A stretch of DNA of 64,000 bases from a virus. The notes under the pieces were generated by a model that did no database searches, was not told the origin of the DNA, and worked only from the letters and a program-made list of their open reading frames with translations. Where the stretch lies: IMG/VR virus record IMGVR_UViG_3300037504_000588, positions 1 through 64,000 of that record, one strand, 5' to 3'. A program made the translations under genes and the position numbers. Of this stretch, positions 1-64,000 are shown one piece after another; positions within the stretch are counted from its first letter, which is position 1, and each line of letters begins with the position of its first letter.

Positions 1-2
1 CT

Positions 3-410
3 GATGATGTAAAATTATTAACACTTGTAAATGGGAAATGTGCAGAAACGGTTAAGCATTTGATGAAAGATGAAAGAAGCATTAAGGCTGTAGAAGCTGC
101 AATTTCTTACGGAGAAGGGAAAATAAGCAAAAAAGAATTAAAAGAATTTGCTACTGCTGCTCATGATGCTGCTAAGGTTGCTGCTGATGCTGTTTATGTT
201 GCTACTGCTCCTGATGTTGCTAATTATTATGCTGCTGAGGCTACTTCTAAGGTTGCTGCTGAGGCTGTTTATGCTGCTGAGGCTGTTGCTGAGGCTGTTT
301 ATTTTGCTGATTATTATGCTACTTATGCTGCTGCTACAAGAAAAGGAAAACTGCAACAAGCGGCAGATATAGTAAGAAGTATTATTAAAATTGAACAATT
401 TAACTTATAA
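3..410 (+). CDS. Alanine-rich phage protein, paralogue 1 (5' end outside window)
   Basis: The reading frame is open from base 3, so the gene starts upstream of the window; the first internal ATG is at 60. The visible N-terminal part (DDVKLLTLVNGKCAETVKHL) aligns closely with residues about 52-72 of the next gene, and both end in IIKIEQFNL or VIKIEQFNL, so they are tandem paralogues. The middle is a long Ala/Tyr/Val-rich stretch built from GCT-type codons. Related phage proteins are often annotated as putative immunity protein; I cannot assign a function. The highly regular GCT repeats also produce spurious long ORFs in other frames. Confidence 0.75.
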   Translation, partial: DDVKLLTLVNGKCAETVKHLMKDERSIKAVEAAISYGEGKISKKELKEFATAAHDAAKVAADAVYVATAPDVANYYAAEATSKVAAEAVYAAEAVAEAVYFADYYATYAAATRKGKLQQAADIVRSIIKIEQFNL

Positions 411-490
411 GAAATACTTTGCATTTTCTTGAAAGCTTCGGTGAGTAGGGGTTTCGCAAGATTTATTAATTAACCAAAAAACGCAAAATC

Positions 491-1027
491 ATGGACAAAG
501 AAAAATTTATCAAAAAATTAAAATCACTAAACGCTTGTGAGGAAGCAATTGAATTTGCAAAAACAAAATCATCCTGGCAAGAAGTGTATTCAGAATGCGA
601 TAGAGGCGATTGGCTGCTGTGGCTCTTCGCTAAAACAAATCCTGATGATGTAAGATTACTAATTCTTGCAAAAGGGAAATGTGCCGAGACAGTCAAACAC
701 CTAATGAAAGATGAAAGAAGTACCGCAGCTGTAGAAGCTGCAATTTCTTACGGAGAAGGGAAAATAAGCAAAAAAGAATTAAAAGAATTTGCTACTGCTG
801 CTCATGATGCTCATGATGCTCGTGCTGCTATTGCTTTCGCCGCTGCTGCTCATGCTGATACTGCCGCTGCTTATGCTGCTTTCGCTGCTTTCGCTGCTGC
901 TGACGCTGACGCTGACGCTTATACTGTTGCTGAGGCTGCTGCTTACGCTTCTACAAGAAAAGAAAAACTGAAACAAGCTGCTGATATAGTAAGAAATGTT
1001 ATTAAAATTGAACAATTTAACTTATAA
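491..1027 (+). CDS. Alanine-rich phage protein, paralogue 2
   Basis: This 178-residue protein has a globular N-terminal part of about 90 residues with a CEEAIEFA...W...CDRGDWLLWLFAK pattern and KGKCAETVKHLMKDERS, followed by about 65 residues of Ala-rich low complexity and a conserved basic tail. The N-terminal pattern recurs in many phage proteins described as putative immunity protein; that label is by memory of the family and no activity is implied. It directly follows a truncated paralogue, and the two differ mainly in the length and composition of the Ala-rich block, consistent with slippage or recombination there. Confidence 0.8.
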   Translation: MDKEKFIKKLKSLNACEEAIEFAKTKSSWQEVYSECDRGDWLLWLFAKTNPDDVRLLILAKGKCAETVKHLMKDERSTAAVEAAISYGEGKISKKELKEFATAAHDAHDARAAIAFAAAAHADTAAAYAAFAAFAAADADADAYTVAEAAAYASTRKEKLKQAADIVRNVIKIEQFNL

Positions 1028-1107
1028 GAAAGCCTTTGGGGTTTCGCAGGATTCACAATCAACTTTCACAAGATGAATAAAGAAGAGATAATTAAAATAC
1101 TAAACAG

Positions 1108-1593
1108 ATGAAATATATCATACCAATAGATAAAAAATCAATTAAAAGAAACCCAAAATACGGGGAAAAGGTAGAGTATATTCCTACTGGTAGAGAAATT
1201 ACATTTGAAAGTAACTTCATACCTACAGCTTTGAAGGATCGTTTGATTATATCAGAAAAGGGGACTTGTTTTAGTGGTATTCTAATTGAAGAACCAACTC
1301 ACGAAGAAATTCAAGAGATTCTTAAAGAGAATAAGGATGGTCAGTTTTTTTATTGCAGTGTAAAACTAAATTATCAACCTGTATATAAAAACGAACCCAA
1401 ATACTTTTATAATTATGAAATTGTAAAAGTAAAGTGCGATAGTTGTGGTGGTGAATTTATGAGTGACGAATTTAAAGAACTTGAATGTGAAGATGGATAT
1501 GATTACAGTTACACTTATACGGGTTGTCCCAAATGTGGAGCTTGGCATTGTTGCGATGTAGAATATGAAGATATTAAAGATATTAAATTATAA
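1108..1593 (+). CDS. Hypothetical protein with C-terminal zinc ribbon
   Basis: I do not recognise the 161-residue protein as a named family. Its C-terminal third carries CDSCGGEF (about residues 111-118) and CPKCGAWHCC (about 140-149), a four-cysteine arrangement typical of a zinc ribbon. The start codon overlaps the stop of a 12-codon ORF (1073-1111), which might act as a leader peptide but could be chance. It sits between the Ala-rich paralogues and the ParB-like gene. Confidence 0.7.
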   Translation: MKYIIPIDKKSIKRNPKYGEKVEYIPTGREITFESNFIPTALKDRLIISEKGTCFSGILIEEPTHEEIQEILKENKDGQFFYCSVKLNYQPVYKNEPKYFYNYEIVKVKCDSCGGEFMSDEFKELECEDGYDYSYTYTGCPKCGAWHCCDVEYEDIKDIKL

Positions 1594-1642
1594 CATGGAA
1601 CCTCTAATAATTAATAATTTTAAACTTTTAAACATTCGAAAA

Positions 1643-2863
1643 ATGGAAACTTTAACAACAATCACAAAAGAAGAATTAAATCAATTACCAGTTAATGAAT
1701 TACGTAAAGAAGCATCATCTTTAGGTATAAAGAATTATATCAGATTAGGGCAAAATGAACTAATTGAAGCTATTCTTAAAGAACAATCAAAACTTCAACT
1801 TATTGAAGAACAATCAAAACTTCAACTTATTGAAGAGATTGACCAGAAAATGGATAAAGTTATTGCAGAGAAGAATGATGATTTGTACAAAAAAGTCATG
1901 TCTTCACTGGGGGGCGAGTACGATAGTGATTTAGATGATCTTTTAGACGAAGCATCTTTTGAGGTTTTAAAAAAAACAAATTCTCTATTTGAAAAAAGTG
2001 AAGAAGTAAAAGAGTTTAATCCTTATCAATTAATAAATGAAATCAACAGTAAAAAGCCCGAAAGGGTTTTAGAAAAAGATGCTGTTAATGATACAAAAAG
2101 AAGTGATATATTTTATATTGACCCTAAATTAATTAAAGCTGAAAGTGGTTTTAATACACGTATTGATTATGGAGATATGGATGAATTGGTATCTTCTATA
2201 ATTGAAAATGGTGTAAGAGTACCATTGAGAGGATATAAGGAAGGAGATAATTATATTCTTGTTGATGGACATAGAAGGTTTAGAGCCGTTACACTTGCAT
2301 TGCAGAATGGGATTGATATAGCAAGAGTACCTTTTATATCAGAGAAGAAGAAAAGTAAAGAAGACAGGATTTTTGATATTTTGCTTTTAAATGATGGAAA
2401 GCCATTAAGTCCTCTGGAGCTTGGGGAAACATACCTTAAATTAAAAAAATATGGTTATAGTATAGCTGAAATATCCAGAAAAATAGGTAAAAGTGCAAAG
2501 CAAATAACATCTATGATTGGAGTTGCTGAATCAAGCAAAGAAGTTAAGAAGGTAATACAGGAAGGCAATATATCCGCTTCCCTTGTAGCAGAAATAAAGA
2601 AAAAGGTTAAAGATGAGGATAAGGTATCTGAGATTGTTTCTACTGTATCTTCTATAAAAAAAGAATCAGGAGATAAAAAGGGTCATAAAATAACTAAAAA
2701 AGATATTGATGATTTAGTTCACTCCAAAGAGGAAATAAAGGAAAATAAGGTTTATAAACATAAAGAGGTTATTGATTTGTTGAAAAAACAAATAGATAAG
2801 TGTTGTGAAAACTTACCAGATGAGTTAAAAGAAACGGTGATGAAAACTGAAATTGTTTTGTGA
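1643..2863 (+). CDS. ParB/Spo0J-like DNA-binding protein with N-terminal SAP/Rho-N-like domain
   Basis: The frame is open from 1565, but the ATG at 1643 gives the first conserved residues, so I choose a 406-residue protein. Residues about 8-45 (LPVNELRKEASSLGI...ELIEAIL) resemble a SAP/Rho-N helix-extension-helix DNA- or RNA-binding domain. The centre has the ParB fold signature, with DELVSSIIENGVRVPL and ILVDGHRRFRAV, followed by a KorB/ParB-type helix-turn-helix (YSIAEISRKIGKSAKQITSMI). A perfect tandem 27-bp duplication at 1781-1834 repeats EQSKLQLIE. The role could be segregation, transcription regulation or a nuclease-like activity; there is no ParA next to it. Confidence 0.85.
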   Translation: METLTTITKEELNQLPVNELRKEASSLGIKNYIRLGQNELIEAILKEQSKLQLIEEQSKLQLIEEIDQKMDKVIAEKNDDLYKKVMSSLGGEYDSDLDDLLDEASFEVLKKTNSLFEKSEEVKEFNPYQLINEINSKKPERVLEKDAVNDTKRSDIFYIDPKLIKAESGFNTRIDYGDMDELVSSIIENGVRVPLRGYKEGDNYILVDGHRRFRAVTLALQNGIDIARVPFISEKKKSKEDRIFDILLLNDGKPLSPLELGETYLKLKKYGYSIAEISRKIGKSAKQITSMIGVAESSKEVKKVIQEGNISASLVAEIKKKVKDEDKVSEIVSTVSSIKKESGDKKGHKITKKDIDDLVHSKEEIKENKVYKHKEVIDLLKKQIDKCCENLPDELKETVMKTEIVL

Positions 2864-2869
2864 AATTGT

Positions 2870-2877
2870 TATATTTG
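2870..2877 (+). promoter_or_regulatory. Possible Bacteroidota -7 promoter element
   Basis: TATATTTG lies 30 bases upstream of the ATG at 2907. I do not see a good TTTG at the expected 19-20 base distance upstream, so only half the promoter is recognisable. Confidence 0.35.
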
Positions 2878-2906
2878 TAATAAATTTTTGAGTTATTTTT
2901 AAATAA

Positions 2907-5462
2907 ATGAATATGTTTATAGATTGGAACAATTTTGAAAATGAGTTAATTTCTCGTAGAGATGAAATTAATAAAGCATGGGAGAACGATATAAGTAAAG
3001 CAGATAGATCACACTTAACTAAGAAGATTATAACCGTTACAAGAGATGGGAAAACATTCAAGCAAACCGTTTATGTAAATCCAAAAGATGATAAAAAGGA
3101 AGAGGCAGTTGTAGGTGAAGAATTGTCTCCAGAGGTAAAAGGAATGAATATCAATAAATATTCAGATAAATCTTTACTTATTACTGGTGACACTTATGTT
3201 AATATTGACACATTAAGAAAAATAAAGCAAGATATTGGTGTAGGCAACTGGAATAGTAAATTAAAAGGATGGATATTCCCTATTGCTTATCTTGAAAAAG
3301 TTTTAGGTCATATATGGTCTGGTCTTGTTGAAAAAGGAGAGGATGAAAAGGCGCAAGCGGTTCAAAATCAAAAAAACTCTACATTCAATCAAGGAGATGA
3401 AGCAAATATTCATGGAGAGAAAGGCAAAATAGAAGAAAATGTTTCTGATTCAGAAGGAACAAAATATAATATATCTCTTGATGACGGAACAAAACTTGAA
3501 GGGGTAAATGAAAAGGTTATGAATAAAGAACCTGAAAAAGATGATAAAAAGATAAGAAATATAGTAAATAACACTTCACCTGAATCAAGAACAAAGTCAG
3601 AAAAACAGATTTATGGCATTAAACCAATTAAAGATATTCATAATTATTCTTTGCAGGAATATATGGAAATGCATGGCATATCAAAACAAGACATAGATCG
3701 TGTTATAAATTCTATAAAAAACCCAAAAAAGAGAGAAGGAAGCAAAACTTCTTCTGGTAGCAGTAAACAATACACACAAAAAGATAAAATACAAGGGTTA
3801 ACAAAGAGACAAATAATAGGTAAACTTGTATATGCACATTATAATGCAGTTAAAAAAGCTATTAATGATGGAAAAGTTGTTGATGACAAAGTATTATCTA
3901 TTTATAATGACTTAAAAGAGGCTTACAGTAAGAAAAGAAGTGCAATGTCAGAAGAAACTAAACGTAAGATTAGTGAAGCACTGAAAAAGAATAAAGTTGA
4001 AGAAACAGACAATAAAATACTTAAAAAAGAAAATAACGAGGCAGAAGATCAAGGTTTTTCAGATATAAACAAAAAAGATTATCAACCTAAAGAAGGTCAG
4101 AAAATAAGCGGTGTATACTCTTCCTATTCAACTCAAGATACTGAGTTTACATTAGAAACTAAGGATTATACAGACATACCCCCATTAGATGTTGTAATTC
4201 CAAAAGCAAAAGATATACTTAATAAACCAAAGCCTTATTTTATTCCAAATATAGATGAAAAACATTTTTCAAGAAATTCTTATACCTTGTCTGCTGTTAA
4301 ATTAGATGAAGATAAATATTTGGTTGCTCTGGATGGGTTTGAGAAAAGTGAAAATTATAGGACAATATTAAATCAGTCTGGCAATTACGCCATAATGTCA
4401 TTAGATACTTTTGTAGCTACTCAAAATTATTATCAATTAAAAGCAAAGGAAGAGTTTAAGAAAAGAAAAATAGAAGATTTAGAAAAAAGACGAGAGAGGT
4501 ATGCTGAGTCCATGATGAGAATAAAAGGTGTATCTAAAGAAGAGGCTATGAAAATGGCTAAAGATTATTATAAAAAACCATCTGGACAAAGATTAAAAAT
4601 CTTATCTAAAAATAGGGTTACGTATGATCAATTACACATGATTCAAAATGTTAAAACAAAGGAAGATGGGTCTAAATTAAGCAGAACAGAAGCATTAAGG
4701 GAATATTCTGAATTAAATAAAATTAAAAACCAAAAGTCCTTAGATTTGTCTTTGCAGCAAGAATACATAGATTCTGCATATACAAAAGGAGCAGAAACAT
4801 CATTTGGAGATTCTAACACTAAAGATGACCTATTAAAAGATTATGGTGTTAAAGTAAAAAGGCAAAATGGAGATGAGATAACTAAAGATGAAATTAGTCA
4901 GATTAAAGAAGCTATGGATGTGACAACTAAACTTTTTGGCAATAATAAAGAAATGAACAAAGAGTTTGGTTTAAAAATATCTCACGCTGGAGAAAAGAGA
5001 ATGCATGCAAGAAGAGCTATTGGCTTATTTCACCCTTATTATAATGCAATAGGTGTAAGTGAAGCCTATGGTGACAATAAATTCCAATTTACTTTTGGAC
5101 ATGAGTATGCTCATTTTATGGACTATTGGATAGGAAAACAAACAGGCAACACGTATGCATCAGATAAGGAGGGAAGTGCAGCAAATGAAATAGCAAGAGT
5201 ATTTAGAAAAAATATGAACAAACCTCCTATTTCTGATTATTGTAGTAGGACTTGTGAGTGCTTTGCCAGGGCACTTGAACAATATACAGCCATAGAAACG
5301 TATGGTGATAATGTTAATAAAATTAAAAAGAAGTATATAGAAACTGATGAACAAGTAAATTTAGAAATATATAAAACTAAGATAAAGCCCCTTGTGGAAA
5401 AATTTATTGATGAAAATAAAGAAATATTAAAATCAATGAATTTATTCGATATTTTAAAATAA
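2907..5462 (+). CDS. Large polyvalent-type protein with C-terminal LPD1/metallopeptidase-like domain
   Basis: The 851-residue protein begins with a short region containing KIITVTRDGKTFKQTVYVN, a style of linker found in phage polyvalent and head proteins. A basic, low-complexity middle follows. The C-terminal part (about residues 620-850) contains ARRAIGLFHPYYNAIGV, FGHEYAHFMDYW and ECFARALEQYTA, the pattern of large polyvalent protein-associated domain 1, with a HEYAH zincin-like motif. Polyvalent proteins are multi-domain proteins of phages and conjugative elements, some of which enter the host with the DNA. Whether this one is a peptidase is inference from HExxH. Confidence 0.7.
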   Translation: MNMFIDWNNFENELISRRDEINKAWENDISKADRSHLTKKIITVTRDGKTFKQTVYVNPKDDKKEEAVVGEELSPEVKGMNINKYSDKSLLITGDTYVNIDTLRKIKQDIGVGNWNSKLKGWIFPIAYLEKVLGHIWSGLVEKGEDEKAQAVQNQKNSTFNQGDEANIHGEKGKIEENVSDSEGTKYNISLDDGTKLEGVNEKVMNKEPEKDDKKIRNIVNNTSPESRTKSEKQIYGIKPIKDIHNYSLQEYMEMHGISKQDIDRVINSIKNPKKREGSKTSSGSSKQYTQKDKIQGLTKRQIIGKLVYAHYNAVKKAINDGKVVDDKVLSIYNDLKEAYSKKRSAMSEETKRKISEALKKNKVEETDNKILKKENNEAEDQGFSDINKKDYQPKEGQKISGVYSSYSTQDTEFTLETKDYTDIPPLDVVIPKAKDILNKPKPYFIPNIDEKHFSRNSYTLSAVKLDEDKYLVALDGFEKSENYRTILNQSGNYAIMSLDTFVATQNYYQLKAKEEFKKRKIEDLEKRRERYAESMMRIKGVSKEEAMKMAKDYYKKPSGQRLKILSKNRVTYDQLHMIQNVKTKEDGSKLSRTEALREYSELNKIKNQKSLDLSLQQEYIDSAYTKGAETSFGDSNTKDDLLKDYGVKVKRQNGDEITKDEISQIKEAMDVTTKLFGNNKEMNKEFGLKISHAGEKRMHARRAIGLFHPYYNAIGVSEAYGDNKFQFTFGHEYAHFMDYWIGKQTGNTYASDKEGSAANEIARVFRKNMNKPPISDYCSRTCECFARALEQYTAIETYGDNVNKIKKKYIETDEQVNLEIYKTKIKPLVEKFIDENKEILKSMNLFDILK

Positions 5463-5524
5463 AATTAATATGTTTATATATAAATTTTACATATCTTTAA
5501 GGTCAAATTATAAACATTCGACAT

Positions 5525-7024
5525 ATGCAAACATTCGGAAAAGACTTTTACCCCACCCCAATTGGTGTAATTAATCAAATGTTATTGGATTTAGATTTAG
5601 AAGGTAAGTATGTACTTGAACCTTCTTCTGGAAAGGGTGATATACTTGATGCTTTAAAAACAAGAGGAGCTAAAACAATAGCTTGTGAGAAAAATAAAAA
5701 TCTTGCAACAATATCAAAAAGTAAATGTGATAGGTTTTTAAAGAATGATTTTCTTCAAGTAACAAGGGAAGAAATATCACATATTTCTTATATTGTGATG
5801 AACCCTCCTTTTTCAGCGGATGAAGTACACGTTATACATGCCTGGGAAATTGCTCCAGATGGGTGTGAAGTAATTGCCCTGTGTAATTCTGAAACAATCA
5901 ACAATAGTTATTCTTCCTATAGAAAAAGACTGAGTGCAATAATAAAAGAAAACGGTAAAACCCAATTTCTTGGTGATTGCTTTTCTACAGCAGAAAGAAA
6001 AACAGATGTAAATGTAACCCTTGTTCATCTTTACAAACCAAAACCAGAAGGTGAAGATGAATTTGAGGGTTATTTTGATATGGAAGAAGATGAGGGTAAT
6101 TATGATAGTGGGATAATGAAATTTGACGAAATAACCAACATAGTTAATCGTTATGTGGGCGCAGTTAAAATGTATGATTCTGTTATTGGAAAAGCAAATG
6201 AAATAAATGAATTAATTTCTCCTATTGCTAATGATAATATTTATTTTGGTTCCTATGAAAGAAGAGGAGGCGATCATTACACAATAACAAGGGAAGAATT
6301 TAAAAAATCATTGCAAAAGAACGCCTGGAGGTCATTGTTCAACAAAATGAACCTTTCTAAGTATGTTACAAGCTCTGTAATGGAAGATATTAATAAGTTT
6401 GTAGAACAACAGGAGAATGTTCCTTTTACAGTTAGAAACGTTTATAAAATGTTTGAAATGATAGTAGGAACAAGCGGTTCAAGAATGGAAAGGGTTATTG
6501 TGGAAGCTTTTGATAAAATAACAAAACATTACCATGATAACAGGTATCATGTAGAAGGTTGGAAAACCAACGATCAATGGATGGTAAATAAAAAGTTTAT
6601 TTTACCTTATGTTATACAACATTCATATTCTGGAGGAATGGGTGCTTCATATTCAAGAAGTGGAAGTCAAACAATGGATGACATACATAAGGCATTATGT
6701 TATGTAACTGGTACTTCTTTTAATAGTTCTCCTGACTGGTGGGATTTTATGAACAGGACTTACGAGAAAGACGAAGATGGTAATTTAATAAAAGGAGAAT
6801 ACGGCAGGGAAATAAAAGTTATCCGTCATTTTGGAACATGGTATGATTGGGGATTTTTTCAAATAAAAGGTTTTAAAAAAGGAACACTTCACGTTAAATT
6901 TAAAGATGATAAAGTGTGGGAGAAATTCAACCTAATGGCTTGTAAAGCTAAAGGATGGCAATTACCAGAAACTACAGAACATGATTTTAGAAAGAAAACA
7001 ACAGGAGTAGAAATATATGAATAA
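5525..7024 (+). CDS. Class I SAM-dependent DNA methyltransferase with DUF4942-like C-terminal region
   Basis: The N-terminal half has a Rossmann-type methyltransferase core: FYPTP, VLEPSSGKGDILDAL (motif I) and YIVMNPPFS (motif IV, the NPPF of N6-adenine methylases). The C-terminal half, from about residue 220, includes WRSLFNKMNLSKYVTSSVMEDI and ERVIVEAFDKITKHYHDNR, which matches my memory of the DUF4942 domain that follows such methylases in phages. It probably modifies adenine in phage DNA. No restriction endonuclease lies next to it, so an orphan anti-restriction or regulatory methylase is more likely than a restriction-modification pair. Confidence 0.85.
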   Translation: MQTFGKDFYPTPIGVINQMLLDLDLEGKYVLEPSSGKGDILDALKTRGAKTIACEKNKNLATISKSKCDRFLKNDFLQVTREEISHISYIVMNPPFSADEVHVIHAWEIAPDGCEVIALCNSETINNSYSSYRKRLSAIIKENGKTQFLGDCFSTAERKTDVNVTLVHLYKPKPEGEDEFEGYFDMEEDEGNYDSGIMKFDEITNIVNRYVGAVKMYDSVIGKANEINELISPIANDNIYFGSYERRGGDHYTITREEFKKSLQKNAWRSLFNKMNLSKYVTSSVMEDINKFVEQQENVPFTVRNVYKMFEMIVGTSGSRMERVIVEAFDKITKHYHDNRYHVEGWKTNDQWMVNKKFILPYVIQHSYSGGMGASYSRSGSQTMDDIHKALCYVTGTSFNSSPDWWDFMNRTYEKDEDGNLIKGEYGREIKVIRHFGTWYDWGFFQIKGFKKGTLHVKFKDDKVWEKFNLMACKAKGWQLPETTEHDFRKKTTGVEIYE

Positions 7025-7256
7025 TTCAGACTTAATAAAAATAGGTTTCAAAAGAATAGACCATTATAAGGATTCTGAAATAGAATACATGGTCTATCAG
7101 TTTAAAATAAATGATACAACATTTATTGATTTTACGGAAACAATATTTCCCAAAAAGGAGAAATGTTTTGATTTGGTTGTAAATAACGAAATGACAGAGG
7201 TATATTTTAATTCAACAGAAGAAATAATTAATTTTAAAAACCATTTTAATAAATGA
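7017..7256 (+). CDS. Hypothetical protein
   Basis: This 79-residue acidic protein overlaps the methylase stop by eight bases and its own TGA overlaps the next ATG (ATGA), so the three genes are probably translated together. The sequence shows alternating hydrophobic residues (YMVYQFKINDTTFIDFTETI) suggesting a small beta-rich fold. I do not recognise it. Confidence 0.65.
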   Translation: MNNSDLIKIGFKRIDHYKDSEIEYMVYQFKINDTTFIDFTETIFPKKEKCFDLVVNNEMTEVYFNSTEEIINFKNHFNK

Positions 7257-8068
7257 AAAAACAAGAAGGATTAAGGTACAACAAAGGTAAACTAAGACTT
7301 GATCTTATAACTCCTCAGATAATAAAAGGCATAGGTGAAGTTCTCACTAAAGGGGCGGAAAAATATGCTGACCGTAATTGGGAATTGGGTATGTCATGGT
7401 CAAAGGTTATAGCTTCTTTAAAAAGACATTTACTTGCTGTTGAAAAAGGAGAAGATTATGATCAAGAAACAGGTTTGTTACATATAAATCATATTCTTTG
7501 TAATGCAGGATTTTTATCTACCTATTATCAAACTCATCCTGAATTCGATGATCGTCCCAACACTTTCTTTAATAAAAGAGTGGTACTTGACATTGATGGG
7601 GTATTGGCTGATTTTAATAAATCAGTTAAAGAAAAATACAGTATAAAAAATACTCCTTATCATTGGTATTATTCTTATGAATTTAAGAAAAGTGAATTAT
7701 GGAGTGAATTAAGTCAGGATAAAGATTTTTGGTTAAAATTAGAGCCTTTAATTAAAGGAGAGGAATTACCGTTTGATCCGGTATGTTATGTAACCAGCAG
7801 ACCTGTACCAAAAGAATGGTGTGAGGAATGGTTGGAGAAAAACAACTTCCCTTGTGTCCCTGTTCACGTTGTAAATGGAAGTAAGGTTGCAAAACTAAAG
7901 GAATTATCAGAAATACATAATATTGACTGGTTTGTTGATGATAGGTATGCTAATTTTGTTGAATTAAATAAAAACGGTATATTTACATATCTATTTGATC
8001 AACCCTGGAACAGTAAATACAATGTAGGTCATAAGAGAATTTATTCCTTAAATGATTTAGTTAAATAG
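7253..8068 (+). CDS. Fusion of dATP/dGTP diphosphohydrolase-like domain and HAD 5'-nucleotidase-like domain
   Basis: Residues about 5-95 (RYNKGKLRLDLITPQ, GAEKYADRNWELGMSW, RHLLAVEKGEDYD, LLHINHILCNAGFL) match the DUF5664 / dATP/dGTP diphosphohydrolase N-terminal family, an all-alpha MazG-related fold with a metal-binding ExxD-like helix pair. Residues about 108-270 begin with RVVLDIDGVLADF, the HAD nucleophile motif DxDG, and continue with YVTSRPVP and WFVDDRYANF, as in phage 5'(3')-deoxyribonucleotidases. The two domains usually occur as separate proteins, so this is a nucleotide-pool enzyme fusion: pyrophosphohydrolysis of dNTP and then dephosphorylation of the dNMP is the natural inference. 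Confidence 0.82.
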   Translation: MKKQEGLRYNKGKLRLDLITPQIIKGIGEVLTKGAEKYADRNWELGMSWSKVIASLKRHLLAVEKGEDYDQETGLLHINHILCNAGFLSTYYQTHPEFDDRPNTFFNKRVVLDIDGVLADFNKSVKEKYSIKNTPYHWYYSYEFKKSELWSELSQDKDFWLKLEPLIKGEELPFDPVCYVTSRPVPKEWCEEWLEKNNFPCVPVHVVNGSKVAKLKELSEIHNIDWFVDDRYANFVELNKNGIFTYLFDQPWNSKYNVGHKRIYSLNDLVK

Positions 8069-8289
8069 TGATCTCTCAAATAGGCATATTTGTATTCGGT
8101 GCTTCTGCTATATGGTTTGTTGGCAGGAGGGAGAAGTGGTCAAGATGGGGTTATGTCTTAGGATTACTAAGCCAACCATTTTGGTTCTACTCTACTATTA
8201 AATTAGAGCAATGGGGAATGGTTACACTTTGCACATTTTATATGTATAGCTGGGTTCAAGGGTTTTATAATTACTGGATAAAGAAATAA
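8068..8289 (+). CDS. Small membrane protein
   Basis: This 73-residue protein starts at a GTG that shares its G with the TAG stop of the preceding gene. It shows two or three hydrophobic segments (IGIFVFGASAIWFVG; WGYVLGLLSQPFWFYS; MVTLCTFYMYSWVQGF). Similar short proteins with a WGYVLGL-QPFWF pattern are common in phages without a known role. It may be translated by coupling to the upstream fusion enzyme. Confidence 0.7.
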   Translation: MISQIGIFVFGASAIWFVGRREKWSRWGYVLGLLSQPFWFYSTIKLEQWGMVTLCTFYMYSWVQGFYNYWIKK

Positions 8290-8293
8290 AATT

Positions 8294-8521
8294 ATGATTA
8301 TAGAAATAAATAAATGTTCAGATTGTCCATTTTTTAACGAAAACCAATCATTAGATCATGGATTATATCAAACTGGAGAATATTATCCTTCGTGCGATTA
8401 TTGTGATCATGATTTTGGAAGACAATGGTCGGATACCATAGAAGATATAATTCCACCGAATGTTTGCCCTATTAGAGATGAAGGTATTTTTATAAAATTA
8501 AACGAGAAAAAATTTAAATAA
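8294..8521 (+). CDS. Hypothetical Cys-rich protein
   Basis: The 75-residue protein has CSDCPFF near the N-terminus, CDYCDHDF in the middle and a later VCP, so five cysteines plus histidines could bind zinc. I do not recognise the family. It precedes the two Dam-like genes. Confidence 0.65.
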   Translation: MIIEINKCSDCPFFNENQSLDHGLYQTGEYYPSCDYCDHDFGRQWSDTIEDIIPPNVCPIRDEGIFIKLNEKKFK

Positions 8522-8545
8522 TTAACTTTAAAAATTGCTTAACCA

Positions 8546-8610
8546 ATGAGGTATTTTGGGGGGAAATCACGTATATCTAAACAAATAAGTAATTATATAA
8601 ACAATTTATC
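8546..8610 (+). pseudogene. Remnant 5' end of a dam-like gene
   Basis: The reading frame from ATG 8546 encodes MRYFGGKSRISKQISNYIN, which closely matches the start of the next gene (MQYFGGKSRISEKVAKFIN) that begins at 8611. The reading frame then runs out of homology. This looks like a partial duplication, or the scar of a recombination that replaced the body of one adenine methylase with another. Confidence 0.6.
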
Positions 8611-9346
8611 ATGCAATATTTTGGGGGAAAGTCAAGAATATCAGAAAAAGTCGCAAAATTTATTAACACACACACACACAACACCTACGTTGAACCTTTT
8701 TGTGGGGCATGTAATGTAGCATCTAAAGTGAATATCAAAAATAAAATATTAAACGACAAACACCCTTATTTAATAGCAATGTGGGAGGCATTACAAGAAG
8801 GTTGGTTACCTCCAACAGATATTGATGCGGATATGTATTATTATATTAAGAAAAATAGACATGAATTTCCAATGGAAGTCTGTGGATTTATTGGTTTTGC
8901 TTGTGCATTTGGAGGAGTTTGGAATGGGGGGGTTCGCAAGGGATAAAAAAGGTAAAGAAGGTGGTGCAAATTATGCACAAAGAGGATGTAATTCCGTAAT
9001 GAAAAAACTTGAAGGAATAAAGGGTGCTAAATTTTATAATCTTGATTTTCTTGATTTAACTGACCATATTCCTGAAGGAAGTTTAATATACTGTGATCCT
9101 CCTTATAAAAACACTTCACCTTACAACAAACAGTTACTTGGCGAATTTCCTTATGAAATCTTTATAGAATGGGTTAAAATAATGTCAGAATATAATATTG
9201 TTTTAGTTAGTGAATATAAACACAATGTCTATAAAGATGCAAAAATAGTTTTGGAAATACCACAAAGGAAATCCATGAGAGATAAAAATGGAAACCATAT
9301 AGAAACAGTAGAAGTTTTATTTACATATAATAATTTAGAGCAATGA
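8611..9346 (+). pseudogene. D12-class DNA adenine methylase (Dam-like), frameshifted at a G7 run
   Basis: The first frame (8611-8946) gives the N-terminal half: MQYFGGKSRIS, YVEPFCGACNVAS (motif I) and KHPYLIAMWEALQEGW. It stops just after a run of seven G (8926-8932). The second frame (open from before 8930 to 9346) gives GGANYAQRGCNSVMKKL, SLIYCDPPY (motif IV, DPPY) and the C-terminus. Removing one G joins them into a normal-length methylase of about 244 residues. The break may be a true mutation, programmed or stochastic slippage, or a sequencing error; the adjacent second Dam-like gene is intact. Confidence 0.8.
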
Positions 9347-10092
9347 AATATATGGGAAGTAAAAACCGAATTGCAAAGCACATATTACCAATAATGCTAA
9401 AATATAGAACACCTGAAATGACTTGGGTAGAGCCTTTTGTTGGCGGTGCAAACATGATTGATAAAGTTGAAGGTAAGCGAATAGGTGCAGACTTAAATAA
9501 ATACCTGATTGCTTTATTTACAGCACTACAAAATGGGTGGACGCCACCGAAATTTATTGAAAAGGATAAGCACAAGGATATAGTAAACAATAAAAGTAAT
9601 TATAACCCAGAACTTGTTGGTTGGGCAAGTATAGCTTGTAGTTATAGTGGGAGTGGTTGTGGATTTGCAGGTGTTGTAAAAACAAAAATAGGAACTAAAA
9701 GAAATTACCAAACAGAAGCTATTAATAATATTAATAAACAATTGCCAAAAATTAAATATGTTGAGTTTATTAGTTGTAGTTATGCTGATTTAGATATACC
9801 TCCAAATAGTTTAATTTACTGTGATCCACCTTATGAAAATACAAGTGGTTATAAGAATGTTAATAGCTTTGACCACGATTCTTTTTGGCAATGGTGTAGA
9901 CAGAAAGCAAAAGAAGGGCACACAGTATTTATAAGTGAATATAATGCACCTGATGATTTTTATTGCATTTGGGAGGGTGAATTTAAAAGTAGTTTAAGTG
10001 CGAATGGCAAAAGTGGTGGAAATAAAAATAGTACTGAACGCCTTTTTACCTCAATAGCTGCGATAGCAGACAAAGAACGTGGGCAAACTTAA
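9343..10092 (+). CDS. D12-class DNA adenine N6-methyltransferase (Dam-like)
   Basis: The 249-residue protein has the D12 layout: MKYMGSKNRIAKHI at the N-terminus, WVEPFVGGANMI (motif I, binding SAM), DLNKYLIALFTALQNGW, and SLIYCDPPYENT (catalytic DPPY) around residues 160-171. It would methylate N6 of adenine, often in GATC. Its start overlaps the end of the frameshifted paralogue by four bases. The presence of an intact copy could explain why the first has been allowed to break. Confidence 0.9.
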   Translation: MKYMGSKNRIAKHILPIMLKYRTPEMTWVEPFVGGANMIDKVEGKRIGADLNKYLIALFTALQNGWTPPKFIEKDKHKDIVNNKSNYNPELVGWASIACSYSGSGCGFAGVVKTKIGTKRNYQTEAINNINKQLPKIKYVEFISCSYADLDIPPNSLIYCDPPYENTSGYKNVNSFDHDSFWQWCRQKAKEGHTVFISEYNAPDDFYCIWEGEFKSSLSANGKSGGNKNSTERLFTSIAAIADKERGQT

Positions 10093-10110
10093 TTTGAGAA
10101 ATTAAAATAT

Positions 10111-10398
10111 ATGGAAGAAATGAAACAATTACCTATAACAGAACTTTTGAGAATATATAAAGTTCAAATTAAAACAGATAACATTGATTGTATTAATGAT
10201 ATTAAACTTTTAATAAAGAATAGGGTGTTTGATGATTTCACTATATTTTATGAAGGTGCAAATGGATGTTGCAGTGAGTATAGAAATTCTTTTAGGATAT
10301 TTACAGAAGATATTTTTGATGCCATAAAAGATATTTTAACAGAAGATGAAAGAAACCAATTAGAAAATTATATAATCCGTGAAATAGACAAAATGTAA
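10111..10398 (+). CDS. Hypothetical protein
   Basis: This 95-residue protein has no motif I recognise. Its stop codon overlaps the ATG of the DNA polymerase gene by one base, so it is likely co-translated with it. Confidence 0.6.
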   Translation: MEEMKQLPITELLRIYKVQIKTDNIDCINDIKLLIKNRVFDDFTIFYEGANGCCSEYRNSFRIFTEDIFDAIKDILTEDERNQLENYIIREIDKM

Positions 10399-13300
10399 TG
10401 ATACAAGAACTAAAACAATATTTAAAAGACAACAAAATAAAACATGAATACATTGATGAATTTATATTTATCAACAACAAGTGTTTTGTATTGGTGGCTC
10501 CAAATAAGGAAGGGAAGTTATTCACAGAAGATTTTATTCTCATAACCGATATATCCCCAAAAGAAGATCAATATTATGTATTCAAGTTTGGAGGTAAATG
10601 GTATTACTGTGATAATCCTGCAAAGCCTGAATTAAACTTGTTAAAATACATAGGTGAAGTAGAATTATCCTTTGCCCCTACTCCATTTTTAGGCATTCAT
10701 GGAAAATACGAGATACTTAACGGTTCAAGGGACTATAAGGATTGGTGCAAGAAAGCTAAATTCTTAGAAATAAACACTCTTGGTATATGTGAGAAGAATA
10801 CTCTTGCCGGAACATTATCATTTCAAATAGCATGTAAAGAAAGTGGAATAAAACCTGTAATCGGAGCAACATACACCGTTGACAGAAACGACTACAAGTA
10901 TGATGTTAAGTGTTATGTTAAAAACGAAAAAGGCTGGGAGAATATACTCCTTATAAACAAAGAAGTCAGAATATCAAACAATGGGTATATATTTGAAAAG
11001 GATTTTCTTAAACTACAAGAAGGGTTGGTTATTGTTGTTGACCCTAAAAGCATAGAATTTGATAAAGTATTTCCATTAGATATAAACAAAGATATTTATT
11101 ATCAATTAGATACTTGTGAGTACATTAACAACGATAGGGATAAATGGTATTTAGAGAATTTAAAGAAATTCGTACAGTCTGATATATTTCCAATCGTTAT
11201 AACTGATGCTTACTATCTTGACAAGGAAGATAGCCATATAAAGAAAAAACTCAACCTCATATCAGGCAAAATAGAATATGAAGCTAACAACCAATATTTT
11301 AAACCAATAGATGACTATATTACTGAACTGCATAGTCTATTTAACCCAGAGGATGATAGGTTTGTTGATATACTGGAAAGAGCCATTGCGAACACAAAGA
11401 ACATTTCTAAGGTTTGTGATTTTGAAATACAGACAGGAGTAAAGCACCTTCCTAAATACAAAATGACGAACGAAGAAAAAAAGAAATATAAAAACAATGA
11501 TGAACTTTTCTGGTCATTAATTGAGGAAGGGTTAAGTAAAAAGGAAAATGTTGATATTGATAAGTATGTTAGTAGGATAGAAAAAGAGGTTGAGATTATT
11601 GATCATGGAAATCTGAAAGATTATTTTTTGATTAATTACGATCAAGTAAAGTGGTGCAAAGAAAATAATATACTGACAGGCTTATCTCGTGGTAGTGCAG
11701 CAGGGTTCCTTACATCTAATTTGTTGGATATAACTAAATTAGACCCATTTGATTATAATTTAATTGCTGAGAGGTTTTTAACAAAAGAAAGGGCAAAAAA
11801 TAAAATTGCCGACATTGATATTGATCATGAGCAAGGAAGAAGAGATGATGTAAAAAATTACCTCATAGATAGGTACGGTAAAAATCAATGTTGTTCTGTA
11901 GGAACTTACACAACCCTTCAATTAAAGGGATGTATAAAGGAATTAAGTAGGTTAAATAATATTGATTTTGGCACATCTAATATGGTAACAAGGTCATTAA
12001 AGTTAGAAGATAAAGAGTGGTCAGATATATTTAAAAGAGCAAGTAAAGATAAAATATTAAAAAACTTTATATTAAAACACCCAAATATTATAAATGATAT
12101 TCGTTTAATGTTAGGTTGTATAAAATCAGAATCTATCCATGCTTCCGCTTTTATTATTACTCCCGAAGATAAAAAAGTCATGGAATGGATACCGACAAGG
12201 AAAGAAATTAAAGATGATAAAGAAATTTATATATCTGAATGGGAGGGGTATGACCTTGAAGATGCAGGGTATTTAAAACAAGATGTTCTGGGATTGTCAA
12301 CATTAGATCAAATTAAAGAGAAATTTGATTTAATAGAAAAATATGAAGGGGTTAAATCAACATTTGGTAAAATACCATTAGACGACCCTAAAACATTTCA
12401 TATGTTTTCCGATGGATATAACTGCAATGTGTTTCAATTTGAGGCTGATGGTTTATCTAATTACACAAAACAACTAAAACCATCTAATATAAGCGACATA
12501 ATAGCCACAGTTGCTTTGTATCGCCCTGGTGCAATTGAAAATAACTTTCATAATGAATACATATTATTAAAGAATGGAGAAAAAGAACCTGATTATTATT
12601 GGGGATGTGAAGAGATAACAAAAGATACTTATGGGTTACCTATATACCAAGAACAAATAATGAAAATTTGTCAAGAGGTGGGAGGATTTGATCTTGCATC
12701 TACTGACGAGATACGCAGAGGGTTAGGAAAGAAGAAGATAGAAGTTATTCAACCATTTAAAGAAAAGTTTATTGAAAATGCCGTTAAAAATGGTTGTCCA
12801 GAAAATGAAGCTATAGATATATGGAATATGATGGAAAAATTTGCTGGATATAGTTTCAATTTATCCCATGCAGCATCTTATGGCATCACAGGATATGTAA
12901 CCCAATGGATAAAAGCAAATTACCCTATTTATTCATGGATTGTTGGGTTTAGTTATGCCTCAGAAAACGAAATAGCAGGATACATAAGTGAGATACAGAA
13001 AACAGGAGATATATTAGTAACACCACCTGAGATAAACACCTCCAGCAATACATTTAAGGCTGATTTTACTAAAAACAGTATTCGCTGGTCTTTATCTTCA
13101 ATTAAACAATGTGGAGATAAAGCAGTTGAAGAAATATTAGAAATAAGAGAAGAAGGCGAATATTTTTCATTTGATGAATTTCTTAGTAAGCACGATTTTA
13201 AAGGAAGTAAAGTAAATAAATTAGTTATAGAGAATTTAGTATTAAGTGGTTCTTTTGATGAAATTGAAAATATTAAAAAACCAACACAACGGCTCAGGTT

Positions 13301-13778
13301 AATTGAATATTACCGTGATAAATTTAAGGTGAAAGTTGACAAGAGTAAAGATAAATTCCATACCGATGTTGATTATCTTGATGAAGACTGGTGGTGGTTA
13401 TTGCAACAAAAATTGGTAAGTGGTTTTGCAATATTCCCTTATGAACAGTTGCTTAACGAGGCAATAGAATCAGGTGACAATATAGATGTTGCATTGTTTC
13501 AAGATGAAGATATGGAAGGTAAGAATGTTAAGGTTGGAGGATATATACAGAATATAGATGTTAAGAATAGCAAAAATGGAGATTGGGCTAAGATAACTTT
13601 AGAAAGTAATTATCAATTTATTATAATCACTGTTTTTCAAAGCGAATGGAACGTGATGAAAAAAGATTTTGAAGATGCAGAAAAGAAAGTTGCATTATTC
13701 AGTGGAATTGTAAACAGATATAAAGATAATAATGGTTTAATATTGACTTCTAACAGTGAATATTTAATTTTAGAATAA
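10398..13778 (+). CDS. dnaE: DNA polymerase III alpha subunit (DnaE-type replicative polymerase)
   Basis: The 1,126-residue protein is the likely phage replicase. The C-family core is clear: LSRGSAAGFLTSNLLDIT, IADIDIDHEQGRRDDV (catalytic Asp residues), NVFQFEADGL, QEQIMKICQEVGGFDLASTD followed by RRGLGKKK, and FAGYSFNLSHAASYGITGYV. Near the C-terminus VKVGGYIQNIDVKNSKNGDWAKITLE looks like the OB fold. The N-terminal PHP-like region reads FLGIHGKYEILNGSRDY instead of the usual HLHxHSxYS, so the metal-binding histidines appear lost and PHP proofreading activity is doubtful. No beta clamp or clamp loader is seen in the window, so host factors may be used. Homology is strong over the whole length. 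Confidence 0.95.
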   Translation: MIQELKQYLKDNKIKHEYIDEFIFINNKCFVLVAPNKEGKLFTEDFILITDISPKEDQYYVFKFGGKWYYCDNPAKPELNLLKYIGEVELSFAPTPFLGIHGKYEILNGSRDYKDWCKKAKFLEINTLGICEKNTLAGTLSFQIACKESGIKPVIGATYTVDRNDYKYDVKCYVKNEKGWENILLINKEVRISNNGYIFEKDFLKLQEGLVIVVDPKSIEFDKVFPLDINKDIYYQLDTCEYINNDRDKWYLENLKKFVQSDIFPIVITDAYYLDKEDSHIKKKLNLISGKIEYEANNQYFKPIDDYITELHSLFNPEDDRFVDILERAIANTKNISKVCDFEIQTGVKHLPKYKMTNEEKKKYKNNDELFWSLIEEGLSKKENVDIDKYVSRIEKEVEIIDHGNLKDYFLINYDQVKWCKENNILTGLSRGSAAGFLTSNLLDITKLDPFDYNLIAERFLTKERAKNKIADIDIDHEQGRRDDVKNYLIDRYGKNQCCSVGTYTTLQLKGCIKELSRLNNIDFGTSNMVTRSLKLEDKEWSDIFKRASKDKILKNFILKHPNIINDIRLMLGCIKSESIHASAFIITPEDKKVMEWIPTRKEIKDDKEIYISEWEGYDLEDAGYLKQDVLGLSTLDQIKEKFDLIEKYEGVKSTFGKIPLDDPKTFHMFSDGYNCNVFQFEADGLSNYTKQLKPSNISDIIATVALYRPGAIENNFHNEYILLKNGEKEPDYYWGCEEITKDTYGLPIYQEQIMKICQEVGGFDLASTDEIRRGLGKKKIEVIQPFKEKFIENAVKNGCPENEAIDIWNMMEKFAGYSFNLSHAASYGITGYVTQWIKANYPIYSWIVGFSYASENEIAGYISEIQKTGDILVTPPEINTSSNTFKADFTKNSIRWSLSSIKQCGDKAVEEILEIREEGEYFSFDEFLSKHDFKGSKVNKLVIENLVLSGSFDEIENIKKPTQRLRLIEYYRDKFKVKVDKSKDKFHTDVDYLDEDWWWLLQQKLVSGFAIFPYEQLLNEAIESGDNIDVALFQDEDMEGKNVKVGGYIQNIDVKNSKNGDWAKITLESNYQFIIITVFQSEWNVMKKDFEDAEKKVALFSGIVNRYKDNNGLILTSNSEYLILE

Positions 13779-13783
13779 AATTA

Positions 13784-13815
13784 TTTTGTTTTTATATAAA
13801 AAAGTATTATATTTG
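13784..13815 (+). promoter_or_regulatory. Bacteroidota-type promoter
   Basis: TTTTG (13784-13788), a 19-base spacer and TATATTTG (13808-13815) form the consensus -33/-7 promoter of the Bacteroidota primary sigma factor. The next ATG is at 13834, giving a very short leader. It probably drives the recombination operon from 13834 to the terminator at 16607. Confidence 0.85.
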
Positions 13816-13833
13816 TAAACTTAAATTTGAACT

Positions 13834-14307
13834 ATGAGACCAAAAGAAAGAATCCCTATATTTATGAAATTTATCAAAGTGGGTTGTAATTTAGATAAGT
13901 TAATAAAAGACATTTATAAGTTACCTTTTAAAAAGAAAAAAAGAAAAAAAGTTATTGAAAGCATAAAAGAAAACTTTGATCTAATTGAAGAGTATTGGTT
14001 AAATAATTATGATTTAAGATTTTCTCAAGTCTTGGTAAGTTTAAGATTTATTGATAATTTTGTCGGCTTTTGGTTTTATTTAGAAAGCTATGAAATATTA
14101 AACCAATTAAGTATTCCAGAAAGGGAATATTACCTTTGGAAAAGTATTTTAAACGAAAAGATGGAGAGGTTAAACACTCCTAAAATACAACCAATTAAGG
14201 ATTTAACAACTGAACATATAAAGTCAATATTAGAAGGCGGTTTTGTAGATTCTATACCAAAACATAAGAGAATATTGCAAGAAGAACTTAATTTAAGAAT
14301 TATTTAA
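13834..14307 (+). CDS. Hypothetical protein, first gene of recombination operon
   Basis: This 157-residue basic protein begins MRPKERIPIFMKFI and includes WLNNYDLRFSQVLVSLRFI, a pattern I recall from small phage proteins of unknown function (RIPxI...DLRxxQLL). A lysine-rich stretch (KKKKRKK) lies around residues 32-38. It is the first gene behind a strong promoter. Confidence 0.65.
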   Translation: MRPKERIPIFMKFIKVGCNLDKLIKDIYKLPFKKKKRKKVIESIKENFDLIEEYWLNNYDLRFSQVLVSLRFIDNFVGFWFYLESYEILNQLSIPEREYYLWKSILNEKMERLNTPKIQPIKDLTTEHIKSILEGGFVDSIPKHKRILQEELNLRII

Positions 14308-14325
14308 AAATAAAATTTAATCATA

Positions 14326-14883
14326 ATGAAACACGAAAGTATATTTATCCACACGCCTTCTAAAACAATAGAAATATTAATAGGTGAATTCGGGAGTGAA
14401 GTAGATGGTGACAAATTAACATCTATTGATTACAGTAATCTTTACGGTGAAGCCATAAGTGTTTCCGCTTTACTTAATAAAGTTGGAATACTTAAATCCC
14501 AAGCAGAAGATCAATATAACGAAAAGAAATTAGAGTTTGATATATACGAAGCCGAAAGACGAAAAGAAATGAGGAGACAGGCTACTGACAATGGAGGTAA
14601 GTTTCAGTACGAAAAAGACGGAGAGTGGATGAAGATGACTGAAAAGTCATTAGACGAAGCTATTATATTAGATAAAGGATGGCAGGTTAAAAAGAAGAAT
14701 GTGTTTAAAGCACAAAAAGATTTAGGGTTTGTGGATGCTCTGTATTGGGGGATACAAAGCAAGGACAGAAAGTTGAGCGTTATGATGAAGGGTGTGTCTC
14801 CAGAGGAATTATCTAATGAAATAGTTGAAGGTAGCATCAACACCCTGTTCATTAAGAAACACAAGAAATTAAGTAACAATTAA
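14326..14883 (+). CDS. Putative UvsY-like recombination mediator
   Basis: The 185-residue protein starts with a globular region and contains a helical, charged segment (LLNKVGILKSQAEDQYNEKKLEFDIY) followed by KKNVFKAQKDLGFVDALYWGIQSKDRKL. The order of an alpha-helical segment, a preprocessing step of paired Lys/Glu and a terminal YWxxxxKDRKL resembles T4 UvsY and similar phage mediators. It lies two genes upstream of the ssDNA-binding candidate and next to the SbcD, RecA and SbcC genes. The assignment rests more on context than on sequence. Confidence 0.45.
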   Translation: MKHESIFIHTPSKTIEILIGEFGSEVDGDKLTSIDYSNLYGEAISVSALLNKVGILKSQAEDQYNEKKLEFDIYEAERRKEMRRQATDNGGKFQYEKDGEWMKMTEKSLDEAIILDKGWQVKKKNVFKAQKDLGFVDALYWGIQSKDRKLSVMMKGVSPEELSNEIVEGSINTLFIKKHKKLSNN

Positions 14884-14894
14884 TCATTACACAT

Positions 14895-15191
14895 ATGGAA
14901 ATTAAAATCAGTGATAAGTACAGATTGGTAAGTCAAGAGGTTGGATTTGATGTGATTGAAAAGGTCGTTAGGCATAAAAATAAAAAAGGAGAAAAAGGTA
15001 TAAATGCAGAGAAAACAGGAGAAACTTATGAGTCAGACAATGTATTAGGTTATAATATGTCGTTGGAAGGAGCAATTAAAAAACTAATACATTTAACATT
15101 GCATACCAAAAAATTAAAATTAACTTTATCTGAATTTCTTGAAGAATATAAAAAAGAAAAAGAAAGAATAGAAGAATTAATCAATGTTTAA
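14895..15191 (+). CDS. Hypothetical protein in recombination operon
   Basis: This 98-residue protein is rich in Lys and Glu and contains NMSLEGAIKKLIHLTLHTKKLKLTLSEFLEEY split by short loops, consistent with a small mixed alpha/beta fold. Twelve bases separate it from the preceding stop and 18 from the next start, so it belongs to the same operon. I do not recognise it. Confidence 0.6.
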   Translation: MEIKISDKYRLVSQEVGFDVIEKVVRHKNKKGEKGINAEKTGETYESDNVLGYNMSLEGAIKKLIHLTLHTKKLKLTLSEFLEEYKKEKERIEELINV

Positions 15192-15209
15192 CAATTAAAA
15201 TTAATTAAA

Positions 15210-16577
15210 ATGAGTGAATCAATCAGAAATCGCTTTAGAGGAGCAAAATTGTCTAATTTACAAGACACAATTAAAGAAGCAAAATCAAAGTCTTACAGCC
15301 AAAACGAAAGGCCAGGATTTCATAATGTAACAAAAGAACCAGGGGTGTATAAATTAAGAATTGCACCTCCACACAACGTGGATACAGGTGTTAGTTTTCG
15401 ACCGATTCGTACAACTTTCCTAAAGTGTGAACTTCCTAAGTTGGATGAAAATAAAAAAGAAATAGAAGGAGAGGTTGAAATTAGAGGAAAAAAGGTTTTT
15501 ATTGCTACAATGCATGGAGATTCTATTGAAAAAGACCCTGTAGAGCTCTATATTGAGCACGTTAAAAAACAAGTATATGATCAATATCAAGATAAAGATG
15601 AAAGGCAAAAAAGATTAATACCGATTACAGGAAATTTTAAAAAAGGAAAAGATAATATCCCAGGAATCACTCCCCAAACTAATTATGTAGCCTATGCATG
15701 GATGAATGGAAGGTTAGGTAGAGTAGAGGTTTATCAGTCCATTATGAACAAAATAGAAGAATTAAATATAGCAGAACAATCAGATGAAGAGATTAAGATA
15801 GATATTTTCGCTGACCCCGTAGAACCTATTTTCCTTGTAATAGATAATGACCCTTCAAGGGGAAGCAAGCAGAGATATATTGTATCTAAAGAATCTCCAA
15901 ATTTTGCTAAGTATTTGAAAGAATATAAGAATAAAGAAGAGGCTATTGAGAAATATGAAAAAGCTTGTGAGGGTTATAAAGTATCAGACGAACAATTAAA
16001 AGAACTCCTTGAAAAAGAATCTTTAGAGGAATTATATGTGAATGTTTACACGAAAAGAGATTTTGATCTTGCGCTGAATGGGTTAAAAATTTTCGATGAA
16101 CAAAATGAATATAAAATTTTTGAAAATGAGGAGTTTTTAAAAGAACTTGAAGAGATTGAAAAACAAGTTCCTGAGAAGACTGAAAAAGAGAATTCAAATG
16201 AGGAGAAGGATGTAGAAGATAATTTTAAAAAAACACAAGAGGAACAAGAAGAAAGCGTACAAGAAGATTACACAAAGTGGAGTAAAATTAAATGCAGGAA
16301 ACATCTTGAGGCTTATATTCTTGAGAATTATGGTAATGATGCAATGTTGCCAGAAAAAGTAGAAGGTGATTTGGATGTTTTGAGGAAGTGGGTTGAGCTT
16401 TCTATTAAAGAAGAAGAGCTACCATTTGAAGATTATCAAGAGCAAGAAAAAGATGATTCAAATGAAAAACAAGAAGGATCAAGTAATAATAAAGAAGATG
16501 TAAAAGAAGAAAAAGATTTAAATCCTGATTTAAGAGCAAAATTAGAAAAATTAAAAAATAAATCAAAAAAGGGTTAA
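15210..16577 (+). CDS. Probable phage single-stranded DNA-binding protein
   Basis: The 455-residue protein has an N-terminal region with GVYKLRIAPPHN and RPIRTTFLKCELP, then TNYVAYAWMNGRLGRVEVYQ and EPIFLVIDNDPSRG, a layout I associate with large gp32-like phage SSBs. A long acidic, low-complexity C-terminal part (many Glu/Asp/Gln from about residue 300) matches the acidic tails that SSBs use to recruit partners. A transcription terminator follows. Position between a recombination mediator candidate and SbcD/RecA/SbcC supports the role; no OB-fold motif is unambiguous by eye. Confidence 0.6.
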   Translation: MSESIRNRFRGAKLSNLQDTIKEAKSKSYSQNERPGFHNVTKEPGVYKLRIAPPHNVDTGVSFRPIRTTFLKCELPKLDENKKEIEGEVEIRGKKVFIATMHGDSIEKDPVELYIEHVKKQVYDQYQDKDERQKRLIPITGNFKKGKDNIPGITPQTNYVAYAWMNGRLGRVEVYQSIMNKIEELNIAEQSDEEIKIDIFADPVEPIFLVIDNDPSRGSKQRYIVSKESPNFAKYLKEYKNKEEAIEKYEKACEGYKVSDEQLKELLEKESLEELYVNVYTKRDFDLALNGLKIFDEQNEYKIFENEEFLKELEEIEKQVPEKTEKENSNEEKDVEDNFKKTQEEQEESVQEDYTKWSKIKCRKHLEAYILENYGNDAMLPEKVEGDLDVLRKWVELSIKEEELPFEDYQEQEKDDSNEKQEGSSNNKEDVKEEKDLNPDLRAKLEKLKNKSKKG

Positions 16578-16606
16578 GTTAGGCGCAATTAAGTGTTTTT
16601 AGGTTG

Positions 16607-16649
16607 GAAGGATGTGAGTTTTATTTGTTTCCTCACATCCTTCTTTTTT
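16607..16649 (+). terminator. Rho-independent terminator
   Basis: A perfect 12-bp stem (16607-16618 with 16632-16643; core GGATGTGAG/CTCACATCC) encloses a 13-base T-rich loop and is followed by a run of T. It ends the operon after the SSB-like gene. Confidence 0.9.
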
Positions 16650-16671
16650 AATAAATTTAAAATATTAGAAT

Positions 16672-17667
16672 ATGGATCAGTCTATTTTAATTTCAACAGA
16701 TTGGCATTTAAAGGAAGATAATGTTGATCTAATTAAACATTTAGCTATACAGAAAAGAAATTTAGCTAAAAAATTAGGTATAAAGAAATTGTTCATCTTA
16801 GGAGATGTGTTTCATAACAGAATTTCTCAGAAGCAACAAGTATTGTCAGCTTTACATACTATACTTGTTGATATTTTTTATGGATACGAAGTATATATTA
16901 TTCCAGGAAATCATGACAAAACTGATTATAATTTAAAAGAAAGTTTTTTAGATTGTTTTTCTGCTTATAAAAAAGTAATTAGTAATTATGAATATTTACA
17001 ATTAGGGGATGTAAGATTTCATTTTATGCCCTTTTTTAAAGAAAATATTTGGATTGAAGAGTTCACTCCAAAATTGAATAATGATTGTTTTAATATACTT
17101 TTGACACATATTGCAATAACAGGAAGCAAAAACAATGACGGTTCGTTGGTAGAGTCTTCATTGAATGCAAAAATGTTTGAAAAATTTGATCTTGTTCTTT
17201 CAGGACATTACCACAATAAACAAAAAATTGGTGAAAATTTTTATCACATTCCTTCAATATGCCAGCATAATTATGGAGAAGATAAAGAAAAGGGGTTTAC
17301 AATATTACATAATGACAATAGAATAGAGCTATATAAATCAACCTTTCCTACATACGAAAAGATAATTGTTAATGTGGACGAAAAAAGCAAAAAAGAAATA
17401 GATTCTATTGTAGAAAAATATAAAGACAAAGATAATTGTAGAATAGAGTTAATAGGCAGTGAAAGCAATATTAATAGTATTGATAAAAACAAAATACTTT
17501 CACAGGGTATTGACGTTAAGGCAAAGATAAATGAAATAGAAGACACATCTATACAAGGGCAAATTACTGAAAAAATAACTGATAAAAGATTAAAAGAGGA
17601 ATTTAAAGAATTTTGTGAAAAAGAAAAATTAAATTTTAAAGAAGGTTTAGAATTATTAAAAAATTAA
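16672..17667 (+). CDS. sbcD: SbcD/Mre11-like (T4 gp47-type) nuclease subunit
   Basis: This 331-residue calcineurin-like metallophosphoesterase carries the metal-binding set DWHL (residues 11-14), FILGDVFHNR, IPGNHDKTDY, LLTHIAITG and LSGHYHNKQ. These give the Mre11-type two-metal centre that processes DNA ends. It lies just upstream of RecA and the SbcC/gp46-like ATPase, as in T4 recombination modules where gp46/gp47 resect double-strand breaks. The C-terminal region (from about 225) is Lys/Glu/Ile-rich and probably binds the SbcC coiled coils. Confidence 0.9.
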   Translation: MDQSILISTDWHLKEDNVDLIKHLAIQKRNLAKKLGIKKLFILGDVFHNRISQKQQVLSALHTILVDIFYGYEVYIIPGNHDKTDYNLKESFLDCFSAYKKVISNYEYLQLGDVRFHFMPFFKENIWIEEFTPKLNNDCFNILLTHIAITGSKNNDGSLVESSLNAKMFEKFDLVLSGHYHNKQKIGENFYHIPSICQHNYGEDKEKGFTILHNDNRIELYKSTFPTYEKIIVNVDEKSKKEIDSIVEKYKDKDNCRIELIGSESNINSIDKNKILSQGIDVKAKINEIEDTSIQGQITEKITDKRLKEEFKEFCEKEKLNFKEGLELLKN

Positions 17668-17672
17668 CAAAT

Positions 17673-18647
17673 ATGACAAAAGAAAACACTATTACAATAA
17701 ATCAAGTAATTTCTAATATTGAAAAAAGATTTGGAAAAGAAGCAATCGCAGGAAAACAAGAAGGGGTTGAGTTTGTTTCTTCTGGCTCAATTTCCCTTGA
17801 TGTTGCATTAGGAGGAGGATGGGCTAAAGGAAGGATTGCTGAGATATATGGATGGGAAAGTAGTGGTAAGACAACAGTAGCCTTACATCTTGCAGCAGAA
17901 ATACAAAGGTTAGGTAAGGCTGTTGTTTATATAGATACAGAGAATTCTCTTGACACAGTCTATGCACATAAGTTGGGAGTAAATATTGAAGATAAGGGTG
18001 GTTTGTGGTATTTAAGTCAACCGGAAGATGGAGAAACAGCAATTGAAATAGGAAGAGAGTTTGCAAAATCGAAAGATGTAGGGTTAGTAGTGTTTGACAG
18101 TGTAACCTCTATGTTACCCCGTGCACAAATACAGGGAGAAGCAGGTGATCAAAAAATGGGGTTGTTGGCAAGATTAATGTCACAATACATGCCAACATTA
18201 AAAGACCCGATAAAACGCTCAGGTTGCATTATTTTATTTATCAATCAATTGCGTGAAAAAATTGGAGTAATGTTCGGAAGCTCCGAAACTACAACAGGTG
18301 GCAATGCTCTTAAATTTTATGCATCGCAAAGGGTAAAGATTTCAAGAAGCGGACAAACTAAAGACAACAATAACGATATAATAGCTAACGGAACAAAATG
18401 TAAAGTGGTTAAAAACAAAGTTGATTTACCTTTTAAAGAGGCGTTATTTAAAATACGCTTTGGGGAAGGTATTGACAAGCTAAGTGAAATTATTGATATA
18501 GCTGCAGATGCTAATATTATACAAAAAAGGGGAAGTTGGTATAATTATGGAGACATTAAACTTGGACAAGGTGAAGAGAAAGTAAGAGAACTTTTGAAAG
18601 ATAATCCTGAACTTGTAGAAGAAATTAAACAAAAAATAAAACAATAA
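17673..18647 (+). CDS. recA: RecA-family recombinase
   Basis: The 324-residue protein begins with SSGSISLDVALGGGWAKGR and has Walker A GWESSGKTT (about residues 63-71), VYIDTEN, LVVFDSVTSMLPRAQ (Walker B region), FINQLREKIGVMFGSSETTTGGNALKF split over the L1/L2 region, and a C-terminal core ending in a Lys/Glu-rich tail. The order is that of bacterial RecA; it is slightly shorter than typical host RecA (about 340-350). It should catalyse strand invasion in phage recombination-dependent replication, with neighbours SbcD and SbcC making the ssDNA ends. Confidence 0.95.
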   Translation: MTKENTITINQVISNIEKRFGKEAIAGKQEGVEFVSSGSISLDVALGGGWAKGRIAEIYGWESSGKTTVALHLAAEIQRLGKAVVYIDTENSLDTVYAHKLGVNIEDKGGLWYLSQPEDGETAIEIGREFAKSKDVGLVVFDSVTSMLPRAQIQGEAGDQKMGLLARLMSQYMPTLKDPIKRSGCIILFINQLREKIGVMFGSSETTTGGNALKFYASQRVKISRSGQTKDNNNDIIANGTKCKVVKNKVDLPFKEALFKIRFGEGIDKLSEIIDIAADANIIQKRGSWYNYGDIKLGQGEEKVRELLKDNPELVEEIKQKIKQ

Positions 18648-18652
18648 TTACT

Positions 18653-20656
18653 ATGTTTTTAAATTCATTATATTTAAAAAATTTTATTTCTTTTGAAGAA
18701 CAAGAATATGTTTTTAAAAGAGGTGTTCCTGTTTTAATTCAAGGAAAAAATTATTACAGAGAAGGGCAAGAAAGTAATGGAAGTGGTAAAACTGCTTTGC
18801 AGGCAGGAGTAGAATATTGTTTATTGAAAACAACTTCACGTAAAGAAAGGGACGTAAATCTTATTCGCAGAGGCTATAAGCAATCTATCTTGAAATTAAA
18901 TGTAGAATGTCCTATAAGGAAAGAAACGTTGAAGATACTAAGGGAGATTAATTTAAAAGGCTCTTCTACATGCAGGATAGAAATAAATAATGAAGAATTA
19001 TTTGACACAAAGAAAGGTAATGGAACCAATGACGAAGCAAATAATTTTATTATGAAATGGTTTGCATTTGAAGATAAAGAAGATTTAAAGAATTATTATA
19101 TAATGAATAAAGAAAGTCACAGATCATTCTTTAAATCTTCTAATACTAAAAAACTTGAATTAATTGCCAGATTATATGACTTTTCAAGTATAGATAATGC
19201 GGTTATAAAATTAAATAATAAAATATCTGAAAAAGAAAAAGAAGTTTCAAAGTTACAAGAAGAAATTTATAAAATAGAAGGTAAGATTGAAGCAAATGAA
19301 GAAAGTATTGAATCTTCGTCTTCTAAAAAAGATTGGGAAAAGCAAAAAGAATTAAAAATAAAAGAAAAAGATGTTGAGATTATAAATGAAGAAAAATTAT
19401 TAAAAGAATTAGAAAACGATATATTTAAAAATAAAAAGGAAAAAGATTCATTACAAAATGAAATTGGTAAAATAAATAATGAAATTAATGAAGTTACAAA
19501 AGATTTAAAGGAAAAATCAAAAGAGTTTGAAGGAAATATTGAAAAACTTGAAGCAAAAAAGGAAGATAGTCAATCTTTAATAGATGAAAGCAATGATATT
19601 AAAGATAGCTATAATCAAGAACTTGAAAAAATAAACAAAAAACTTTCTTCTATTAACAAAAATTTGATGGATTCTGTTGTTTGTCCAAATTGTGAATTTG
19701 AATTTTTACCGGGAAAAGATGTTGATGTAAAAGAAGAAGAAAAAAGGAAGAATGAAATTGAAGAAAGTCTTAAGTCTATTAATAATAGCATTAAGGAATG
19801 TCAAGAGTTAATAGATAACGGAAAAGAGCAAAAATTAGCCTTTAAAGAAAAAATTAAAAATGAACAAGAGAAAAAACAAATTAAAACTAAAAAAATAAGA
19901 GAATCTCTTGAATCAATTGAAGAAAATTTAAATACAAAAAAGAAAAATCTTTCAAGTGTTGAAGAATCTATTTATGCCAAAGAACAAAAAAAGAAAAGAT
20001 ATAGTGATAATATAAAAACCATTAAGGAAGAAAAAGCAAATATTATAAAGGAGGAATACAATGATAAATACATTTTACAATTAAAAGAAAAAAATAAAGA
20101 ATATTTAACAGATAAAACAAACAAAGAAGATGAAGTGTCTTTAATAGAAGAAGAAATAACATCTTTAAAGAAATGGATTAGCGATTTTAATAAATTTAAA
20201 ATGTTTCTTTCTAATAAAGTCTTATTAATTATTCAAAATAAAATTAATAAATGTTTAAAAGATATGAAAAGCGAATTACGTGTTAAAATTGAAGGATTTA
20301 AGCAAAATTCTGATGGAACACTTAAAGAACAGATCACTCCTTATGTTTTAGATAATTCAGATATTTGTTCTTTTAATAGTTTTTCAGGAGGAGAAAGAGC
20401 GAGATTAAATTATGCAGAAATTGTAGCAATACAAGAGCTTATAAACAATTCTCATCCTCACGGAGGGTTAGATTTAATGTGGGCTGATGAAATTAATGAA
20501 GGATTAGACCCACTGGGTACTGTTAATGTGCTTAAATCTTTAAAACACTTAAATAAAACTATTTTGTTAACTACCCATGTTTCGGTTGATGATATGTATG
20601 ATAATAAAATAGTTGTGGAAAATAGAAATGGGGTAAGTAAAATACAAACAAATTAA
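18653..20656 (+). CDS. sbcC: SbcC/Rad50-like (T4 gp46-type) ATPase
   Basis: The 667-residue protein has an N-terminal ABC-type ATPase half with ESNGSGKTALQAG (Walker A, about residue 43), two long Lys/Glu coiled-coil arms separated by a CPNCEFEFLPG hook (CxxC that dimerises with zinc, about residue 345), and the C-terminal half with FSGGERARLNYAE (signature) and LDLMWADEINEGLD (Walker B). It begins five bases after recA. It partners the SbcD-like nuclease at 16672 for end resection. Confidence 0.93.
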   Translation: MFLNSLYLKNFISFEEQEYVFKRGVPVLIQGKNYYREGQESNGSGKTALQAGVEYCLLKTTSRKERDVNLIRRGYKQSILKLNVECPIRKETLKILREINLKGSSTCRIEINNEELFDTKKGNGTNDEANNFIMKWFAFEDKEDLKNYYIMNKESHRSFFKSSNTKKLELIARLYDFSSIDNAVIKLNNKISEKEKEVSKLQEEIYKIEGKIEANEESIESSSSKKDWEKQKELKIKEKDVEIINEEKLLKELENDIFKNKKEKDSLQNEIGKINNEINEVTKDLKEKSKEFEGNIEKLEAKKEDSQSLIDESNDIKDSYNQELEKINKKLSSINKNLMDSVVCPNCEFEFLPGKDVDVKEEEKRKNEIEESLKSINNSIKECQELIDNGKEQKLAFKEKIKNEQEKKQIKTKKIRESLESIEENLNTKKKNLSSVEESIYAKEQKKKRYSDNIKTIKEEKANIIKEEYNDKYILQLKEKNKEYLTDKTNKEDEVSLIEEEITSLKKWISDFNKFKMFLSNKVLLIIQNKINKCLKDMKSELRVKIEGFKQNSDGTLKEQITPYVLDNSDICSFNSFSGGERARLNYAEIVAIQELINNSHPHGGLDLMWADEINEGLDPLGTVNVLKSLKHLNKTILLTTHVSVDDMYDNKIVVENRNGVSKIQTN

Positions 20657-20686
20657 TTATATTTATAAACCTTTAAATTAAAAAAA

Positions 20687-21073
20687 ATGGAAATATTAAA
20701 TTCTATATTGTTTTCTTCTATTATTGCGATAGCAGTGGTTTTTGGAATGGTTTACGTTAATAAGTATAAATGGATGAGGTATCACGAAAAAGCTGTTGGG
20801 GTAACTTGGGCTAATTTAAGCAAGGAATTAAGAATATTAATCAGATCATTTATGATTATTATAGGATTCTCCTGGTGTTCAATTGCCATAATAACTGTAT
20901 GTTTTTATCATCTAACAAAGGATATACCTATATCTATAATTCCAATATTTTTGATGAATATAGGGACATTTATTGGGTCTTTTAAGTTAAAGTTTGATAC
21001 AAGAGGTAATCCTCCTGTATGGTTGTCTCTTTTATTATTTATTATTATGATATTTTTAGTTTTAAATTTTTAA
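20687..21073 (+). CDS. Membrane protein of unknown function
   Basis: The 128-residue protein shows four hydrophobic segments: ILFSSIIAIAVVFGMVY, FMIIIGFSWCSIAIITVCF, IIPIFLMNIGTFIGSF and LSLLLFIIMIFLVLNF. No catalytic motif is visible. It lies between sbcC and the resolvase gene. Four segments do not match a classical small holin well, and I make no functional claim. Confidence 0.65.
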   Translation: MEILNSILFSSIIAIAVVFGMVYVNKYKWMRYHEKAVGVTWANLSKELRILIRSFMIIIGFSWCSIAIITVCFYHLTKDIPISIIPIFLMNIGTFIGSFKLKFDTRGNPPVWLSLLLFIIMIFLVLNF

Positions 21074-21081
21074 TATATATT

Positions 21082-21564
21082 ATGAAAATATTAGCAATAG
21101 ATCAAGGAGACGTTGAAAGTGGTTATATTATTATGACAGATAAAGAAGAGATTATAGAAAAAGGTAAAATAAATAATGAAGAATTATTAAAAATCATTAA
21201 GCGCAATAATATAACAGAGCTTGCGATAGAAAAAATTAAAAGTTTTGGAATGTCTGTTGGTCAGACAACTTTTGATAGCTGTGTGTGGGCAGGCAGGTTT
21301 ATACAATGTTTTTTGGATAATGGAGGAGTAAGGTTTCAGGAGATACCCAGAAAAACTAAAGAAGGAGTTTGTAAACATATTTGCAAGAACTCTAATGCAA
21401 CAGATTCAAATATTCGACAGGCATTGATTGATCGTTATGAACCTAATTTAAAACCACGTCAACGACCAAAAAATAAATTAAAAGGGGTATCAAAGGATAT
21501 TTGGTCAGCATTGTCCATATGTGTAACTTATATAGATAAATTTATTAAAAAAGAGGAGGGATAG
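21082..21564 (+). CDS. RuvC-like Holliday junction resolvase (RNase H fold)
   Basis: The frame is open from 21019, but the ATG at 21082 places the conserved start MKILAIDQGDVESGY correctly (160 residues). The first Asp (DQG), ELAIEKIKSFG (second acidic residue, Glu) and the C-terminal KGVSKDIWSALSICVTYID (terminal acidic residues) make the DEDD-type active site of the RuvC family as found in phages. It would resolve recombination or packaging junctions made by the RecA/SbcCD module just upstream. Confidence 0.75.
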   Translation: MKILAIDQGDVESGYIIMTDKEEIIEKGKINNEELLKIIKRNNITELAIEKIKSFGMSVGQTTFDSCVWAGRFIQCFLDNGGVRFQEIPRKTKEGVCKHICKNSNATDSNIRQALIDRYEPNLKPRQRPKNKLKGVSKDIWSALSICVTYIDKFIKKEEG

Positions 21565-21882
21565 ATGTCAAATAATTTTAAATGCATTGATTGTGATAAT
21601 TATTTTTTTATACCAAATTATTATTACAAGATTAATGCTAAAGATGGTCAAGTTGAATGGTACGATAAGTATGATAGAATTAAATGTAACAAATGTAACT
21701 CAAAAAACATACAATCTTTATCCAAACAAGGATATGGAGCTCCATTTATCGGTAAATTCAGAGGAATGACATCTTTTGAAAAAAAACAAGTATTAAAAAA
21801 ACGTGCAGCTCAAAAAGCAAAAACAGATTCAGAGATATTGGATCGTAAAGCACATAATAATAATAAATTTAAAGGAATATAA
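21565..21882 (+). CDS. Zinc-ribbon protein
   Basis: The 105-residue protein starts immediately after the resolvase stop. It has FKCIDCDNYF at the N-terminus and IKCNKCNSKNI at about residues 40-50, a CxxC...CxxC zinc ribbon, then a Lys/Arg-rich helical tail. DNA or RNA binding is a reasonable guess but not shown. Confidence 0.7.
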   Translation: MSNNFKCIDCDNYFFIPNYYYKINAKDGQVEWYDKYDRIKCNKCNSKNIQSLSKQGYGAPFIGKFRGMTSFEKKQVLKKRAAQKAKTDSEILDRKAHNNNKFKGI

Positions 21883-21884
21883 AG

Positions 21885-22166
21885 ATGATAACAAAAGAAA
21901 AATTTAAAATCATTAAGGATATAATTTCGTGGGAAGTAAAGGTTATATACATTGAAGATTTGGGTTTTTTTAACCCTGAAAAATTCACCCCCTCCTATAG
22001 CCAAAATGGAATTGAATTCCATGAACTTGAAGGGTATGATATAACACATCTAATTGATAACTTTAGTTCAAATTATGATTCTAAAAAATTTATTTCACAA
22101 ATTGAAAAAATGAACAAAATTCATTTAAAAATACATAAATCAATAAAATTTATTGTGTTCATGTGA
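21885..22166 (+). CDS. Hypothetical protein
   Basis: The 93-residue protein follows closely on the zinc-ribbon gene. It contains KVIYIEDLGFFNPEKFTPS and FHELEGYDITHLIDNF. I do not recognise it. A terminator lies 40 bases downstream, so it is the last gene of the recombination block. Confidence 0.55.
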   Translation: MITKEKFKIIKDIISWEVKVIYIEDLGFFNPEKFTPSYSQNGIEFHELEGYDITHLIDNFSSNYDSKKFISQIEKMNKIHLKIHKSIKFIVFM

Positions 22167-22205
22167 AAACAATGTAAAAATAATGAATTTTTATTAATTT
22201 ATATA

Positions 22206-22238
22206 AAAGTGGTTTCTAAATAGTTACCACTTTTTTTA
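22206..22238 (+). terminator. Rho-independent terminator
   Basis: AAAGTGGT (22206-22213) and ACCACTTT (22226-22233) form an 8-bp stem followed by a T run. It separates the recombination operon from the promoter at 22269. Confidence 0.8.
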
Positions 22239-22268
22239 TATTTTTTTTAAAAAATAATTGTAAAAATA

Positions 22269-22300
22269 TTTTGTTTTTATATATAAAAGTATTATATTTG
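22269..22300 (+). promoter_or_regulatory. Bacteroidota-type promoter (55-bp repeat copy 1)
   Basis: TTTTG (22269-22273), 19-base spacer, TATATTTG (22293-22300). It lies in a 55-bp block (22256-22310) that differs by two bases from blocks at 27256-27310 and 44946-45000, which are identical to each other. A leader containing AAACCTAAAAACG precedes the ATG at 22343. Confidence 0.88.
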
Positions 22301-22342
22301 TATTGTATTTTAATATTTTTTAAACCTAAAAACGCAAGAATT

Positions 22343-22657
22343 ATGAAAGCAACAGAAATTAATTTAAAAAAAGACGGTTTTAATTTTAACTGCAACACTT
22401 ATCCAGCTCGCTCACATTACAGGTTTACCATGCGCTTAGGATGTGTTTTTCCTACAACAAGAGCACAAGCAAAATACTTTATTACAGAAGATATTTGGTT
22501 AGATGTATTAAACGGTGATGATGTTGAAACGGTTGAATCTATGCTTGTTAAGCATGGATTTGAAGGGGATTACAGATTTACAAAATCAAAAAAATGGGTT
22601 AGGCTTCAAAACCAAATTGATTTACACGAAGCATTAAAAAAAGAATATAACTTATGA
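22343..22657 (+). CDS. Hypothetical protein
   Basis: The frame is open from 22271 but that would start inside the promoter; the ATG at 22343 follows the promoter and the conserved leader, giving 104 residues. The sequence (FNFNCNTYPARSHYRFTMRLGCVFPTT split by short gaps) contains no motif I can name. Confidence 0.65.
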   Translation: MKATEINLKKDGFNFNCNTYPARSHYRFTMRLGCVFPTTRAQAKYFITEDIWLDVLNGDDVETVESMLVKHGFEGDYRFTKSKKWVRLQNQIDLHEALKKEYNL

Positions 22658-22763
22658 ATAACGAGCAATCAAACGGGCAACAAAAATTATTTCATATACA
22701 AAATATTAAATTTTATAAAATGAAAACAAAGAACGAAATTATTAAACAGTAAATAACATTGAT

Positions 22764-23051
22764 ATGAAAAATAAAAATAACAATACAATAGAAACTGAGA
22801 CCATACCGTATGATGCGATGTTAGCAGCTGATCTTTTTAAGAGTGGGAAGGCATATTATTGTCAGCATTACCCAAGCCGTGAAGAGTGGCTTATACTTGG
22901 CATAAGTAAAGACTTTAAAAAAGTGTGTGTTGCTGGTTGGCCTCCAACAATTGCTAATGCGGAGGATTGTGAATTATGGAAACTTGCAAGGGATTTGACA
23001 GAAGATGAAATTGAATATAGACAAAAAGAATTTGGCAGCGGGTGGCTTTAG
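22764..23051 (+). CDS. Hypothetical protein
   Basis: This 95-residue protein contains YYCQHYPSREEWLILGIS and VCVAGWPPTIANAEDCELW, a pattern seen in phage proteins of unknown function. A 10-codon ORF (22720-22752) lies upstream and looks like the start of another small gene that is broken. The following spacer begins with GCTAAC, as at other cassette-like junctions in this region. Confidence 0.6.
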   Translation: MKNKNNNTIETETIPYDAMLAADLFKSGKAYYCQHYPSREEWLILGISKDFKKVCVAGWPPTIANAEDCELWKLARDLTEDEIEYRQKEFGSGWL

Positions 23052-23169
23052 GCTTGCTGCTAACCATTATATATAAAATCAACAACGAAATAAAATAAAT
23101 TATTAACCAACAATGCTGAATAAATATGCCGATAATGGCGTTTGATGTATTGTTATAAAAAATGTTTTT

Positions 23170-23364
23170 ATGAAAGATGTAGAGATAGTGTATTGGGGTA
23201 AAACACCTTTAACAAACATAGATGTATATATGTTAAATATAATTAATGAAGATGGAACTAAAACACCTGTTTATAGTAATGATAGGGTGTTTGAGGATGT
23301 ACGGTTGATGTGTGATTATGAAACGGCAACAGCTAAAAAAGTAGAACTGTTAAATGTTTTATAA
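23170..23364 (+). CDS. Hypothetical protein
   Basis: The 64-residue protein MKDVEIVYWGKTPLTNIDVY... has no family I recognise. Its TAA stop forms the left end (TAAC) of the attC-like dyad at 23362, the arrangement expected for a gene in a cassette. Confidence 0.5.
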   Translation: MKDVEIVYWGKTPLTNIDVYMLNIINEDGTKTPVYSNDRVFEDVRLMCDYETATAKKVELLNVL

Positions 23365-23437
23365 CGGTAAGCATAAGGCAAGTGCCTAAACGAATATTGA
23401 ATAAATGGACTACAACGTTGAGCGTATGCGCCTGTTG
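23362..23437 (+). repeat. attC-like imperfect dyad
   Basis: Outer TAAC (23362-23365) pairs with GTTG (23434-23437), and inner GCATA (23371-23375) pairs with TATGC (23425-23429). A local hairpin AGGC/GCCT lies within. The element starts in the stop codon of the preceding gene and ends 39 bases before the next ATG. Confidence 0.45.
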
Positions 23438-23475
23438 GCGTTTTGGTTGAAATTACAAACCTTAAAAACAGACAA

Positions 23476-24024
23476 ATGATAAACGAGATACGAAACGACA
23501 AAAGTAAGATGGCTATGCAGTATGACACATTGTTATGCCCCGTTATTTTAGACGCCTGCTGTGGTAGTAGAATGTTTTGGTTTGACAAGAAGAATCCAAA
23601 TTGTTTATTCATAGATAAACGAAGCGAGACAGTAACAGCAAAAGACAGCAGTCAAAAAAGTGGTTTAAGAACTATTGAAGTAAAACCTGACTTGATTGCG
23701 GACTTTACAGATATGCCTTTTGAAGATGAGCAATTTGCAATGGTGGTATTTGACCCACCACATCTAAAAACCCTTGGACAAAATAGCTGGATGGCTAAGA
23801 AGTATGGAAGATTGCCTAATGATTGGGAATATATGATTGCAAAGGGTTTTGATGAATGTATGCGAGTGTTGAAACCAGAGGGAACTTTAATCTTCAAATG
23901 GAATGAGCACGAAATTAAATCAAAGCAGGTTTTAGACCTAATACCTTATAAGCCACTTTTTGGACATACAACAGGGAGACAATCTAAAACAATTTGGATG
24001 GCTTTTATGAAGGGTGTCTCCTAA
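23476..24024 (+). CDS. Class I SAM-dependent methyltransferase (phage type)
   Basis: I choose the ATG at 23476 (182 residues); the frame extends upstream only via a TTG. The protein reads ILDACCGSRMFWFDK (motif I), LFIDKRSET, VKPDLIADFTDMPF, MVVFDPPHLKTLG (motif IV-like DPPH) and LKPEGTLIFKWNEHEI, then PLFGHTTGRQSKTIW. This is a frequent phage methyltransferase whose substrate is not established to my knowledge. DPPH suggests amino-group methylation, possibly DNA. Confidence 0.85.
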   Translation: MINEIRNDKSKMAMQYDTLLCPVILDACCGSRMFWFDKKNPNCLFIDKRSETVTAKDSSQKSGLRTIEVKPDLIADFTDMPFEDEQFAMVVFDPPHLKTLGQNSWMAKKYGRLPNDWEYMIAKGFDECMRVLKPEGTLIFKWNEHEIKSKQVLDLIPYKPLFGHTTGRQSKTIWMAFMKGVS

Positions 24025-24063
24025 GTAATTTTTATTGTACCTATTTAGGTGTTATTTTTTACG

Positions 24064-24098
24064 AATTATTAACCATAAAATTTTATAAAATGAAAACA
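24064..24098 (+). repeat. Leader repeat copy A
   Basis: A 35-bp sequence covering the leader and first codons (AATTATTAACCATAAAATTT...ATGAAAACA) is identical to 24466-24500. Each copy contains the start codon of a different small gene. Confidence 0.85.
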
Positions 24099-24377
24099 CA
24101 TATTATCCCAAGAAGAAAAGGAAAAACAACCGAACTTATAAAAAAATCCGCTGAAACTGGTGACTATATAGTTTGCCATAAACTTGATGAAGCGAATAGA
24201 ATACAAGTAGAGGCTCAAGAAATGGGACTACAAATACCACTACCAATCACTTATGATGAATTTTTGAAGAAACGATATTACGGAAAAGATATCAGCGGTT
24301 TTTTGATTGATAATGCAGATATGTTCTTGCAATCACTTTCAAATGTGCCAATAAACAGTATTACAGTTAGCTCTTAA
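24090..24377 (+). CDS. Hypothetical P-loop-like protein
   Basis: The 95-residue protein starts at the ATG inside the leader repeat. MKTHIIPRRKGKTTELIKKS resembles a Walker A loop, and GFLIDNADMFL later resembles a Walker B strand. It is short for an ATPase and may be a minimal or truncated P-loop domain. Confidence 0.6.
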   Translation: MKTHIIPRRKGKTTELIKKSAETGDYIVCHKLDEANRIQVEAQEMGLQIPLPITYDEFLKKRYYGKDISGFLIDNADMFLQSLSNVPINSITVSS

Positions 24378-24465
24378 TTGCGCACAACTATTATATATAA
24401 AACCAACAATGTAAACATTTGAATATGAATGTAAAACACAAATCAACTTTAGCAAATTTCAAAAC

Positions 24466-24500
24466 AATTATTAACCATAAAATTTTATAAAATGAAAACA
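24466..24500 (+). repeat. Leader repeat copy B
   Basis: Identical over 35 bases to 24064-24098 and includes the start codon at 24492. The identity at two unrelated genes suggests leader exchange by recombination. Confidence 0.85.
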
Positions 24501-24686
24501 ATAAAAACAAACGATACAACAACAATTAAACTTCACAAACTTCCAACTTCAACTCTTAAAGAAATAATAAGTTTGCAAGAAAACACCCCAGAAAGTAATA
24601 TTATATGTAGAGAATGTTACGAAGAGCTTCTCAAAAGAGGAAAAATTAAACCAAAATTTGAAACTAAAAATGTAAAAAAACGATAA
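24492..24686 (+). CDS. Hypothetical protein
   Basis: A basic 64-residue protein with LPTSTLKEIISLQENTPES and IICRECYEELLKRGKIK. It shares its leader with the gene at 24090 but not its coding sequence. Confidence 0.55.
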   Translation: MKTIKTNDTTTIKLHKLPTSTLKEIISLQENTPESNIICRECYEELLKRGKIKPKFETKNVKKR

Positions 24687-24706
24687 AATTTAAAAACAAA
24701 GATAAA

Positions 24707-25054
24707 ATGATAACAACCAATATAAAAATAAAAAATGAACCTGAATTCCATCAAAACACATCTATTGAATTTACAGATTCAGGAATGATACTAAGGGTTT
24801 CAATTAATATCCCCTATTCTTTAATTAAATATCTACCATATTGCAATGTATCAAAAGGTAAAGAATTGTGGGTTTATGCTTTAAGCAAAGAAATTAAATC
24901 TGGTGCAATTAAAAAAGAAAGAGTTCAGCAATTACATAATCATTTAATTAAAAATTGTATGATCATTATAAGAGAAGCAAAAAAGAAACACCTCAATGAT
25001 CAAATTTTAAAAATTAAAAACAGACAACCTAAACAATTAACTTTTTTTAATTAA
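24707..25054 (+). CDS. Hypothetical protein
   Basis: The 115-residue protein contains FTDSGMILRVSINIPYSLIKYL and a basic C-terminal helix (REAKKKHLNDQILKIKNR). No family is recognised. It ends with QLTFFN and is followed by an AT-rich gap of 113 bases. Confidence 0.55.
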   Translation: MITTNIKIKNEPEFHQNTSIEFTDSGMILRVSINIPYSLIKYLPYCNVSKGKELWVYALSKEIKSGAIKKERVQQLHNHLIKNCMIIIREAKKKHLNDQILKIKNRQPKQLTFFN

Positions 25055-25167
25055 TTTTACATTAAAATCTTAAATATAAGAGGGTTTTTGTGAATAATAG
25101 TATAAAGTTATTATTTAACTTTAATCTTTCTTATATACCTTTAAAAACCATTAAAAATTTAACAATT

Positions 25168-25344
25168 ATGGCAACACAAAATCTATTTGAAAAGATTGTA
25201 AAAGACTACCAAGAAGAAATTTTTAAATCATCCGGGAAACAAATAACAAGAGAGCAAGCCATTGAAAGTCTCAAAAATCATGGAATATATAATCCTAACT
25301 GTGATAATATTAATAAAATTGAAAAAAACAACATCATAAAATAA
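25168..25344 (+). CDS. Hypothetical protein
   Basis: The ATG at 25168 (58 residues) is preferred over an upstream in-frame one because it follows a leader of the phage's usual AT-rich type. It has FEKIVKDYQEEIFKSSGKQI and EQAIESLKNHGIYNP, suggesting two or three helices. It ends eight bases before the next gene. Confidence 0.55.
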   Translation: MATQNLFEKIVKDYQEEIFKSSGKQITREQAIESLKNHGIYNPNCDNINKIEKNNIIK

Positions 25345-25352
25345 GATTATAT

Positions 25353-25781
25353 ATGGGGAAAGGAAATAAAAAAAGAACACCTCTAAATGAAAGATTAATG
25401 TTATATAATCAAAAGTATGGAGATAAAAGGTTCTATCTTTATAATATTCACATTAATCAAAAAGCTGTTATAGAGAATCAATTCTACCTCCTGGATTTGT
25501 ATGATATATGTATATTTCAAGCAGTCAAAGAAATATCAGGAGGAGGATTCTGTGGGAGAATGGAAGATGAATTAGGAGTGTGGTATAATATAACAGAAAA
25601 TTTAATAATTAGTTACGTTCCTATAATAGGAATTACAAACAAAACAGCAATTTCTAATAGATTGGTTAAATTAGAAGATTATAAATTAATAGAAAGAAAC
25701 CCAAAAAATTCTCCAGGTAGAAAGAAATATTTGAGGCTTGGTTCAAATGCCCATAAACTAACATTTTGCGAACATAAGTAA
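25353..25781 (+). CDS. Winged-helix protein, possible replication initiator
   Basis: The 142-residue protein contains a likely winged-helix segment: LLDLYDICIFQAVKEI, IGITNKTAISNRLVKLEDYKL and IERNPKN...GRKKYLRLG (wing). This order of helix, recognition helix and wing is usual for phage replication and helper proteins. It lies immediately before a strikingly AT-rich gap and an SF2 helicase, which fits an initiator next to an origin, but that is inference. Confidence 0.6.
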   Translation: MGKGNKKRTPLNERLMLYNQKYGDKRFYLYNIHINQKAVIENQFYLLDLYDICIFQAVKEISGGGFCGRMEDELGVWYNITENLIISYVPIIGITNKTAISNRLVKLEDYKLIERNPKNSPGRKKYLRLGSNAHKLTFCEHK

Positions 25782-25946
25782 ATTCTAAATAATATTTAAA
25801 TATTATTATAATAAATAATAAATATTATTTCTATTAACTTTAAATATTATTATAATTTATCGAATATATATATAATATAATAATATAGAAAAATAGGTAA
25901 GGGAAGCTAACGCTTCTAATCTTTTTTTTTAAAAAGAAAAAAATAA
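25782..25946. other. Extremely AT-rich intergenic region (candidate origin or UTR)
   Basis: This 165-base region is almost pure A/T for its first 120 bases, with repeated AATATTATT-type words. Near its end a short hairpin (GAAGC, 25903-25907; GCTTC, 25912-25916) is followed by a long T run, which could be a weak terminator. Its place between a winged-helix protein and a helicase makes it a candidate replication origin. Confidence 0.35.
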
Positions 25947-27257
25947 ATGTATATATTAAGAGATTATCAAAAAGAAGCAAGTAGAAAAGGATATGAATAT
26001 CTCATCTCTAATAATAAAAAGAATGGATTAATTATTATTCCAACCGGAGGAGGAAAAAGCCTCATCATAGCAGATATAGCTTCTAAATTAAATGAAAAAA
26101 TAATAGTTTTACAGCCTTCTAAAGAACTTTTAGAGCAGAACTATAATAAATACCTCTCTTATGGTAACGATGCCACTATCTATTCAGCATCTAAGAAATC
26201 TAAAGAGATAGGAGAAGTTACTTTTGCAACAATTGGAAGTATATATAAAAATCCTGAATTATTTTCTCATATTCCTTATATAATATGGGATGAATGTCAT
26301 ATAGGATCACCCAATGAAAAGAGTATGCATAAACAATTTTTTAACAATATTGGAGTTAAACTATTAGGAATGACAGCTACTCCATTTAGATTGAAAAGTT
26401 ATAATTATCCTGAACCTCATTCTAAGCTTTGTTTTCTAACACGTACACGGCCTAAGTTTTTCCATGATGTTGTACATATAACTCAAATACAAGAGTTAAT
26501 AAATGAAGGGTTTTGGAGTAAATTAATATATAAAAAACATGAATTTGATACTTCTAATTTAAAGGTTAATTCAACTGGTGCAAATTATAAAGAATCTTCT
26601 ATAAAGGAAGAAATATCAAAACAAAACATCATAGAAGAAGTTGTAAAAGAGGCAAAGCAATTAAAAGATCGTAAACATATTCTTATATTCTTACCAGATA
26701 TTAATTCAGCTTTGCAATGCTCAAGAAGGTTAAATTGTAAAACCTTAACAAGTGAAACAAAAAAGAAAGAAAGAGATAAAATAATTGAAGATTTTAAAAG
26801 TGGAAAAGAAAAATTTTTGTGTAATGTTGAAATAATGGGTGTTGGGTTTGATTTTCCTTCATTAGATTGTATTATTGATGCCTATCCTACAATGTCTTTT
26901 GCAAGATATTATCAACGTATTGGAAGACTTGTAAGGCCTGAATCAACAAAGAAAGATGCTTTATATGTTGACATGGTGGAAAACAGTAAATTGTTTGGCA
27001 AGGTAGAAGATTTTGTCATAGAGAATGTAAATGGATGGTATGGATTTAATGGCAAGAAGATAATCACAAATGTCCCTTTGGTAAAGAAAGAAGAAGTTCC
27101 AGATTTAGATAATATAGAAATAGGTTTTGGAAAGTTTAAAGGAACAAAATTTAAAAATCTTCCAAATTGGTATCTAAACTGGGTCAAGGATAATGTAAAA
27201 AAGAATCAATATAATCAATCGTTGTTTCAATACATTAATATTATTTTTAAAAAATAA
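25947..27257 (+). CDS. SF2 DEAD/DEAH-type helicase with C-terminal DUF3820-like region
   Basis: The 436-residue protein has YILRDYQKEA (Q-motif-like), IIPTGGGKSLI (Walker A), IIWDECHIG (motif II, DECH), LGMTATPFRL (motif III), and the C-terminal helicase half with MGVGFDFPSLDCIID and YQRIGRLVRP (motif VI). The C-terminal tail GFGKFKGTKFKNLPNWYLNWV matches the short DUF3820 domain found in several phage proteins. It is likely used in phage DNA replication or repair. Confidence 0.9.
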   Translation: MYILRDYQKEASRKGYEYLISNNKKNGLIIIPTGGGKSLIIADIASKLNEKIIVLQPSKELLEQNYNKYLSYGNDATIYSASKKSKEIGEVTFATIGSIYKNPELFSHIPYIIWDECHIGSPNEKSMHKQFFNNIGVKLLGMTATPFRLKSYNYPEPHSKLCFLTRTRPKFFHDVVHITQIQELINEGFWSKLIYKKHEFDTSNLKVNSTGANYKESSIKEEISKQNIIEEVVKEAKQLKDRKHILIFLPDINSALQCSRRLNCKTLTSETKKKERDKIIEDFKSGKEKFLCNVEIMGVGFDFPSLDCIIDAYPTMSFARYYQRIGRLVRPESTKKDALYVDMVENSKLFGKVEDFVIENVNGWYGFNGKKIITNVPLVKKEEVPDLDNIEIGFGKFKGTKFKNLPNWYLNWVKDNVKKNQYNQSLFQYINIIFKK

Positions 27258-27268
27258 TTGTAAAAATA

Positions 27269-27300
27269 TTTTGTTTTTATATAAAAAAGTATTATATTTG
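27269..27300 (+). promoter_or_regulatory. Bacteroidota-type promoter (55-bp repeat copy 2)
   Basis: TTTTG (27269-27273), 19-base spacer and TATATTTG (27293-27300). The surrounding block 27256-27310 is identical to 44946-45000. The leader contains AACCTAAAAACA before the ATG at 27339. Confidence 0.88.
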
Positions 27301-27338
27301 TATTGTATTTATTTTTTTAACCTAAAAACAAAAAAATT

Positions 27339-27497
27339 ATGACACGTACACAATTAGTATCAGAGATGGCAAAAGCATTAAAAGACAATTATGATTGTAT
27401 AATGAAAATAGATGCTATCAAATGGTTAAAAGACCTTTATCCAAATACAAGTTTAACGCTAAAAATTAACGCTTATCATTTAGCTTATGAAGACTAA
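27339..27497 (+). CDS. Small hypothetical protein
   Basis: A 52-residue ORF (MTRTQLVSEMAKALKDNYDC...) begins just downstream of a consensus promoter and shared leader, which supports it as real. It overlaps the start of the next, frameshifted gene by 11 bases. It is probably helical and of unknown function. Confidence 0.6.
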   Translation: MTRTQLVSEMAKALKDNYDCIMKIDAIKWLKDLYPNTSLTLKINAYHLAYED

Positions 27498-27631
27498 AAA
27501 GAAACTAATAGACATACCAGAAAAAAATCCTCGAAGATTTACAAATAAAAGCGGTTAAAGCAAAGAAACTTCTCAAAAATTATATTGAGGGCTTACTTGT
27601 AAAAGACGTGCGAGGCAAAAGAATTAACTAA
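27487..27631 (+). pseudogene. Frameshifted ribbon-helix-helix-like small protein
   Basis: From ATG 27487 the frame reads MKTKKKLIDIPEKN and soon stops. After a seven-A run (27521-27527) the next frame continues with ILEDLQIKAVKAKKLLKNYI and ends at 27631. Together they give a 47-residue protein with KKKLIDIPE, the start typical of small RHH/antitoxin-like proteins in Bacteroidota phages. One A too many would explain the break. Confidence 0.55.
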
Positions 27632-27671
27632 CTTTTTTTAATTAATTTTACATTTACAAAACTAAATTAGA

Positions 27672-28220
27672 ATGAAAGTATTAATAGCTTGTGAATATAG
27701 CGGAACAGTTAGAGAGGCATTTTCCAAATTAGGACATGACGCTTGGAGCTGCGATATATTAGAAACTGAAATACCTGGCAATCATTACAAGGGTGATGTT
27801 AAGGAAATTCTTTGCGATGGTTGGGATTTAATGATAGCACATCCACCCTGCACTCATTTAGCCGTAAGCGGTGCAAGATGGTTTAAGTACAAACAGAAAG
27901 AGCAGGCAGAAGCGTTGGAGTTTGTTCGGTTGCTTTTAGACGCACCTATTGAACAGGTAGCACTTGAAAATCCAATAAGCATTATTAGCAGCCAAATAAG
28001 AAAGCCAGATCAGATAATACAGCCCTGGCAATTTGGACACGGTGAAACGAAGGCAACCTGTTTATGGCTGCAAAACTTACCGAAACTGCATCCGACAAAT
28101 ATTGTAGAGGGTAGGGAGAAAAGAATTTGGAAAATGCCACCTACCCCTGATAGATGGAAAGAACGAAGTCGAACATTTGAAGGAATTGCACAAGCTATGG
28201 CAACTCAATGGGGCGTTTGA
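27672..28220 (+). CDS. Phage DNA cytosine-methyltransferase-like protein
   Basis: The 182-residue protein begins MKVLIACEYSGTVREAF (SAM-binding motif I) and continues with SCDILETEIPGNHYKGDV and LMIAHPPCTHLAVSGARW, where PPC is the catalytic-cysteine motif of C5 methylases. It ends with WKERSRTFEGIAQAMATQW (motif X-like). It is shorter than a canonical Dcm because the target recognition part is reduced; such short versions are common in phages. The gene is richer in GC than the flanking small genes. Confidence 0.85.
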   Translation: MKVLIACEYSGTVREAFSKLGHDAWSCDILETEIPGNHYKGDVKEILCDGWDLMIAHPPCTHLAVSGARWFKYKQKEQAEALEFVRLLLDAPIEQVALENPISIISSQIRKPDQIIQPWQFGHGETKATCLWLQNLPKLHPTNIVEGREKRIWKMPPTPDRWKERSRTFEGIAQAMATQWGV

Positions 28221-28312
28221 TAGAAGTACAGACGTAGCCATATTATGCACAAACGTGCCGACTGTATGTTGTCGGTTTTTATGCGATTTTAAAACCCAAA
28301 TATTATAATATT

Positions 28313-28480
28313 ATGAGCTCACATGAATTATTTAAGAAACATTTTGGTAACCAGATAGCGGTTGACTTGAAACACCCTAACATTGAAAATTTTTTTGAAG
28401 AACTAAACGAAGAATGCTTGCAGGAAGATAAGCATAAAAAATGCAATATACAGCATGTTAGCAGCCGTGTTTTTTTTTGA
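28313..28480 (+). CDS. Small hypothetical protein
   Basis: A 55-residue ORF (MSSHELFKKHFGNQ...) follows a leader containing TTTTAAAACCCAAATATT. It runs into a GCATGTTAGCAG junction at its end, and its last residues may not belong to the ancestral gene. Confidence 0.4.
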   Translation: MSSHELFKKHFGNQIAVDLKHPNIENFFEELNEECLQEDKHKKCNIQHVSSRVFF

Positions 28481-28676
28481 CCATTTTTTACCGAAAGTCA
28501 CCAAGCTAACTTTGATTGAAAAATTAGTGCTAAAATTTAAGAAGAAACTCCTTTATAGAGACGAACTGGAATTAATTACCATCGTCTATAAAAAATGGAG
28601 AGGTAAAACCTACGTACTTGATAGTTTTTATAATCCACCCGATCATTTTAATTGCAGGTGTTTTTTACGAATTTAA
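28455..28676 (+). CDS. Hypothetical small protein, start uncertain
   Basis: The 73-residue ORF overlaps the end of the previous one and begins at the GTTAGC junction. Its interior (KLTLIEKLVLKFKKKLLYRD, VYKKWRGKTYVLDSFYNPP) looks like protein, but the start may be further downstream, for example the TTG codons near 28515. Function unknown. Confidence 0.4.
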   Translation: MLAAVFFFDHFLPKVTKLTLIEKLVLKFKKKLLYRDELELITIVYKKWRGKTYVLDSFYNPPDHFNCRCFLRI

Positions 28677-28689
28677 AAATGATAACAGT

Positions 28690-28920
28690 ATGAAAAATTT
28701 AATAAAAGAACTAAACAATCTAAGACCAACAAAAGAACAAGTAAAAGATAAACCTGCTTACTATGCTTTTGGTTATGTAGATGCTATAAATGCTGCAATA
28801 GAGTTAGTAAAAAATAACGAAGTGGCGGTTTGCGAAAAATGCACACACTATAATAAAGAACAAAAGCCTGAAATATGCAGAAGGTGCTTTAGTAATTCAC
28901 ATTTTATTGAGCAAACTTAA
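28690..28920 (+). CDS. Hypothetical protein
   Basis: I use the ATG at 28690 (76 residues) because the upstream part of the frame overlaps the preceding ORF. It has YAFGYVDAINAAIELVKNNE and CEKCTHYNKEQKPEICRRCF, which may be a small zinc knuckle. The next base triplet after the stop begins the GCTAAC junction at 28922. Confidence 0.5.
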   Translation: MKNLIKELNNLRPTKEQVKDKPAYYAFGYVDAINAAIELVKNNEVAVCEKCTHYNKEQKPEICRRCFSNSHFIEQT

Positions 28921-28921
28921 T

Positions 28922-29025
28922 GCTAACGGGATGCGGCTAAAATTTTAAAATAGATACAATGAGGATTACACGCACACATTCGATTAAAAGCAAATACTTA
29001 GCAATGATTTATGACGCATTGTTAT
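28922..29025 (+). repeat. attC-like dyad (cassette junction)
   Basis: Outer TAAC (28924-28927, within GCTAAC) pairs with GTTA (29021-29024). Inner ATGCG (28931-28935) pairs with CGCAT (29015-29019). It begins two bases after the stop of the preceding gene. The central loop is about 80 bases. Confidence 0.45.
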
Positions 29026-29201
29026 ATGTTGTATTTGCTGCTTTTGAATTTATACACTACCAGCATTATAAGCAAACTTGGAACGGTAAGAAACGTTTAA
29101 AAACAATACAAATTACAGGAATAAGAAGTGCTTTATGTGATGATGTTAGCCAACGAATCAGAATAAAGTTTTACTGGAAGGTAGGCAAATATTACATATA
29201 A
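28959..29201 (+). CDS. Hypothetical small protein, start inside junction
   Basis: The 80-residue frame begins inside the attC-like element, so a later start is possible. The downstream part includes FIHYQHYKQTWNGKKRLKTI. The stop codon TAA at 29199 is also the left end of the next dyad. Function unknown. Confidence 0.35.
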   Translation: MRITRTHSIKSKYLAMIYDALLYVVFAAFEFIHYQHYKQTWNGKKRLKTIQITGIRSALCDDVSQRIRIKFYWKVGKYYI

Positions 29202-29279
29202 CGGTATAAAGACTAAAATAAATGGGTGGAAATAACGATTATTTAAGCAGAAAAGAGTCATGCAATATACACGGTGTTA
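29199..29279 (+). repeat. attC-like dyad (cassette junction)
   Basis: TAAC (29199-29202) pairs with GTTA (29276-29279), GTATA (29204-29208, inner) pairs with TATAC (29266-29270), and GACT (29211-29214) pairs with AGTC (29256-29259). Three nested arms separated by bulges is the layout of an attC site. It starts in the stop codon of the preceding ORF. Confidence 0.5.
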
Positions 29280-29572
29280 GGGTTAGTACCTACATAATTT
29301 GCTCGGCAATACATTTTGTAAATAACAAGAAATACCCACACCAACCAAAGAATATAAAGACAGGGATAGTAGTTGCAGGACGTAGACACCATAATGTATT
29401 TACAAGTATGAGTGCGTTGGGTGTTGACCATAAAGACTATGATGCAGTAGTGCAAGGGTTTTTAACTAATGATGATAGGTTTGTTGACCGTGAAGAGGGT
29501 GGGCGCATTGCCTACGAAGCACGGCAGATTAATAAGCTAACAAAAAGGTTGTTTAGTGAGGATTTGTATTAA
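29222..29572 (+). CDS. Hypothetical phage protein
   Basis: The 116-residue frame starts within the junction, so a start inside (before SAIHFVNN) is possible. The core CSAIHFVNNKKYPHQPKNI and GIVVAGRRHHNVF recurs in phage proteins of unknown function (…GRRHHN…). Its stop is three bases before the next dyad. Confidence 0.55.
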   Translation: MGGNNDYLSRKESCNIHGVRVSTYIICSAIHFVNNKKYPHQPKNIKTGIVVAGRRHHNVFTSMSALGVDHKDYDAVVQGFLTNDDRFVDREEGGRIAYEARQINKLTKRLFSEDLY

Positions 29573-29574
29573 CC

Positions 29575-29636
29575 ATAACGAATGGGTATAAGATGTAGTG
29601 ATAGCGACCCGTAGGGTGCATTTTATACCGTGTTAT
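29575..29636 (+). repeat. attC-like dyad, best example
   Basis: ATAAC (29575-29579) pairs with GTTAT (29632-29636); GGTATAA (29585-29591) pairs with TTATACC (29623-29629); ATG (29593-29595) pairs with CAT (29619-29621); and ACCC/GGGT (29607-29610 and 29614-29617) makes a terminal hairpin. The element is 62 bases and lies three bases after a stop codon. The four-level nested pairing is far from random. Confidence 0.6.
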
Positions 29637-29698
29637 CTACTGGCACGGTAAATACAGTAGAATGTTAATTAAAAGTACTAACGTAATAATTTATAAAA

Positions 29699-30490
29699 AT
29701 GTGGGATGGACAATATGCTTTTGAAAAAAGCAAAATAATACAAGGTGACTGCCTTGAAAAAATGAAACTAATACCTGATGGAAGTGTTGATATGATACTT
29801 GCGGATTTACCTTATGGAACGACTGCTTGTAAATGGGACAGTATTATTCCCTTGGATTTGCTTTGGAAAGAGTACGAGAGGATTGTCAAAGAAAATGGAG
29901 TTATATGCTTAACTGCAAGCCAACCATTTACAACAAAACTTATTGCAAGCAATTACGGTATGTTTAAGTATGAATTTATTTGGAATAAAGGCAAAAGCTC
30001 AAACTTTATGCTTGCAAAAAAGCAAATACTTAAAATGCATGAACAAATATTAGTGTTCTATCGTAAGCAACCATTCTTTAACCCACCAAAAATAAAAAGG
30101 TGTGAAAAAGATAAACGACCAGCAAATGTAAACAACATTAAGGTTGTTGAGGTTACTGGACAAAAAAGAATAGTTGTTGAATGTAAAAGTAATGAAAAAT
30201 TAGAAGGTAGTGTATTTGAACTTAGAGATAGAGAGTATGGCTTGCACCCAACACAGAAGCCAACAAGACTCTTTGAAAAGATGATAAAGACTTACACAAA
30301 CGAAGGCGACATAGTACTTGATAATGTTGCAGGAAGTGGAACAACAGGAGAAGCCTGTATAAACCTAAACAGAGACTTTATACTAATTGAAAAAGAACCT
30401 AATTATTACGAAGTAATAAAAGAGAGGGTGGGGAAGATTTTTAAAAATTATGGGCTTGACCTACAATCTTTATTAAATGAGCAAATGTAG
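29699..30490 (+). CDS. Site-specific DNA methyltransferase (N4-C/N6-A, beta class)
   Basis: The 263-residue protein has the beta-class order: MILADLPYGTTACKWD (motif IV, DLPY) first, then a variable target domain with FIWNKGKSSNFML, and HPTQKPTRLFEKM followed by VLDNVAGSGTTGEACI (motif I) at the C-terminus. It methylates an exocyclic amino group. DPPY- or DLPY-type proteins of this size in phages act as orphan methylases. No restriction enzyme partner is seen. Confidence 0.9.
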   Translation: MWDGQYAFEKSKIIQGDCLEKMKLIPDGSVDMILADLPYGTTACKWDSIIPLDLLWKEYERIVKENGVICLTASQPFTTKLIASNYGMFKYEFIWNKGKSSNFMLAKKQILKMHEQILVFYRKQPFFNPPKIKRCEKDKRPANVNNIKVVEVTGQKRIVVECKSNEKLEGSVFELRDREYGLHPTQKPTRLFEKMIKTYTNEGDIVLDNVAGSGTTGEACINLNRDFILIEKEPNYYEVIKERVGKIFKNYGLDLQSLLNEQM

Positions 30491-30574
30491 TGCTTGTGGG
30501 TAACGGTAACTTGTAAGGTGTCGTGGCTGCCTTAATCAAAGCCACACAATTTCAAATTTAAAATAAAATTAGAT

Positions 30575-30658
30575 ATGACTACAAAAAATTCAAAAACTAC
30601 TGAAATCTATACACAAGTAAGCACTAATGTATTACATAAACTACCATTAGCATTATGA
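30575..30658 (+). CDS. Short ORF overlapping rnhA start
   Basis: A 27-residue ORF (MTTKNSKTTEIYTQVSTNVL...) ends in an ATGA overlap with the RNase H gene, so it may serve as a leader peptide for translational coupling. It may also be the remnant of a cassette gene. The sequence around 30500-30540 has a GTGGCT/AGCCAC hairpin. Confidence 0.35.
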   Translation: MTTKNSKTTEIYTQVSTNVLHKLPLAL

Positions 30659-31188
30659 TAACAGCATATACAGACGGTTCAGCAAGTGTAAAATCTATGA
30701 AAGGGGGATGTGGTTCTTGGATTAAATATAAAGACAGCAAAGAACATTTCATCTCCAAAGGATTCTACCCAACCAAAACGGGACGTATGGAATTAATGGC
30801 AGTCATTTTAACCCTACAATCTATAAAAGACAAAAGTGAAACTGTATTAATATACAGTGATAGTAAATATGTTGTGAATACAGTAATGCAAGGATGGTTG
30901 GATAAATGGGAAAGAGAATTCTGGCAAAACAATAAAAATACTGATATTTGTAAGGTTTTAAAAGAAGAATTATTTAAATTTACCTTATCAAACGGAAAAG
31001 TCATATTAAAGCATATAAAAGGACACCAGGATAATCTTCAAGATGAACATATTTATGGTAATAATGTAGCTGATGCATTGGCAGATTTGCATAATTTCAC
31101 AGAATTTGAAAAGGATTTAGAAGTAACCAGAGAAGAAATAAATGAAAGTGAGTTAAAATTTTATAATAAAGAAAATGGACAAAAGTAA
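30655..31188 (+). CDS. rnhA: Ribonuclease H
   Basis: The 177-residue protein has the RNase HI active-site layout: AYTDGSA (Asp 7), TGRMELMAVILTL (Glu 46), LIYSDSKYVV (Asp about 69) and YGNNVADALAD (final Asp, about 140), with KHIKGHQDN at the flexible His loop. It would remove RNA primers in phage replication. It overlaps the next gene by 14 bases. Confidence 0.93.
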   Translation: MITAYTDGSASVKSMKGGCGSWIKYKDSKEHFISKGFYPTKTGRMELMAVILTLQSIKDKSETVLIYSDSKYVVNTVMQGWLDKWEREFWQNNKNTDICKVLKEELFKFTLSNGKVILKHIKGHQDNLQDEHIYGNNVADALADLHNFTEFEKDLEVTREEINESELKFYNKENGQK

Positions 31189-31512
31189 AGAATACGTAAA
31201 GATGTGCCAAGAAGCACAAGAGTTACAGGAAATATTTGATAATGGTGGATGTATTGAAAATGCAACTCATAGTGCCGTCTGGCTTCCACGTCAAGATCAA
31301 TTACAAGAAATGTTAAACGATGAAGGTTTATATGATTTTATAGGTGGTTTAAATTTAAATTGGAGGTGATAATGATAAAGAAATAAATGGTGAATTGATG
31401 TTAGCTCTGCAGTATTTTTTTATATTCTCCTGATTGTATATTTCAGGAACATAAAGCAAACAATGAGGAATGGTATGGTAAGAAATTATTAAAACAAATA
31501 AGAAAAGAATAA
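31175..31512 (+). pseudogene. Small phage protein split by two frameshifts
   Basis: The first frame (31175-31369, 64 residues) carries SAVWLPRQDQLQEML, a conserved phage motif that is normally followed in the same protein by a region resembling QLWLAF...KYxKxWDGEEW. After the stop, the remaining frames contain GELMLALQYF (31389-31418) and then PDCIFQEHKANNEEWYGKKL (about 31429-31488), matching that second half. Two +1 shifts, one near 31361 and one at a T7 run (31415-31421), would be needed to join them. I therefore read this as one decaying gene, not as one short intact one. Confidence 0.5.
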
Positions 31513-31519
31513 AAAAACA

Positions 31520-33040
31520 ATGAAAGATTCGAAATATCAATTAGCAATATACGATGAATACGATAACACAAATAACAATATCTGTATAGAGGCGACAGCA
31601 GGTTCTGGAAAGACAACTACGATTTTAAACCTCCTCAAAAGAACACCTCCATACAAGAAAGTTATATTTTGCGCTTTCAATAAATCAATACAAGAGGAGT
31701 TATCCTCACGAGTACCTGATCAGGTCAAAGTATCAACAATACACTCCCTGGCTTATTCTATACTTAGATATAACATTAAGGCAAACTTTAAACTAACAGA
31801 ATACAAGAATTATCAACTCGCTTTAAAGTTAGTTAAGAAGAAATTCAAAAAGGATTCATTAAAACAATCATATCTATTCACTATAAGCAACATAGTAGAT
31901 TTATATAGGATGAATCTTTGTAAAAACAAAGAGGAATTAATTACAATATTAGACCAAAGAACGATAGATTACAGCAAGGGAGAATTAGAAGATGCATTGA
32001 AATTAATAAAATACCTTGAAACCTATAATAAAGAAAACCACGACACCTTCCTTATTGATTTTACAGATATGTTGTGGTTAGTTAAAGAATTGGTTCCAGA
32101 GCATAAATTCCCAAGATACGATGTAGTGATGGTAGATGAGGGGCAAGATTTGAATTTACTGCAACACCACATAATAAGTAATATAGTAAAACCAAGTGGC
32201 AGAATAATAGCCGTGGGGGATTCACAACAATCAATTTACAGTTTCATGGGCTCATCACCAGAGGCTTTTAATAAATTAAAAGAAAAACCCAAAACAACAT
32301 CTCTACCTTTATCTGTAACTTATAGGTGTTCAAAGAAAATAGTAGAAGAAGCACAGAAAGTATTCCCGGATAAGATAGAATATTTTGAGGAGGCAAGTGA
32401 AGGTATAGTAAGAAAAGGCTCACTGAACGAATTAAAAGAGGGAGATTTTTTATTATGTAGAAACAACCTCCCTTTAATGGAAGCCTTTATAGACTTACTA
32501 ACACAAGGAAAGAAAGCACATATAATGGGTAAAGATTTTTCAAAATCACTACTTAGAATTATAAGAAAGGTAGAATCTTCAGGTAAAGAACAAGCAAATG
32601 AAGTATTTAAAAAGATGTTAAATGAAAAGTGGGAACAGCTTAAAGAAAAAGGTGTTCATAATATATCAAACAATGCATCATATATAACACTTAAAGAAAA
32701 TATAGAGATAGTTAAGATATTGGCTAATGCTTACGGTGGTTATGAAAATCTTGAAAGTAAGATGGATGAAATATTCACAGACGACCAAGAAGGAATTACG
32801 TTATCTACAATACACAAATCAAAAGGACTTGAGAGTGAAAGAGTGTTCTTCTACATGCCAGAATTACTTCCAAGTAAGTATGCTAAAACAGATTTAGAAT
32901 TATTTGCAGAAAAATGTCTTGAGTTTGTAGCAATAACAAGAGCAAAGAAAGAGCTTGTTTATGTAAAAGCTATAACTAATAGAAACGAAGTAAAATCTAA
33001 AGAAAAATTTGAAGAAAACATTAAAGATGCTGTTATTTAA
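31520..33040 (+). CDS. UvrD/Rep-like SF1 DNA helicase
   Basis: The 506-residue protein contains CIEATAGSGKTTTIL (Walker A), VIFCAFNKSIQEEL (motif Ia), VSTIHSLAYSIL, VVMVDEGQDLNLLQH (motif II, DEGQ), IIAVGDSQQSIYSFMGSSP (motif III) and the C-terminal LSTIHKSKGLESERVF and FVAITRAKKELVYV (motifs V and VI). It is smaller than host UvrD, typical of phage Dda/UvrD relatives that act in replication start or recombination. Confidence 0.9.
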   Translation: MKDSKYQLAIYDEYDNTNNNICIEATAGSGKTTTILNLLKRTPPYKKVIFCAFNKSIQEELSSRVPDQVKVSTIHSLAYSILRYNIKANFKLTEYKNYQLALKLVKKKFKKDSLKQSYLFTISNIVDLYRMNLCKNKEELITILDQRTIDYSKGELEDALKLIKYLETYNKENHDTFLIDFTDMLWLVKELVPEHKFPRYDVVMVDEGQDLNLLQHHIISNIVKPSGRIIAVGDSQQSIYSFMGSSPEAFNKLKEKPKTTSLPLSVTYRCSKKIVEEAQKVFPDKIEYFEEASEGIVRKGSLNELKEGDFLLCRNNLPLMEAFIDLLTQGKKAHIMGKDFSKSLLRIIRKVESSGKEQANEVFKKMLNEKWEQLKEKGVHNISNNASYITLKENIEIVKILANAYGGYENLESKMDEIFTDDQEGITLSTIHKSKGLESERVFFYMPELLPSKYAKTDLELFAEKCLEFVAITRAKKELVYVKAITNRNEVKSKEKFEENIKDAVI

Positions 33041-33112
33041 AAACATTATAAATAAAATAAATTTTTAAGGCTTTATATATAATGTTATTGTTAAATTTAT
33101 TAATTTTATAAC

Positions 33113-33424
33113 ATGAAAAAAATTACATTCCAGGTACCAATATTGACTGATAAAGAAACAGTTACATTTGTAAATGCAGATAAAATAAAATCATTAAAAG
33201 GACTATTACCTCAGAAAGAAGTATTTAATCAATACATTCAAGATCAAAAAGAAATGATGGACAATGGCAAAGAATTTCACACAATGAAAATAATGGTAGG
33301 ATTAGCTAAATTTGAAGATTTAAAAAAGGAGTTAAATGGTAAGATGCCAGGACAAAAAGAATTTGATAAATGTATAGATATAACCGTTAATGAGATACCT
33401 TTGATACAGATAATGACTAAATAA
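33113..33424 (+). CDS. Hypothetical protein
   Basis: The 103-residue protein starts MKKITFQVPILTDKETVTFV and contains the repeated-looking LLPQKEVFNQYIQDQ and KMPGQKEFDKCIDIT. I do not recognise it. It lies four bases upstream of the phosphoesterase gene. Confidence 0.6.
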   Translation: MKKITFQVPILTDKETVTFVNADKIKSLKGLLPQKEVFNQYIQDQKEMMDNGKEFHTMKIMVGLAKFEDLKKELNGKMPGQKEFDKCIDITVNEIPLIQIMTK

Positions 33425-33428
33425 GATA

Positions 33429-33929
33429 ATGAGCAACGTAAGATTCATATCAGACTTACATTTAGGGCACGAAAACCAGGCAATTAAACGCCGTGGATTT
33501 CCAGATATTTACAATCATGATGAATACATTATAACAAGATGGAATCTTACCGTACATAAGAAAGATTTAACTTTTATCCTTGGTGATCTGACAATGGAGA
33601 AATGCACTTACGAAAACTTTAAAAGATTAACAGGTAGGAAAGTGATTGTCGGGGGCAACCACGACCCAAAGGGAGCAGCCAAGTATTTGTTAGATAACCA
33701 ACTAATAGAAGCATATATCGGGTGCATGAAGTATAAATCAAAACAATATGGAAAATTTTGGCTGACACATATCCCCATCCATCCTAAAGAACTTGATTAT
33801 AAGGTGAATTACAACATACACGGACATATTCATAATGGTAAGATAGAAGATAAGAGATATATCAATGTATGTGCAGAAGTAATTGATTACAAACCTAAAT
33901 TATTAAGTGAATTAATGCATGAAAAATAA
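33429..33929 (+). CDS. Metallophosphoesterase
   Basis: The 166-residue protein shows a complete calcineurin-like motif set: FISDLHLGHEN (DxH), FILGDLTM, IVGGNHDPKG (GNHD), WLTHIPIHP and NIHGHIHNGK (GHxH). Short stand-alone enzymes of this kind are common in phages and may act on nucleic acid ends or cyclic nucleotides; the substrate cannot be told from sequence. It overlaps the following gene by 11 bases. Confidence 0.88.
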   Translation: MSNVRFISDLHLGHENQAIKRRGFPDIYNHDEYIITRWNLTVHKKDLTFILGDLTMEKCTYENFKRLTGRKVIVGGNHDPKGAAKYLLDNQLIEAYIGCMKYKSKQYGKFWLTHIPIHPKELDYKVNYNIHGHIHNGKIEDKRYINVCAEVIDYKPKLLSELMHEK

Positions 33930-34227
33930 AAAAGTAAGAAAAATATCAGTATCGAAAAGCGGATTGATATATAAAAAGTTGGATATAGACAATCAAACCA
34001 TAGGGCTTTACCTTCCTAAAGAAAAAGAAAAAGCAGATAAACTAAAGGAATTCTATGAGAAAAAAATGAGAGAGATGGGGGTTAAATTAACATACAAAGA
34101 AGATATTCATCACAAAAAACCTTTTTGGAAATTTTGGGGAAAGCTTAACAATTACAGTATAGCAGTTTATAAGACAGTGTTTCCTGTAAGGGTAACAGAT
34201 TCAGAAAAACCAGAAGATATAAATTAA
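33919..34227 (+). CDS. Hypothetical protein
   Basis: A basic 102-residue protein with LYLPKEKEKADKLKEFYEKK and KKPFWKFWGKLNNYSIAV. No family is recognised. It lies between the phosphoesterase and ribonucleotide reductase genes. Confidence 0.6.
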   Translation: MKNKKVRKISVSKSGLIYKKLDIDNQTIGLYLPKEKEKADKLKEFYEKKMREMGVKLTYKEDIHHKKPFWKFWGKLNNYSIAVYKTVFPVRVTDSEKPEDIN

Positions 34228-34275
34228 ATTAAAAAATTTGGAACTAAATTCAGTATTGATATTTAAAAGATAAGA

Positions 34276-36780
34276 ATGTACACAAAAGAACAAGTGATTG
34301 AAGCAACATTAGATTACTTCAAAGGAGATGGCTTTGCAACAGATGTTTTTGTAAACAAATATTGTTTAAGAGACAGAGACGGCAATTATCTTGAAAAAAC
34401 ACCTGATGATATACACAGGAGATTAGCGAAGGAATTTACAAGAATAGAGCAAAAATACCTAAATCCATTAAATGAAAAAGAAATATACAGTCTACTAAAA
34501 GACTTCAAATATATAATACCTCAAGGTTCTCCAATGGCAGGGATAGGTAACAATCACCGATTACTTAGTCTTTCAAATTGTTTCGTAATTGATTCTGCTA
34601 AAGATTCATATACAGATATAATAGATACAGAAAAAAGGCAAATATATTTAATGAAGCGCAGAGGAGGTGTTGGACATGATCTTTCAAACATAAGACCGAA
34701 AAATGTAAAGACAAGTTCTGTGGCAGAAAAAAGTTCAGGTATTGTACTGTTTGGAGAGAGATATAGTAGAGGAACAAGGGAGGTAGCTCAAGATGGTCGC
34801 AGAGGAGCACTTATGTTATCTATATCAATAGATCATCCAGATGCAGAAAGTTTCATAGATGCTAAACTTGATAGAGGAATGATAACAGGAGCAAATATAT
34901 CAGTTAGGCTTTCTGATTCATTTATCAAAGCAGCTCTAAAAGGAGAAGAATATGAAGCAACATACACCAATCATCAAGGGGAATTTAAAACAAAAGTAAA
35001 TGCAAAGAAGTTATGGGATAAGATAATCCATAATGCATGGAAGTCAGCAGAACCAGGTGTTTTATTTTGGGATAATATATTAAGGGAATCAATTCCTTCG
35101 TGTTATGGAGATGAATGGAGAGAAACGAGCACAAACCCGTGCTCCGAAATTCCTCTCTGTCCATACGATAGTTGTAGGTTAATGGCGATCAATTTATACA
35201 GTTATATTGAAGAACCATTTACAGAAAAAGCAAAATTCAATTTTGAAAAATTTAAGAAACATGTAAGAATAGCTCAAAGGTTGATGGATGATATAGTTGA
35301 TTTGGAATTTGAAAAGATTGACAAAATATTGCATCACCTTGAAAATGATCCTGACAAGGAAGCAAATAACGTTGAAGAAATAAGACTATGGAAAGAGATA
35401 AGGAGAAAAGGGGAACAGGGACGTAGAACAGGGTTAGGTATAACTGCCGAAGGTGACATGATAGCTGCAATGGGGTTGAGATACGGAACAAAAGAAGCAA
35501 CAGAGTTAAGTATAGAAGTACATAAAACTTTAGCTGTAGAAAGTTACAAATCATCCATTGAGATGGCAAAAGAAAGAGGTTGCTTCCCTATTTGGGACTA
35601 TGATAAAGAAAAAAGAAACCCGTTTATAAACAGAGTAGAAGAACAATTAGCTTGGAATAAATTAAATGAATCAGATGATGAATATTGTTTATTATATAGA
35701 AAATATGGACGTAGAAACATAGCCAATCTAACCATCGCACCAACAGGAAGTGTAAGTGCTTGTTCACAGACAACTTCTGGAATAGAGCCAGCCTTCTTAA
35801 TATATTACAAAAGAAGGAGAAAGGTGAACCCAGAAGATAAAGACCAAAGAGTAGATTTTATAGATGAAACAGGGGACAGTTGGCAAGAATACAACGTATT
35901 TCACCATAAGTTTGTTGAGTGGTGGAAGGTTAATTTCGCACCAGATCACACATACCAGGAAGCACTTTCAAAGCTTCAACAATTAAAAGATCAAGAAATA
36001 GAAGAACTGATAGAAGAATCTCCTTATTATAAAGCAACTTCTAATGATATAGATTGGGAAGAAAGTGTAAAACTTCAAGGAGAGGTTCAGAAATGGGTGG
36101 ATCATAGTATATCTAAGACTGTGAATGTTCCAGAAAATACACCTGTAAGTATTATAGATAACATATATCGTAAAGCATATGAGTCAGGATGTAAAGGAGT
36201 GACTGTTTACAGAGATGGATGTAGAAGCGGGATTCTTGTAAACAACAAGGATGAAAGTAAGGGTGAATTTGAATACAAAGATGCATTTAAGAGACCGGAG
36301 GTAACTGATTGTGATATATATCACAAAACAGCTTTAAAGAAGGATTGGACTGTATTGGTTGGCAAGGTGGGAAACAACCCTTATGAGATATTTGTTTTAA
36401 AGCAGTTAGAAAATTCAGCCTTTCCTCACAAGATAACTAAAGGAAAAATAAAGAAAAATAAAAGCAAAAATTATTCCTTAATAGGTGTAGACAAAGATAA
36501 AAGATATACAATAGATAACATAATTAATTATATGTTGCCAGATGAGAGGGTGAACACTCGTAAGGTATCGTCAATGCTAAGACATGGAATGCATCCTGAA
36601 CACATAGTATCTCAAATAAGAGAATATGCTTCAATAACAAGTTTTGATAAAGTTGTTGAGAGAGTATTAAAGAATTACACAGAAGAAAAAGAAGAAAAAT
36701 GCCCTAATTGTGGAGATAAATTATTAAGACAAGAGGGGTGTGTAAAGTGCACTAATTGTACATATAGTGTTTGTGGTTGA
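34276..36780 (+). CDS. nrdJ: Adenosylcobalamin-dependent (class II) ribonucleotide reductase
   Basis: The 834-residue protein has PQGSPMAGIGNNHRLLSLSN and CFVIDSAKD (first redox Cys), MKRRGGVGHDLSNIRP, STNPCSEIPL (active-site Cys and Glu), and NLTIAPTGSVSACSQTT. The C-terminus ends in CPNCGDKLLRQEGCVKCTNC and YSVCG, the zinc-binding tail seen in vitamin-B12-dependent enzymes. No small subunit gene accompanies it, in agreement with class II. It would supply dNTPs for phage replication, complementing the nucleotide-pool fusion enzyme at 7253. Confidence 0.9.
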   Translation: MYTKEQVIEATLDYFKGDGFATDVFVNKYCLRDRDGNYLEKTPDDIHRRLAKEFTRIEQKYLNPLNEKEIYSLLKDFKYIIPQGSPMAGIGNNHRLLSLSNCFVIDSAKDSYTDIIDTEKRQIYLMKRRGGVGHDLSNIRPKNVKTSSVAEKSSGIVLFGERYSRGTREVAQDGRRGALMLSISIDHPDAESFIDAKLDRGMITGANISVRLSDSFIKAALKGEEYEATYTNHQGEFKTKVNAKKLWDKIIHNAWKSAEPGVLFWDNILRESIPSCYGDEWRETSTNPCSEIPLCPYDSCRLMAINLYSYIEEPFTEKAKFNFEKFKKHVRIAQRLMDDIVDLEFEKIDKILHHLENDPDKEANNVEEIRLWKEIRRKGEQGRRTGLGITAEGDMIAAMGLRYGTKEATELSIEVHKTLAVESYKSSIEMAKERGCFPIWDYDKEKRNPFINRVEEQLAWNKLNESDDEYCLLYRKYGRRNIANLTIAPTGSVSACSQTTSGIEPAFLIYYKRRRKVNPEDKDQRVDFIDETGDSWQEYNVFHHKFVEWWKVNFAPDHTYQEALSKLQQLKDQEIEELIEESPYYKATSNDIDWEESVKLQGEVQKWVDHSISKTVNVPENTPVSIIDNIYRKAYESGCKGVTVYRDGCRSGILVNNKDESKGEFEYKDAFKRPEVTDCDIYHKTALKKDWTVLVGKVGNNPYEIFVLKQLENSAFPHKITKGKIKKNKSKNYSLIGVDKDKRYTIDNIINYMLPDERVNTRKVSSMLRHGMHPEHIVSQIREYASITSFDKVVERVLKNYTEEKEEKCPNCGDKLLRQEGCVKCTNCTYSVCG

Positions 36781-36857
36781 TTTTTAACATTATCTAATTA
36801 TCAATCAATAATTTATAAATTTTTTTTATATTTTTTTTAAAAATAATTGCAAAAATA

Positions 36858-36889
36858 TTTTGTTTTTATATAAAAAAGTATTATATTTA
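36858..36889 (+). promoter_or_regulatory. Bacteroidota-type promoter variant
   Basis: TTTTG (36858-36862), a 19-base spacer and TATATTTA (36882-36889; the last base A instead of G). The block is a diverged copy of the 55-bp promoter repeat. The -7 element ends one base before the annotated ATG at 36891. Confidence 0.65.
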
Positions 36890-36890
36890 T

Positions 36891-37481
36891 ATGGTAGATA
36901 ATTTTGATTTGATTAAGCCAATGTTAAAATTTGAATCGGAAGATGATTTTTACTTCATTCAAATTTTACAAAGGAAGAAAGATAACCCTAATGGGTGTAA
37001 TGGAAGTAGTAATAGTGCCAGGTTAATAAAAGCATATTACATCAACTCAATAGAACATTTGGAAAGTTTAAAAGATGAGATGGTATTTTTTGCCAATCAT
37101 TTTAACTCAAGAGTTGGAATAAACCTAAATAAAAGGAGTTATGAAAAAACGGCTTTTAATACTTTGAAAAAAGTTGCAGAAGTGATGCACAATAAGAATT
37201 TTAAAATGGTAAGAAGAGCATGGAATACCTCTTGCGGTGTGCATAATGGTGGCGATAAAATATGGTTGTTAGATATTGATGTTAAAGACGCAGACTATAT
37301 AAAAAATATAAAGGAATTTGTGCAAAATCAACAACCCAAAAGGGATAAGATATTAGGATTAATTCCTTCAAAAAGTGGATTTCATTTAATTACAAAGGGG
37401 TTTGATTTGAGAGCTTTTAAAAAAGAATACCCAGAGATTGAAATACATAAAAACAATCCAACGAACTTATATATTCCATAA
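36891..37481 (+). CDS. Putative primase-like (AEP-type) phage protein
   Basis: The 196-residue frame has KIWLLDIDVKDADY (DxD) and LIPSKSGFHLITKGFDL (SGxH) with NNPTNLYIP at the end, the pattern of small archaeo-eukaryotic primase-like proteins common in phages. Because the promoter's -7 element abuts ATG 36891, the transcript probably starts inside the frame and the second ATG at 36921 (186 residues, MLKFESEDDFYFI) may be the true start. Primase activity is inference. Confidence 0.6.
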   Translation: MVDNFDLIKPMLKFESEDDFYFIQILQRKKDNPNGCNGSSNSARLIKAYYINSIEHLESLKDEMVFFANHFNSRVGINLNKRSYEKTAFNTLKKVAEVMHNKNFKMVRRAWNTSCGVHNGGDKIWLLDIDVKDADYIKNIKEFVQNQQPKRDKILGLIPSKSGFHLITKGFDLRAFKKEYPEIEIHKNNPTNLYIP

Positions 37482-37501
37482 TTAATAAAAACAAAGCAAT
37501 A

Positions 37502-37714
37502 ATGGAAAAATTTGAAATTCACATTGGTAAGATTTACGACTTAGAAAGTAAAACTGAAAAACCAAAACAAACAATGATTATTACAATAGAGCAATTTGCA
37601 GTAATTGAGCAATTTGCAGACATTAGAAAAGATGAATACCTTAATACGATTTACAGACTAAACCAGTGTGAATTTAAGGTAGTACCTCACATTGATTTTA
37701 AAAGCAAAAAGTAG
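37502..37714 (+). CDS. Small hypothetical protein
   Basis: The 70-residue protein contains a near-perfect internal duplication, EQFAVIEQFADI, and IHIGKIYDLESKTEKPKQTM. It ends two bases before the GCTAAC junction at 37716, so it fits a cassette-borne gene. Confidence 0.5.
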   Translation: MEKFEIHIGKIYDLESKTEKPKQTMIITIEQFAVIEQFADIRKDEYLNTIYRLNQCEFKVVPHIDFKSKK

Positions 37715-37715
37715 T

Positions 37716-37747
37716 GCTAACGGGATTGGCGTAATAAGCCATGTTAT
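37716..37747 (+). repeat. Short attC-like dyad
   Basis: TAAC (37718-37721) pairs with GTTA (37743-37746), and TGGC (37727-37730) pairs with GCCA (37738-37741). It follows the stop codon of the preceding gene by one base. Confidence 0.45.
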
Positions 37748-37761
37748 AAATCTGTAAAATT

Positions 37762-37938
37762 ATGGATAAACCAACAATTAAGGATTTGCAAAGGTGGTTA
37801 AAATATAATATAGATGAATGTATTCGCTTTAGAAAAAAAGCGGGTGGGGAGGAAAGATATGAAGACGCAATGGAATTGAAACATATGGAGAATACTTATA
37901 AAAAAGTATGGTTAAAATTAGAAAGAATGCAGGAGTAA
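37762..37938 (+). CDS. Small hypothetical protein
   Basis: A 58-residue ORF, MDKPTIKDLQRWLKYNIDEC..., highly charged and probably helical. It lies between two junction-like spacers; the spacer that follows (37939-38066) begins TTTTATAACGTTGAG and carries no further gene, only the leader TTTTTAAAACCTAATAT before csf1. Confidence 0.5.
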   Translation: MDKPTIKDLQRWLKYNIDECIRFRKKAGGEERYEDAMELKHMENTYKKVWLKLERMQE

Positions 37939-38066
37939 TTTTATTGTTTTATAACGTTGAGTATATGGTAAGTTGGGGATTAAAATGTGCTGACCCTTCA
38001 GCTTGCGACAAATAAAACAAAACGGATTGCGGTATGGTATCGTGCGGAATTTTTAAAACCTAATAT

Positions 38067-38765
38067 ATGAAACATACATGTGAACAGATTTATGAAATTG
38101 GAGCTAATAACAAAGTGTATGGCCATGAAAAAGGTCTTTGCCGAATAACAGGCAAAGAAAGTACAGGGGTGCTTTTTGATAAGTGGGTTAGAAACACATT
38201 CAATGACCACGACTATCTTTTTCCTGGTACTATAATTTCAAACGAAGCTTTATTTTGCTTTGATGAAAGCTCAGAGATTGTTCAGCGAAAAACTGGACGT
38301 GGTAAACCCCAAAGATTCCGCACGTATTCTCATATTATTAAAGATGGTGAGTGGTATTGCGTTACGAAAGGCGATAAACGAAAGATATTTGAATTAATAG
38401 TTGAAGGTGCTGAAGTGGTTTGTCTGACCGAAACAGGACAAAAACACGTATTGTTTAAGCATAAAAATGGCATGTGGCAGCTTGATGAATTGCATGTAAA
38501 ACCAGATATTGAATTATTAGGCTTACTGCATTACCACATGTGTGAGCTACTTGCATATCAATTTTCACAATCTGAAATTATCACAGGAGATTATAAATCA
38601 AATAGAATTTTGAAAGCTGGTTTAAAAAACTGGAAAGAACACGAAAATATTATAAAAGAATACCGTGGTAGTGGCATATTTGATTTTACTTCATTCATAC
38701 TTTACACGGACGAAAAGAAACAGGCAACGCCCGAACCTGTAAGTAAACCGGGCAAAGAAATATAA
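38067..38765 (+). CDS. csf1: Csf1-like (Cas8-like) subunit of type IV CRISPR effector
   Basis: The 232-residue protein is the first gene of a tight operon that includes clear Csf2 and Csf3. It contains GLCRITGKESTGVLFDKWV, FPGTIISNEALFCFDE and KRKIFELIVEGAEVVCLTET followed by GQKHVLFKHKNG; the GQKHVLF segment is the most Csf1-like part. The family usually has paired CxxC zinc ligands; here I see only single cysteines at about 25 and 64, so the zinc finger appears degraded. Homology is less obvious than for csf2 and csf3 and rests partly on gene order. Confidence 0.72.
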   Translation: MKHTCEQIYEIGANNKVYGHEKGLCRITGKESTGVLFDKWVRNTFNDHDYLFPGTIISNEALFCFDESSEIVQRKTGRGKPQRFRTYSHIIKDGEWYCVTKGDKRKIFELIVEGAEVVCLTETGQKHVLFKHKNGMWQLDELHVKPDIELLGLLHYHMCELLAYQFSQSEIITGDYKSNRILKAGLKNWKEHENIIKEYRGSGIFDFTSFILYTDEKKQATPEPVSKPGKEI

Positions 38766-38773
38766 AAATCATT

Positions 38774-39121
38774 ATGGAATTAACTCAGGAATTAGTTGCC
38801 GAAAACCTTCTATGGGGTTTGTGGCGAAGTATTACCGAGGATTACAAAACGCAATATCCTCGTGAAATTTGGGAGCATTACGAAAATGCTCTACGTTCAG
38901 CAAGCTACACAGATAGCTTGAAAGTATTCTTAACCAATTTCCAACGCCGTATACCTATCGATATTCAGGCGCAATACAATAAAGATATTCTTTCAGTTGT
39001 AGAAGCTGGCGAAGATGATACAGTACTTAATTGGCTAAGAACAGAAACCACCTACCTAACCATGTTGGTTAGACTTAGAAATCAGGAAAGAAAAGAATCA
39101 TTAAAAGAATTAAACTCATGA
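38774..39121 (+). CDS. cas11: Cas11-like small subunit of type IV-B effector
   Basis: The 115-residue protein is predicted to be all helix: ELVAENLLWGLWRSITEDY, EHYENALRSASYTDSLKVFL, DTVLNWLRTETTYLTMLVR. Its size, helical nature and position between csf1 and csf2 match the Cas11 small subunit of type IV-B modules. Its stop overlaps the csf2 ATG (ATGA). Small-subunit sequences are poorly conserved, so the name depends on context. Confidence 0.65.
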   Translation: MELTQELVAENLLWGLWRSITEDYKTQYPREIWEHYENALRSASYTDSLKVFLTNFQRRIPIDIQAQYNKDILSVVEAGEDDTVLNWLRTETTYLTMLVRLRNQERKESLKELNS

Positions 39122-40020
39122 AAACTTTAATCTTAGAGGGAAATTGCACGGCTTTAAGTTCAATTAGCCATAATGGAGGCGAAAAAAACGGAACAATAGT
39201 ACAATTACGCCGTGAGAAATTTGTACAACCCAAAGGCAAAGTAGTTGAAATTCCTGTTATATCAGGAAATAGTATTCGGGGGAAACTTCGAGACTTGGCT
39301 GCTATTGACATTTTAACAAAAAAAGACGGGGTAAAAGTTCAGGTTGATGCTGATAGTTTTAACTTGTTATTTTCCGGTGGTTCGCTTGAAAGTGTTGGCG
39401 AGAAAAATTTAAACATCGACAAGGTGCGTCAAATGCGAAAAGACATACCAATGATTTCGGTACTTGGATGTTCAGTCGGTAATATAATTGTGCCGGGTAA
39501 AGTTGACATAGGTAAAATGATCCCTATTTGTAAAGAAACCTTACACCTTATTCCCGAAAAATTCCATGGCACGGAAGAAATAAAAACAATTTGGGAGTAT
39601 TGTCAGGTCGAAATGAACACCCGAAAAGACGACACAAAAGATGAAAACAAGCGGGAATTTATCAAAGAAGAAGATAAGACCGAAGATTTGCGAGGTGGGC
39701 AGATGATGTACTACACCGAAACTTTAGTTACAGGCACTCGCTTTTACTGGAAAGTTTGTTTGCGAGATACTACCGACATTGAAACAGGTGCTTTTCTATC
39801 TATTCTGCAAAGTTGGGTAGCTCAAAGTTCACAGGTAGGCGGCAATGGGCGTGTAGGGCATGGTCGTTTAAAAGTTGATTTAACCGAAACTTCGGTTGTT
39901 GATTCTGACATGAAGTTTGAAAACTCCGACTTCGTAACCTATATTGACAAAGCTAACGAAGCTAAAAAAGATGTAACAGATTATTTTGAAAAAGGAGTTT
40001 CAAAAACACTATTTAAGTGA
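39118..40020 (+). CDS. csf2: Csf2 (Cas7-family) backbone subunit
   Basis: The 300-residue protein is a RAMP-fold Cas7 homologue. ISGNSIRGKLRDLAA (residues about 49-62) is the conserved SGxSIRG loop motif of Csf2, and GGQMMYYTETLVTGTRFYW (about 193-211) and GGNGRVGHGRL (241-251) are the downstream strands and Gly-rich loop that close the ferredoxin-like core. In type IV complexes Csf2 polymerises along the guide RNA. GC content hand-counted in three 60-base lines is 37-45%, above the phage genes around it. This is the most certain of the effector subunits. Confidence 0.88.
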   Translation: MKTLILEGNCTALSSISHNGGEKNGTIVQLRREKFVQPKGKVVEIPVISGNSIRGKLRDLAAIDILTKKDGVKVQVDADSFNLLFSGGSLESVGEKNLNIDKVRQMRKDIPMISVLGCSVGNIIVPGKVDIGKMIPICKETLHLIPEKFHGTEEIKTIWEYCQVEMNTRKDDTKDENKREFIKEEDKTEDLRGGQMMYYTETLVTGTRFYWKVCLRDTTDIETGAFLSILQSWVAQSSQVGGNGRVGHGRLKVDLTETSVVDSDMKFENSDFVTYIDKANEAKKDVTDYFEKGVSKTLFK

Positions 40021-41288
40021 TGGGAAAGATATATTTAGATAAAAATGTATTTGAAGCTTTTTCAGAGAGAGTAAATTATATATTCGATGAATTTAAGTTA
40101 GTCTATATAAGTTTTTCTGGAGGTAAAGACAGTTCTGTTATGATTCAGCTGGTTAATGAGATAGCAAAAAAGAGAGGTAGAACTTTTTTTGTATATTACG
40201 TTGATTTGGAAGCTCAATATACTGCAACAATAAATCATGTTTACGAATTAAAACAATTATCTCAAATAGAAAAGTTTTATCATTTGTGCTTACCTATGTC
40301 ATTAACTAATGCATCATCAATACTTCAACCAAAATGGACATGTTGGGATAAAAATGTCAAAGAAAAATGGGTTAGAGATATGCCAGATGATTGCATTAAT
40401 ATTGATAACCATGATTTTGGAGATTATTATTTTGAAGGTATCGAGTTTGAGCAGTTTATGAAAAAATTCCCTGCATACTTAATGAAAAAACATAATGAAA
40501 ATAAAATTGCAGGGTTGGTTGGAATAAGAAGTGATGAATCTTTAAATCGGTTCAGGGCGATAGCGTTTGGTAAAAATATTTATAAAGATAAAAAATGGAC
40601 TACTGATAATGGGAACGGTTATTATTCGATATATCCCATTTATGATTGGAAGACACAAGATATATGGGGAGCTACATTTAAGTTTTCTTTAAAGTACAAT
40701 AAGGTGTATGAAATGATGCTTAAAAATGGTGTAGGAATACATGAACAAAGGATTTGCCACCCTTACGGAGCAGACCAAAGAGTATCTTTAAACCAATGGG
40801 CAGCAATAGAACCGAAAACATGGGATAAAATAGTTAATAGGGTTTCAGGTACTAATTTTGGAAACATCTATTGTAAAACTTCTTTATTAGGACATAACGG
40901 GACAGAAAAACCAAAACATTTAACTTGGCAAGAATATTCAATATTTCTATTGGAATCTATTGGCATGTACTCACCGACATTAATGAATCATTATGTCAGA
41001 AAATTGAAAATATACTTTAAATACTATAAAGACAATTATAATCTTAAAATAAAAGATATACCTGATTATAGAACACCAAAAGAAGCTAAAGAGCATGGTA
41101 AAGGTATTCATTGGAAAAAAATTGCTAAATGTTTAGAAAAAAACGATTTTGCTTGTACTTCATTAAGTTACGGATTAACAAATGATGATATTGAGGATGC
41201 AAAAAAATTAAAAAAAGAATGGAAAGATAGTTTAGGTATTCAAGAAACAACGAAAGTAATGAAAACATTAAAAGAAAAAATATCATGA
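40020..41288 (+). CDS. ibrA: IbrA-like PAPS-reductase-fold protein (DUF3440)
   Basis: The ATG at 40020 shares its A with the csf2 stop. The 422-residue protein has a PP-loop SFSGGKDSSVMI (residues 32-43) and YVDLEAQY, FKDKKWTTDNGNG-type segments and ICHPYGADQRVSLNQWAAIE, IEPKTWDKIVNRVSGTNFG, which match the DUF3440 extension of IbrA. The fold binds adenosine nucleotides and is found in PAPS reductases, DndC and ATP sulfurylase relatives. Its partner IbrB follows with a four-base overlap. GC content is low (about 28-38% in sampled lines), like the phage backbone. Confidence 0.85.
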   Translation: MGKIYLDKNVFEAFSERVNYIFDEFKLVYISFSGGKDSSVMIQLVNEIAKKRGRTFFVYYVDLEAQYTATINHVYELKQLSQIEKFYHLCLPMSLTNASSILQPKWTCWDKNVKEKWVRDMPDDCINIDNHDFGDYYFEGIEFEQFMKKFPAYLMKKHNENKIAGLVGIRSDESLNRFRAIAFGKNIYKDKKWTTDNGNGYYSIYPIYDWKTQDIWGATFKFSLKYNKVYEMMLKNGVGIHEQRICHPYGADQRVSLNQWAAIEPKTWDKIVNRVSGTNFGNIYCKTSLLGHNGTEKPKHLTWQEYSIFLLESIGMYSPTLMNHYVRKLKIYFKYYKDNYNLKIKDIPDYRTPKEAKEHGKGIHWKKIAKCLEKNDFACTSLSYGLTNDDIEDAKKLKKEWKDSLGIQETTKVMKTLKEKIS

Positions 41289-41797
41289 TAAAATTTCCAG
41301 TATTAGATGTAAAAATGGTTGATATAGATTTGGTTTATAGTAATGATTACAATCCCAATGCAGTTGCTCCACCTGAAATGCAGTTGTTGAAGAAATCAAT
41401 AGAAGAAGATGGATATACGCAACCTATTGTAACATTTTACGATAAATTAGAAGATAAATATATAATAGTAGATGGTTTTCATAGATATCGGTGCGCTAAA
41501 GAGTTTTTTAATTTAGATAAAATACCTATAGTTGTAATCAATAAACCTATTCAAAATAGAATGGCATCTACTATAAGGCATAACAGAGCGAGAGGTACAC
41601 ATTCTATTAAAGGAATGAGCAGTATAGTTATGGAATTAACAAAAAAGGGTTGGGAAAACACTCAAATTTGTGAACATTTAGGAATGGAATTGGAAGAAGT
41701 TATTAGGTTAAAACAAATAACTGGACTAAAGGAAGCATTTGCAAATCATAAATTTTCAAAAAGTTGGGAAGAATTTGAAATTAATAATAATGGATAA
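41285..41797 (+). CDS. ibrB: IbrB-like ParB/sulfiredoxin-fold protein
   Basis: The 170-residue protein shows a ParB-type catalytic core, DGFHRYRCAKEFF, preceded by ELLKKSIEEDGYTQPIV-like sequence, then IRHNRARGTHSIKGMSSIV and GWENTQICEHLGMELEEVIR (helix-turn-helix). RHNRARGxH is the characteristic IbrB sequence. ParB-fold enzymes of this type can hydrolyse CTP or ATP. IbrA-IbrB pairs also occur alone in phages and prophages, so finding one inside a csf operon is unusual. Confidence 0.87.
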   Translation: MIKFPVLDVKMVDIDLVYSNDYNPNAVAPPEMQLLKKSIEEDGYTQPIVTFYDKLEDKYIIVDGFHRYRCAKEFFNLDKIPIVVINKPIQNRMASTIRHNRARGTHSIKGMSSIVMELTKKGWENTQICEHLGMELEEVIRLKQITGLKEAFANHKFSKSWEEFEINNNG

Positions 41798-42470
41798 AAA
41801 AACAGCTTTATTATACGCTCAATTAAAGCCTTATAAAGCCCTGGTGAATAAAACATCAGGCTTTATAAGATGGGCTTTGGAGCGTGTTGGAAATCCTTAC
41901 GTTGCTTGTTCTTTCGGTAAGGATAGCACCGTAATGCTTCATTTAATTTTACAACATGATCCTGATATTCCTGTTCGCTTCGCTTCACATCCTGAAACAA
42001 GGATTTTAGATAATTATGATGAAGTTATAAATGAATGGATAAATAGAGGAATCAATTATCATGAAATTTATTGCAAGGGAGGGTTAGTAAAGGTGAGATA
42101 TGCACAAAGAAAAGCATTAGATGCTTTACATGAAGATTGGGATTCTTTTTTTGTTGGTATAAGAAAACAAGAATCATTCGGAAGGCGTGTATCTTTAAAA
42201 AAACATGGAATGTTTCATCAATTAAAATCTACTGGAAGGGTAAAAATAAGTCCATTGTCTGATTGGACAGAAAAAGAAATAGCGGTTTACATTTTAGTAA
42301 ATGATTTACCTGTTTTAAATAAATATAATATAGAGGGTTTTTCCGCAAGAACAACAAGCGGAATACCAAGGACTAATATTGAAGAGTGTTTAATATCGTT
42401 AAAACAACGAGATATTGAAAGCTACAATAAATTATGTCAATTATTTCCTGACACTAAATATTTTGGATAA
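41790..42470 (+). CDS. cysH: Second CysH-like PAPS-reductase-fold protein
   Basis: I choose the ATG at 41790, which overlaps the ibrB stop by eight bases (226 residues). It has a PP-loop CSFGKDSTVMLHL (residues 40-52), SHPETRILDNYDEVI, KISPLSDWTEKEIAVYIL and CL...TKYFG at the end. The ECGLH motif of assimilatory PAPS reductases is missing, so the classic reduction reaction is unlikely. A cysH-like gene is a known companion of type IV-B csf operons, which supports the classification here. Its low GC content matches ibrA/ibrB, not csf2/csf3. Confidence 0.85.
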   Translation: MDKKTALLYAQLKPYKALVNKTSGFIRWALERVGNPYVACSFGKDSTVMLHLILQHDPDIPVRFASHPETRILDNYDEVINEWINRGINYHEIYCKGGLVKVRYAQRKALDALHEDWDSFFVGIRKQESFGRRVSLKKHGMFHQLKSTGRVKISPLSDWTEKEIAVYILVNDLPVLNKYNIEGFSARTTSGIPRTNIEECLISLKQRDIESYNKLCQLFPDTKYFG

Positions 42471-43126
42471 TGAACGAATTTAAACAGCTAAGAATAAGAG
42501 CCTATTTAAAAACAGGTGTAATAAGCGACCAATATCTACCTTTAGATGGTGTTTTATATTACCACCTTGTGCGCCGTGAAATGGGCGAAGAAATAATAAC
42601 AAAAAGCCGTGAGAGTAATGTAAGGCAGGGAGCCAATATTACTTTACCGATAAAAAAATCGGGACTAAAGAATAACCTTTGGTTTTACGCTTGCTCTTTT
42701 GCTCAATTTCCAGAATATGTTGTCGAAGATTCAAGTTTTAAAGTAAAGTCGGGCGATTGGCTAAAACATAGTCAACATTTTAACGCAAAAAAGAAAATAG
42801 ACATACAGCGTGGCAAATATAAAAACGCTCATATTAAGCTGTATTACAGGCATTGTGAGTACATAGACTGGTATTGTGTCGGCGTTCCTGAAAAACTTGC
42901 TGAATTACTTAAATTCTGTACCAATTTAGGCAAAAACACAGGAGATGGATGGGGAGAGGTTTTGAAATGGGAAATAAAAGAGTGGCCAGAAGATTGGAGT
43001 GTAAGAGGTGCTGGCAATAAGTTAATGCGGAATGTACCACTAAAACAAAACGGCAGAGGGATTATGTACGGAATGCGTCCAAGCTACTGGAACCCACGAC
43101 ACATTGCTGTATGTAAGATGCCGTGA
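42470..43126 (+). CDS. csf3: Csf3 (Cas5-family) subunit
   Basis: The 218-residue protein begins RIRAYLKTGVISDQYLPLDG and continues with VLYYHLVRREMG. The first is the Csf3 signature strand with LDGxLYY. TGDGWGEVLKWEI (157-169) is the conserved Gly-rich loop of the RAMP fold, and GNKLMRNVPL plus RPSYWNPRH match the C-terminal part of Csf3. Csf3 caps the 5' end of the guide. Its start codon shares one base with the cysH stop, so all seven genes of this block (38067-43126) overlap or lie within ten bases. Codon choice and GC (38-45% in sampled lines) resemble csf2. Confidence 0.85.
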   Translation: MNEFKQLRIRAYLKTGVISDQYLPLDGVLYYHLVRREMGEEIITKSRESNVRQGANITLPIKKSGLKNNLWFYACSFAQFPEYVVEDSSFKVKSGDWLKHSQHFNAKKKIDIQRGKYKNAHIKLYYRHCEYIDWYCVGVPEKLAELLKFCTNLGKNTGDGWGEVLKWEIKEWPEDWSVRGAGNKLMRNVPLKQNGRGIMYGMRPSYWNPRHIAVCKMP

Positions 43127-43345
43127 TTGTTGACGTCAGTTCTTTAATTTAAAAAGTTGATGTTGAAACAAGGAAAACAGAAGAAAATTAATCAGCAATT
43201 ATTTAGATCACCAAATCAAAAATTAAATCCACAATAAAAAAATAATGATAAAAAATTAATGTAATTCTTTTTAAAATATGTAATTATTTATTAATTTTAT
43301 ACTTTATTGAATTAAATATTTTAATTTTATATATATAATTTATAT
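43127..43345. other. Intergenic region after csf operon
   Basis: The 219 bases are AT-rich with no repeat array, ORF or clear terminator. I looked here specifically for a CRISPR array and saw none. A run of T/A-rich words (43260-43345) just upstream of the next ATG may hold a promoter, but no clean -33/-7 pair is seen. Confidence 0.6.
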
Positions 43346-44461
43346 ATGGCACAAAAAAATAAAAAAACATCAAATAAGAATCAAAAAGAACAGAAGAAAG
43401 TATTGTCTGTGCCAGATTATGTTATAGAAAAGGGTGAAAATGCCAAAAAGGCTTATATTGAGTGGGTTAAGTTAGATGAAAAGATACACGAACACCCAAA
43501 AAGATTTATACAAGTTCCACATCCAGATGATCCTTCCGATATGGTAGAGATAGATTGTATACAAGCATTATCTGCTATTCGTAAGAAAATCAAACATTTA
43601 CCTAAAAAAGAAAGAGATAAAATAGAGGCAATATGGAAAGAGTTGCAGTCTTTAAAAGCCAAGAAGGGAGGACTAAAGAAACAATGGGATAATGTTATGT
43701 ATAAAGGTAAGATGACCACCCTTTTTGACTACAAGAAGTCTGAATTATTGCAGTTGTTTGGTTCATATAAGACTAATAGTGAGGTATATGAGATTATAAA
43801 GAAAGATTGGGGCTATCATACAACAATGAACAAACTCAATGAGTTCAAAATGGCTAATAAAGAGCGCATTGCAGAACTTAGAAGAGAATGGACGGAGAAT
43901 TGCGGCGATTTTGATCTTGCACACAAGAGAGGAAGGTTAGAAAGGTTAGCATATATTGCTAATACTCAGATAGATAAATATAAAGAAAGTGGACATAAAC
44001 CAATTTATGCTAAACAGGCTCAATCTGCTATTGAGCAGATTAAAAAAGAAGTGGATGGAGAAGAGATAACTCTTAACGTTAAAGGGCATATAGATGTACG
44101 TAAAACATTGATAGTTAATCAATCTATAGATGAAATAACAAAAAAGGTTAACCTTAATAGTTTTATAGTTGCCCTTGTTAGCGCACAAAGAGGACTTGAT
44201 TCTATAAAATTTATGAATAGACTGTCAAACAGCTATTACAGTTCATACACAGGTTTTAATAAGAAGGATAGCAATGAGAAAGAAATACAATACCCTTCTA
44301 AATTTATCTATAATTGGAATGAGATAGAATTAAAACATAAACAAGGAGAAGTAAATCAAGATATACAAGATGTTGAATATGAAGAGATTAATGAAGATGA
44401 CGAGTTAAGACAGAAATTGAAATCAAGAATCAAAAAAAGAAGGCAAGAATTGGGTGATTAA
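43346..44461 (+). CDS. Possible small terminase subunit or packaging protein
   Basis: The 371-residue basic protein has AKKAYIEWVKLDEKIHEHPK and LFGSYKTNSEVYEIIKKDWG (a helix-turn-helix-like segment), followed by RRGRLERLAYIANTQIDKYK-type helices and ENKEIQYP... at the C-terminus. It is the first gene of the head block and precedes the portal. Those facts fit a terminase small subunit, but I do not see a decisive match; no large terminase lies in the window. Confidence 0.35.
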   Translation: MAQKNKKTSNKNQKEQKKVLSVPDYVIEKGENAKKAYIEWVKLDEKIHEHPKRFIQVPHPDDPSDMVEIDCIQALSAIRKKIKHLPKKERDKIEAIWKELQSLKAKKGGLKKQWDNVMYKGKMTTLFDYKKSELLQLFGSYKTNSEVYEIIKKDWGYHTTMNKLNEFKMANKERIAELRREWTENCGDFDLAHKRGRLERLAYIANTQIDKYKESGHKPIYAKQAQSAIEQIKKEVDGEEITLNVKGHIDVRKTLIVNQSIDEITKKVNLNSFIVALVSAQRGLDSIKFMNRLSNSYYSSYTGFNKKDSNEKEIQYPSKFIYNWNEIELKHKQGEVNQDIQDVEYEEINEDDELRQKLKSRIKKRRQELGD

Positions 44462-44484
44462 TATAATTTTAATTTTTAATTATT

Positions 44485-44772
44485 ATGACATTAGAAGAAT
44501 CAAAACAATTACTTAAAGATTATCCTCCTATTGTAGAGGTAGAGTTAATAGAAGATAAAGGTTTAGATGCAAATGAGTTAAGGGCATTGTCTCAAGAATT
44601 GAAAAAAAGGATAAATAAACCAGGAACTTTCTGGGAAAAGTCTTTGGTTTTTGCAAAGATAGGCCGGCAACTTGAAATAAAGATTCATTCTGTTTTAGAG
44701 AAAGGAATAGACGAATTTGAAGAAGTAAGAAAAGAGATTTATGAATTTTTAAAAGTCAAAGATAATGGGTAG
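44485..44772 (+). CDS. Hypothetical protein
   Basis: A 95-residue protein with PGTFWEKSLVFAKIGRQLEI and LRALSQELKKRI, probably helical. It overlaps the next gene by eight bases. Confidence 0.6.
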   Translation: MTLEESKQLLKDYPPIVEVELIEDKGLDANELRALSQELKKRINKPGTFWEKSLVFAKIGRQLEIKIHSVLEKGIDEFEEVRKEIYEFLKVKDNG

Positions 44773-44947
44773 CGGAGATCATCTAAATAATGTGATTCAA
44801 GAAGAGTGTAATACAGAAAAGCAAAGAAAAAAAGCTTTAAAGGTATTAAACAAATTAAAAGAGAAAAGAAAAGGGAAAAAGTTTGTGTTGATACCTGTAA
44901 AGCACGCTTATAATGTTCCAACTTGGATAGAGAAGGAAGTTAAATAA
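44765..44947 (+). CDS. Small hypothetical protein
   Basis: The 60-residue basic protein (MGSGDHLNNVIQEECNTEKQ...) has a Lys/Arg-rich stretch RKKALKVLNKLKEKRKGKK. It ends one base before the 55-bp promoter repeat starts. Confidence 0.55.
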   Translation: MGSGDHLNNVIQEECNTEKQRKKALKVLNKLKEKRKGKKFVLIPVKHAYNVPTWIEKEVK

Positions 44948-44958
44948 TTGTAAAAATA

Positions 44959-44990
44959 TTTTGTTTTTATATAAAAAAGTATTATATTTG
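44959..44990 (+). promoter_or_regulatory. Bacteroidota-type promoter (55-bp repeat copy 3)
   Basis: TTTTG (44959-44963), 19-base spacer and TATATTTG (44983-44990). The block 44946-45000 is identical to 27256-27310. A leader with AACCTAAAAATT precedes ATG 45027. Confidence 0.88.
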
Positions 44991-45026
44991 TATTGTATTT
45001 AATTATTAACCTAAAAATTTAGCGAT

Positions 45027-46259
45027 ATGAAAACAAAAAAAGAACAATTAGCCGGAACATATCTTAAATATAATAATAGAATTACTAAAAATGTTTTTGA
45101 TAAAGTGATAGAAAAGTTAGAACAGATAGGGTTTAGTTATTCTCTAAAAAGAGAAAAAAGTATGAATAATTCTGGTTTTAATGGAAGCTATGAGCAGTTT
45201 AGTGACTCTAATGGGTGTTTTTTTGGGGGATATTTGGTTATAAGTCCAGATAGGTATCCTGATGAATACTATGTAGATAATCATAGTAGCTCTGTAACTA
45301 AAGAGGTTACAGTAGAAGACATACTGGGGATACAGTTAATACCAGGAGAGGTGTATTATACAAGTGGGAAATATGGAGCAGCTCCAATTATATTTAGGTA
45401 TGATGAAATAAATGGTTACCTTGCAGTGTATGGTAACCATATAATAAAAACATACTATTACTCAAATGATTTGTTCCATAAAGATCACATAAATCTCTTT
45501 TCTTACTTCTTCAAAATAGACAAATCATTGGAAGTAAGACTTGCTACCCAAGAAGAAAAAAGATGGTTAGAAACCTGTGAGAAAGCAGGGAAGTTTGTAC
45601 CTAAAGAAACAATAAGCGAATTGAAAGGTTTTGAGATTGGCAAGTGGTATACACATAAAAATAAATCTATGTTAGTCTGTTATAAAGGAGAAGGTGAAGG
45701 ATATGGCTTTTTGAATAATATGTGGGGTTCTTATTGGTGTATTACAAAAAGAGAAGATTGGAAGTTAGCTACAGAAGAAGAAGTAAGGGATGCACTTCTG
45801 GAATTTGCAAAGAAGAACTACCCTAAAGGAACGGAGTATGTTTCTATAAGTACCTCGCTAACTTATACAAGTCAAGGTGGTTTTAAATATGATGATGGGC
45901 AGATAATGGAAGGTAGACCAGATAATCCACGTGTATGCTCTATTTATAAATATGGAAAATGGGCTAAAATAATATCTAAACCAAAAGAGAAAGCAATAGA
46001 TTTATCATGTAGATGCGTAACAGGAACATACAAGGTAGAGGAACCATCTTTAGGTGAATTTAAGAGGCTGTGGAAGGAAGATATGGAAGCAAGAAGTTAT
46101 CGTCCTTTTATATTACCAAAAAAAGCTACCACGATTTCATTAGGAACAGCTCAATTGAGCAAAAAGGAACCATTAAAACCTTCTGATTTTATAAAGTTAC
46201 CAGAGAAGAAGGAAGAAAAGAAAAAAGCAAGAATAAAAATAACAATAAACAAGTATTAA
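45027..46259 (+). CDS. Hypothetical protein
   Basis: The 410-residue protein follows a consensus promoter. It contains two similar small beta-rich segments, GIQLIPGEVYYTSGKYGAAP and KGFEIGKWYTHKNKSML-type, and WKLATEEEVRDALLEFAKKN with YPKGTEY. Such sequences recur in large phage proteins of unknown function. No membrane segment or catalytic motif is seen. Confidence 0.6.
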   Translation: MKTKKEQLAGTYLKYNNRITKNVFDKVIEKLEQIGFSYSLKREKSMNNSGFNGSYEQFSDSNGCFFGGYLVISPDRYPDEYYVDNHSSSVTKEVTVEDILGIQLIPGEVYYTSGKYGAAPIIFRYDEINGYLAVYGNHIIKTYYYSNDLFHKDHINLFSYFFKIDKSLEVRLATQEEKRWLETCEKAGKFVPKETISELKGFEIGKWYTHKNKSMLVCYKGEGEGYGFLNNMWGSYWCITKREDWKLATEEEVRDALLEFAKKNYPKGTEYVSISTSLTYTSQGGFKYDDGQIMEGRPDNPRVCSIYKYGKWAKIISKPKEKAIDLSCRCVTGTYKVEEPSLGEFKRLWKEDMEARSYRPFILPKKATTISLGTAQLSKKEPLKPSDFIKLPEKKEEKKKARIKITINKY

Positions 46260-46288
46260 TTTTTTTTAACAATCAAAACAATAGTAAA

Positions 46289-46765
46289 ATGAAAAACAAA
46301 TTCGTACAGAATGTATTATCATTCAAAAAAGCAGGAAGTAAGTCACAATTAATTAAATTTCACAAGGCACTTGAAGATAAAGTCTTGAAAGAAAATAAGA
46401 GAGACCTTGAAGACAAAAAAGCAGCTATTCAACACGAGGTATTAAGAATGGAAGAAGAGCTTGCAGAGTATAAAGAAGATCGTGAAAAAGAGATTGACGA
46501 ACTTATTCTAAATGTAGATGAAAAGAGAATAGGAACGAACAAAGACATTAAGGATTATGCTTATGAATACTTCTCTATGATCACAGAAAAAATTGAATTT
46601 GATGCACACGGTGACAACCTTAGCTCTATTATAAACATCAAGAAAGAAACAATAAAGGCTATTGATTATAAAATCAAAAGACTTGATGAGATAATGCATC
46701 GTATCAACAACACCTCCCACCATATCGAATTTACCCCTGTTGTAAATGATGAGGATGTTGAATAG
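46289..46765 (+). CDS. Hypothetical coiled-coil protein
   Basis: The 158-residue protein is Lys/Glu-rich with heptad-like helices (FHKALEDKVLKENKRDLEDK; EVLRMEEELAEYKEDREKEI). It may be a scaffold or accessory head protein given its place. No conserved motif seen. Confidence 0.6.
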   Translation: MKNKFVQNVLSFKKAGSKSQLIKFHKALEDKVLKENKRDLEDKKAAIQHEVLRMEEELAEYKEDREKEIDELILNVDEKRIGTNKDIKDYAYEYFSMITEKIEFDAHGDNLSSIINIKKETIKAIDYKIKRLDEIMHRINNTSHHIEFTPVVNDEDVE

Positions 46766-46780
46766 CTGTTAGCTGAATAA

Positions 46781-46818
46781 GGGGAAGTATAATTTCACAA
46801 GTAGGAAGTTACTTCCCC
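46781..46818 (+). other. Intergenic hairpin without U tract
   Basis: GGGGAAGTA (46781-46789) pairs perfectly with TACTTCCCC (46810-46818), leaving a 20-base loop. It is followed by A, not T, so it is not a standard rho-independent terminator on the + strand. It may protect or shape the mRNA end. Confidence 0.6.
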
Positions 46819-46898
46819 AAAAAAATTTAAATATTTTTTTATTTAATATTTTTTTATTATATTTATAAAAATTTGTATTAAAAAAATAGAATAGCGTA

Positions 46899-47315
46899 AT
46901 GTTAGAAACAAAAGAAATAGCAAGAGAAGATTTTGACAAATATGTTGAGGTTAATAATCTTGAGGTTATACCCCATGATAGTTATGTCAAATATATAAAC
47001 CAGATTAATGAGATTATAAACAAATCTGACACATACGAAGAGATGGAAGATGAGGATAGGGATAAATTCGATATTGCAATTGAAGAAGTTAATGACTTGA
47101 AGAAACATATTGTGTTGGATTATAACAAAGAAAATAATCGAATTACAAAATCAACTGTGTTTACCAGGGAAGAGCAAGTAGAATGGGATAAGGATGAAGA
47201 AACAGGAGAGATTTTAAAGGCACGTTCAGGCAAGTACAAAGATACACCTCTAAATAGAAAACTTGAAAGAGTTGGTGCAGAGTATATTGGCAATAAAGAT
47301 GAAGATAAAGAATAA
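46899..47315 (+). CDS. Hypothetical protein with tail shared with the polyvalent protein
   Basis: The 138-residue acidic protein ends in ARSGKYKDTPLNRKLERVG. The same LNRKLxRVG motif is found at about residue 1569 of the polyvalent protein (54570-60233). The rest is helical. The shared motif suggests both bind the same virion partner; the function is unknown. Confidence 0.6.
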   Translation: MLETKEIAREDFDKYVEVNNLEVIPHDSYVKYINQINEIINKSDTYEEMEDEDRDKFDIAIEEVNDLKKHIVLDYNKENNRITKSTVFTREEQVEWDKDEETGEILKARSGKYKDTPLNRKLERVGAEYIGNKDEDKE

Positions 47316-47347
47316 CATTTGATAGATATTAATAATAAGTTAAAATA

Positions 47348-47659
47348 ATGAAAACTTTAGTATTTAGTAATAGTGACGATAGTAAGATAATTGAATTCAA
47401 CACAGACTTAATTGGTAACGGTGAAGCATTAACTGTATATCAAGTTAAACAAATAATTGACGGGACAGAGTCAATTATCAAAGGGACAGGCGGAAGTGCT
47501 GATATGGACAGTACATTAATATCAAAAGGATTTCTTCCTTATGCAGAGGTTGATGAGTTTGATTTAGGAGATTTTAAAACACTTGCTTCATCAGCTAATT
47601 ATAAGTTGACCGTTAAGGAAGATGGGCAAGATGATGTTGTATTAAATACAATAACATAA
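47348..47659 (+). CDS. Hypothetical structural protein
   Basis: This 103-residue protein (KTLVFSNSDDSKIIEFNTDL, ISKGFLPYAEVDEFDLGDFK, KLTVKEDGQDDVVLNTIT) looks beta-rich and may be a small virion or decoration protein. I do not recognise it. Confidence 0.5.
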   Translation: MKTLVFSNSDDSKIIEFNTDLIGNGEALTVYQVKQIIDGTESIIKGTGGSADMDSTLISKGFLPYAEVDEFDLGDFKTLASSANYKLTVKEDGQDDVVLNTIT

Positions 47660-47673
47660 AAGTATTAAAAATT

Positions 47674-47771
47674 AAAAAAGGGGGTTGTTTAGTGTTTGGT
47701 TAGGATTTCTGTTTTTTCAATAGTGTTTTAGTTTTTAGGTTAATGTTAGATTTATAACAACCCTCTTTTTT
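47674..47771 (+). terminator. Long hairpin with T run, terminator or structured RNA
   Basis: A 16-base left arm (47674-47689, AAAAAAGGGGGTTGTT) pairs with a 16-base right arm (47756-47771, AACAACCCTCTTTTTT), with one G-T wobble. The loop of 66 bases is T/G-rich. The right arm ends in a long T run, as a terminator would. The loop is unusually long, so a small structured RNA is an alternative. Confidence 0.55.
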
Positions 47772-47808
47772 TAAAAATTCGCACCCTCATATATAGGCAT
47801 ACATACAC

Positions 47809-49467
47809 ATGTCCAAAAAGAATATAAAGACATACCAAGATATAGATAAAGAGATAGAAAAGTTACAGGTAGAAAAGAACCTTCTTTTAGAAAAGCAGTT
47901 AAGCTCTAAAGAAAGTGAAGATATAATTAAAGCTCACTCATATTTAGAAAAAAACAATCAAAAGAAAAAGGGGGATGGGGTTAAGGCTTATATGTTTTCT
48001 CCCGAAAGAGAGTTTTATAGTGGATTAGGCTACAAATCTTCATTAAAATCTGTTACTTACGATCTTCTAAGAGGAATGGGAGATGTTCCAATTATTAAAT
48101 CAGCTATAACAACAAGAACGGATCAAATTAGAAAGTTTATAAATTTTCAAGTAGAGAGCGATAGAGAGGGGTGGACTATAGCTAAAAAGTTAGGTAAATT
48201 TGAGAAAGCAGAGGGGAATTATGAATTAACAGACGATGACAAAAAAAATATTGAAAAAATTGTTTCATTTATTGAAAACGGAGGATATTATAATAAATGG
48301 AGTTTAAATGATGATTTTGAAGTTTCTGTTACAAAGATTATAAAAGATTCATTAGAACTTGACCAACCCGCTTTAGAGATAGAGAGAGTCAATAGAGGAG
48401 ACCTATACGGATTTACGGCTATAGACGGAGGAACGATAAGAAATCTTGAAACTATAGACCCCAGAGAAGTAAAAAACACAAAATATGAAGAGATAAATGG
48501 ATATTATCCTCGCTATTGCCAAGTATATAACCAAAGAATATTAACACATTGGGAAACCAAAGAACCAATTGTATATTACCCCTGGGAGTTAGCCGTACCT
48601 ATCAGAAACTATTCTTCCGATATAAAGAGAAATGGGTACGGTAAAAGTGAATTGGAGATACTTGTTGAAGTTGTAACGTGGTTATTGTGGGGAATGCAAT
48701 ATAATGGTAACTTCTTTAAACAAGGTAGTCATCCAAAGGGGTTTATTACATTGCAAGATGCAGGGGATCAAGATACGTTAAATGAATTTAGGAGCGCATG
48801 GCGCAATATGATGTCAGGTGTTCATAATGCACATAAGATTCCTGTTTTTGAAGGGAAAGATATTCAGTGGATGGATATGCATCACTCGAATCGTGACATG
48901 GAGTTTGGTAATTGGAATGAATTTCTTATTTTAATTGTTTGTAGTGTATATAGAATAGACCCTTCTGAATTGGGGTTTAATTTCAAACAACAAACACAGT
49001 TATTTGGACAACAAGGACAAAAAGAACGCCTTGATCATTCTAAAGATAAAGGATTAAAACCTTTACTTAGAATGTTAGAGAAGATGTTTAATAAGTATAT
49101 AGTTTCTGAAATAGATGACAGGTATGAGTTTAAGTTTACAGGGATTGATATTGAAGACGAAGAGCAATTATTAAAAAATGATGCTACAAAGATAGATAAA
49201 GGGATGGTTAGCATGGAAGATATGTTTGAAAAACATAGTGGACGTAAATTTGATCCAAAAAAGGATACAGTATTAAATCCTGTATATTGGCAAGCTCAAC
49301 AGGCACAGCAATTTGGTGGACAAGAAAGTAATGAAGCAGTTGACGAAATGACAGGAGAACCCGATGAAGGAGTTCAGAACCCTTTTGATGAATATGAAAA
49401 AGCATGGAAAGATAATCCTATTGCAGAGGAAGCCAATAAGAGAATAGAAGAAATGTTTAACAAATAA
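47809..49467 (+). CDS. Phage portal protein
   Basis: The 552-residue protein has an N-terminal coil, then RGMGDVPIIKSAITTRTDQI, DQPALEIERVNRGDLYGFTA, RNGYGKSELEILVEVVTWLL and the C-terminal PVFEGKDIQWMDMHHSNRD; these are hallmarks of portal proteins. FGQQGQKERLDHSKDKGLKP near the end also fits. It forms the dodecameric ring through which DNA enters the head. It is the first recognisable head gene of the block and precedes the MuF-type minor head protein. Confidence 0.85.
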   Translation: MSKKNIKTYQDIDKEIEKLQVEKNLLLEKQLSSKESEDIIKAHSYLEKNNQKKKGDGVKAYMFSPEREFYSGLGYKSSLKSVTYDLLRGMGDVPIIKSAITTRTDQIRKFINFQVESDREGWTIAKKLGKFEKAEGNYELTDDDKKNIEKIVSFIENGGYYNKWSLNDDFEVSVTKIIKDSLELDQPALEIERVNRGDLYGFTAIDGGTIRNLETIDPREVKNTKYEEINGYYPRYCQVYNQRILTHWETKEPIVYYPWELAVPIRNYSSDIKRNGYGKSELEILVEVVTWLLWGMQYNGNFFKQGSHPKGFITLQDAGDQDTLNEFRSAWRNMMSGVHNAHKIPVFEGKDIQWMDMHHSNRDMEFGNWNEFLILIVCSVYRIDPSELGFNFKQQTQLFGQQGQKERLDHSKDKGLKPLLRMLEKMFNKYIVSEIDDRYEFKFTGIDIEDEEQLLKNDATKIDKGMVSMEDMFEKHSGRKFDPKKDTVLNPVYWQAQQAQQFGGQESNEAVDEMTGEPDEGVQNPFDEYEKAWKDNPIAEEANKRIEEMFNK

Positions 49468-49481
49468 AAACTAAAAAGCTA

Positions 49482-50108
49482 ATGAGATATATATTATATG
49501 CTATATTGTTTATTTTCTTAACTTCTTGTTTAACAAAGAAGAACTTGCCTAAACATATGTATAAATTTAGAGGAGATGCTGCTAAAATTAGCAATCAAAT
49601 GTTTCCGGCAAATGATAGTATTGTTACCAAAATTATAAAAGAAAAAGAGTGGATAGACACAACATCTAAATTTAAGTTACCTTTTAACGTGGACTTTAAA
49701 GAAAAAGAGGTAATTTTTGACACAATTAATTTGTATGAAAATTTTGGAGTTGATCCTTGTGATTATTGTAATTCCGATACTGTATACACACAAACTTCTA
49801 CTTCATTCAATAAATGCTGGACGGAAAAAGGAATGATCAGATCAATTTCACAAAGTAAAGATTCACTTGAATTGAAGTACAAGTATCTTGTAGTAAGACA
49901 TGATTCTATTGTTAAATCATATAAAGAGTACGAAAGGGAGTGTATTTTTAAAGATTTAGAAATAGATAGACTTGAAAGAAATATTGATAAAATTGAATCT
50001 AAATTAGAGAGAAACAGAAAATGGAAGTTTAGATTTATGTCGGGATTTTTAGTTTTATTGTTAATAATAGGAGTGAGGGTTTGGATATGGGTGAAAACGA
50101 AAAGATAG
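49482..50108 (+). CDS. Lipoprotein with C-terminal membrane segment, u-spanin candidate
   Basis: The 208-residue protein starts MRYILYAILFIFLTSCLTKK: a signal sequence with lipobox LTSC. The centre has Glu/Lys-rich helices (YKEYERECIFKDLEIDRLER). It ends with a hydrophobic stretch FMSGFLVLLLIIGVRVWIWV and basic tail KTKR. An outer-membrane lipoprotein anchored also in the inner membrane is the topology of a unimolecular spanin, which fuses the membranes at lysis. Position outside a typical lysis cassette lowers confidence. Confidence 0.5.
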   Translation: MRYILYAILFIFLTSCLTKKNLPKHMYKFRGDAAKISNQMFPANDSIVTKIIKEKEWIDTTSKFKLPFNVDFKEKEVIFDTINLYENFGVDPCDYCNSDTVYTQTSTSFNKCWTEKGMIRSISQSKDSLELKYKYLVVRHDSIVKSYKEYERECIFKDLEIDRLERNIDKIESKLERNRKWKFRFMSGFLVLLLIIGVRVWIWVKTKR

Positions 50109-50308
50109 AATTGCATGAATTAGATACAGGAATTGCTTTACCTATATCTTGGCAAGATATTACTGATTTTGTGAATATACAAGACGGAACAAAGATTTAC
50201 TTAACTAAATATGAAAAGAATAAAGAGACAACCATAGATATTGATGTGAGAGAATCTCTTGATGAGATAAATGCTAAAATAGGCAACCCTAACATAATTA
50301 TGGAATAG
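50087..50308 (+). CDS. Hypothetical FlbD-like protein
   Basis: The frame opens at a TTG at 50081, but ATG 50087 is preferred (73 residues). IELHELDTGIALPISWQDIT and DGTKIYLTKYE...DVRESLDEINAKI resemble the small FlbD-like fold seen in many phages. It overlaps the lipoprotein gene by 22 bases. Confidence 0.5.
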   Translation: MGENEKIELHELDTGIALPISWQDITDFVNIQDGTKIYLTKYEKNKETTIDIDVRESLDEINAKIGNPNIIME

Positions 50309-50322
50309 TATATTAATAAAGA

Positions 50323-50526
50323 ATGAAAAATATTAATCCCAAAACAAAACCTTTCCCTAAGCGTAAAAATTCAGAAGTAAAAGACCCTCCTCGGTATCCT
50401 AAAATCATTAATGCTTATGAAGATAAAGCTAAAAAAGATTATCATCATACATTAAAACAAACAATCAATGAAATTGCTAAAGAAATGATTCATATTGTTA
50501 AAAACAGAAGTAATGACAAAAAATGA
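50323..50526 (+). CDS. Small hypothetical protein
   Basis: The 67-residue basic protein starts MKNINPKTKPFPKRKNSEVK. It overlaps the start of the next gene (50513) by 14 bases, so translation is probably coupled. No family recognised. Confidence 0.5.
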   Translation: MKNINPKTKPFPKRKNSEVKDPPRYPKIINAYEDKAKKDYHHTLKQTINEIAKEMIHIVKNRSNDKK

Positions 50527-52537
50527 AAAAAAAAGTAGATTATCAGATAAAAAATTAAGAGGATTAAGTCAATATTGTGCTAAACACGGTGCTGAACAAA
50601 CAGCAATACATTATGGACTTAAATTAGAAACATTAAATCGTTATTTGAGAGAAGCTAAAAAAAGAAATATTAATGTAGAGGATTCTAATAGGTGGTTACG
50701 TGAGATACGTGATAATTTTACAGATGAAGAGCTTAGAGCAATAGCAACAGGAGGAAGGGTGCTTCCAGGCATAGAAAAGGTTCCTATTATATCTTTTGAA
50801 GGACAAAGGATCAGGATAGGCGCTATGACAGATACACATATAGGCAGCAAATATTCAAAAGAAGAAAGAATATATCAAGCTTTCAACGAATTTAAAAAAG
50901 AAAAAGTTGATTTTATTGTCCACTCTGGAGATGTAACTGAAGGTATGTCACATCGCCCAGGACATATATATGAATTAGATGCTTTAGGTTATGATCAACA
51001 AAAAGAAAAAGCTATCAATATATTCGGACAATGGTCAGATACTGATATATATGCTATAGACGGAAATCATGACAGATGGTTTATCAAGAGCAATGGAGCA
51101 TATATTGTGAAAGATATTTCTAATCTTTTAAGAAATTTTCACTATCTTGGACAGGACGAGGGAGATATTAGTCTTAAAGGGAAGGCTACATTAAAGCTGT
51201 GGCATGGAGAGGACGGAAACTGTTTTTCAGATGATACAGAAATATTAACTAAAGAGAGTGGATTTATACCATTTTCAAAATTAACAAAAGATATGCATGT
51301 TGCTACTATGCAAAAAGAAGGACATATCTTTGAATGGCAAAAACCAACCCACATTACAAGTGAAGATTATAGTGGAGAGATGATTAATATAAAACATAGA
51401 TGTGTTGATATTAATATAACTCCCAATCATGGCATGTGGGCTAAACACACTCAATCTGTTTTAAACAGACTTTCTAAATTAAAACACAAAGAAAAATCAC
51501 ATAGAAAGTTAAAAGATGGATGGTTTAAAATTACTGCAAAAGAATTGTTATCTAATTTTAGAAAGCAGAAGTTTAAACTTCCTAAAACAGTGAATGATTT
51601 TGTATTTAAACCTGTGGAAAAATTCATGGAAATACAAAAGATTGAACCTAAAAATAAGGGAATGGATTCACGGATGAACCATGTTGGTACTATTTGTACG
51701 CTTGATTTAGTAAGGTTAATATCTTGGTATGTGACAGAAGGATATGCAAATAAAAACCAAATAACAATATCTCAATATAAGAACATTAACAAAAGTAATT
51801 ATAATGAGATATTAGAATTAGTGTCATCTTTAGGTGTGAATTACACTGCATCTGATAAATCAATATCAATTCATGGTAAAGAATTATCGGAATATCTTAT
51901 TAAGAGTTGTGGCAGTGGGTCATATCATAAATATCTTCCTGAATGGATCAAAGAAGGAAACAAAACAATATTAAATGTTGCCTTTAAAACTATGATAAAG
52001 GGAGATGGATGGAAAAGAGGAAAATCTTTTGGGTACAGAAGTGTAAGTAAAAGATTACGTGAAGACTTTGGGCTTATTGCATTAAAACTTGGATATGCTG
52101 TTAATTATAATGGCGATCAAGTATATGTTAATACAGTACAAATAAATCCCTCTATTGTTAAAAAACCTACAACGTTTTATTATAAAGGCAAAGTATATTG
52201 TTGTGAGGTTCCTAATGGATTGATATATGTTAGAAGAAATGGAAAAACATTATGGACACACAACAGCTATGCGCTTAGTTACCGGTTACAGAAGATAATA
52301 GAGAGTCTTAGCGGAGGAGAGAAACCAAATGCATTAATTTGCGGACATACTCATAAATATGTCAAGATTTTTGAACGCAATATTTATACTATATCTGTAG
52401 GAACGATGCAGCAGCAAACAAAATGGATGAGAGGTAAGCGTATTGCTGCACATACAGGATTCTCTATCATAGATTTATGGGTTAATGAAAAAGGAATTTG
52501 TAAATTAACAGACACTTGGTATCCGTTCTTTATATAA
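50513..52537 (+). CDS. Metallophosphoesterase interrupted by an intein
   Basis: I choose ATG 50513 (674 residues in the precursor). Residues about 10-50 (KKLRGLSQYCAKHGAEQTAI...LNRYLREAK) look like a helix-turn-helix. The extein has calcineurin-like motifs: GAMTDTHIGS (DxH), VHSGDVTEGM (GDxxE), IDGNHDRWF (GNHD), LKLWHGEDGN and, after the intein, LICGHTHKYV (GHTH). Removing the 348-residue intein gives a 326-residue enzyme ending in WYPFFI. An intein at a catalytic site of a phage enzyme is typical of homing-driven insertion. The substrate could be nucleic acid or a nucleotide. Confidence 0.85.
   Translation: MTKNEKKSRLSDKKLRGLSQYCAKHGAEQTAIHYGLKLETLNRYLREAKKRNINVEDSNRWLREIRDNFTDEELRAIATGGRVLPGIEKVPIISFEGQRIRIGAMTDTHIGSKYSKEERIYQAFNEFKKEKVDFIVHSGDVTEGMSHRPGHIYELDALGYDQQKEKAINIFGQWSDTDIYAIDGNHDRWFIKSNGAYIVKDISNLLRNFHYLGQDEGDISLKGKATLKLWHGEDGNCFSDDTEILTKESGFIPFSKLTKDMHVATMQKEGHIFEWQKPTHITSEDYSGEMINIKHRCVDINITPNHGMWAKHTQSVLNRLSKLKHKEKSHRKLKDGWFKITAKELLSNFRKQKFKLPKTVNDFVFKPVEKFMEIQKIEPKNKGMDSRMNHVGTICTLDLVRLISWYVTEGYANKNQITISQYKNINKSNYNEILELVSSLGVNYTASDKSISIHGKELSEYLIKSCGSGSYHKYLPEWIKEGNKTILNVAFKTMIKGDGWKRGKSFGYRSVSKRLREDFGLIALKLGYAVNYNGDQVYVNTVQINPSIVKKPTTFYYKGKVYCCEVPNGLIYVRRNGKTLWTHNSYALSYRLQKIIESLSGGEKPNALICGHTHKYVKIFERNIYTISVGTMQQQTKWMRGKRIAAHTGFSIIDLWVNEKGICKLTDTWYPFFI
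51221..52264 (+). mobile_element. LAGLIDADG-type intein in metallophosphoesterase
   Basis: The element begins with Cys (CFSDDTEIL, block A) and ends at LWTHN followed by Ser in the downstream extein: the canonical C...HN|S splice junction. Inside, VRLISWYVTEGYANKNQI and FKTMIKGDGWKRG are the two LAGLIDADG-type motifs of a homing endonuclease. It spans 348 codons and lies directly after the WHGEDGN part of the extein, i.e. at the active site. Autocatalytic splicing is inferred from intact terminal residues. Confidence 0.85.
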
Positions 52538-52544
52538 AAATATT

Positions 52545-52751
52545 ATGAATACAGAAAAGTTAAAAAAATTAATAAGGTGTTGTTTTTTAGAGAGAGGTAA
52601 TGAAGATTATGTCTTATTAAAGGATATTATTGATTTAGTTGATTTGTTCACACAAGAAGGAGATGGTGTGAAAATATTCAAACAAAGGTTTGTAGAAGTA
52701 GACACTACTTTACAAAAAGATAAAATACAATTTCAAAGTAACGTTACATAG
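52545..52751 (+). CDS. Small hypothetical protein
   Basis: The 68-residue protein (MNTEKLKKLIRCCFLERGNE..., LKDIIDLVDLFTQEG) shows two helices and an acidic centre. It sits between the phosphoesterase and MuF-type genes. Confidence 0.5.
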   Translation: MNTEKLKKLIRCCFLERGNEDYVLLKDIIDLVDLFTQEGDGVKIFKQRFVEVDTTLQKDKIQFQSNVT

Positions 52752-52753
52752 TT

Positions 52754-53689
52754 ATGTTATTTACTTCAACACAAATTCAAGATATTTTATATATAATTGA
52801 AAAGAATCATCTTATCTATGCAGGTGTTTCAATAGGATTTGATGTGTTAAGTGAATACGATAAGCGCATCTTGAAAGATTCTGGGATAGATATAGATAAG
52901 ATTAGTAGAGATTGGACTCCCTTTGAACAGAGCTTCTATTTTGGAAGATTAAGTCAATTATTAAACGATCAACAAGTCAAGAAGCTAAAATACAATGATT
53001 TTGTAAAATACCTTAAAAAGGGACAATACATTCCACTTAATAATCTTGAAAGAGACATGTTGAGCATTGCAAAGCAACGTTCATATAGACATATTAAGAA
53101 CTTAGGAAAAAATATTGGAGAAGATGTTAATGGAATGGTGTTTGAAGAAGATAAAAAGTTGAGAATGCGCAGAGAAAAGGTTATAGGAAAAGAGTTAGAA
53201 AGAGGTATTCAGGAACGCAACTCACTTTCTACTATAGTCAGAGAAATAGGAAAGAAAACAGGAGATTGGCAACGTAACTTGGGACGTATTGTAGACACTG
53301 AATTTAATACAGTAATGCAAGAAGGGCGTGCATCTCAAATATTAAGAGAGGGTGGAGAAGAAGCAAGAGTTTACAAGACAGTCTATCCTGGAGCTTGTAG
53401 GCATTGTATTAGATTGTATCTGACAGGAGGTATTGGAAGTAAGCCAAAAGTCTTTTTATTAAGAGAGCTTATTGACAATGGTTCTAATATAGGGAGAAAG
53501 GTTGCAGAATGGAAGCCTGTTGTGGAGAGTACTCATCCTCACTGTAGGTGCAATCTATACCATTTAGAAGAAGGGAAGGAGTGGAATGAAGAAACAGGAA
53601 GGTTTGAATATCCAGAAAAATATGAAACACATATAGAAAGAAAAAGTAAGGTTAGGGTAGCGGTAGGAGATAAAGAGTTTTTTGTTTAA
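52754..53689 (+). CDS. MuF-type minor head protein
   Basis: The 311-residue protein has a typical phage Mu F-like C-terminal domain: LGRIVDTEFNTVMQEGRASQ, VYPGACRHCIRLYLTGG, LRELIDNGSNIGRKVAEW and ESTHPHCRCNLYH, where CRHC and HPHCRC bind metal. MuF proteins attach to the portal and connect to head assembly, in line with its place downstream of the portal gene. The N-terminal half is helical. It is somewhat shorter than the Mu protein. Confidence 0.85.
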   Translation: MLFTSTQIQDILYIIEKNHLIYAGVSIGFDVLSEYDKRILKDSGIDIDKISRDWTPFEQSFYFGRLSQLLNDQQVKKLKYNDFVKYLKKGQYIPLNNLERDMLSIAKQRSYRHIKNLGKNIGEDVNGMVFEEDKKLRMRREKVIGKELERGIQERNSLSTIVREIGKKTGDWQRNLGRIVDTEFNTVMQEGRASQILREGGEEARVYKTVYPGACRHCIRLYLTGGIGSKPKVFLLRELIDNGSNIGRKVAEWKPVVESTHPHCRCNLYHLEEGKEWNEETGRFEYPEKYETHIERKSKVRVAVGDKEFFV

Positions 53690-53703
53690 AGAATTAAATA
53701 AAT

Positions 53704-53997
53704 ATGAAGGAACTAACAGAAGAGCATCTTATTGACTGGTGGTTAAATAAATACCACAACACATCTCTAAAAAAAATAAGAGAAGAGCATCCAGAATGGG
53801 GGGATCATAATCCAGAATATACATCTCATATATTCTATGATGCATATCCTGTTACGCAAGAACAACATGATGAGTGGTGCGAATGGGCTAAAAAAGAAGT
53901 AAAGAAATATTTTAAACTATCTAAAATAGGTTTAAACAAATCTTTTGGCTTTATATATCTTAATACATCACCTAAAGTAATGAAATTAAAAATATAG
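53704..53997 (+). CDS. Hypothetical protein
   Basis: The 97-residue protein has LIDWWLNKYHNTSLKKIREE and HPEWGDHNPEYTSHIFYDAY. Similar short proteins lie next to head genes in other phages, but I cannot give a role. Confidence 0.55.
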   Translation: MKELTEEHLIDWWLNKYHNTSLKKIREEHPEWGDHNPEYTSHIFYDAYPVTQEQHDEWCEWAKKEVKKYFKLSKIGLNKSFGFIYLNTSPKVMKLKI

Positions 53998-54072
53998 TAA
54001 AAATAATGATATTTAATAAAAATTTTTTTATATTTATAAAAATTTGTTTTTTTTGAATAATGTTACTAATTA

Positions 54073-54558
54073 GTGGGGATCAAAAGTAAAATAAAGCAAG
54101 AGAAGTTAGATAGGATTAATTATAGCAATATTTTTAATTTTGATGAAGAAAAAAGAAATAAGATATGTAAATCTCTTAATGTAGAAACCAAAGAACTATC
54201 AGGAAAAGAAGTTAAAGAGATGTTAAGCCTAAAAGTAAAGCAATCCAAGGTCTTCATATCTAAATTAGAAGATAGTATAATTAAATTGTTGGATAAGATT
54301 GTTATACCTGCTAATTCTTCTGTAGAAGGAAATATTCCTGAAATATTTCGAGATAGGGTAAATATACCTTATAATCTTTATTCTTACAATCAAATATTTA
54401 GTCGAGACAGCGATGGATTAATGCAGAGTTATAATAGACATGTTATTGAATTAATAGAAAAGAAAGTAGAGTGTAAAAAATTACAAATAATTTGTGATAA
54501 TATTTGTGTTAGTCAAATATATAAAATTCCGATAGTTTTGTTAAATAAACTGGTATAA
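54073..54558 (+). CDS. Hypothetical protein with GTG start
   Basis: The frame starts with GTG at 54073 (161 residues); no in-frame ATG upstream is useful. The sequence is Ile/Lys-rich with a helical SLKVKQSKVFISKLEDSIIK segment, then IPANSSVEGNIPEIFRDRV. It lies twelve bases upstream of the polyvalent gene. Function unknown. Confidence 0.55.
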   Translation: MGIKSKIKQEKLDRINYSNIFNFDEEKRNKICKSLNVETKELSGKEVKEMLSLKVKQSKVFISKLEDSIIKLLDKIVIPANSSVEGNIPEIFRDRVNIPYNLYSYNQIFSRDSDGLMQSYNRHVIELIEKKVECKKLQIICDNICVSQIYKIPIVLLNKLV

Positions 54559-54569
54559 TAAATTTATAT

Positions 54570-57500
54570 ATGAAAGATATATTTAAAAAAATATTAGGTA
54601 TTCCAACTTTAGAAGAAAAAGCAGAAGAATATATACAACTTGAAAATGAAAAGGAGCTGTTAAAAGGTGATATAGACAATGCGGCAGAAGAGTTTCAATA
54701 TATGTCATATGTAAGAAAGTCAGGAATTGAAAAATGCAACAACGAAGAGATAAAAGAACGTATTGAAGACAAATACAATGATTTTATCGCCGAGCACCTC
54801 TCTAATGTTAAGAAATTAAGAGAAAGAAAGAAGGAGATTGACTTACGTTTACAAAAATTAAACAAGGACGAAAGGATAAAAAAGGGAATAGGGGAATTAA
54901 AAAAGATTAATGCATATAATACTTTAAAAAAAGCGTACAAATTAGGAAGATTATCACACAGTGCATTTGATAAGATTTGTAAAGCCAAGCAAGGTAAAGT
55001 TAAATTTGCAGATGTGTTGGTTTATGATAAAGATTTAAATCAGTTATATTTAAAGCGTAAATCTGATAGTACATTTGAACCCGAAAAGTGGGGTCTTCCT
55101 GGAGGACATGTTGATTTGCATGAAGATTGCAAAGAGGCTGCAATACGTGAATTGCAAGAAGAAACAGGAATAGATGTAAAATCTAAAGATTTAGAGTTAA
55201 TTGGTAAATATGATAAAGGTGGTGTATATATTGAATATTATAAAGTTTATCTAAAAGAAGAAAAGCCTCAAATAACACTTGAATCAAGCGAACATCAAGA
55301 TTATAAATGGGGAAGATTTGATGATTTTACAAAAGAGGAGATGTTGTTAAATCTACACTCTAATTTAGAGGATATTTTAAATCCTTTAAAAAGAAATATA
55401 AGTATTATAAAAAAAGCAATAGATCAAGGGTTAATAAGTAAAGATCAATTGATTGATATTGTAAAAGCTAAAAAAGACCCCTGTTGGGAAGGATATGAAC
55501 AATACGGAACAAAAAAGAAAGACGGGAAGGAAGTTCCAAATTGTGTAAAAAAAGCAGACGAAGATTGGGACAGTTGGGAAGAAATGGAAAAAAGTGAAGA
55601 CGAAGAAACCCCTTCCAATGGAACAATAAAACCTTCAACCAGAGATGGTAAAAAGGCAATGGTATGGATGGATGGTAAATGGCATCACTTTGGACAGAAA
55701 GGAGCAAAGCATAATTACTCTAAAGAAGCAAGGGAAGCTGCAAAAGCAAGACATAAAAAGAACCTTGAAGGAAGCGATCCTCGATCTAAAGCATTCAGGG
55801 TATATTGGAAGAAGTATTGGGAGAAAGGTGGTAAGGTCAAAGAAACTGACACAACAAAGGCAGAAGCTGATTATTTTAATATTATTGATGAAGATGATGA
55901 TATTTTTAAATCTTGGTCTTCTGATCTTAAAAATAGGTTCCCTAATGGTGATTGGAGAACAATAAATGGAGCTAAGGTTTTTATCAATAATGGTAGGGTT
56001 ATAGCTGGGTTAGATGGTTTTAATGGAATGATAGATAATTACTTTAAAGAAAATAAGGAAAGTAAAATTAAAATATCTAAAGAAACAGATAAAGCTTATT
56101 TACTGAATAAAGATGGAGTTGAGTTTTGGGTGCAAAAAAGATGGTACAATAAAGACAAAGAGAAGTTAACTCCAAGAGGGGAGAAGGCATTAAATGAGGT
56201 TTTAGAAAAACAATCTAAAGTTGAAGGTGGGAATAAGGATTTTGATATAAAAAAAGAAACACAGAAAGCTTTTCTTTTAGAAAAAAATGGCGTTGAGTTT
56301 TGGGTTCCAAAGTCTTGGTATAAAGATGGAAGTTTAAACAGTAAGGGTTTAGATAATTATTTAGATGCAAAAGAGAAACAAAGACCATATAAAATATGGG
56401 AAGCACCAGGAGGAGATATGTTTAGAGCTTATGATAAAGATGGGTCTGGTAACTATATTCAAATATCAGTAAAAGAAAGAAACCCACAGGGGTATTATGA
56501 GAGGCATAGATATTCAAAAGGAGAGAGCGGATTTTATACTTTTTTCATAAAAGAAAATGGTGATTTTAGTCAAGCAGATAAAAAACAGTTTATAGAAGAT
56601 ATAGAAGATAAATTTGGAGCATATCATGTTAATTATGTTGAAAAATCTTCTATTGATACCCTAATCAAAGCCCTTGAATCAAATAAATTAGATTGGAATA
56701 GCTTTGAAAAAGCTGGAGGACACAAGTATATCCGTAGAGAAGGTACTCCGGGTAATTATAAGTATATATATAAAGAGAGTAAAACAAAAGGTAAAAAGGA
56801 TGATATAATTACTCCAGAGGAACGTGCTAAAAATTTCAAAGAATGGTTTGGGGATTCTAAGGTTGTTGATGAAAACGGAAAGCCTTTGGTTGTTTATCAT
56901 GGAACAGCTTCCGATAAAAAATTTACAGAATTTAAACCTATGTCAAGCAGTGAAGCAAGGCATATACATTTTAATGATAATTTTACATTTTTTACGTCTA
57001 AAAAAGATATAGCAGAAGATTATTCTAACTCTTCTGAATTAATAATGTTTATGCAAGAATATGGGCTTGAAGAAGACGATTATGATCTGTTTTTTGTTCC
57101 ACAAAGTGTACGTGAAGAAAATAAAGATAAATTTGAAAATTATTTAAAAAACAGTCATGGGTTAAGCGAAAGTGAAATAGATGAACTTGATGATTTAGAT
57201 TTAAATAATTATTGGCAGGATTATTTTACAGATTTATTGGCATATTATGACAAAAAACATATATACAGTACATATTTGAAGATAGAAAAACCTAAAATAG
57301 TAAATGCTGAAAAATTATTAAACTCTTTAAGTGAAGAAGAAAAAGATACAATAAGGAACGAACATGAAACCCTTAGAGAGTATATTATAAGTTCTTTTGA
57401 AAGAGAGTATAAAGATAAGGGGTATGATGGGCTCATAATTAAAAACATATTTGATTCTCCTAAATATGGTGAAGTTATAGATGATGAAGGGAAAGAGATG

Positions 57501-60233
57501 AAGAGTGATATTTATATAACAGTATCTCCTAATCAAATCAAATCAGCAACAGAAAACAAAGGAACTTTTGATCCAAATTCAAACGATATAACAAAGTCAA
57601 GTGTTGATACCCTACTAAAAGCCTTTGAATCAGGTATCTTAGATTATGACTTATTTGAAAAGGCAGGGGGTCATAAGTATATCCGTAGGGAAGGGACAAA
57701 GGGTAATTATAAATACATTTATGCAGAACCTCATGGAACAGACGGTGGACATAAAGAGGAGATGGAAGGCTTAGGTCAATTAAATGAAAAAGATTTTTTA
57801 AATAGATTAGGAGAGGCTCTTTATTCGTATAATAAAGAACCTAAAAAAATTAGAGATTTAAGAAAAGATATTATAAATTACCTGTATATTAATTCTGAAG
57901 AATCAATTCTCACCAATAATGATTATTTTAATGATTATGTTCAAGAATGGATTGAAAAAAATAAACCAGTGCACCTTGACAATGATGATTTTGTTAATGA
58001 TTATATACATATAGAAACTGGGGAAAAAGAGAATGCCACTAAATTAATAGAAGAGTATAAAGAATATATAGATTCTTTAGAGGAAAATATGGACACTGAT
58101 GAAGAAGAAGAAGGAGATCAAGAAGAGATAGAAAGATATGAAGAAGAAATTAAGACAATTGTCAAAAATTCTATTACAAGAAGTGATTTACACGAAATCT
58201 TATCAGATTTAAATGAATTAAAATCTAAATTTTATGAAGATAAAAATAAGATTATTGAAAAATATGGAGAATTTACTGGAATAGTTCATTCCTTTAAAGG
58301 AGATGAAGATAATTTATATCCATTATATAAGATAGGTGGTAATGAATTTCATTTAATTAAAGATAAAGAAGATATAGATGAAAAATATAAAGAAGATATA
58401 GTAGAATTGGATGAAATAAGAAGAGAATCTAAAAGGGAATTAACACAAGAAGATATTAAGATTTTAAATTATGCATTAGATAATAAAAAAATAATAAAGT
58501 CTCGATACTTTGATCCAAATTCAAACGACATAACAAAAGCAGGAGGTCATAAGTACATAAGACGTGAAGGAACTCCTGGAAATTATAAATATATCTATAA
58601 TGAGCAAAGCAACAATCAAAAAGAAAGGAAGGAAAAAGGTTCTGATAAAGTAAAAAGTAGTTATGGTTTTGATTATGTTAGTGAAGGTAAAGGAAAGAAT
58701 GGTGCAGTCTTTAAAGTAAAAAATAGTGAAGGCGAAGAGGTAGCGTTGCTTGAATATCATAATATAAACGATAATAAGGTTGAGGTGGACAGAATTTATG
58801 TTAGAGACAAATTTCAGAAAAAGGGGAATGGTCAAAAAATACTAAAAGATATTTTGGATCACGAAAAAGCAGATAGTTTTGAGTTATATCCCTTAGATCA
58901 TGTCCCCTGGGTGAAGATGGGAATGCAGTTTGAGGGAAAAATGCTAAAAATATCTAAAGAGGATTTTGTAGATAAAAATAAGAAAAAGTTAGAGACAGCT
59001 AAATCGCAAGACGAAGACATTCAAAAAGCAGAATATACAAAGGATCAACTTCAAAGTATGGTAGAAGAACATGAGAGACTTATTTCTATCATAGAACCCC
59101 ACGCTAAAATGGATGAGAAAGTTGCAAAGGAAGTTGAGATACAAAAGAAGGAACTGGAAGATTATAAAAAACAACTATCTGAATTGATAGGTAAGGCAGA
59201 TGGTGATGAACTGAATCCTTTTGAAGAGTTTGAATATATAGAAAAAGCACAAAGAGTATATGCAGACAATGCACTTAACCGTAAACTAAAAAGAGTGGGG
59301 AAACCATATGGAAGCACAGGACAAGAAGAAACTCCTAAAGATAAGCCTTCTAAAGAAAGCGATGAATCAAAGCAATCCTCAAAAAGTGTTGAAGATCATG
59401 CTAAACAAGCAAGTGGAGAAGCATTAGAAGAAGCAAGTAAGAATGCCAAAGACCCTGAGATGAGGGAAGCAGCACACAAGGAATTACAGAGGAGAGAAAA
59501 GGAAGAAAAACCAAAAGAAGAGAAAGTACAGGAAGAGGGTTTAGATCAATCTAAAGAAAAAGAAGGTAATTCGCAAAAAGAAGAAGGAAAGGAAGGCGAT
59601 TCACCTAAGGAGGGAAGTTTTTTAGATAAATATAAAGATAAGATAAAAAATTGGACACAAAAAGAAAAAGAATTTTTTCGTAAGGGGTTACATAAGGAAG
59701 GATCAAGGGAGAGAAGAAAATTTGGAGATTTTATAAAAGACAAATCAAAAGGGATAATTAAAGCAGTTAAGCACGAAGTAGAAGAGTTTAAGGAAGCTGG
59801 TCACGGAATAGCAAAATTATTTCAAGGAAAAAAAATAGAAGATAAAGAGAAGGAAGCAGTAAAGAATGTAAGTAAACATCTTGCATTAACTATTGGTAGT
59901 ATTGTTGCAACAGGAGGAGCTGGGCATTTACTTCATGCAGGAATAATGGGGGCATCAAAAGGATTATTTGTACATTATTTAGAACATGTTGGAGTTCAGA
60001 CACTTGGAAGAGCATTGATATTTGCATCAGATGAGGGGAATATAGGAGAAGTGAGAGACGTTGACCCAGAAAAAGTTATTGAACAATTATTGTTAGATTT
60101 TTCAAATTGGGTAAAAAATGAAGAAATTTCAGAAGAAAAGTGGGTTGATATAATGAATGATAGTAAGGAATTATTAGAACAAGAAAAATATAATAAATCT
60201 GAAAAAGAATCAAATAACAAAAGAGATGAATAA
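54570..60233 (+). CDS. Giant polyvalent protein: NUDIX, ART-like and GNAT-like domains
   Basis: The 1,887-residue protein is a chain of domains. A coil (1-110) is followed by a NUDIX hydrolase domain (about 145-275): FADVLVYDK, WGLPGGHVDLHED and the REL-EE-G box. Then comes PCWEGYEQYG...VPNCVKK and GSDPRSKAFRVYWKKYWEKG. ERAKNFKEWFGDSKVVDE, PLVVYHGTASDKKFTEFKP and IKSATENKGTFDPNSNDI (about 749-1007) form an ART-like polyvalent domain. A GNAT-like acetyltransferase (about 1364-1470: VDRIYVRDKFQKKGNGQKIL) follows. Three GGHKYIRREG linkers start at 56715, 57666 and 58542. The C-terminus has a charged tail and a Gly-rich segment. Such proteins are often packaged and injected to modify the host. 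It overlaps the prohead protease gene by eight bases. Confidence 0.8.
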   Translation: MKDIFKKILGIPTLEEKAEEYIQLENEKELLKGDIDNAAEEFQYMSYVRKSGIEKCNNEEIKERIEDKYNDFIAEHLSNVKKLRERKKEIDLRLQKLNKDERIKKGIGELKKINAYNTLKKAYKLGRLSHSAFDKICKAKQGKVKFADVLVYDKDLNQLYLKRKSDSTFEPEKWGLPGGHVDLHEDCKEAAIRELQEETGIDVKSKDLELIGKYDKGGVYIEYYKVYLKEEKPQITLESSEHQDYKWGRFDDFTKEEMLLNLHSNLEDILNPLKRNISIIKKAIDQGLISKDQLIDIVKAKKDPCWEGYEQYGTKKKDGKEVPNCVKKADEDWDSWEEMEKSEDEETPSNGTIKPSTRDGKKAMVWMDGKWHHFGQKGAKHNYSKEAREAAKARHKKNLEGSDPRSKAFRVYWKKYWEKGGKVKETDTTKAEADYFNIIDEDDDIFKSWSSDLKNRFPNGDWRTINGAKVFINNGRVIAGLDGFNGMIDNYFKENKESKIKISKETDKAYLLNKDGVEFWVQKRWYNKDKEKLTPRGEKALNEVLEKQSKVEGGNKDFDIKKETQKAFLLEKNGVEFWVPKSWYKDGSLNSKGLDNYLDAKEKQRPYKIWEAPGGDMFRAYDKDGSGNYIQISVKERNPQGYYERHRYSKGESGFYTFFIKENGDFSQADKKQFIEDIEDKFGAYHVNYVEKSSIDTLIKALESNKLDWNSFEKAGGHKYIRREGTPGNYKYIYKESKTKGKKDDIITPEERAKNFKEWFGDSKVVDENGKPLVVYHGTASDKKFTEFKPMSSSEARHIHFNDNFTFFTSKKDIAEDYSNSSELIMFMQEYGLEEDDYDLFFVPQSVREENKDKFENYLKNSHGLSESEIDELDDLDLNNYWQDYFTDLLAYYDKKHIYSTYLKIEKPKIVNAEKLLNSLSEEEKDTIRNEHETLREYIISSFEREYKDKGYDGLIIKNIFDSPKYGEVIDDEGKEMKSDIYITVSPNQIKSATENKGTFDPNSNDITKSSVDTLLKAFESGILDYDLFEKAGGHKYIRREGTKGNYKYIYAEPHGTDGGHKEEMEGLGQLNEKDFLNRLGEALYSYNKEPKKIRDLRKDIINYLYINSEESILTNNDYFNDYVQEWIEKNKPVHLDNDDFVNDYIHIETGEKENATKLIEEYKEYIDSLEENMDTDEEEEGDQEEIERYEEEIKTIVKNSITRSDLHEILSDLNELKSKFYEDKNKIIEKYGEFTGIVHSFKGDEDNLYPLYKIGGNEFHLIKDKEDIDEKYKEDIVELDEIRRESKRELTQEDIKILNYALDNKKIIKSRYFDPNSNDITKAGGHKYIRREGTPGNYKYIYNEQSNNQKERKEKGSDKVKSSYGFDYVSEGKGKNGAVFKVKNSEGEEVALLEYHNINDNKVEVDRIYVRDKFQKKGNGQKILKDILDHEKADSFELYPLDHVPWVKMGMQFEGKMLKISKEDFVDKNKKKLETAKSQDEDIQKAEYTKDQLQSMVEEHERLISIIEPHAKMDEKVAKEVEIQKKELEDYKKQLSELIGKADGDELNPFEEFEYIEKAQRVYADNALNRKLKRVGKPYGSTGQEETPKDKPSKESDESKQSSKSVEDHAKQASGEALEEASKNAKDPEMREAAHKELQRREKEEKPKEEKVQEEGLDQSKEKEGNSQKEEGKEGDSPKEGSFLDKYKDKIKNWTQKEKEFFRKGLHKEGSRERRKFGDFIKDKSKGIIKAVKHEVEEFKEAGHGIAKLFQGKKIEDKEKEAVKNVSKHLALTIGSIVATGGAGHLLHAGIMGASKGLFVHYLEHVGVQTLGRALIFASDEGNIGEVRDVDPEKVIEQLLLDFSNWVKNEEISEEKWVDIMNDSKELLEQEKYNKSEKESNNKRDE

Positions 60234-61071
60234 TGTAAATGATTTTAACTTTTTTATAAAAGCTGAACCGAAAGGGAAAAGGGGAAGTTATGATAATATG
60301 GTATTATATGGTGAAGCGTCTGATAATTCAAAAGATAGTGATGAGGAGATACTTGAACCAAAAGGATATGTTATAGGGAATTTTTTGCAAAATGGGCTTT
60401 TAAATTATGAACATCAAGCTAAACAGTCTTCTAAATTTATTGTTGGAGAACCAACAAAAGCAGAGATTAAGGATAATAAATTTTTTATAAAGGGAAAATT
60501 ATGGAAAGGTCAAAAGGTGGCCGAAGATTTATGGGACACTCTTCACATAATGAAAGACAACAAGTCTAATAGAAAGTTAGGTTGGTCTATTGAAGGAAAA
60601 GCATTACAAAGAGACCCCGTTAATCCTAAACGAATAACTAAAGCATTAATAACGAATGTTGCTTTAACTTTTCAGCCTAAAAACAAAAATACTTGGGCTC
60701 AAATATCAAAGGGAGAATACACAGAGCCTTATATTGAACCAGAATTTGATGAAACGGCAAATGGAGGAGCTGAATATTTGTTAGATATTACGAAACCTGA
60801 TGGTACACGTATTACGATAGATAAGGAATTTAATATTAAGATAGATAAGGCAATGTCAGCAGGTCATAAAACTGGCAGGGATTTAGATGGAGTAACATCA
60901 TCAGGAGCTGCATTAAAAAAAGAAAGTTTAGATGAGAAGTTGAGGAACCTTCAGCCAGAATTAAAAGAAGCAATAATAGCTATTGCAGAAAATAAAAGAA
61001 AAAATAAAATAGAAAAAAAGATATTAGAAAAAACAAAAAAAATAATAAAAAGTTTTTTATTTCAAAATTAA
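60226..61071 (+). CDS. Prohead protease with C-terminal motif shared with capsid protein
   Basis: The 281-residue protein has MVLYGEASDNSKDSDEEILE, NYEHQAKQSSKFIVGEPTKA (His of the catalytic triad in phage HK97-type protease), SWSIEGKALQ-like LGWSIEGKALQRDPVNP, and TNVALTF, as in caudovirus prohead proteases. Residues about 208-242 (60847-60951) match 26 of 35 positions of the major capsid N-terminal region (62534-62638), starting KAMSAG. The tail is Lys-rich. It lies before the scaffold and capsid genes, as expected for a maturation protease. Confidence 0.8.
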   Translation: MNNVNDFNFFIKAEPKGKRGSYDNMVLYGEASDNSKDSDEEILEPKGYVIGNFLQNGLLNYEHQAKQSSKFIVGEPTKAEIKDNKFFIKGKLWKGQKVAEDLWDTLHIMKDNKSNRKLGWSIEGKALQRDPVNPKRITKALITNVALTFQPKNKNTWAQISKGEYTEPYIEPEFDETANGGAEYLLDITKPDGTRITIDKEFNIKIDKAMSAGHKTGRDLDGVTSSGAALKKESLDEKLRNLQPELKEAIIAIAENKRKNKIEKKILEKTKKIIKSFLFQN

Positions 61072-61133
61072 TTTTTTATTTTTATAAAAATCGTTAGAAG
61101 AAATATTCGTAGAGTAGAAAAATATAATTTATA

Positions 61134-61592
61134 ATGAAAAAAATTAAGTTTTTGGCAATAGGTTTATCATTATTGTCGGCTATTGTATTTATTAATGCAA
61201 CAAAAACTCCGATTAAAAAGTTAGGGGAGGTTTACACACACACAGCTACGTTAGATTCTAACAGTGCAGATACTGTTACATTTACAATTAATTCAAGTGT
61301 TTTTGGTGGAGCAGAAAAGGCACTATTACTTCAAACTATAATTAGCGGAAGCCCTGACTCTTCTTCTATTATTACTGATTTTTATAGGAGTGAAGAGTCT
61401 TCGATAGCTAAAGCTGAAAGTTATTTTAGTGATACATTAAAGGCTGAATCTGATAAGGTTACTATTAATACTAAATCAGATTATGCAAGTTCTGTATTGT
61501 TTGCTATTATTAGAAATACAAAGAGTGAAGTAAATGACACTGCTGTTTCACAGTCTTATTCTTTGAAGGTAAAAGTATTAGACGAGCAATAA
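61134..61592 (+). CDS. Secreted or structural protein with signal-like N-terminus
   Basis: The 152-residue protein starts MKKIKFLAIGLSLLSAIVFI, a Sec-type signal sequence, and continues with a beta-rich Thr/Ser body (YTHTATLDSNSADTVTFTIN). I do not recognise the family. In a phage structural block the leader could instead be an unusual hydrophobic N-terminus. Confidence 0.55.
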   Translation: MKKIKFLAIGLSLLSAIVFINATKTPIKKLGEVYTHTATLDSNSADTVTFTINSSVFGGAEKALLLQTIISGSPDSSSIITDFYRSEESSIAKAESYFSDTLKAESDKVTINTKSDYASSVLFAIIRNTKSEVNDTAVSQSYSLKVKVLDEQ

Positions 61593-61637
61593 GATATATT
61601 ATAAAAAAATTCGATATTTTTAATTAAGAAAATTATT

Positions 61638-62414
61638 ATGTCAACTGAAAAAGATAAAAAAGAGTTAACACAAGAAGAATTATCTAAGGCATTGCTTGAC
61701 ATCTTTCAGGATGAAGAATCGGTTAAAGACCTCTTAGAGAAAGGTAAAAAGGGGCAAGATTATGACGATGAGCAAGGTGATGTTCCTGGTGAACAAGACA
61801 CCGGACAGGATGAGTACGATGAAGATGAAGACATGAAAAAAGCCAAAGATGAGTATGATAAGGCTGAAAAGGCAATGAAAGCAGCTAAAGATAAGTTAGA
61901 AAAAATGAAAAAAGCTGGAACTTCATGTAAAAAAGGAGAAGAAGACGATCTTAACAAAGATGAAAATAAAGAACAAAATGTTGAAAAAGCTGAATCTTTA
62001 AATATCCTTAAAGGTTTTATTGATAACCTCACCTCTAATGATAAAGAGTTTAAGGAAGAAATTAGAAAATCAATTAATGATTTAAGTGAAAAACATGATT
62101 CTTTATGTAAAGAATGGGAAAAATTTGCTTCACAGCCAAAAGGGTTGAAGAGTTATAAGGGATTAAATTTTATAGAAAAGGGTGAAGGTTTTGAAAATAA
62201 TGAAGAAGACAATGACCAACTTTCTATTTCAAAAGATAAAGCAAAAATAGAAAAGGCTATAGAATCAATGATAGAGTTAACTGACAATAATAACAAGAAA
62301 CAGTCTTACGAAAATCAGTTAATGAATTATAATTCTTCTGGTGATCCACGTTCTTTAAGTAAAGCATTGGTTCAAGATTTACAAAAAAGTCAGGATATAA
62401 CACTTATTAAGTAA
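61638..62414 (+). CDS. Acidic coiled-coil protein, probable scaffold
   Basis: The 258-residue protein is very acidic at the N-terminus (EQGDVPGEQDTGQDEYDEDE) and has a Lys/Ala/Glu coiled-coil (DEYDKAEKAMKAAKDKLEKM) followed by a helical C-terminus. It lies between the protease and the major capsid gene, the usual place of the scaffold. There is no sequence match to confirm it. Confidence 0.5.
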   Translation: MSTEKDKKELTQEELSKALLDIFQDEESVKDLLEKGKKGQDYDDEQGDVPGEQDTGQDEYDEDEDMKKAKDEYDKAEKAMKAAKDKLEKMKKAGTSCKKGEEDDLNKDENKEQNVEKAESLNILKGFIDNLTSNDKEFKEEIRKSINDLSEKHDSLCKEWEKFASQPKGLKSYKGLNFIEKGEGFENNEEDNDQLSISKDKAKIEKAIESMIELTDNNNKKQSYENQLMNYNSSGDPRSLSKALVQDLQKSQDITLIK

Positions 62415-62452
62415 TAAAAAATATTTGGTTAGAGAATAAATTTATATAAAAA

Positions 62453-63940
62453 ATGAACAATAATTTAGATTTTTATCAATATTCAAATCTGGAAACAGGA
62501 CATAAGACAGAATCAGAAGTTTATGATCTTATGAAAGCAATGTCTGCTGGTTCGCAGACTGGTAGAGATTTGGACGGAACAACAACTTCTGGTAGTGCGT
62601 TGAAAGTAGAATCTCTTGATCCTACATTGCGTGTATTGACCAATAGAGACAAACACATTGTTTTTTGGAAAATGCTTCCAAAAGAAAAAGCATACAATAC
62701 AGTAGAAGAATACAATGTATTGGAGGATTATGGAGGAGATATTGGCATATTTAACACCGAAGGTGAAACTCCAAGTTTTACTGACTCACAATACAAACGT
62801 GAAAGTGTGTTAATTAAATATATGGGTGTTTCTGGTGAAGTAACACACCCCTTTACTCTTGTTAATCTTGGTTCAGGTGTTGGAAATGCACTTGGAAAAG
62901 AAGTTCAAAATAAGACGCAATACCTTGTAAGGACTATTAATAAGAGTTTAGCAACAGCTAACAGTGATCATGTTGGTGAAGAGTTTGATGGAGTATTTAA
63001 ACAACATTATGATGGCATTGTAGGAAGTGGTGACCTTGATACTTATTTTAGTAACTCAACTGTGATTGATGCGAGAGGAAAGGCTCTTTCAGATGCAAAT
63101 GTAGAAGATGCTGCACAAGCTGTTGTGAACGATAATTTTGGTGAAATTAGTACAATATTGGGTTCACCTTCTGTGTTCAATAGTTATGTTAAAAGATTCC
63201 ACGAATCTAAACGTATTAATGTTAACAACCCAGTTACTGCAACTACTGGAGCAACCATGGGTCAAAAGGTAAATAATATCCAGACTCAATTCGGAGATGT
63301 TAATGTTGTTAATGATATTTATTTTGATAAAGATAGGCTTACTGGTGTTGATTACAATAAATCAGCTACATCAAGCAAGTCTCCCGATGCCCCAACGGCG
63401 TTAAGTTATGCAACTGCTGTAGATACAAAAACCAATTTTGCTGATAGTACAGGGGATTACTTTTATGCTATTGCTGCTAAGAATCGTTATGGACAAAGTG
63501 CTGTCACTATAGTTGACACTACTGCCGTAACGGTTAGTGCAAATGAAAGTGTAGATATTTCTTTTACTTACACTGATGGTTCATATGCAGCTGAATCTTT
63601 TGTTGTATATAGAACTAAAGCAGATGTAACAGATTATACAACTGCTAAATTTTATCCTATATTTACAGTAAGCGCAAGTGAGCGTACAAGCGGTTATGAC
63701 GGTGCTGCTGCATCAAAAATTAGAGATAGGAATAGATTCCTTCCAGGCACATCAAGTGCTATTGTTTTAGATTTTAATAGTGAAATTATTACATTTAAAC
63801 AATTAGCTCCTATGATGAGGATGGATTTAGCAAGAACTTCACCTTCTTATAGGTTTATGGTTCTTTGTTATGGAACTCCGCTCTGTGGTATACCAAAGAG
63901 GATTGCACGTATAGTTAATCTGGGTACAGATATTTCTTAA
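62453..63940 (+). CDS. Major capsid protein with Fn3/Ig-like insertion
   Basis: The 495-residue protein has an N-terminal arm (residues 28-62 shared with the protease), TNRDKHIVFWKMLPKEKAYN, ESVLIKYMGVSGEVTHPFTL and a C-terminal part (FKQLAPMMRMDLARTSPSYR, RFMVLCYGTPLC), consistent with a phage major capsid. An inserted domain at about 305-410 (SPDAPTALSYATAVDTKTNF; SGDYFYAIAAKN-like; YAAESFVVYRTKADVTDYTT) has fibronectin III/Ig-like repeats that could decorate the head surface. The terminator at 63947 supports the gene's high expression. Homology is by structure-like pattern rather than by a famous motif. Confidence 0.8.
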   Translation: MNNNLDFYQYSNLETGHKTESEVYDLMKAMSAGSQTGRDLDGTTTSGSALKVESLDPTLRVLTNRDKHIVFWKMLPKEKAYNTVEEYNVLEDYGGDIGIFNTEGETPSFTDSQYKRESVLIKYMGVSGEVTHPFTLVNLGSGVGNALGKEVQNKTQYLVRTINKSLATANSDHVGEEFDGVFKQHYDGIVGSGDLDTYFSNSTVIDARGKALSDANVEDAAQAVVNDNFGEISTILGSPSVFNSYVKRFHESKRINVNNPVTATTGATMGQKVNNIQTQFGDVNVVNDIYFDKDRLTGVDYNKSATSSKSPDAPTALSYATAVDTKTNFADSTGDYFYAIAAKNRYGQSAVTIVDTTAVTVSANESVDISFTYTDGSYAAESFVVYRTKADVTDYTTAKFYPIFTVSASERTSGYDGAAASKIRDRNRFLPGTSSAIVLDFNSEIITFKQLAPMMRMDLARTSPSYRFMVLCYGTPLCGIPKRIARIVNLGTDIS

Positions 63941-63946
63941 ATAAAG

Positions 63947-63975
63947 ATAAGGGGGCATTTGCCCCTTTATTTTGT
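63947..63975 (+). terminator. Rho-independent terminator after major capsid gene
   Basis: GGGGC (63952-63956) and GCCCC (63961-63965) form a hairpin with a four-base loop, followed by TTTATTTTGTTTT. It lies ten bases after the capsid stop. Confidence 0.8.
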
Positions 63976-64000
63976 TTTATTAATTAAAAAATATTGAAAT

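Follow-up and report, generated by a model that had tools for sequence, protein, structure and literature searches.

A phage-borne variant of the type IV-B CRISPR-Cas operon lies within the window (the whole stretch of DNA analysed, 64 kb out of the 78,996 bases of a virus record); this operon is real, looks intact and has an exchangeable enzyme slot. Comparison with related operons shows, at the level of sequence, that the slot between csf2 and csf3 is modular and has been exchanged. In relatives, the CysH protein of this slot is replaced by a methyltransferase-fold protein, and the window operon itself has gained an IbrA-IbrB pair; both features look new. No report of a methyltransferase replacing CysH, or of IbrA-IbrB inside a type IV-B operon, was found in the open-access literature searched, although an earlier report of slot replacement is not excluded.

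The operon comprises seven genes, all on the plus strand, in the order csf1, cas11, csf2, cysH1, parB, cysH2 and csf3 (38067-43126; Table 1). The initial annotation of this interval, made from the letters and their open reading frames, had described seven overlapping genes, and this held except at the first junction, which is an 8-nt gap; the remaining junctions overlap by 1-8 nt. The start of cysH2 is the ATG at 41790, within the 3' end of parB. Slot genes overlap the genes before and after them and have a GC content of 29-31%, compared to 36-38% for the csf genes of the same operon.

Table 1. Genes of the type IV-B operon, with window coordinates and the matches that support each assignment.
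Gene	Coordinates	Strand	Evidence
csf1 (type IV Cas8-like large subunit)	38067..38765	+	PADLOC typeIV_Cas8 2.3e-6; 18/18 aligned homologues match Csf1_0_IV, best 2.3e-28
cas11 (small subunit)	38774..39121	+	PADLOC Cas11_1_IV 7.7e-20
csf2 (Cas7 backbone)	39118..40020	+	PADLOC Csf2_0_IV 2.7e-69; 7jhy Csf2 2.4e-33; phrog_22746 4.4e-62
cysH1 (PAPS-reductase domain + DUF3440, phage IbrA type, SGGKDS loop)	40017..41288	+	DUF3440 9.2e-25; PAPS_reduct 2.2e-13; phrog_2302 3.7e-83
parB (ParB_N domain, phage IbrB type)	41285..41797	+	ParB_N 6.7e-10; phrog_2159 7.3e-67
cysH2 (CysH-like PP-loop protein, SFGKDS loop)	41790..42470	+	PAPS_reduct 2.7e-15; kin to slot CysH of relatives
csf3 (Cas5)	42470..43126	+	PADLOC Csf3_0_IV 1.1e-45; NCBIfam TIGR03116 6e-18; type IV-A Csf3 8rc3 1e-4

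Csf2, Csf3 and Cas11 are clearly identified by PADLOC profiles, and Csf1 is weak when considered alone. Despite this weak score, the identity of Csf1 is firm, because the Csf1 model recognises every one of the 18 aligned homologues. NCBIfam models score both Csf2 (4.2e-25) and Csf3 below their curated cut-offs, and we therefore place these proteins in a divergent branch. Among solved structures, Csf2 is best matched by the type IV-B Csf2 of 7jhy, with type IV-A Csf2 at ~1e-8. Both Csf2 and Csf3 score higher with type IV profiles than with any other RAMP family; the converse would have refuted the initial annotation, which had called for such a search and whose naming of Csf2, Csf3, Csf1-like and Cas11-like proteins held. 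PHROGs already contains phage families of Csf2 and Csf3, without an assigned function.

In Csf1 proteins of the window clade, most of the CxxC...CxxC (zinc-finger-like) cysteines have been lost, and more distant Csf1 proteins retain them. A fold search with Csf1 was discarded, as the AlphaFold model was too poor for use and the matches were meaningless. One related locus has an additional 138-aa gene between csf1 and cas11 (L002:2138-2551), with a cysteine-rich zinc-binding-like stretch. On a Bacteroidales genome contig (L077:3326-4546, minus strand), Cas11 (residues ~52-154) is apparently inserted within Csf2 in a 407-aa protein, with csf1, cysH and csf3 alongside.

The features of type IV-B are met, namely Csf2, Csf3, Csf1, Cas11, an associated CysH-like gene and the absence of an array. 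As type IV-B operons come with a CysH gene, membership is well supported, and on the sequence evidence the operon very likely belongs to this subtype. The initial annotation had called it type IV-B-like and left the three middle genes unnamed; the assignment is strengthened by the CysH-like gene among those three. Profile searches revealed no cas6, dinG or adaptation genes among the operon proteins and their neighbours, nor did a PHROGs scan of 20 further phage proteins show any. One caveat here is that not every ORF was compared with Cas profiles. The hallmarks of type IV-A (DinG helicase, Cas6/Csf5) were not found in the operon or its neighbours and the record has no array, so the type IV-A criterion is not met. 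Hence the earlier statement that csf4/dinG, cas6/csf5 and an array are missing held, for the genes in the operon and its neighbours and for the array in the whole record. No recognised nuclease is present among the csf and CysH proteins. This statement does not cover parB, as some ParB-like proteins are nucleases.

No CRISPR array (≥3 copies) or two-copy mini-array was detected in the whole 79-kb record, a search that the initial annotation had proposed; an array planted as a control was recovered. Arrays were likewise not detected in the related loci, including two cas6-bearing phage records (L035 and L044) that were searched nearly whole. In these two phage operons and in a Thermococcus plasmid (L070), cas6 lies in or near the slot; no array was detected for the plasmid, of which the search covered only 10.7 kb. 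The Cas6 homologues of L035 (9678-10352) and L044 (8975-9619) (Pfam 7.9e-15 and 1.4e-13) are encoded in the csf2-csf3 region, beside cysH. An Rfam search gave no matches. No conserved noncoding element was found beside the operon across the clade, where, short matches aside, only L004 and L015 have flanks in common, and the flanks of the window operon fold no better than shuffles.

By Pfam-type domains, the three middle genes encode PAPS_reduct plus DUF3440, ParB_N, and PAPS_reduct, respectively. Because the gene with PAPS_reduct and DUF3440 (cysH1) adjoins a ParB-like gene (parB), the criterion for IbrA-IbrB is met. Matches to cysH1 occur in 215 phage records, some of them annotated as IbrA, and no close relatives were found in IMG/VR. 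The IbrA-IbrB pair is absent from all other mapped operons. It is cysH2, the other of the two PAPS_reduct genes, that is common to related operons. Its product is 53-76% identical to the slot CysH of L004, L007, L008 and L009 and has no match among 50,697 phage records. The closest slot CysH is that of L008 (76%); the window core is closest to those of L015, L004 and L002. The PP-loop SFGKDS is kept in cysH2, and its alignment contains no invariant cysteine, in agreement with the published observation that type IV-B CysH proteins are without the catalytic cysteine (PMC8175902). One relative has a second PAPS-reductase gene ~17 kb from its operon, which the cysH1 and parB profiles do not recognise. 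A direct role in phosphorothioation was considered and rejected: the DndC model TIGR03183 yields 17.6 bits against a cut-off of 290, and partner genes are absent from the operon.

Relatives were collected by scanning IMG/VR with Csf2 and Csf3, which gave ~40 contigs, followed by profile mapping. The core is conserved across ~34 related viral operons, and in the window clade the content of the csf2-csf3 slot varies, being an SFGKDS-type CysH, a GKQS-type CysH (L003, L012) or a 154-160-aa non-CysH protein (L002, L010, L011, L015). Among the 34 distinct operons in which the set of four core genes is complete, a CysH-like gene is present in 30 and a methyltransferase-fold gene in four, with none having both or neither. 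The chance of this exact split in a random draw is 1 in 46,376, a figure that serves only as a guide, since the operons are related. Viral records without a PAPS_reduct match (n = 3) are precisely those bearing the methyltransferase gene.

The methyltransferase fold is supported by a match to RrnaAD (3.1e-6, for L011), by an AlphaFold model (pLDDT 84) and by Foldseek matches to SAM methyltransferases, including TYW2, of up to 2.5e-7. Outside type IV-B operons, no such protein was found in phages, plasmids, IMG/VR or 396 Bacteroidota genomes. The tree built from the four core proteins scatters the methyltransferase operons over three or more places, corresponding to at least three slot switches, and it rejects their grouping as one clade. 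Core genes are ~80% identical at the DNA level among the window, L002, L003, L004 and L015, and the gene change begins where csf2 stops and ends where csf3 starts. L004 and L015 have a 101-bp downstream flank in common (91% identity) despite their different slot genes, CysH and methyltransferase. In the distant clade, cysH mostly follows csf3, at times with helix-turn-helix or sigma-like genes intervening; the csf2-csf3 position of the slot is therefore clade-specific. The shift to a methyltransferase rests on only four loci, and in the two most divergent loci that have csf2 (L042 and L046) neither slot enzyme was detected with the profiles used.

Two other phage type IV-B operons have, in or beside them, a SpoU-family RNA methylase and a DNA N6/N4 methylase gene (L037:10144-10557 and L045:6070-6816).

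Tailed-phage genes are present, encoding a portal, major head protein, DNA polymerase, SbcCD, a UvsX-like recombinase, helicases and several DNA methylases. The nearest relatives of the head protein are two unannotated faecal phages, followed by named Bacteroides and Chryseobacterium phages, and the nearest cassette in the genome collection belongs to a contig that resembles a phage and was binned with a Bacteroidales MAG. These data make a Bacteroidota host likely, without proving it. The initial annotation had inferred a Bacteroidota phage with a head module, and the head genes are indeed there. It had also viewed the location as unusual, which held only in part: type IV systems of phages (several of them lytic) and prophages, and type IV-B with CysH in a Bathyarchaeia virus have already been published (PMC10848311, PMC11656645), so the phage location of type IV-B alone is not new. 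An empty-site search using the downstream gene found no relatives. Elsewhere in the window, a 680-aa ORF (50495-52537) combines a metallophosphoesterase domain with a weak LAGLIDADG stretch that may reflect an intein or the insertion of a homing endonuclease; NUDIX, ADP-ribosyltransferase and acetyltransferase-like domains occur in a polyvalent protein of 1,887 aa (54570-60233); and two adjacent short ORFs (154-947) are mostly GCT-rich alanine-coding repeats.

Our best reading, which may more readily prove wrong than right, is that an array-less type IV-B ribonucleoprotein positions an exchangeable, probably nucleic-acid-modifying enzyme. The operon would be a mobile cassette of a (probably Bacteroidota) phage encoding this particle. 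By inference from the solved homologue (7jhy), Csf2 and Cas11 would form an RNA-bound filament, with Csf3 and Csf1 as caps. The complex would be without a recognised nuclease, and its catalytic part would be the slot enzyme: in the window, a CysH-type PP-loop enzyme (cysH2) together with the captured IbrA-IbrB, and in relatives another CysH or the methyltransferase-fold protein. The ribonucleoprotein would bring this enzyme to nucleic acid, the target would be modified rather than cut, and the phage would be protected or a competitor or host function silenced. That the complex recruits the enzyme is inferred, as are the chemistry, the bound RNA and the target, and the balance tips slightly against them as stated. 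A bolder reading is possible, in which type IV-B complexes would be RNA-directed nucleic-acid modification machines, phage-mobile cassettes with interchangeable modules (PP-loop CysH, RNA-methyltransferase-like, or CysH plus IbrA-IbrB).

An RNA sponge or decoy is another possible explanation. Here, the Csf complex would coat small RNAs without sequence choice and blunt host RNA-guided defence, with the slot enzymes as separate helpers. The solved type IV-B complex formed on non-specific, uniform-length RNAs, and a sponge was proposed by its authors (PMC7937560); the lack of an array or cas6 in the window operon, and of a conserved noncoding RNA alongside, also speaks for it. However, a sponge leaves unexplained why each complete operon has one slot enzyme, overlapping its neighbours and replaced instead of lost. 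The PP-loop superfamily includes TilS, TtcA and DndC, and the methyltransferase superfamily TYW2 and KsgA. Because both superfamilies include RNA- and DNA-modifying enzymes, we favour modification over a plain sponge. Against the modification reading, the link between slot enzyme and filament is without an experiment or complex structure, the solved complex assembled on heterogeneous RNA without CysH (PMC7937560), and exchange of cargo genes could also mean arms-race counter-defence unrelated to the complex.

Classical guided interference, in which host crRNAs are borrowed and rival mobile elements repressed as in type IV-A, seems unlikely. The initial annotation had suggested guides from elsewhere acting on competing phages or plasmids, for which there is no direct evidence. 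Backbone relatives of type IV-A do act in this manner (reviewed in PMC11656645), and cas6 is kept in two related phage operons and the Thermococcus plasmid. Yet neither array nor mini-array was found in the phage or the nearly whole cas6-bearing phage records, DinG is missing, and type IV-B co-occurs negatively with other CRISPR systems (PMC7937560). For cysH1-parB only, it is nearly as plausible as not that the pair is an ordinary phage IbrA-IbrB moron that landed in the operon by chance and is unrelated to the Csf complex. IbrA-type proteins are far more widespread than Csf2, a relative of which occurs in only one record of the same phage collection, and the pair's absence from other mapped operons and the distant second PAPS-reductase gene of one relative point the same way. 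However, the pair fits the slot precisely: its genes overlap the adjoining ones at either end, and nothing is disrupted. A chimeric assembly joining phage contigs to host or plasmid ones, which would also have refuted the initial annotation, is all but excluded. In its favour, the record is metagenomic and the csf genes are higher in GC than the phage average. Against it, whole operons of identical gene order recur, between differing flanks, on many viral contigs that are independent of one another, and thus the operon is no one-off assembly; related operons are embedded in separate phage contigs alongside head, tail or recombination genes, and only 2 of 393 Bacteroidales genomes contain the operon, one of these being the L015 phage contig.

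The function of type IV-B is stated as unknown (PMC8175902, PMC11656645), and why the subtype keeps a CysH gene is an open question on which the slot finding bears. Repeated gene-for-gene replacement between CysH and the methyltransferase-fold protein suggests that either protein may fill the same role. It shifts the likely function towards delivery of an enzyme or modification, and provides matched operon pairs. If the modification reading is true, the CRISPR complex would edit or mark its target and not cut it.

Among known systems, the DndC/BrxP PAPS-reductase family of DNA phosphorothioation systems has the PP-loop superfamily in common with the slot enzymes, but the matches are weak and far under family cut-offs, the operon is without partner genes, and the slot CysH is without an invariant cysteine. 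Phage IbrA-IbrB pairs resemble cysH1 and parB in family (phrog_2302 and phrog_2159) and adjacency; many phages have the pair without type IV genes, whereas the window pair is inside a CRISPR operon. Skermania phage SPI1 (KR011061), an isolated phage, has csf2 (35% identical), csf3 and a CysH-like gene in series, but there cysH follows csf3, and the genes are all annotated as hypothetical proteins. Fuxivirus, a Bathyarchaeia virus (PMC10848311), likewise encodes type IV-B with a IV-B-type CysH adjoining csf3; it differs in being an archaeal virus with a two-repeat mini-array, and IbrA-IbrB or a methyltransferase is unmentioned in the relevant sections. The type IV-B system of Mycobacterium sp. 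JS623 (7jhy) has the same csf1-cas11-csf2-csf3 core, the same lack of an array and, for the genes compared with Cas profiles, of cas6 and adaptation genes, and the CysH association of the subtype. In contrast to that system, the window operon has cysH between csf2 and csf3, joined by IbrA-IbrB, and four of its relatives have a methyltransferase-fold gene instead.
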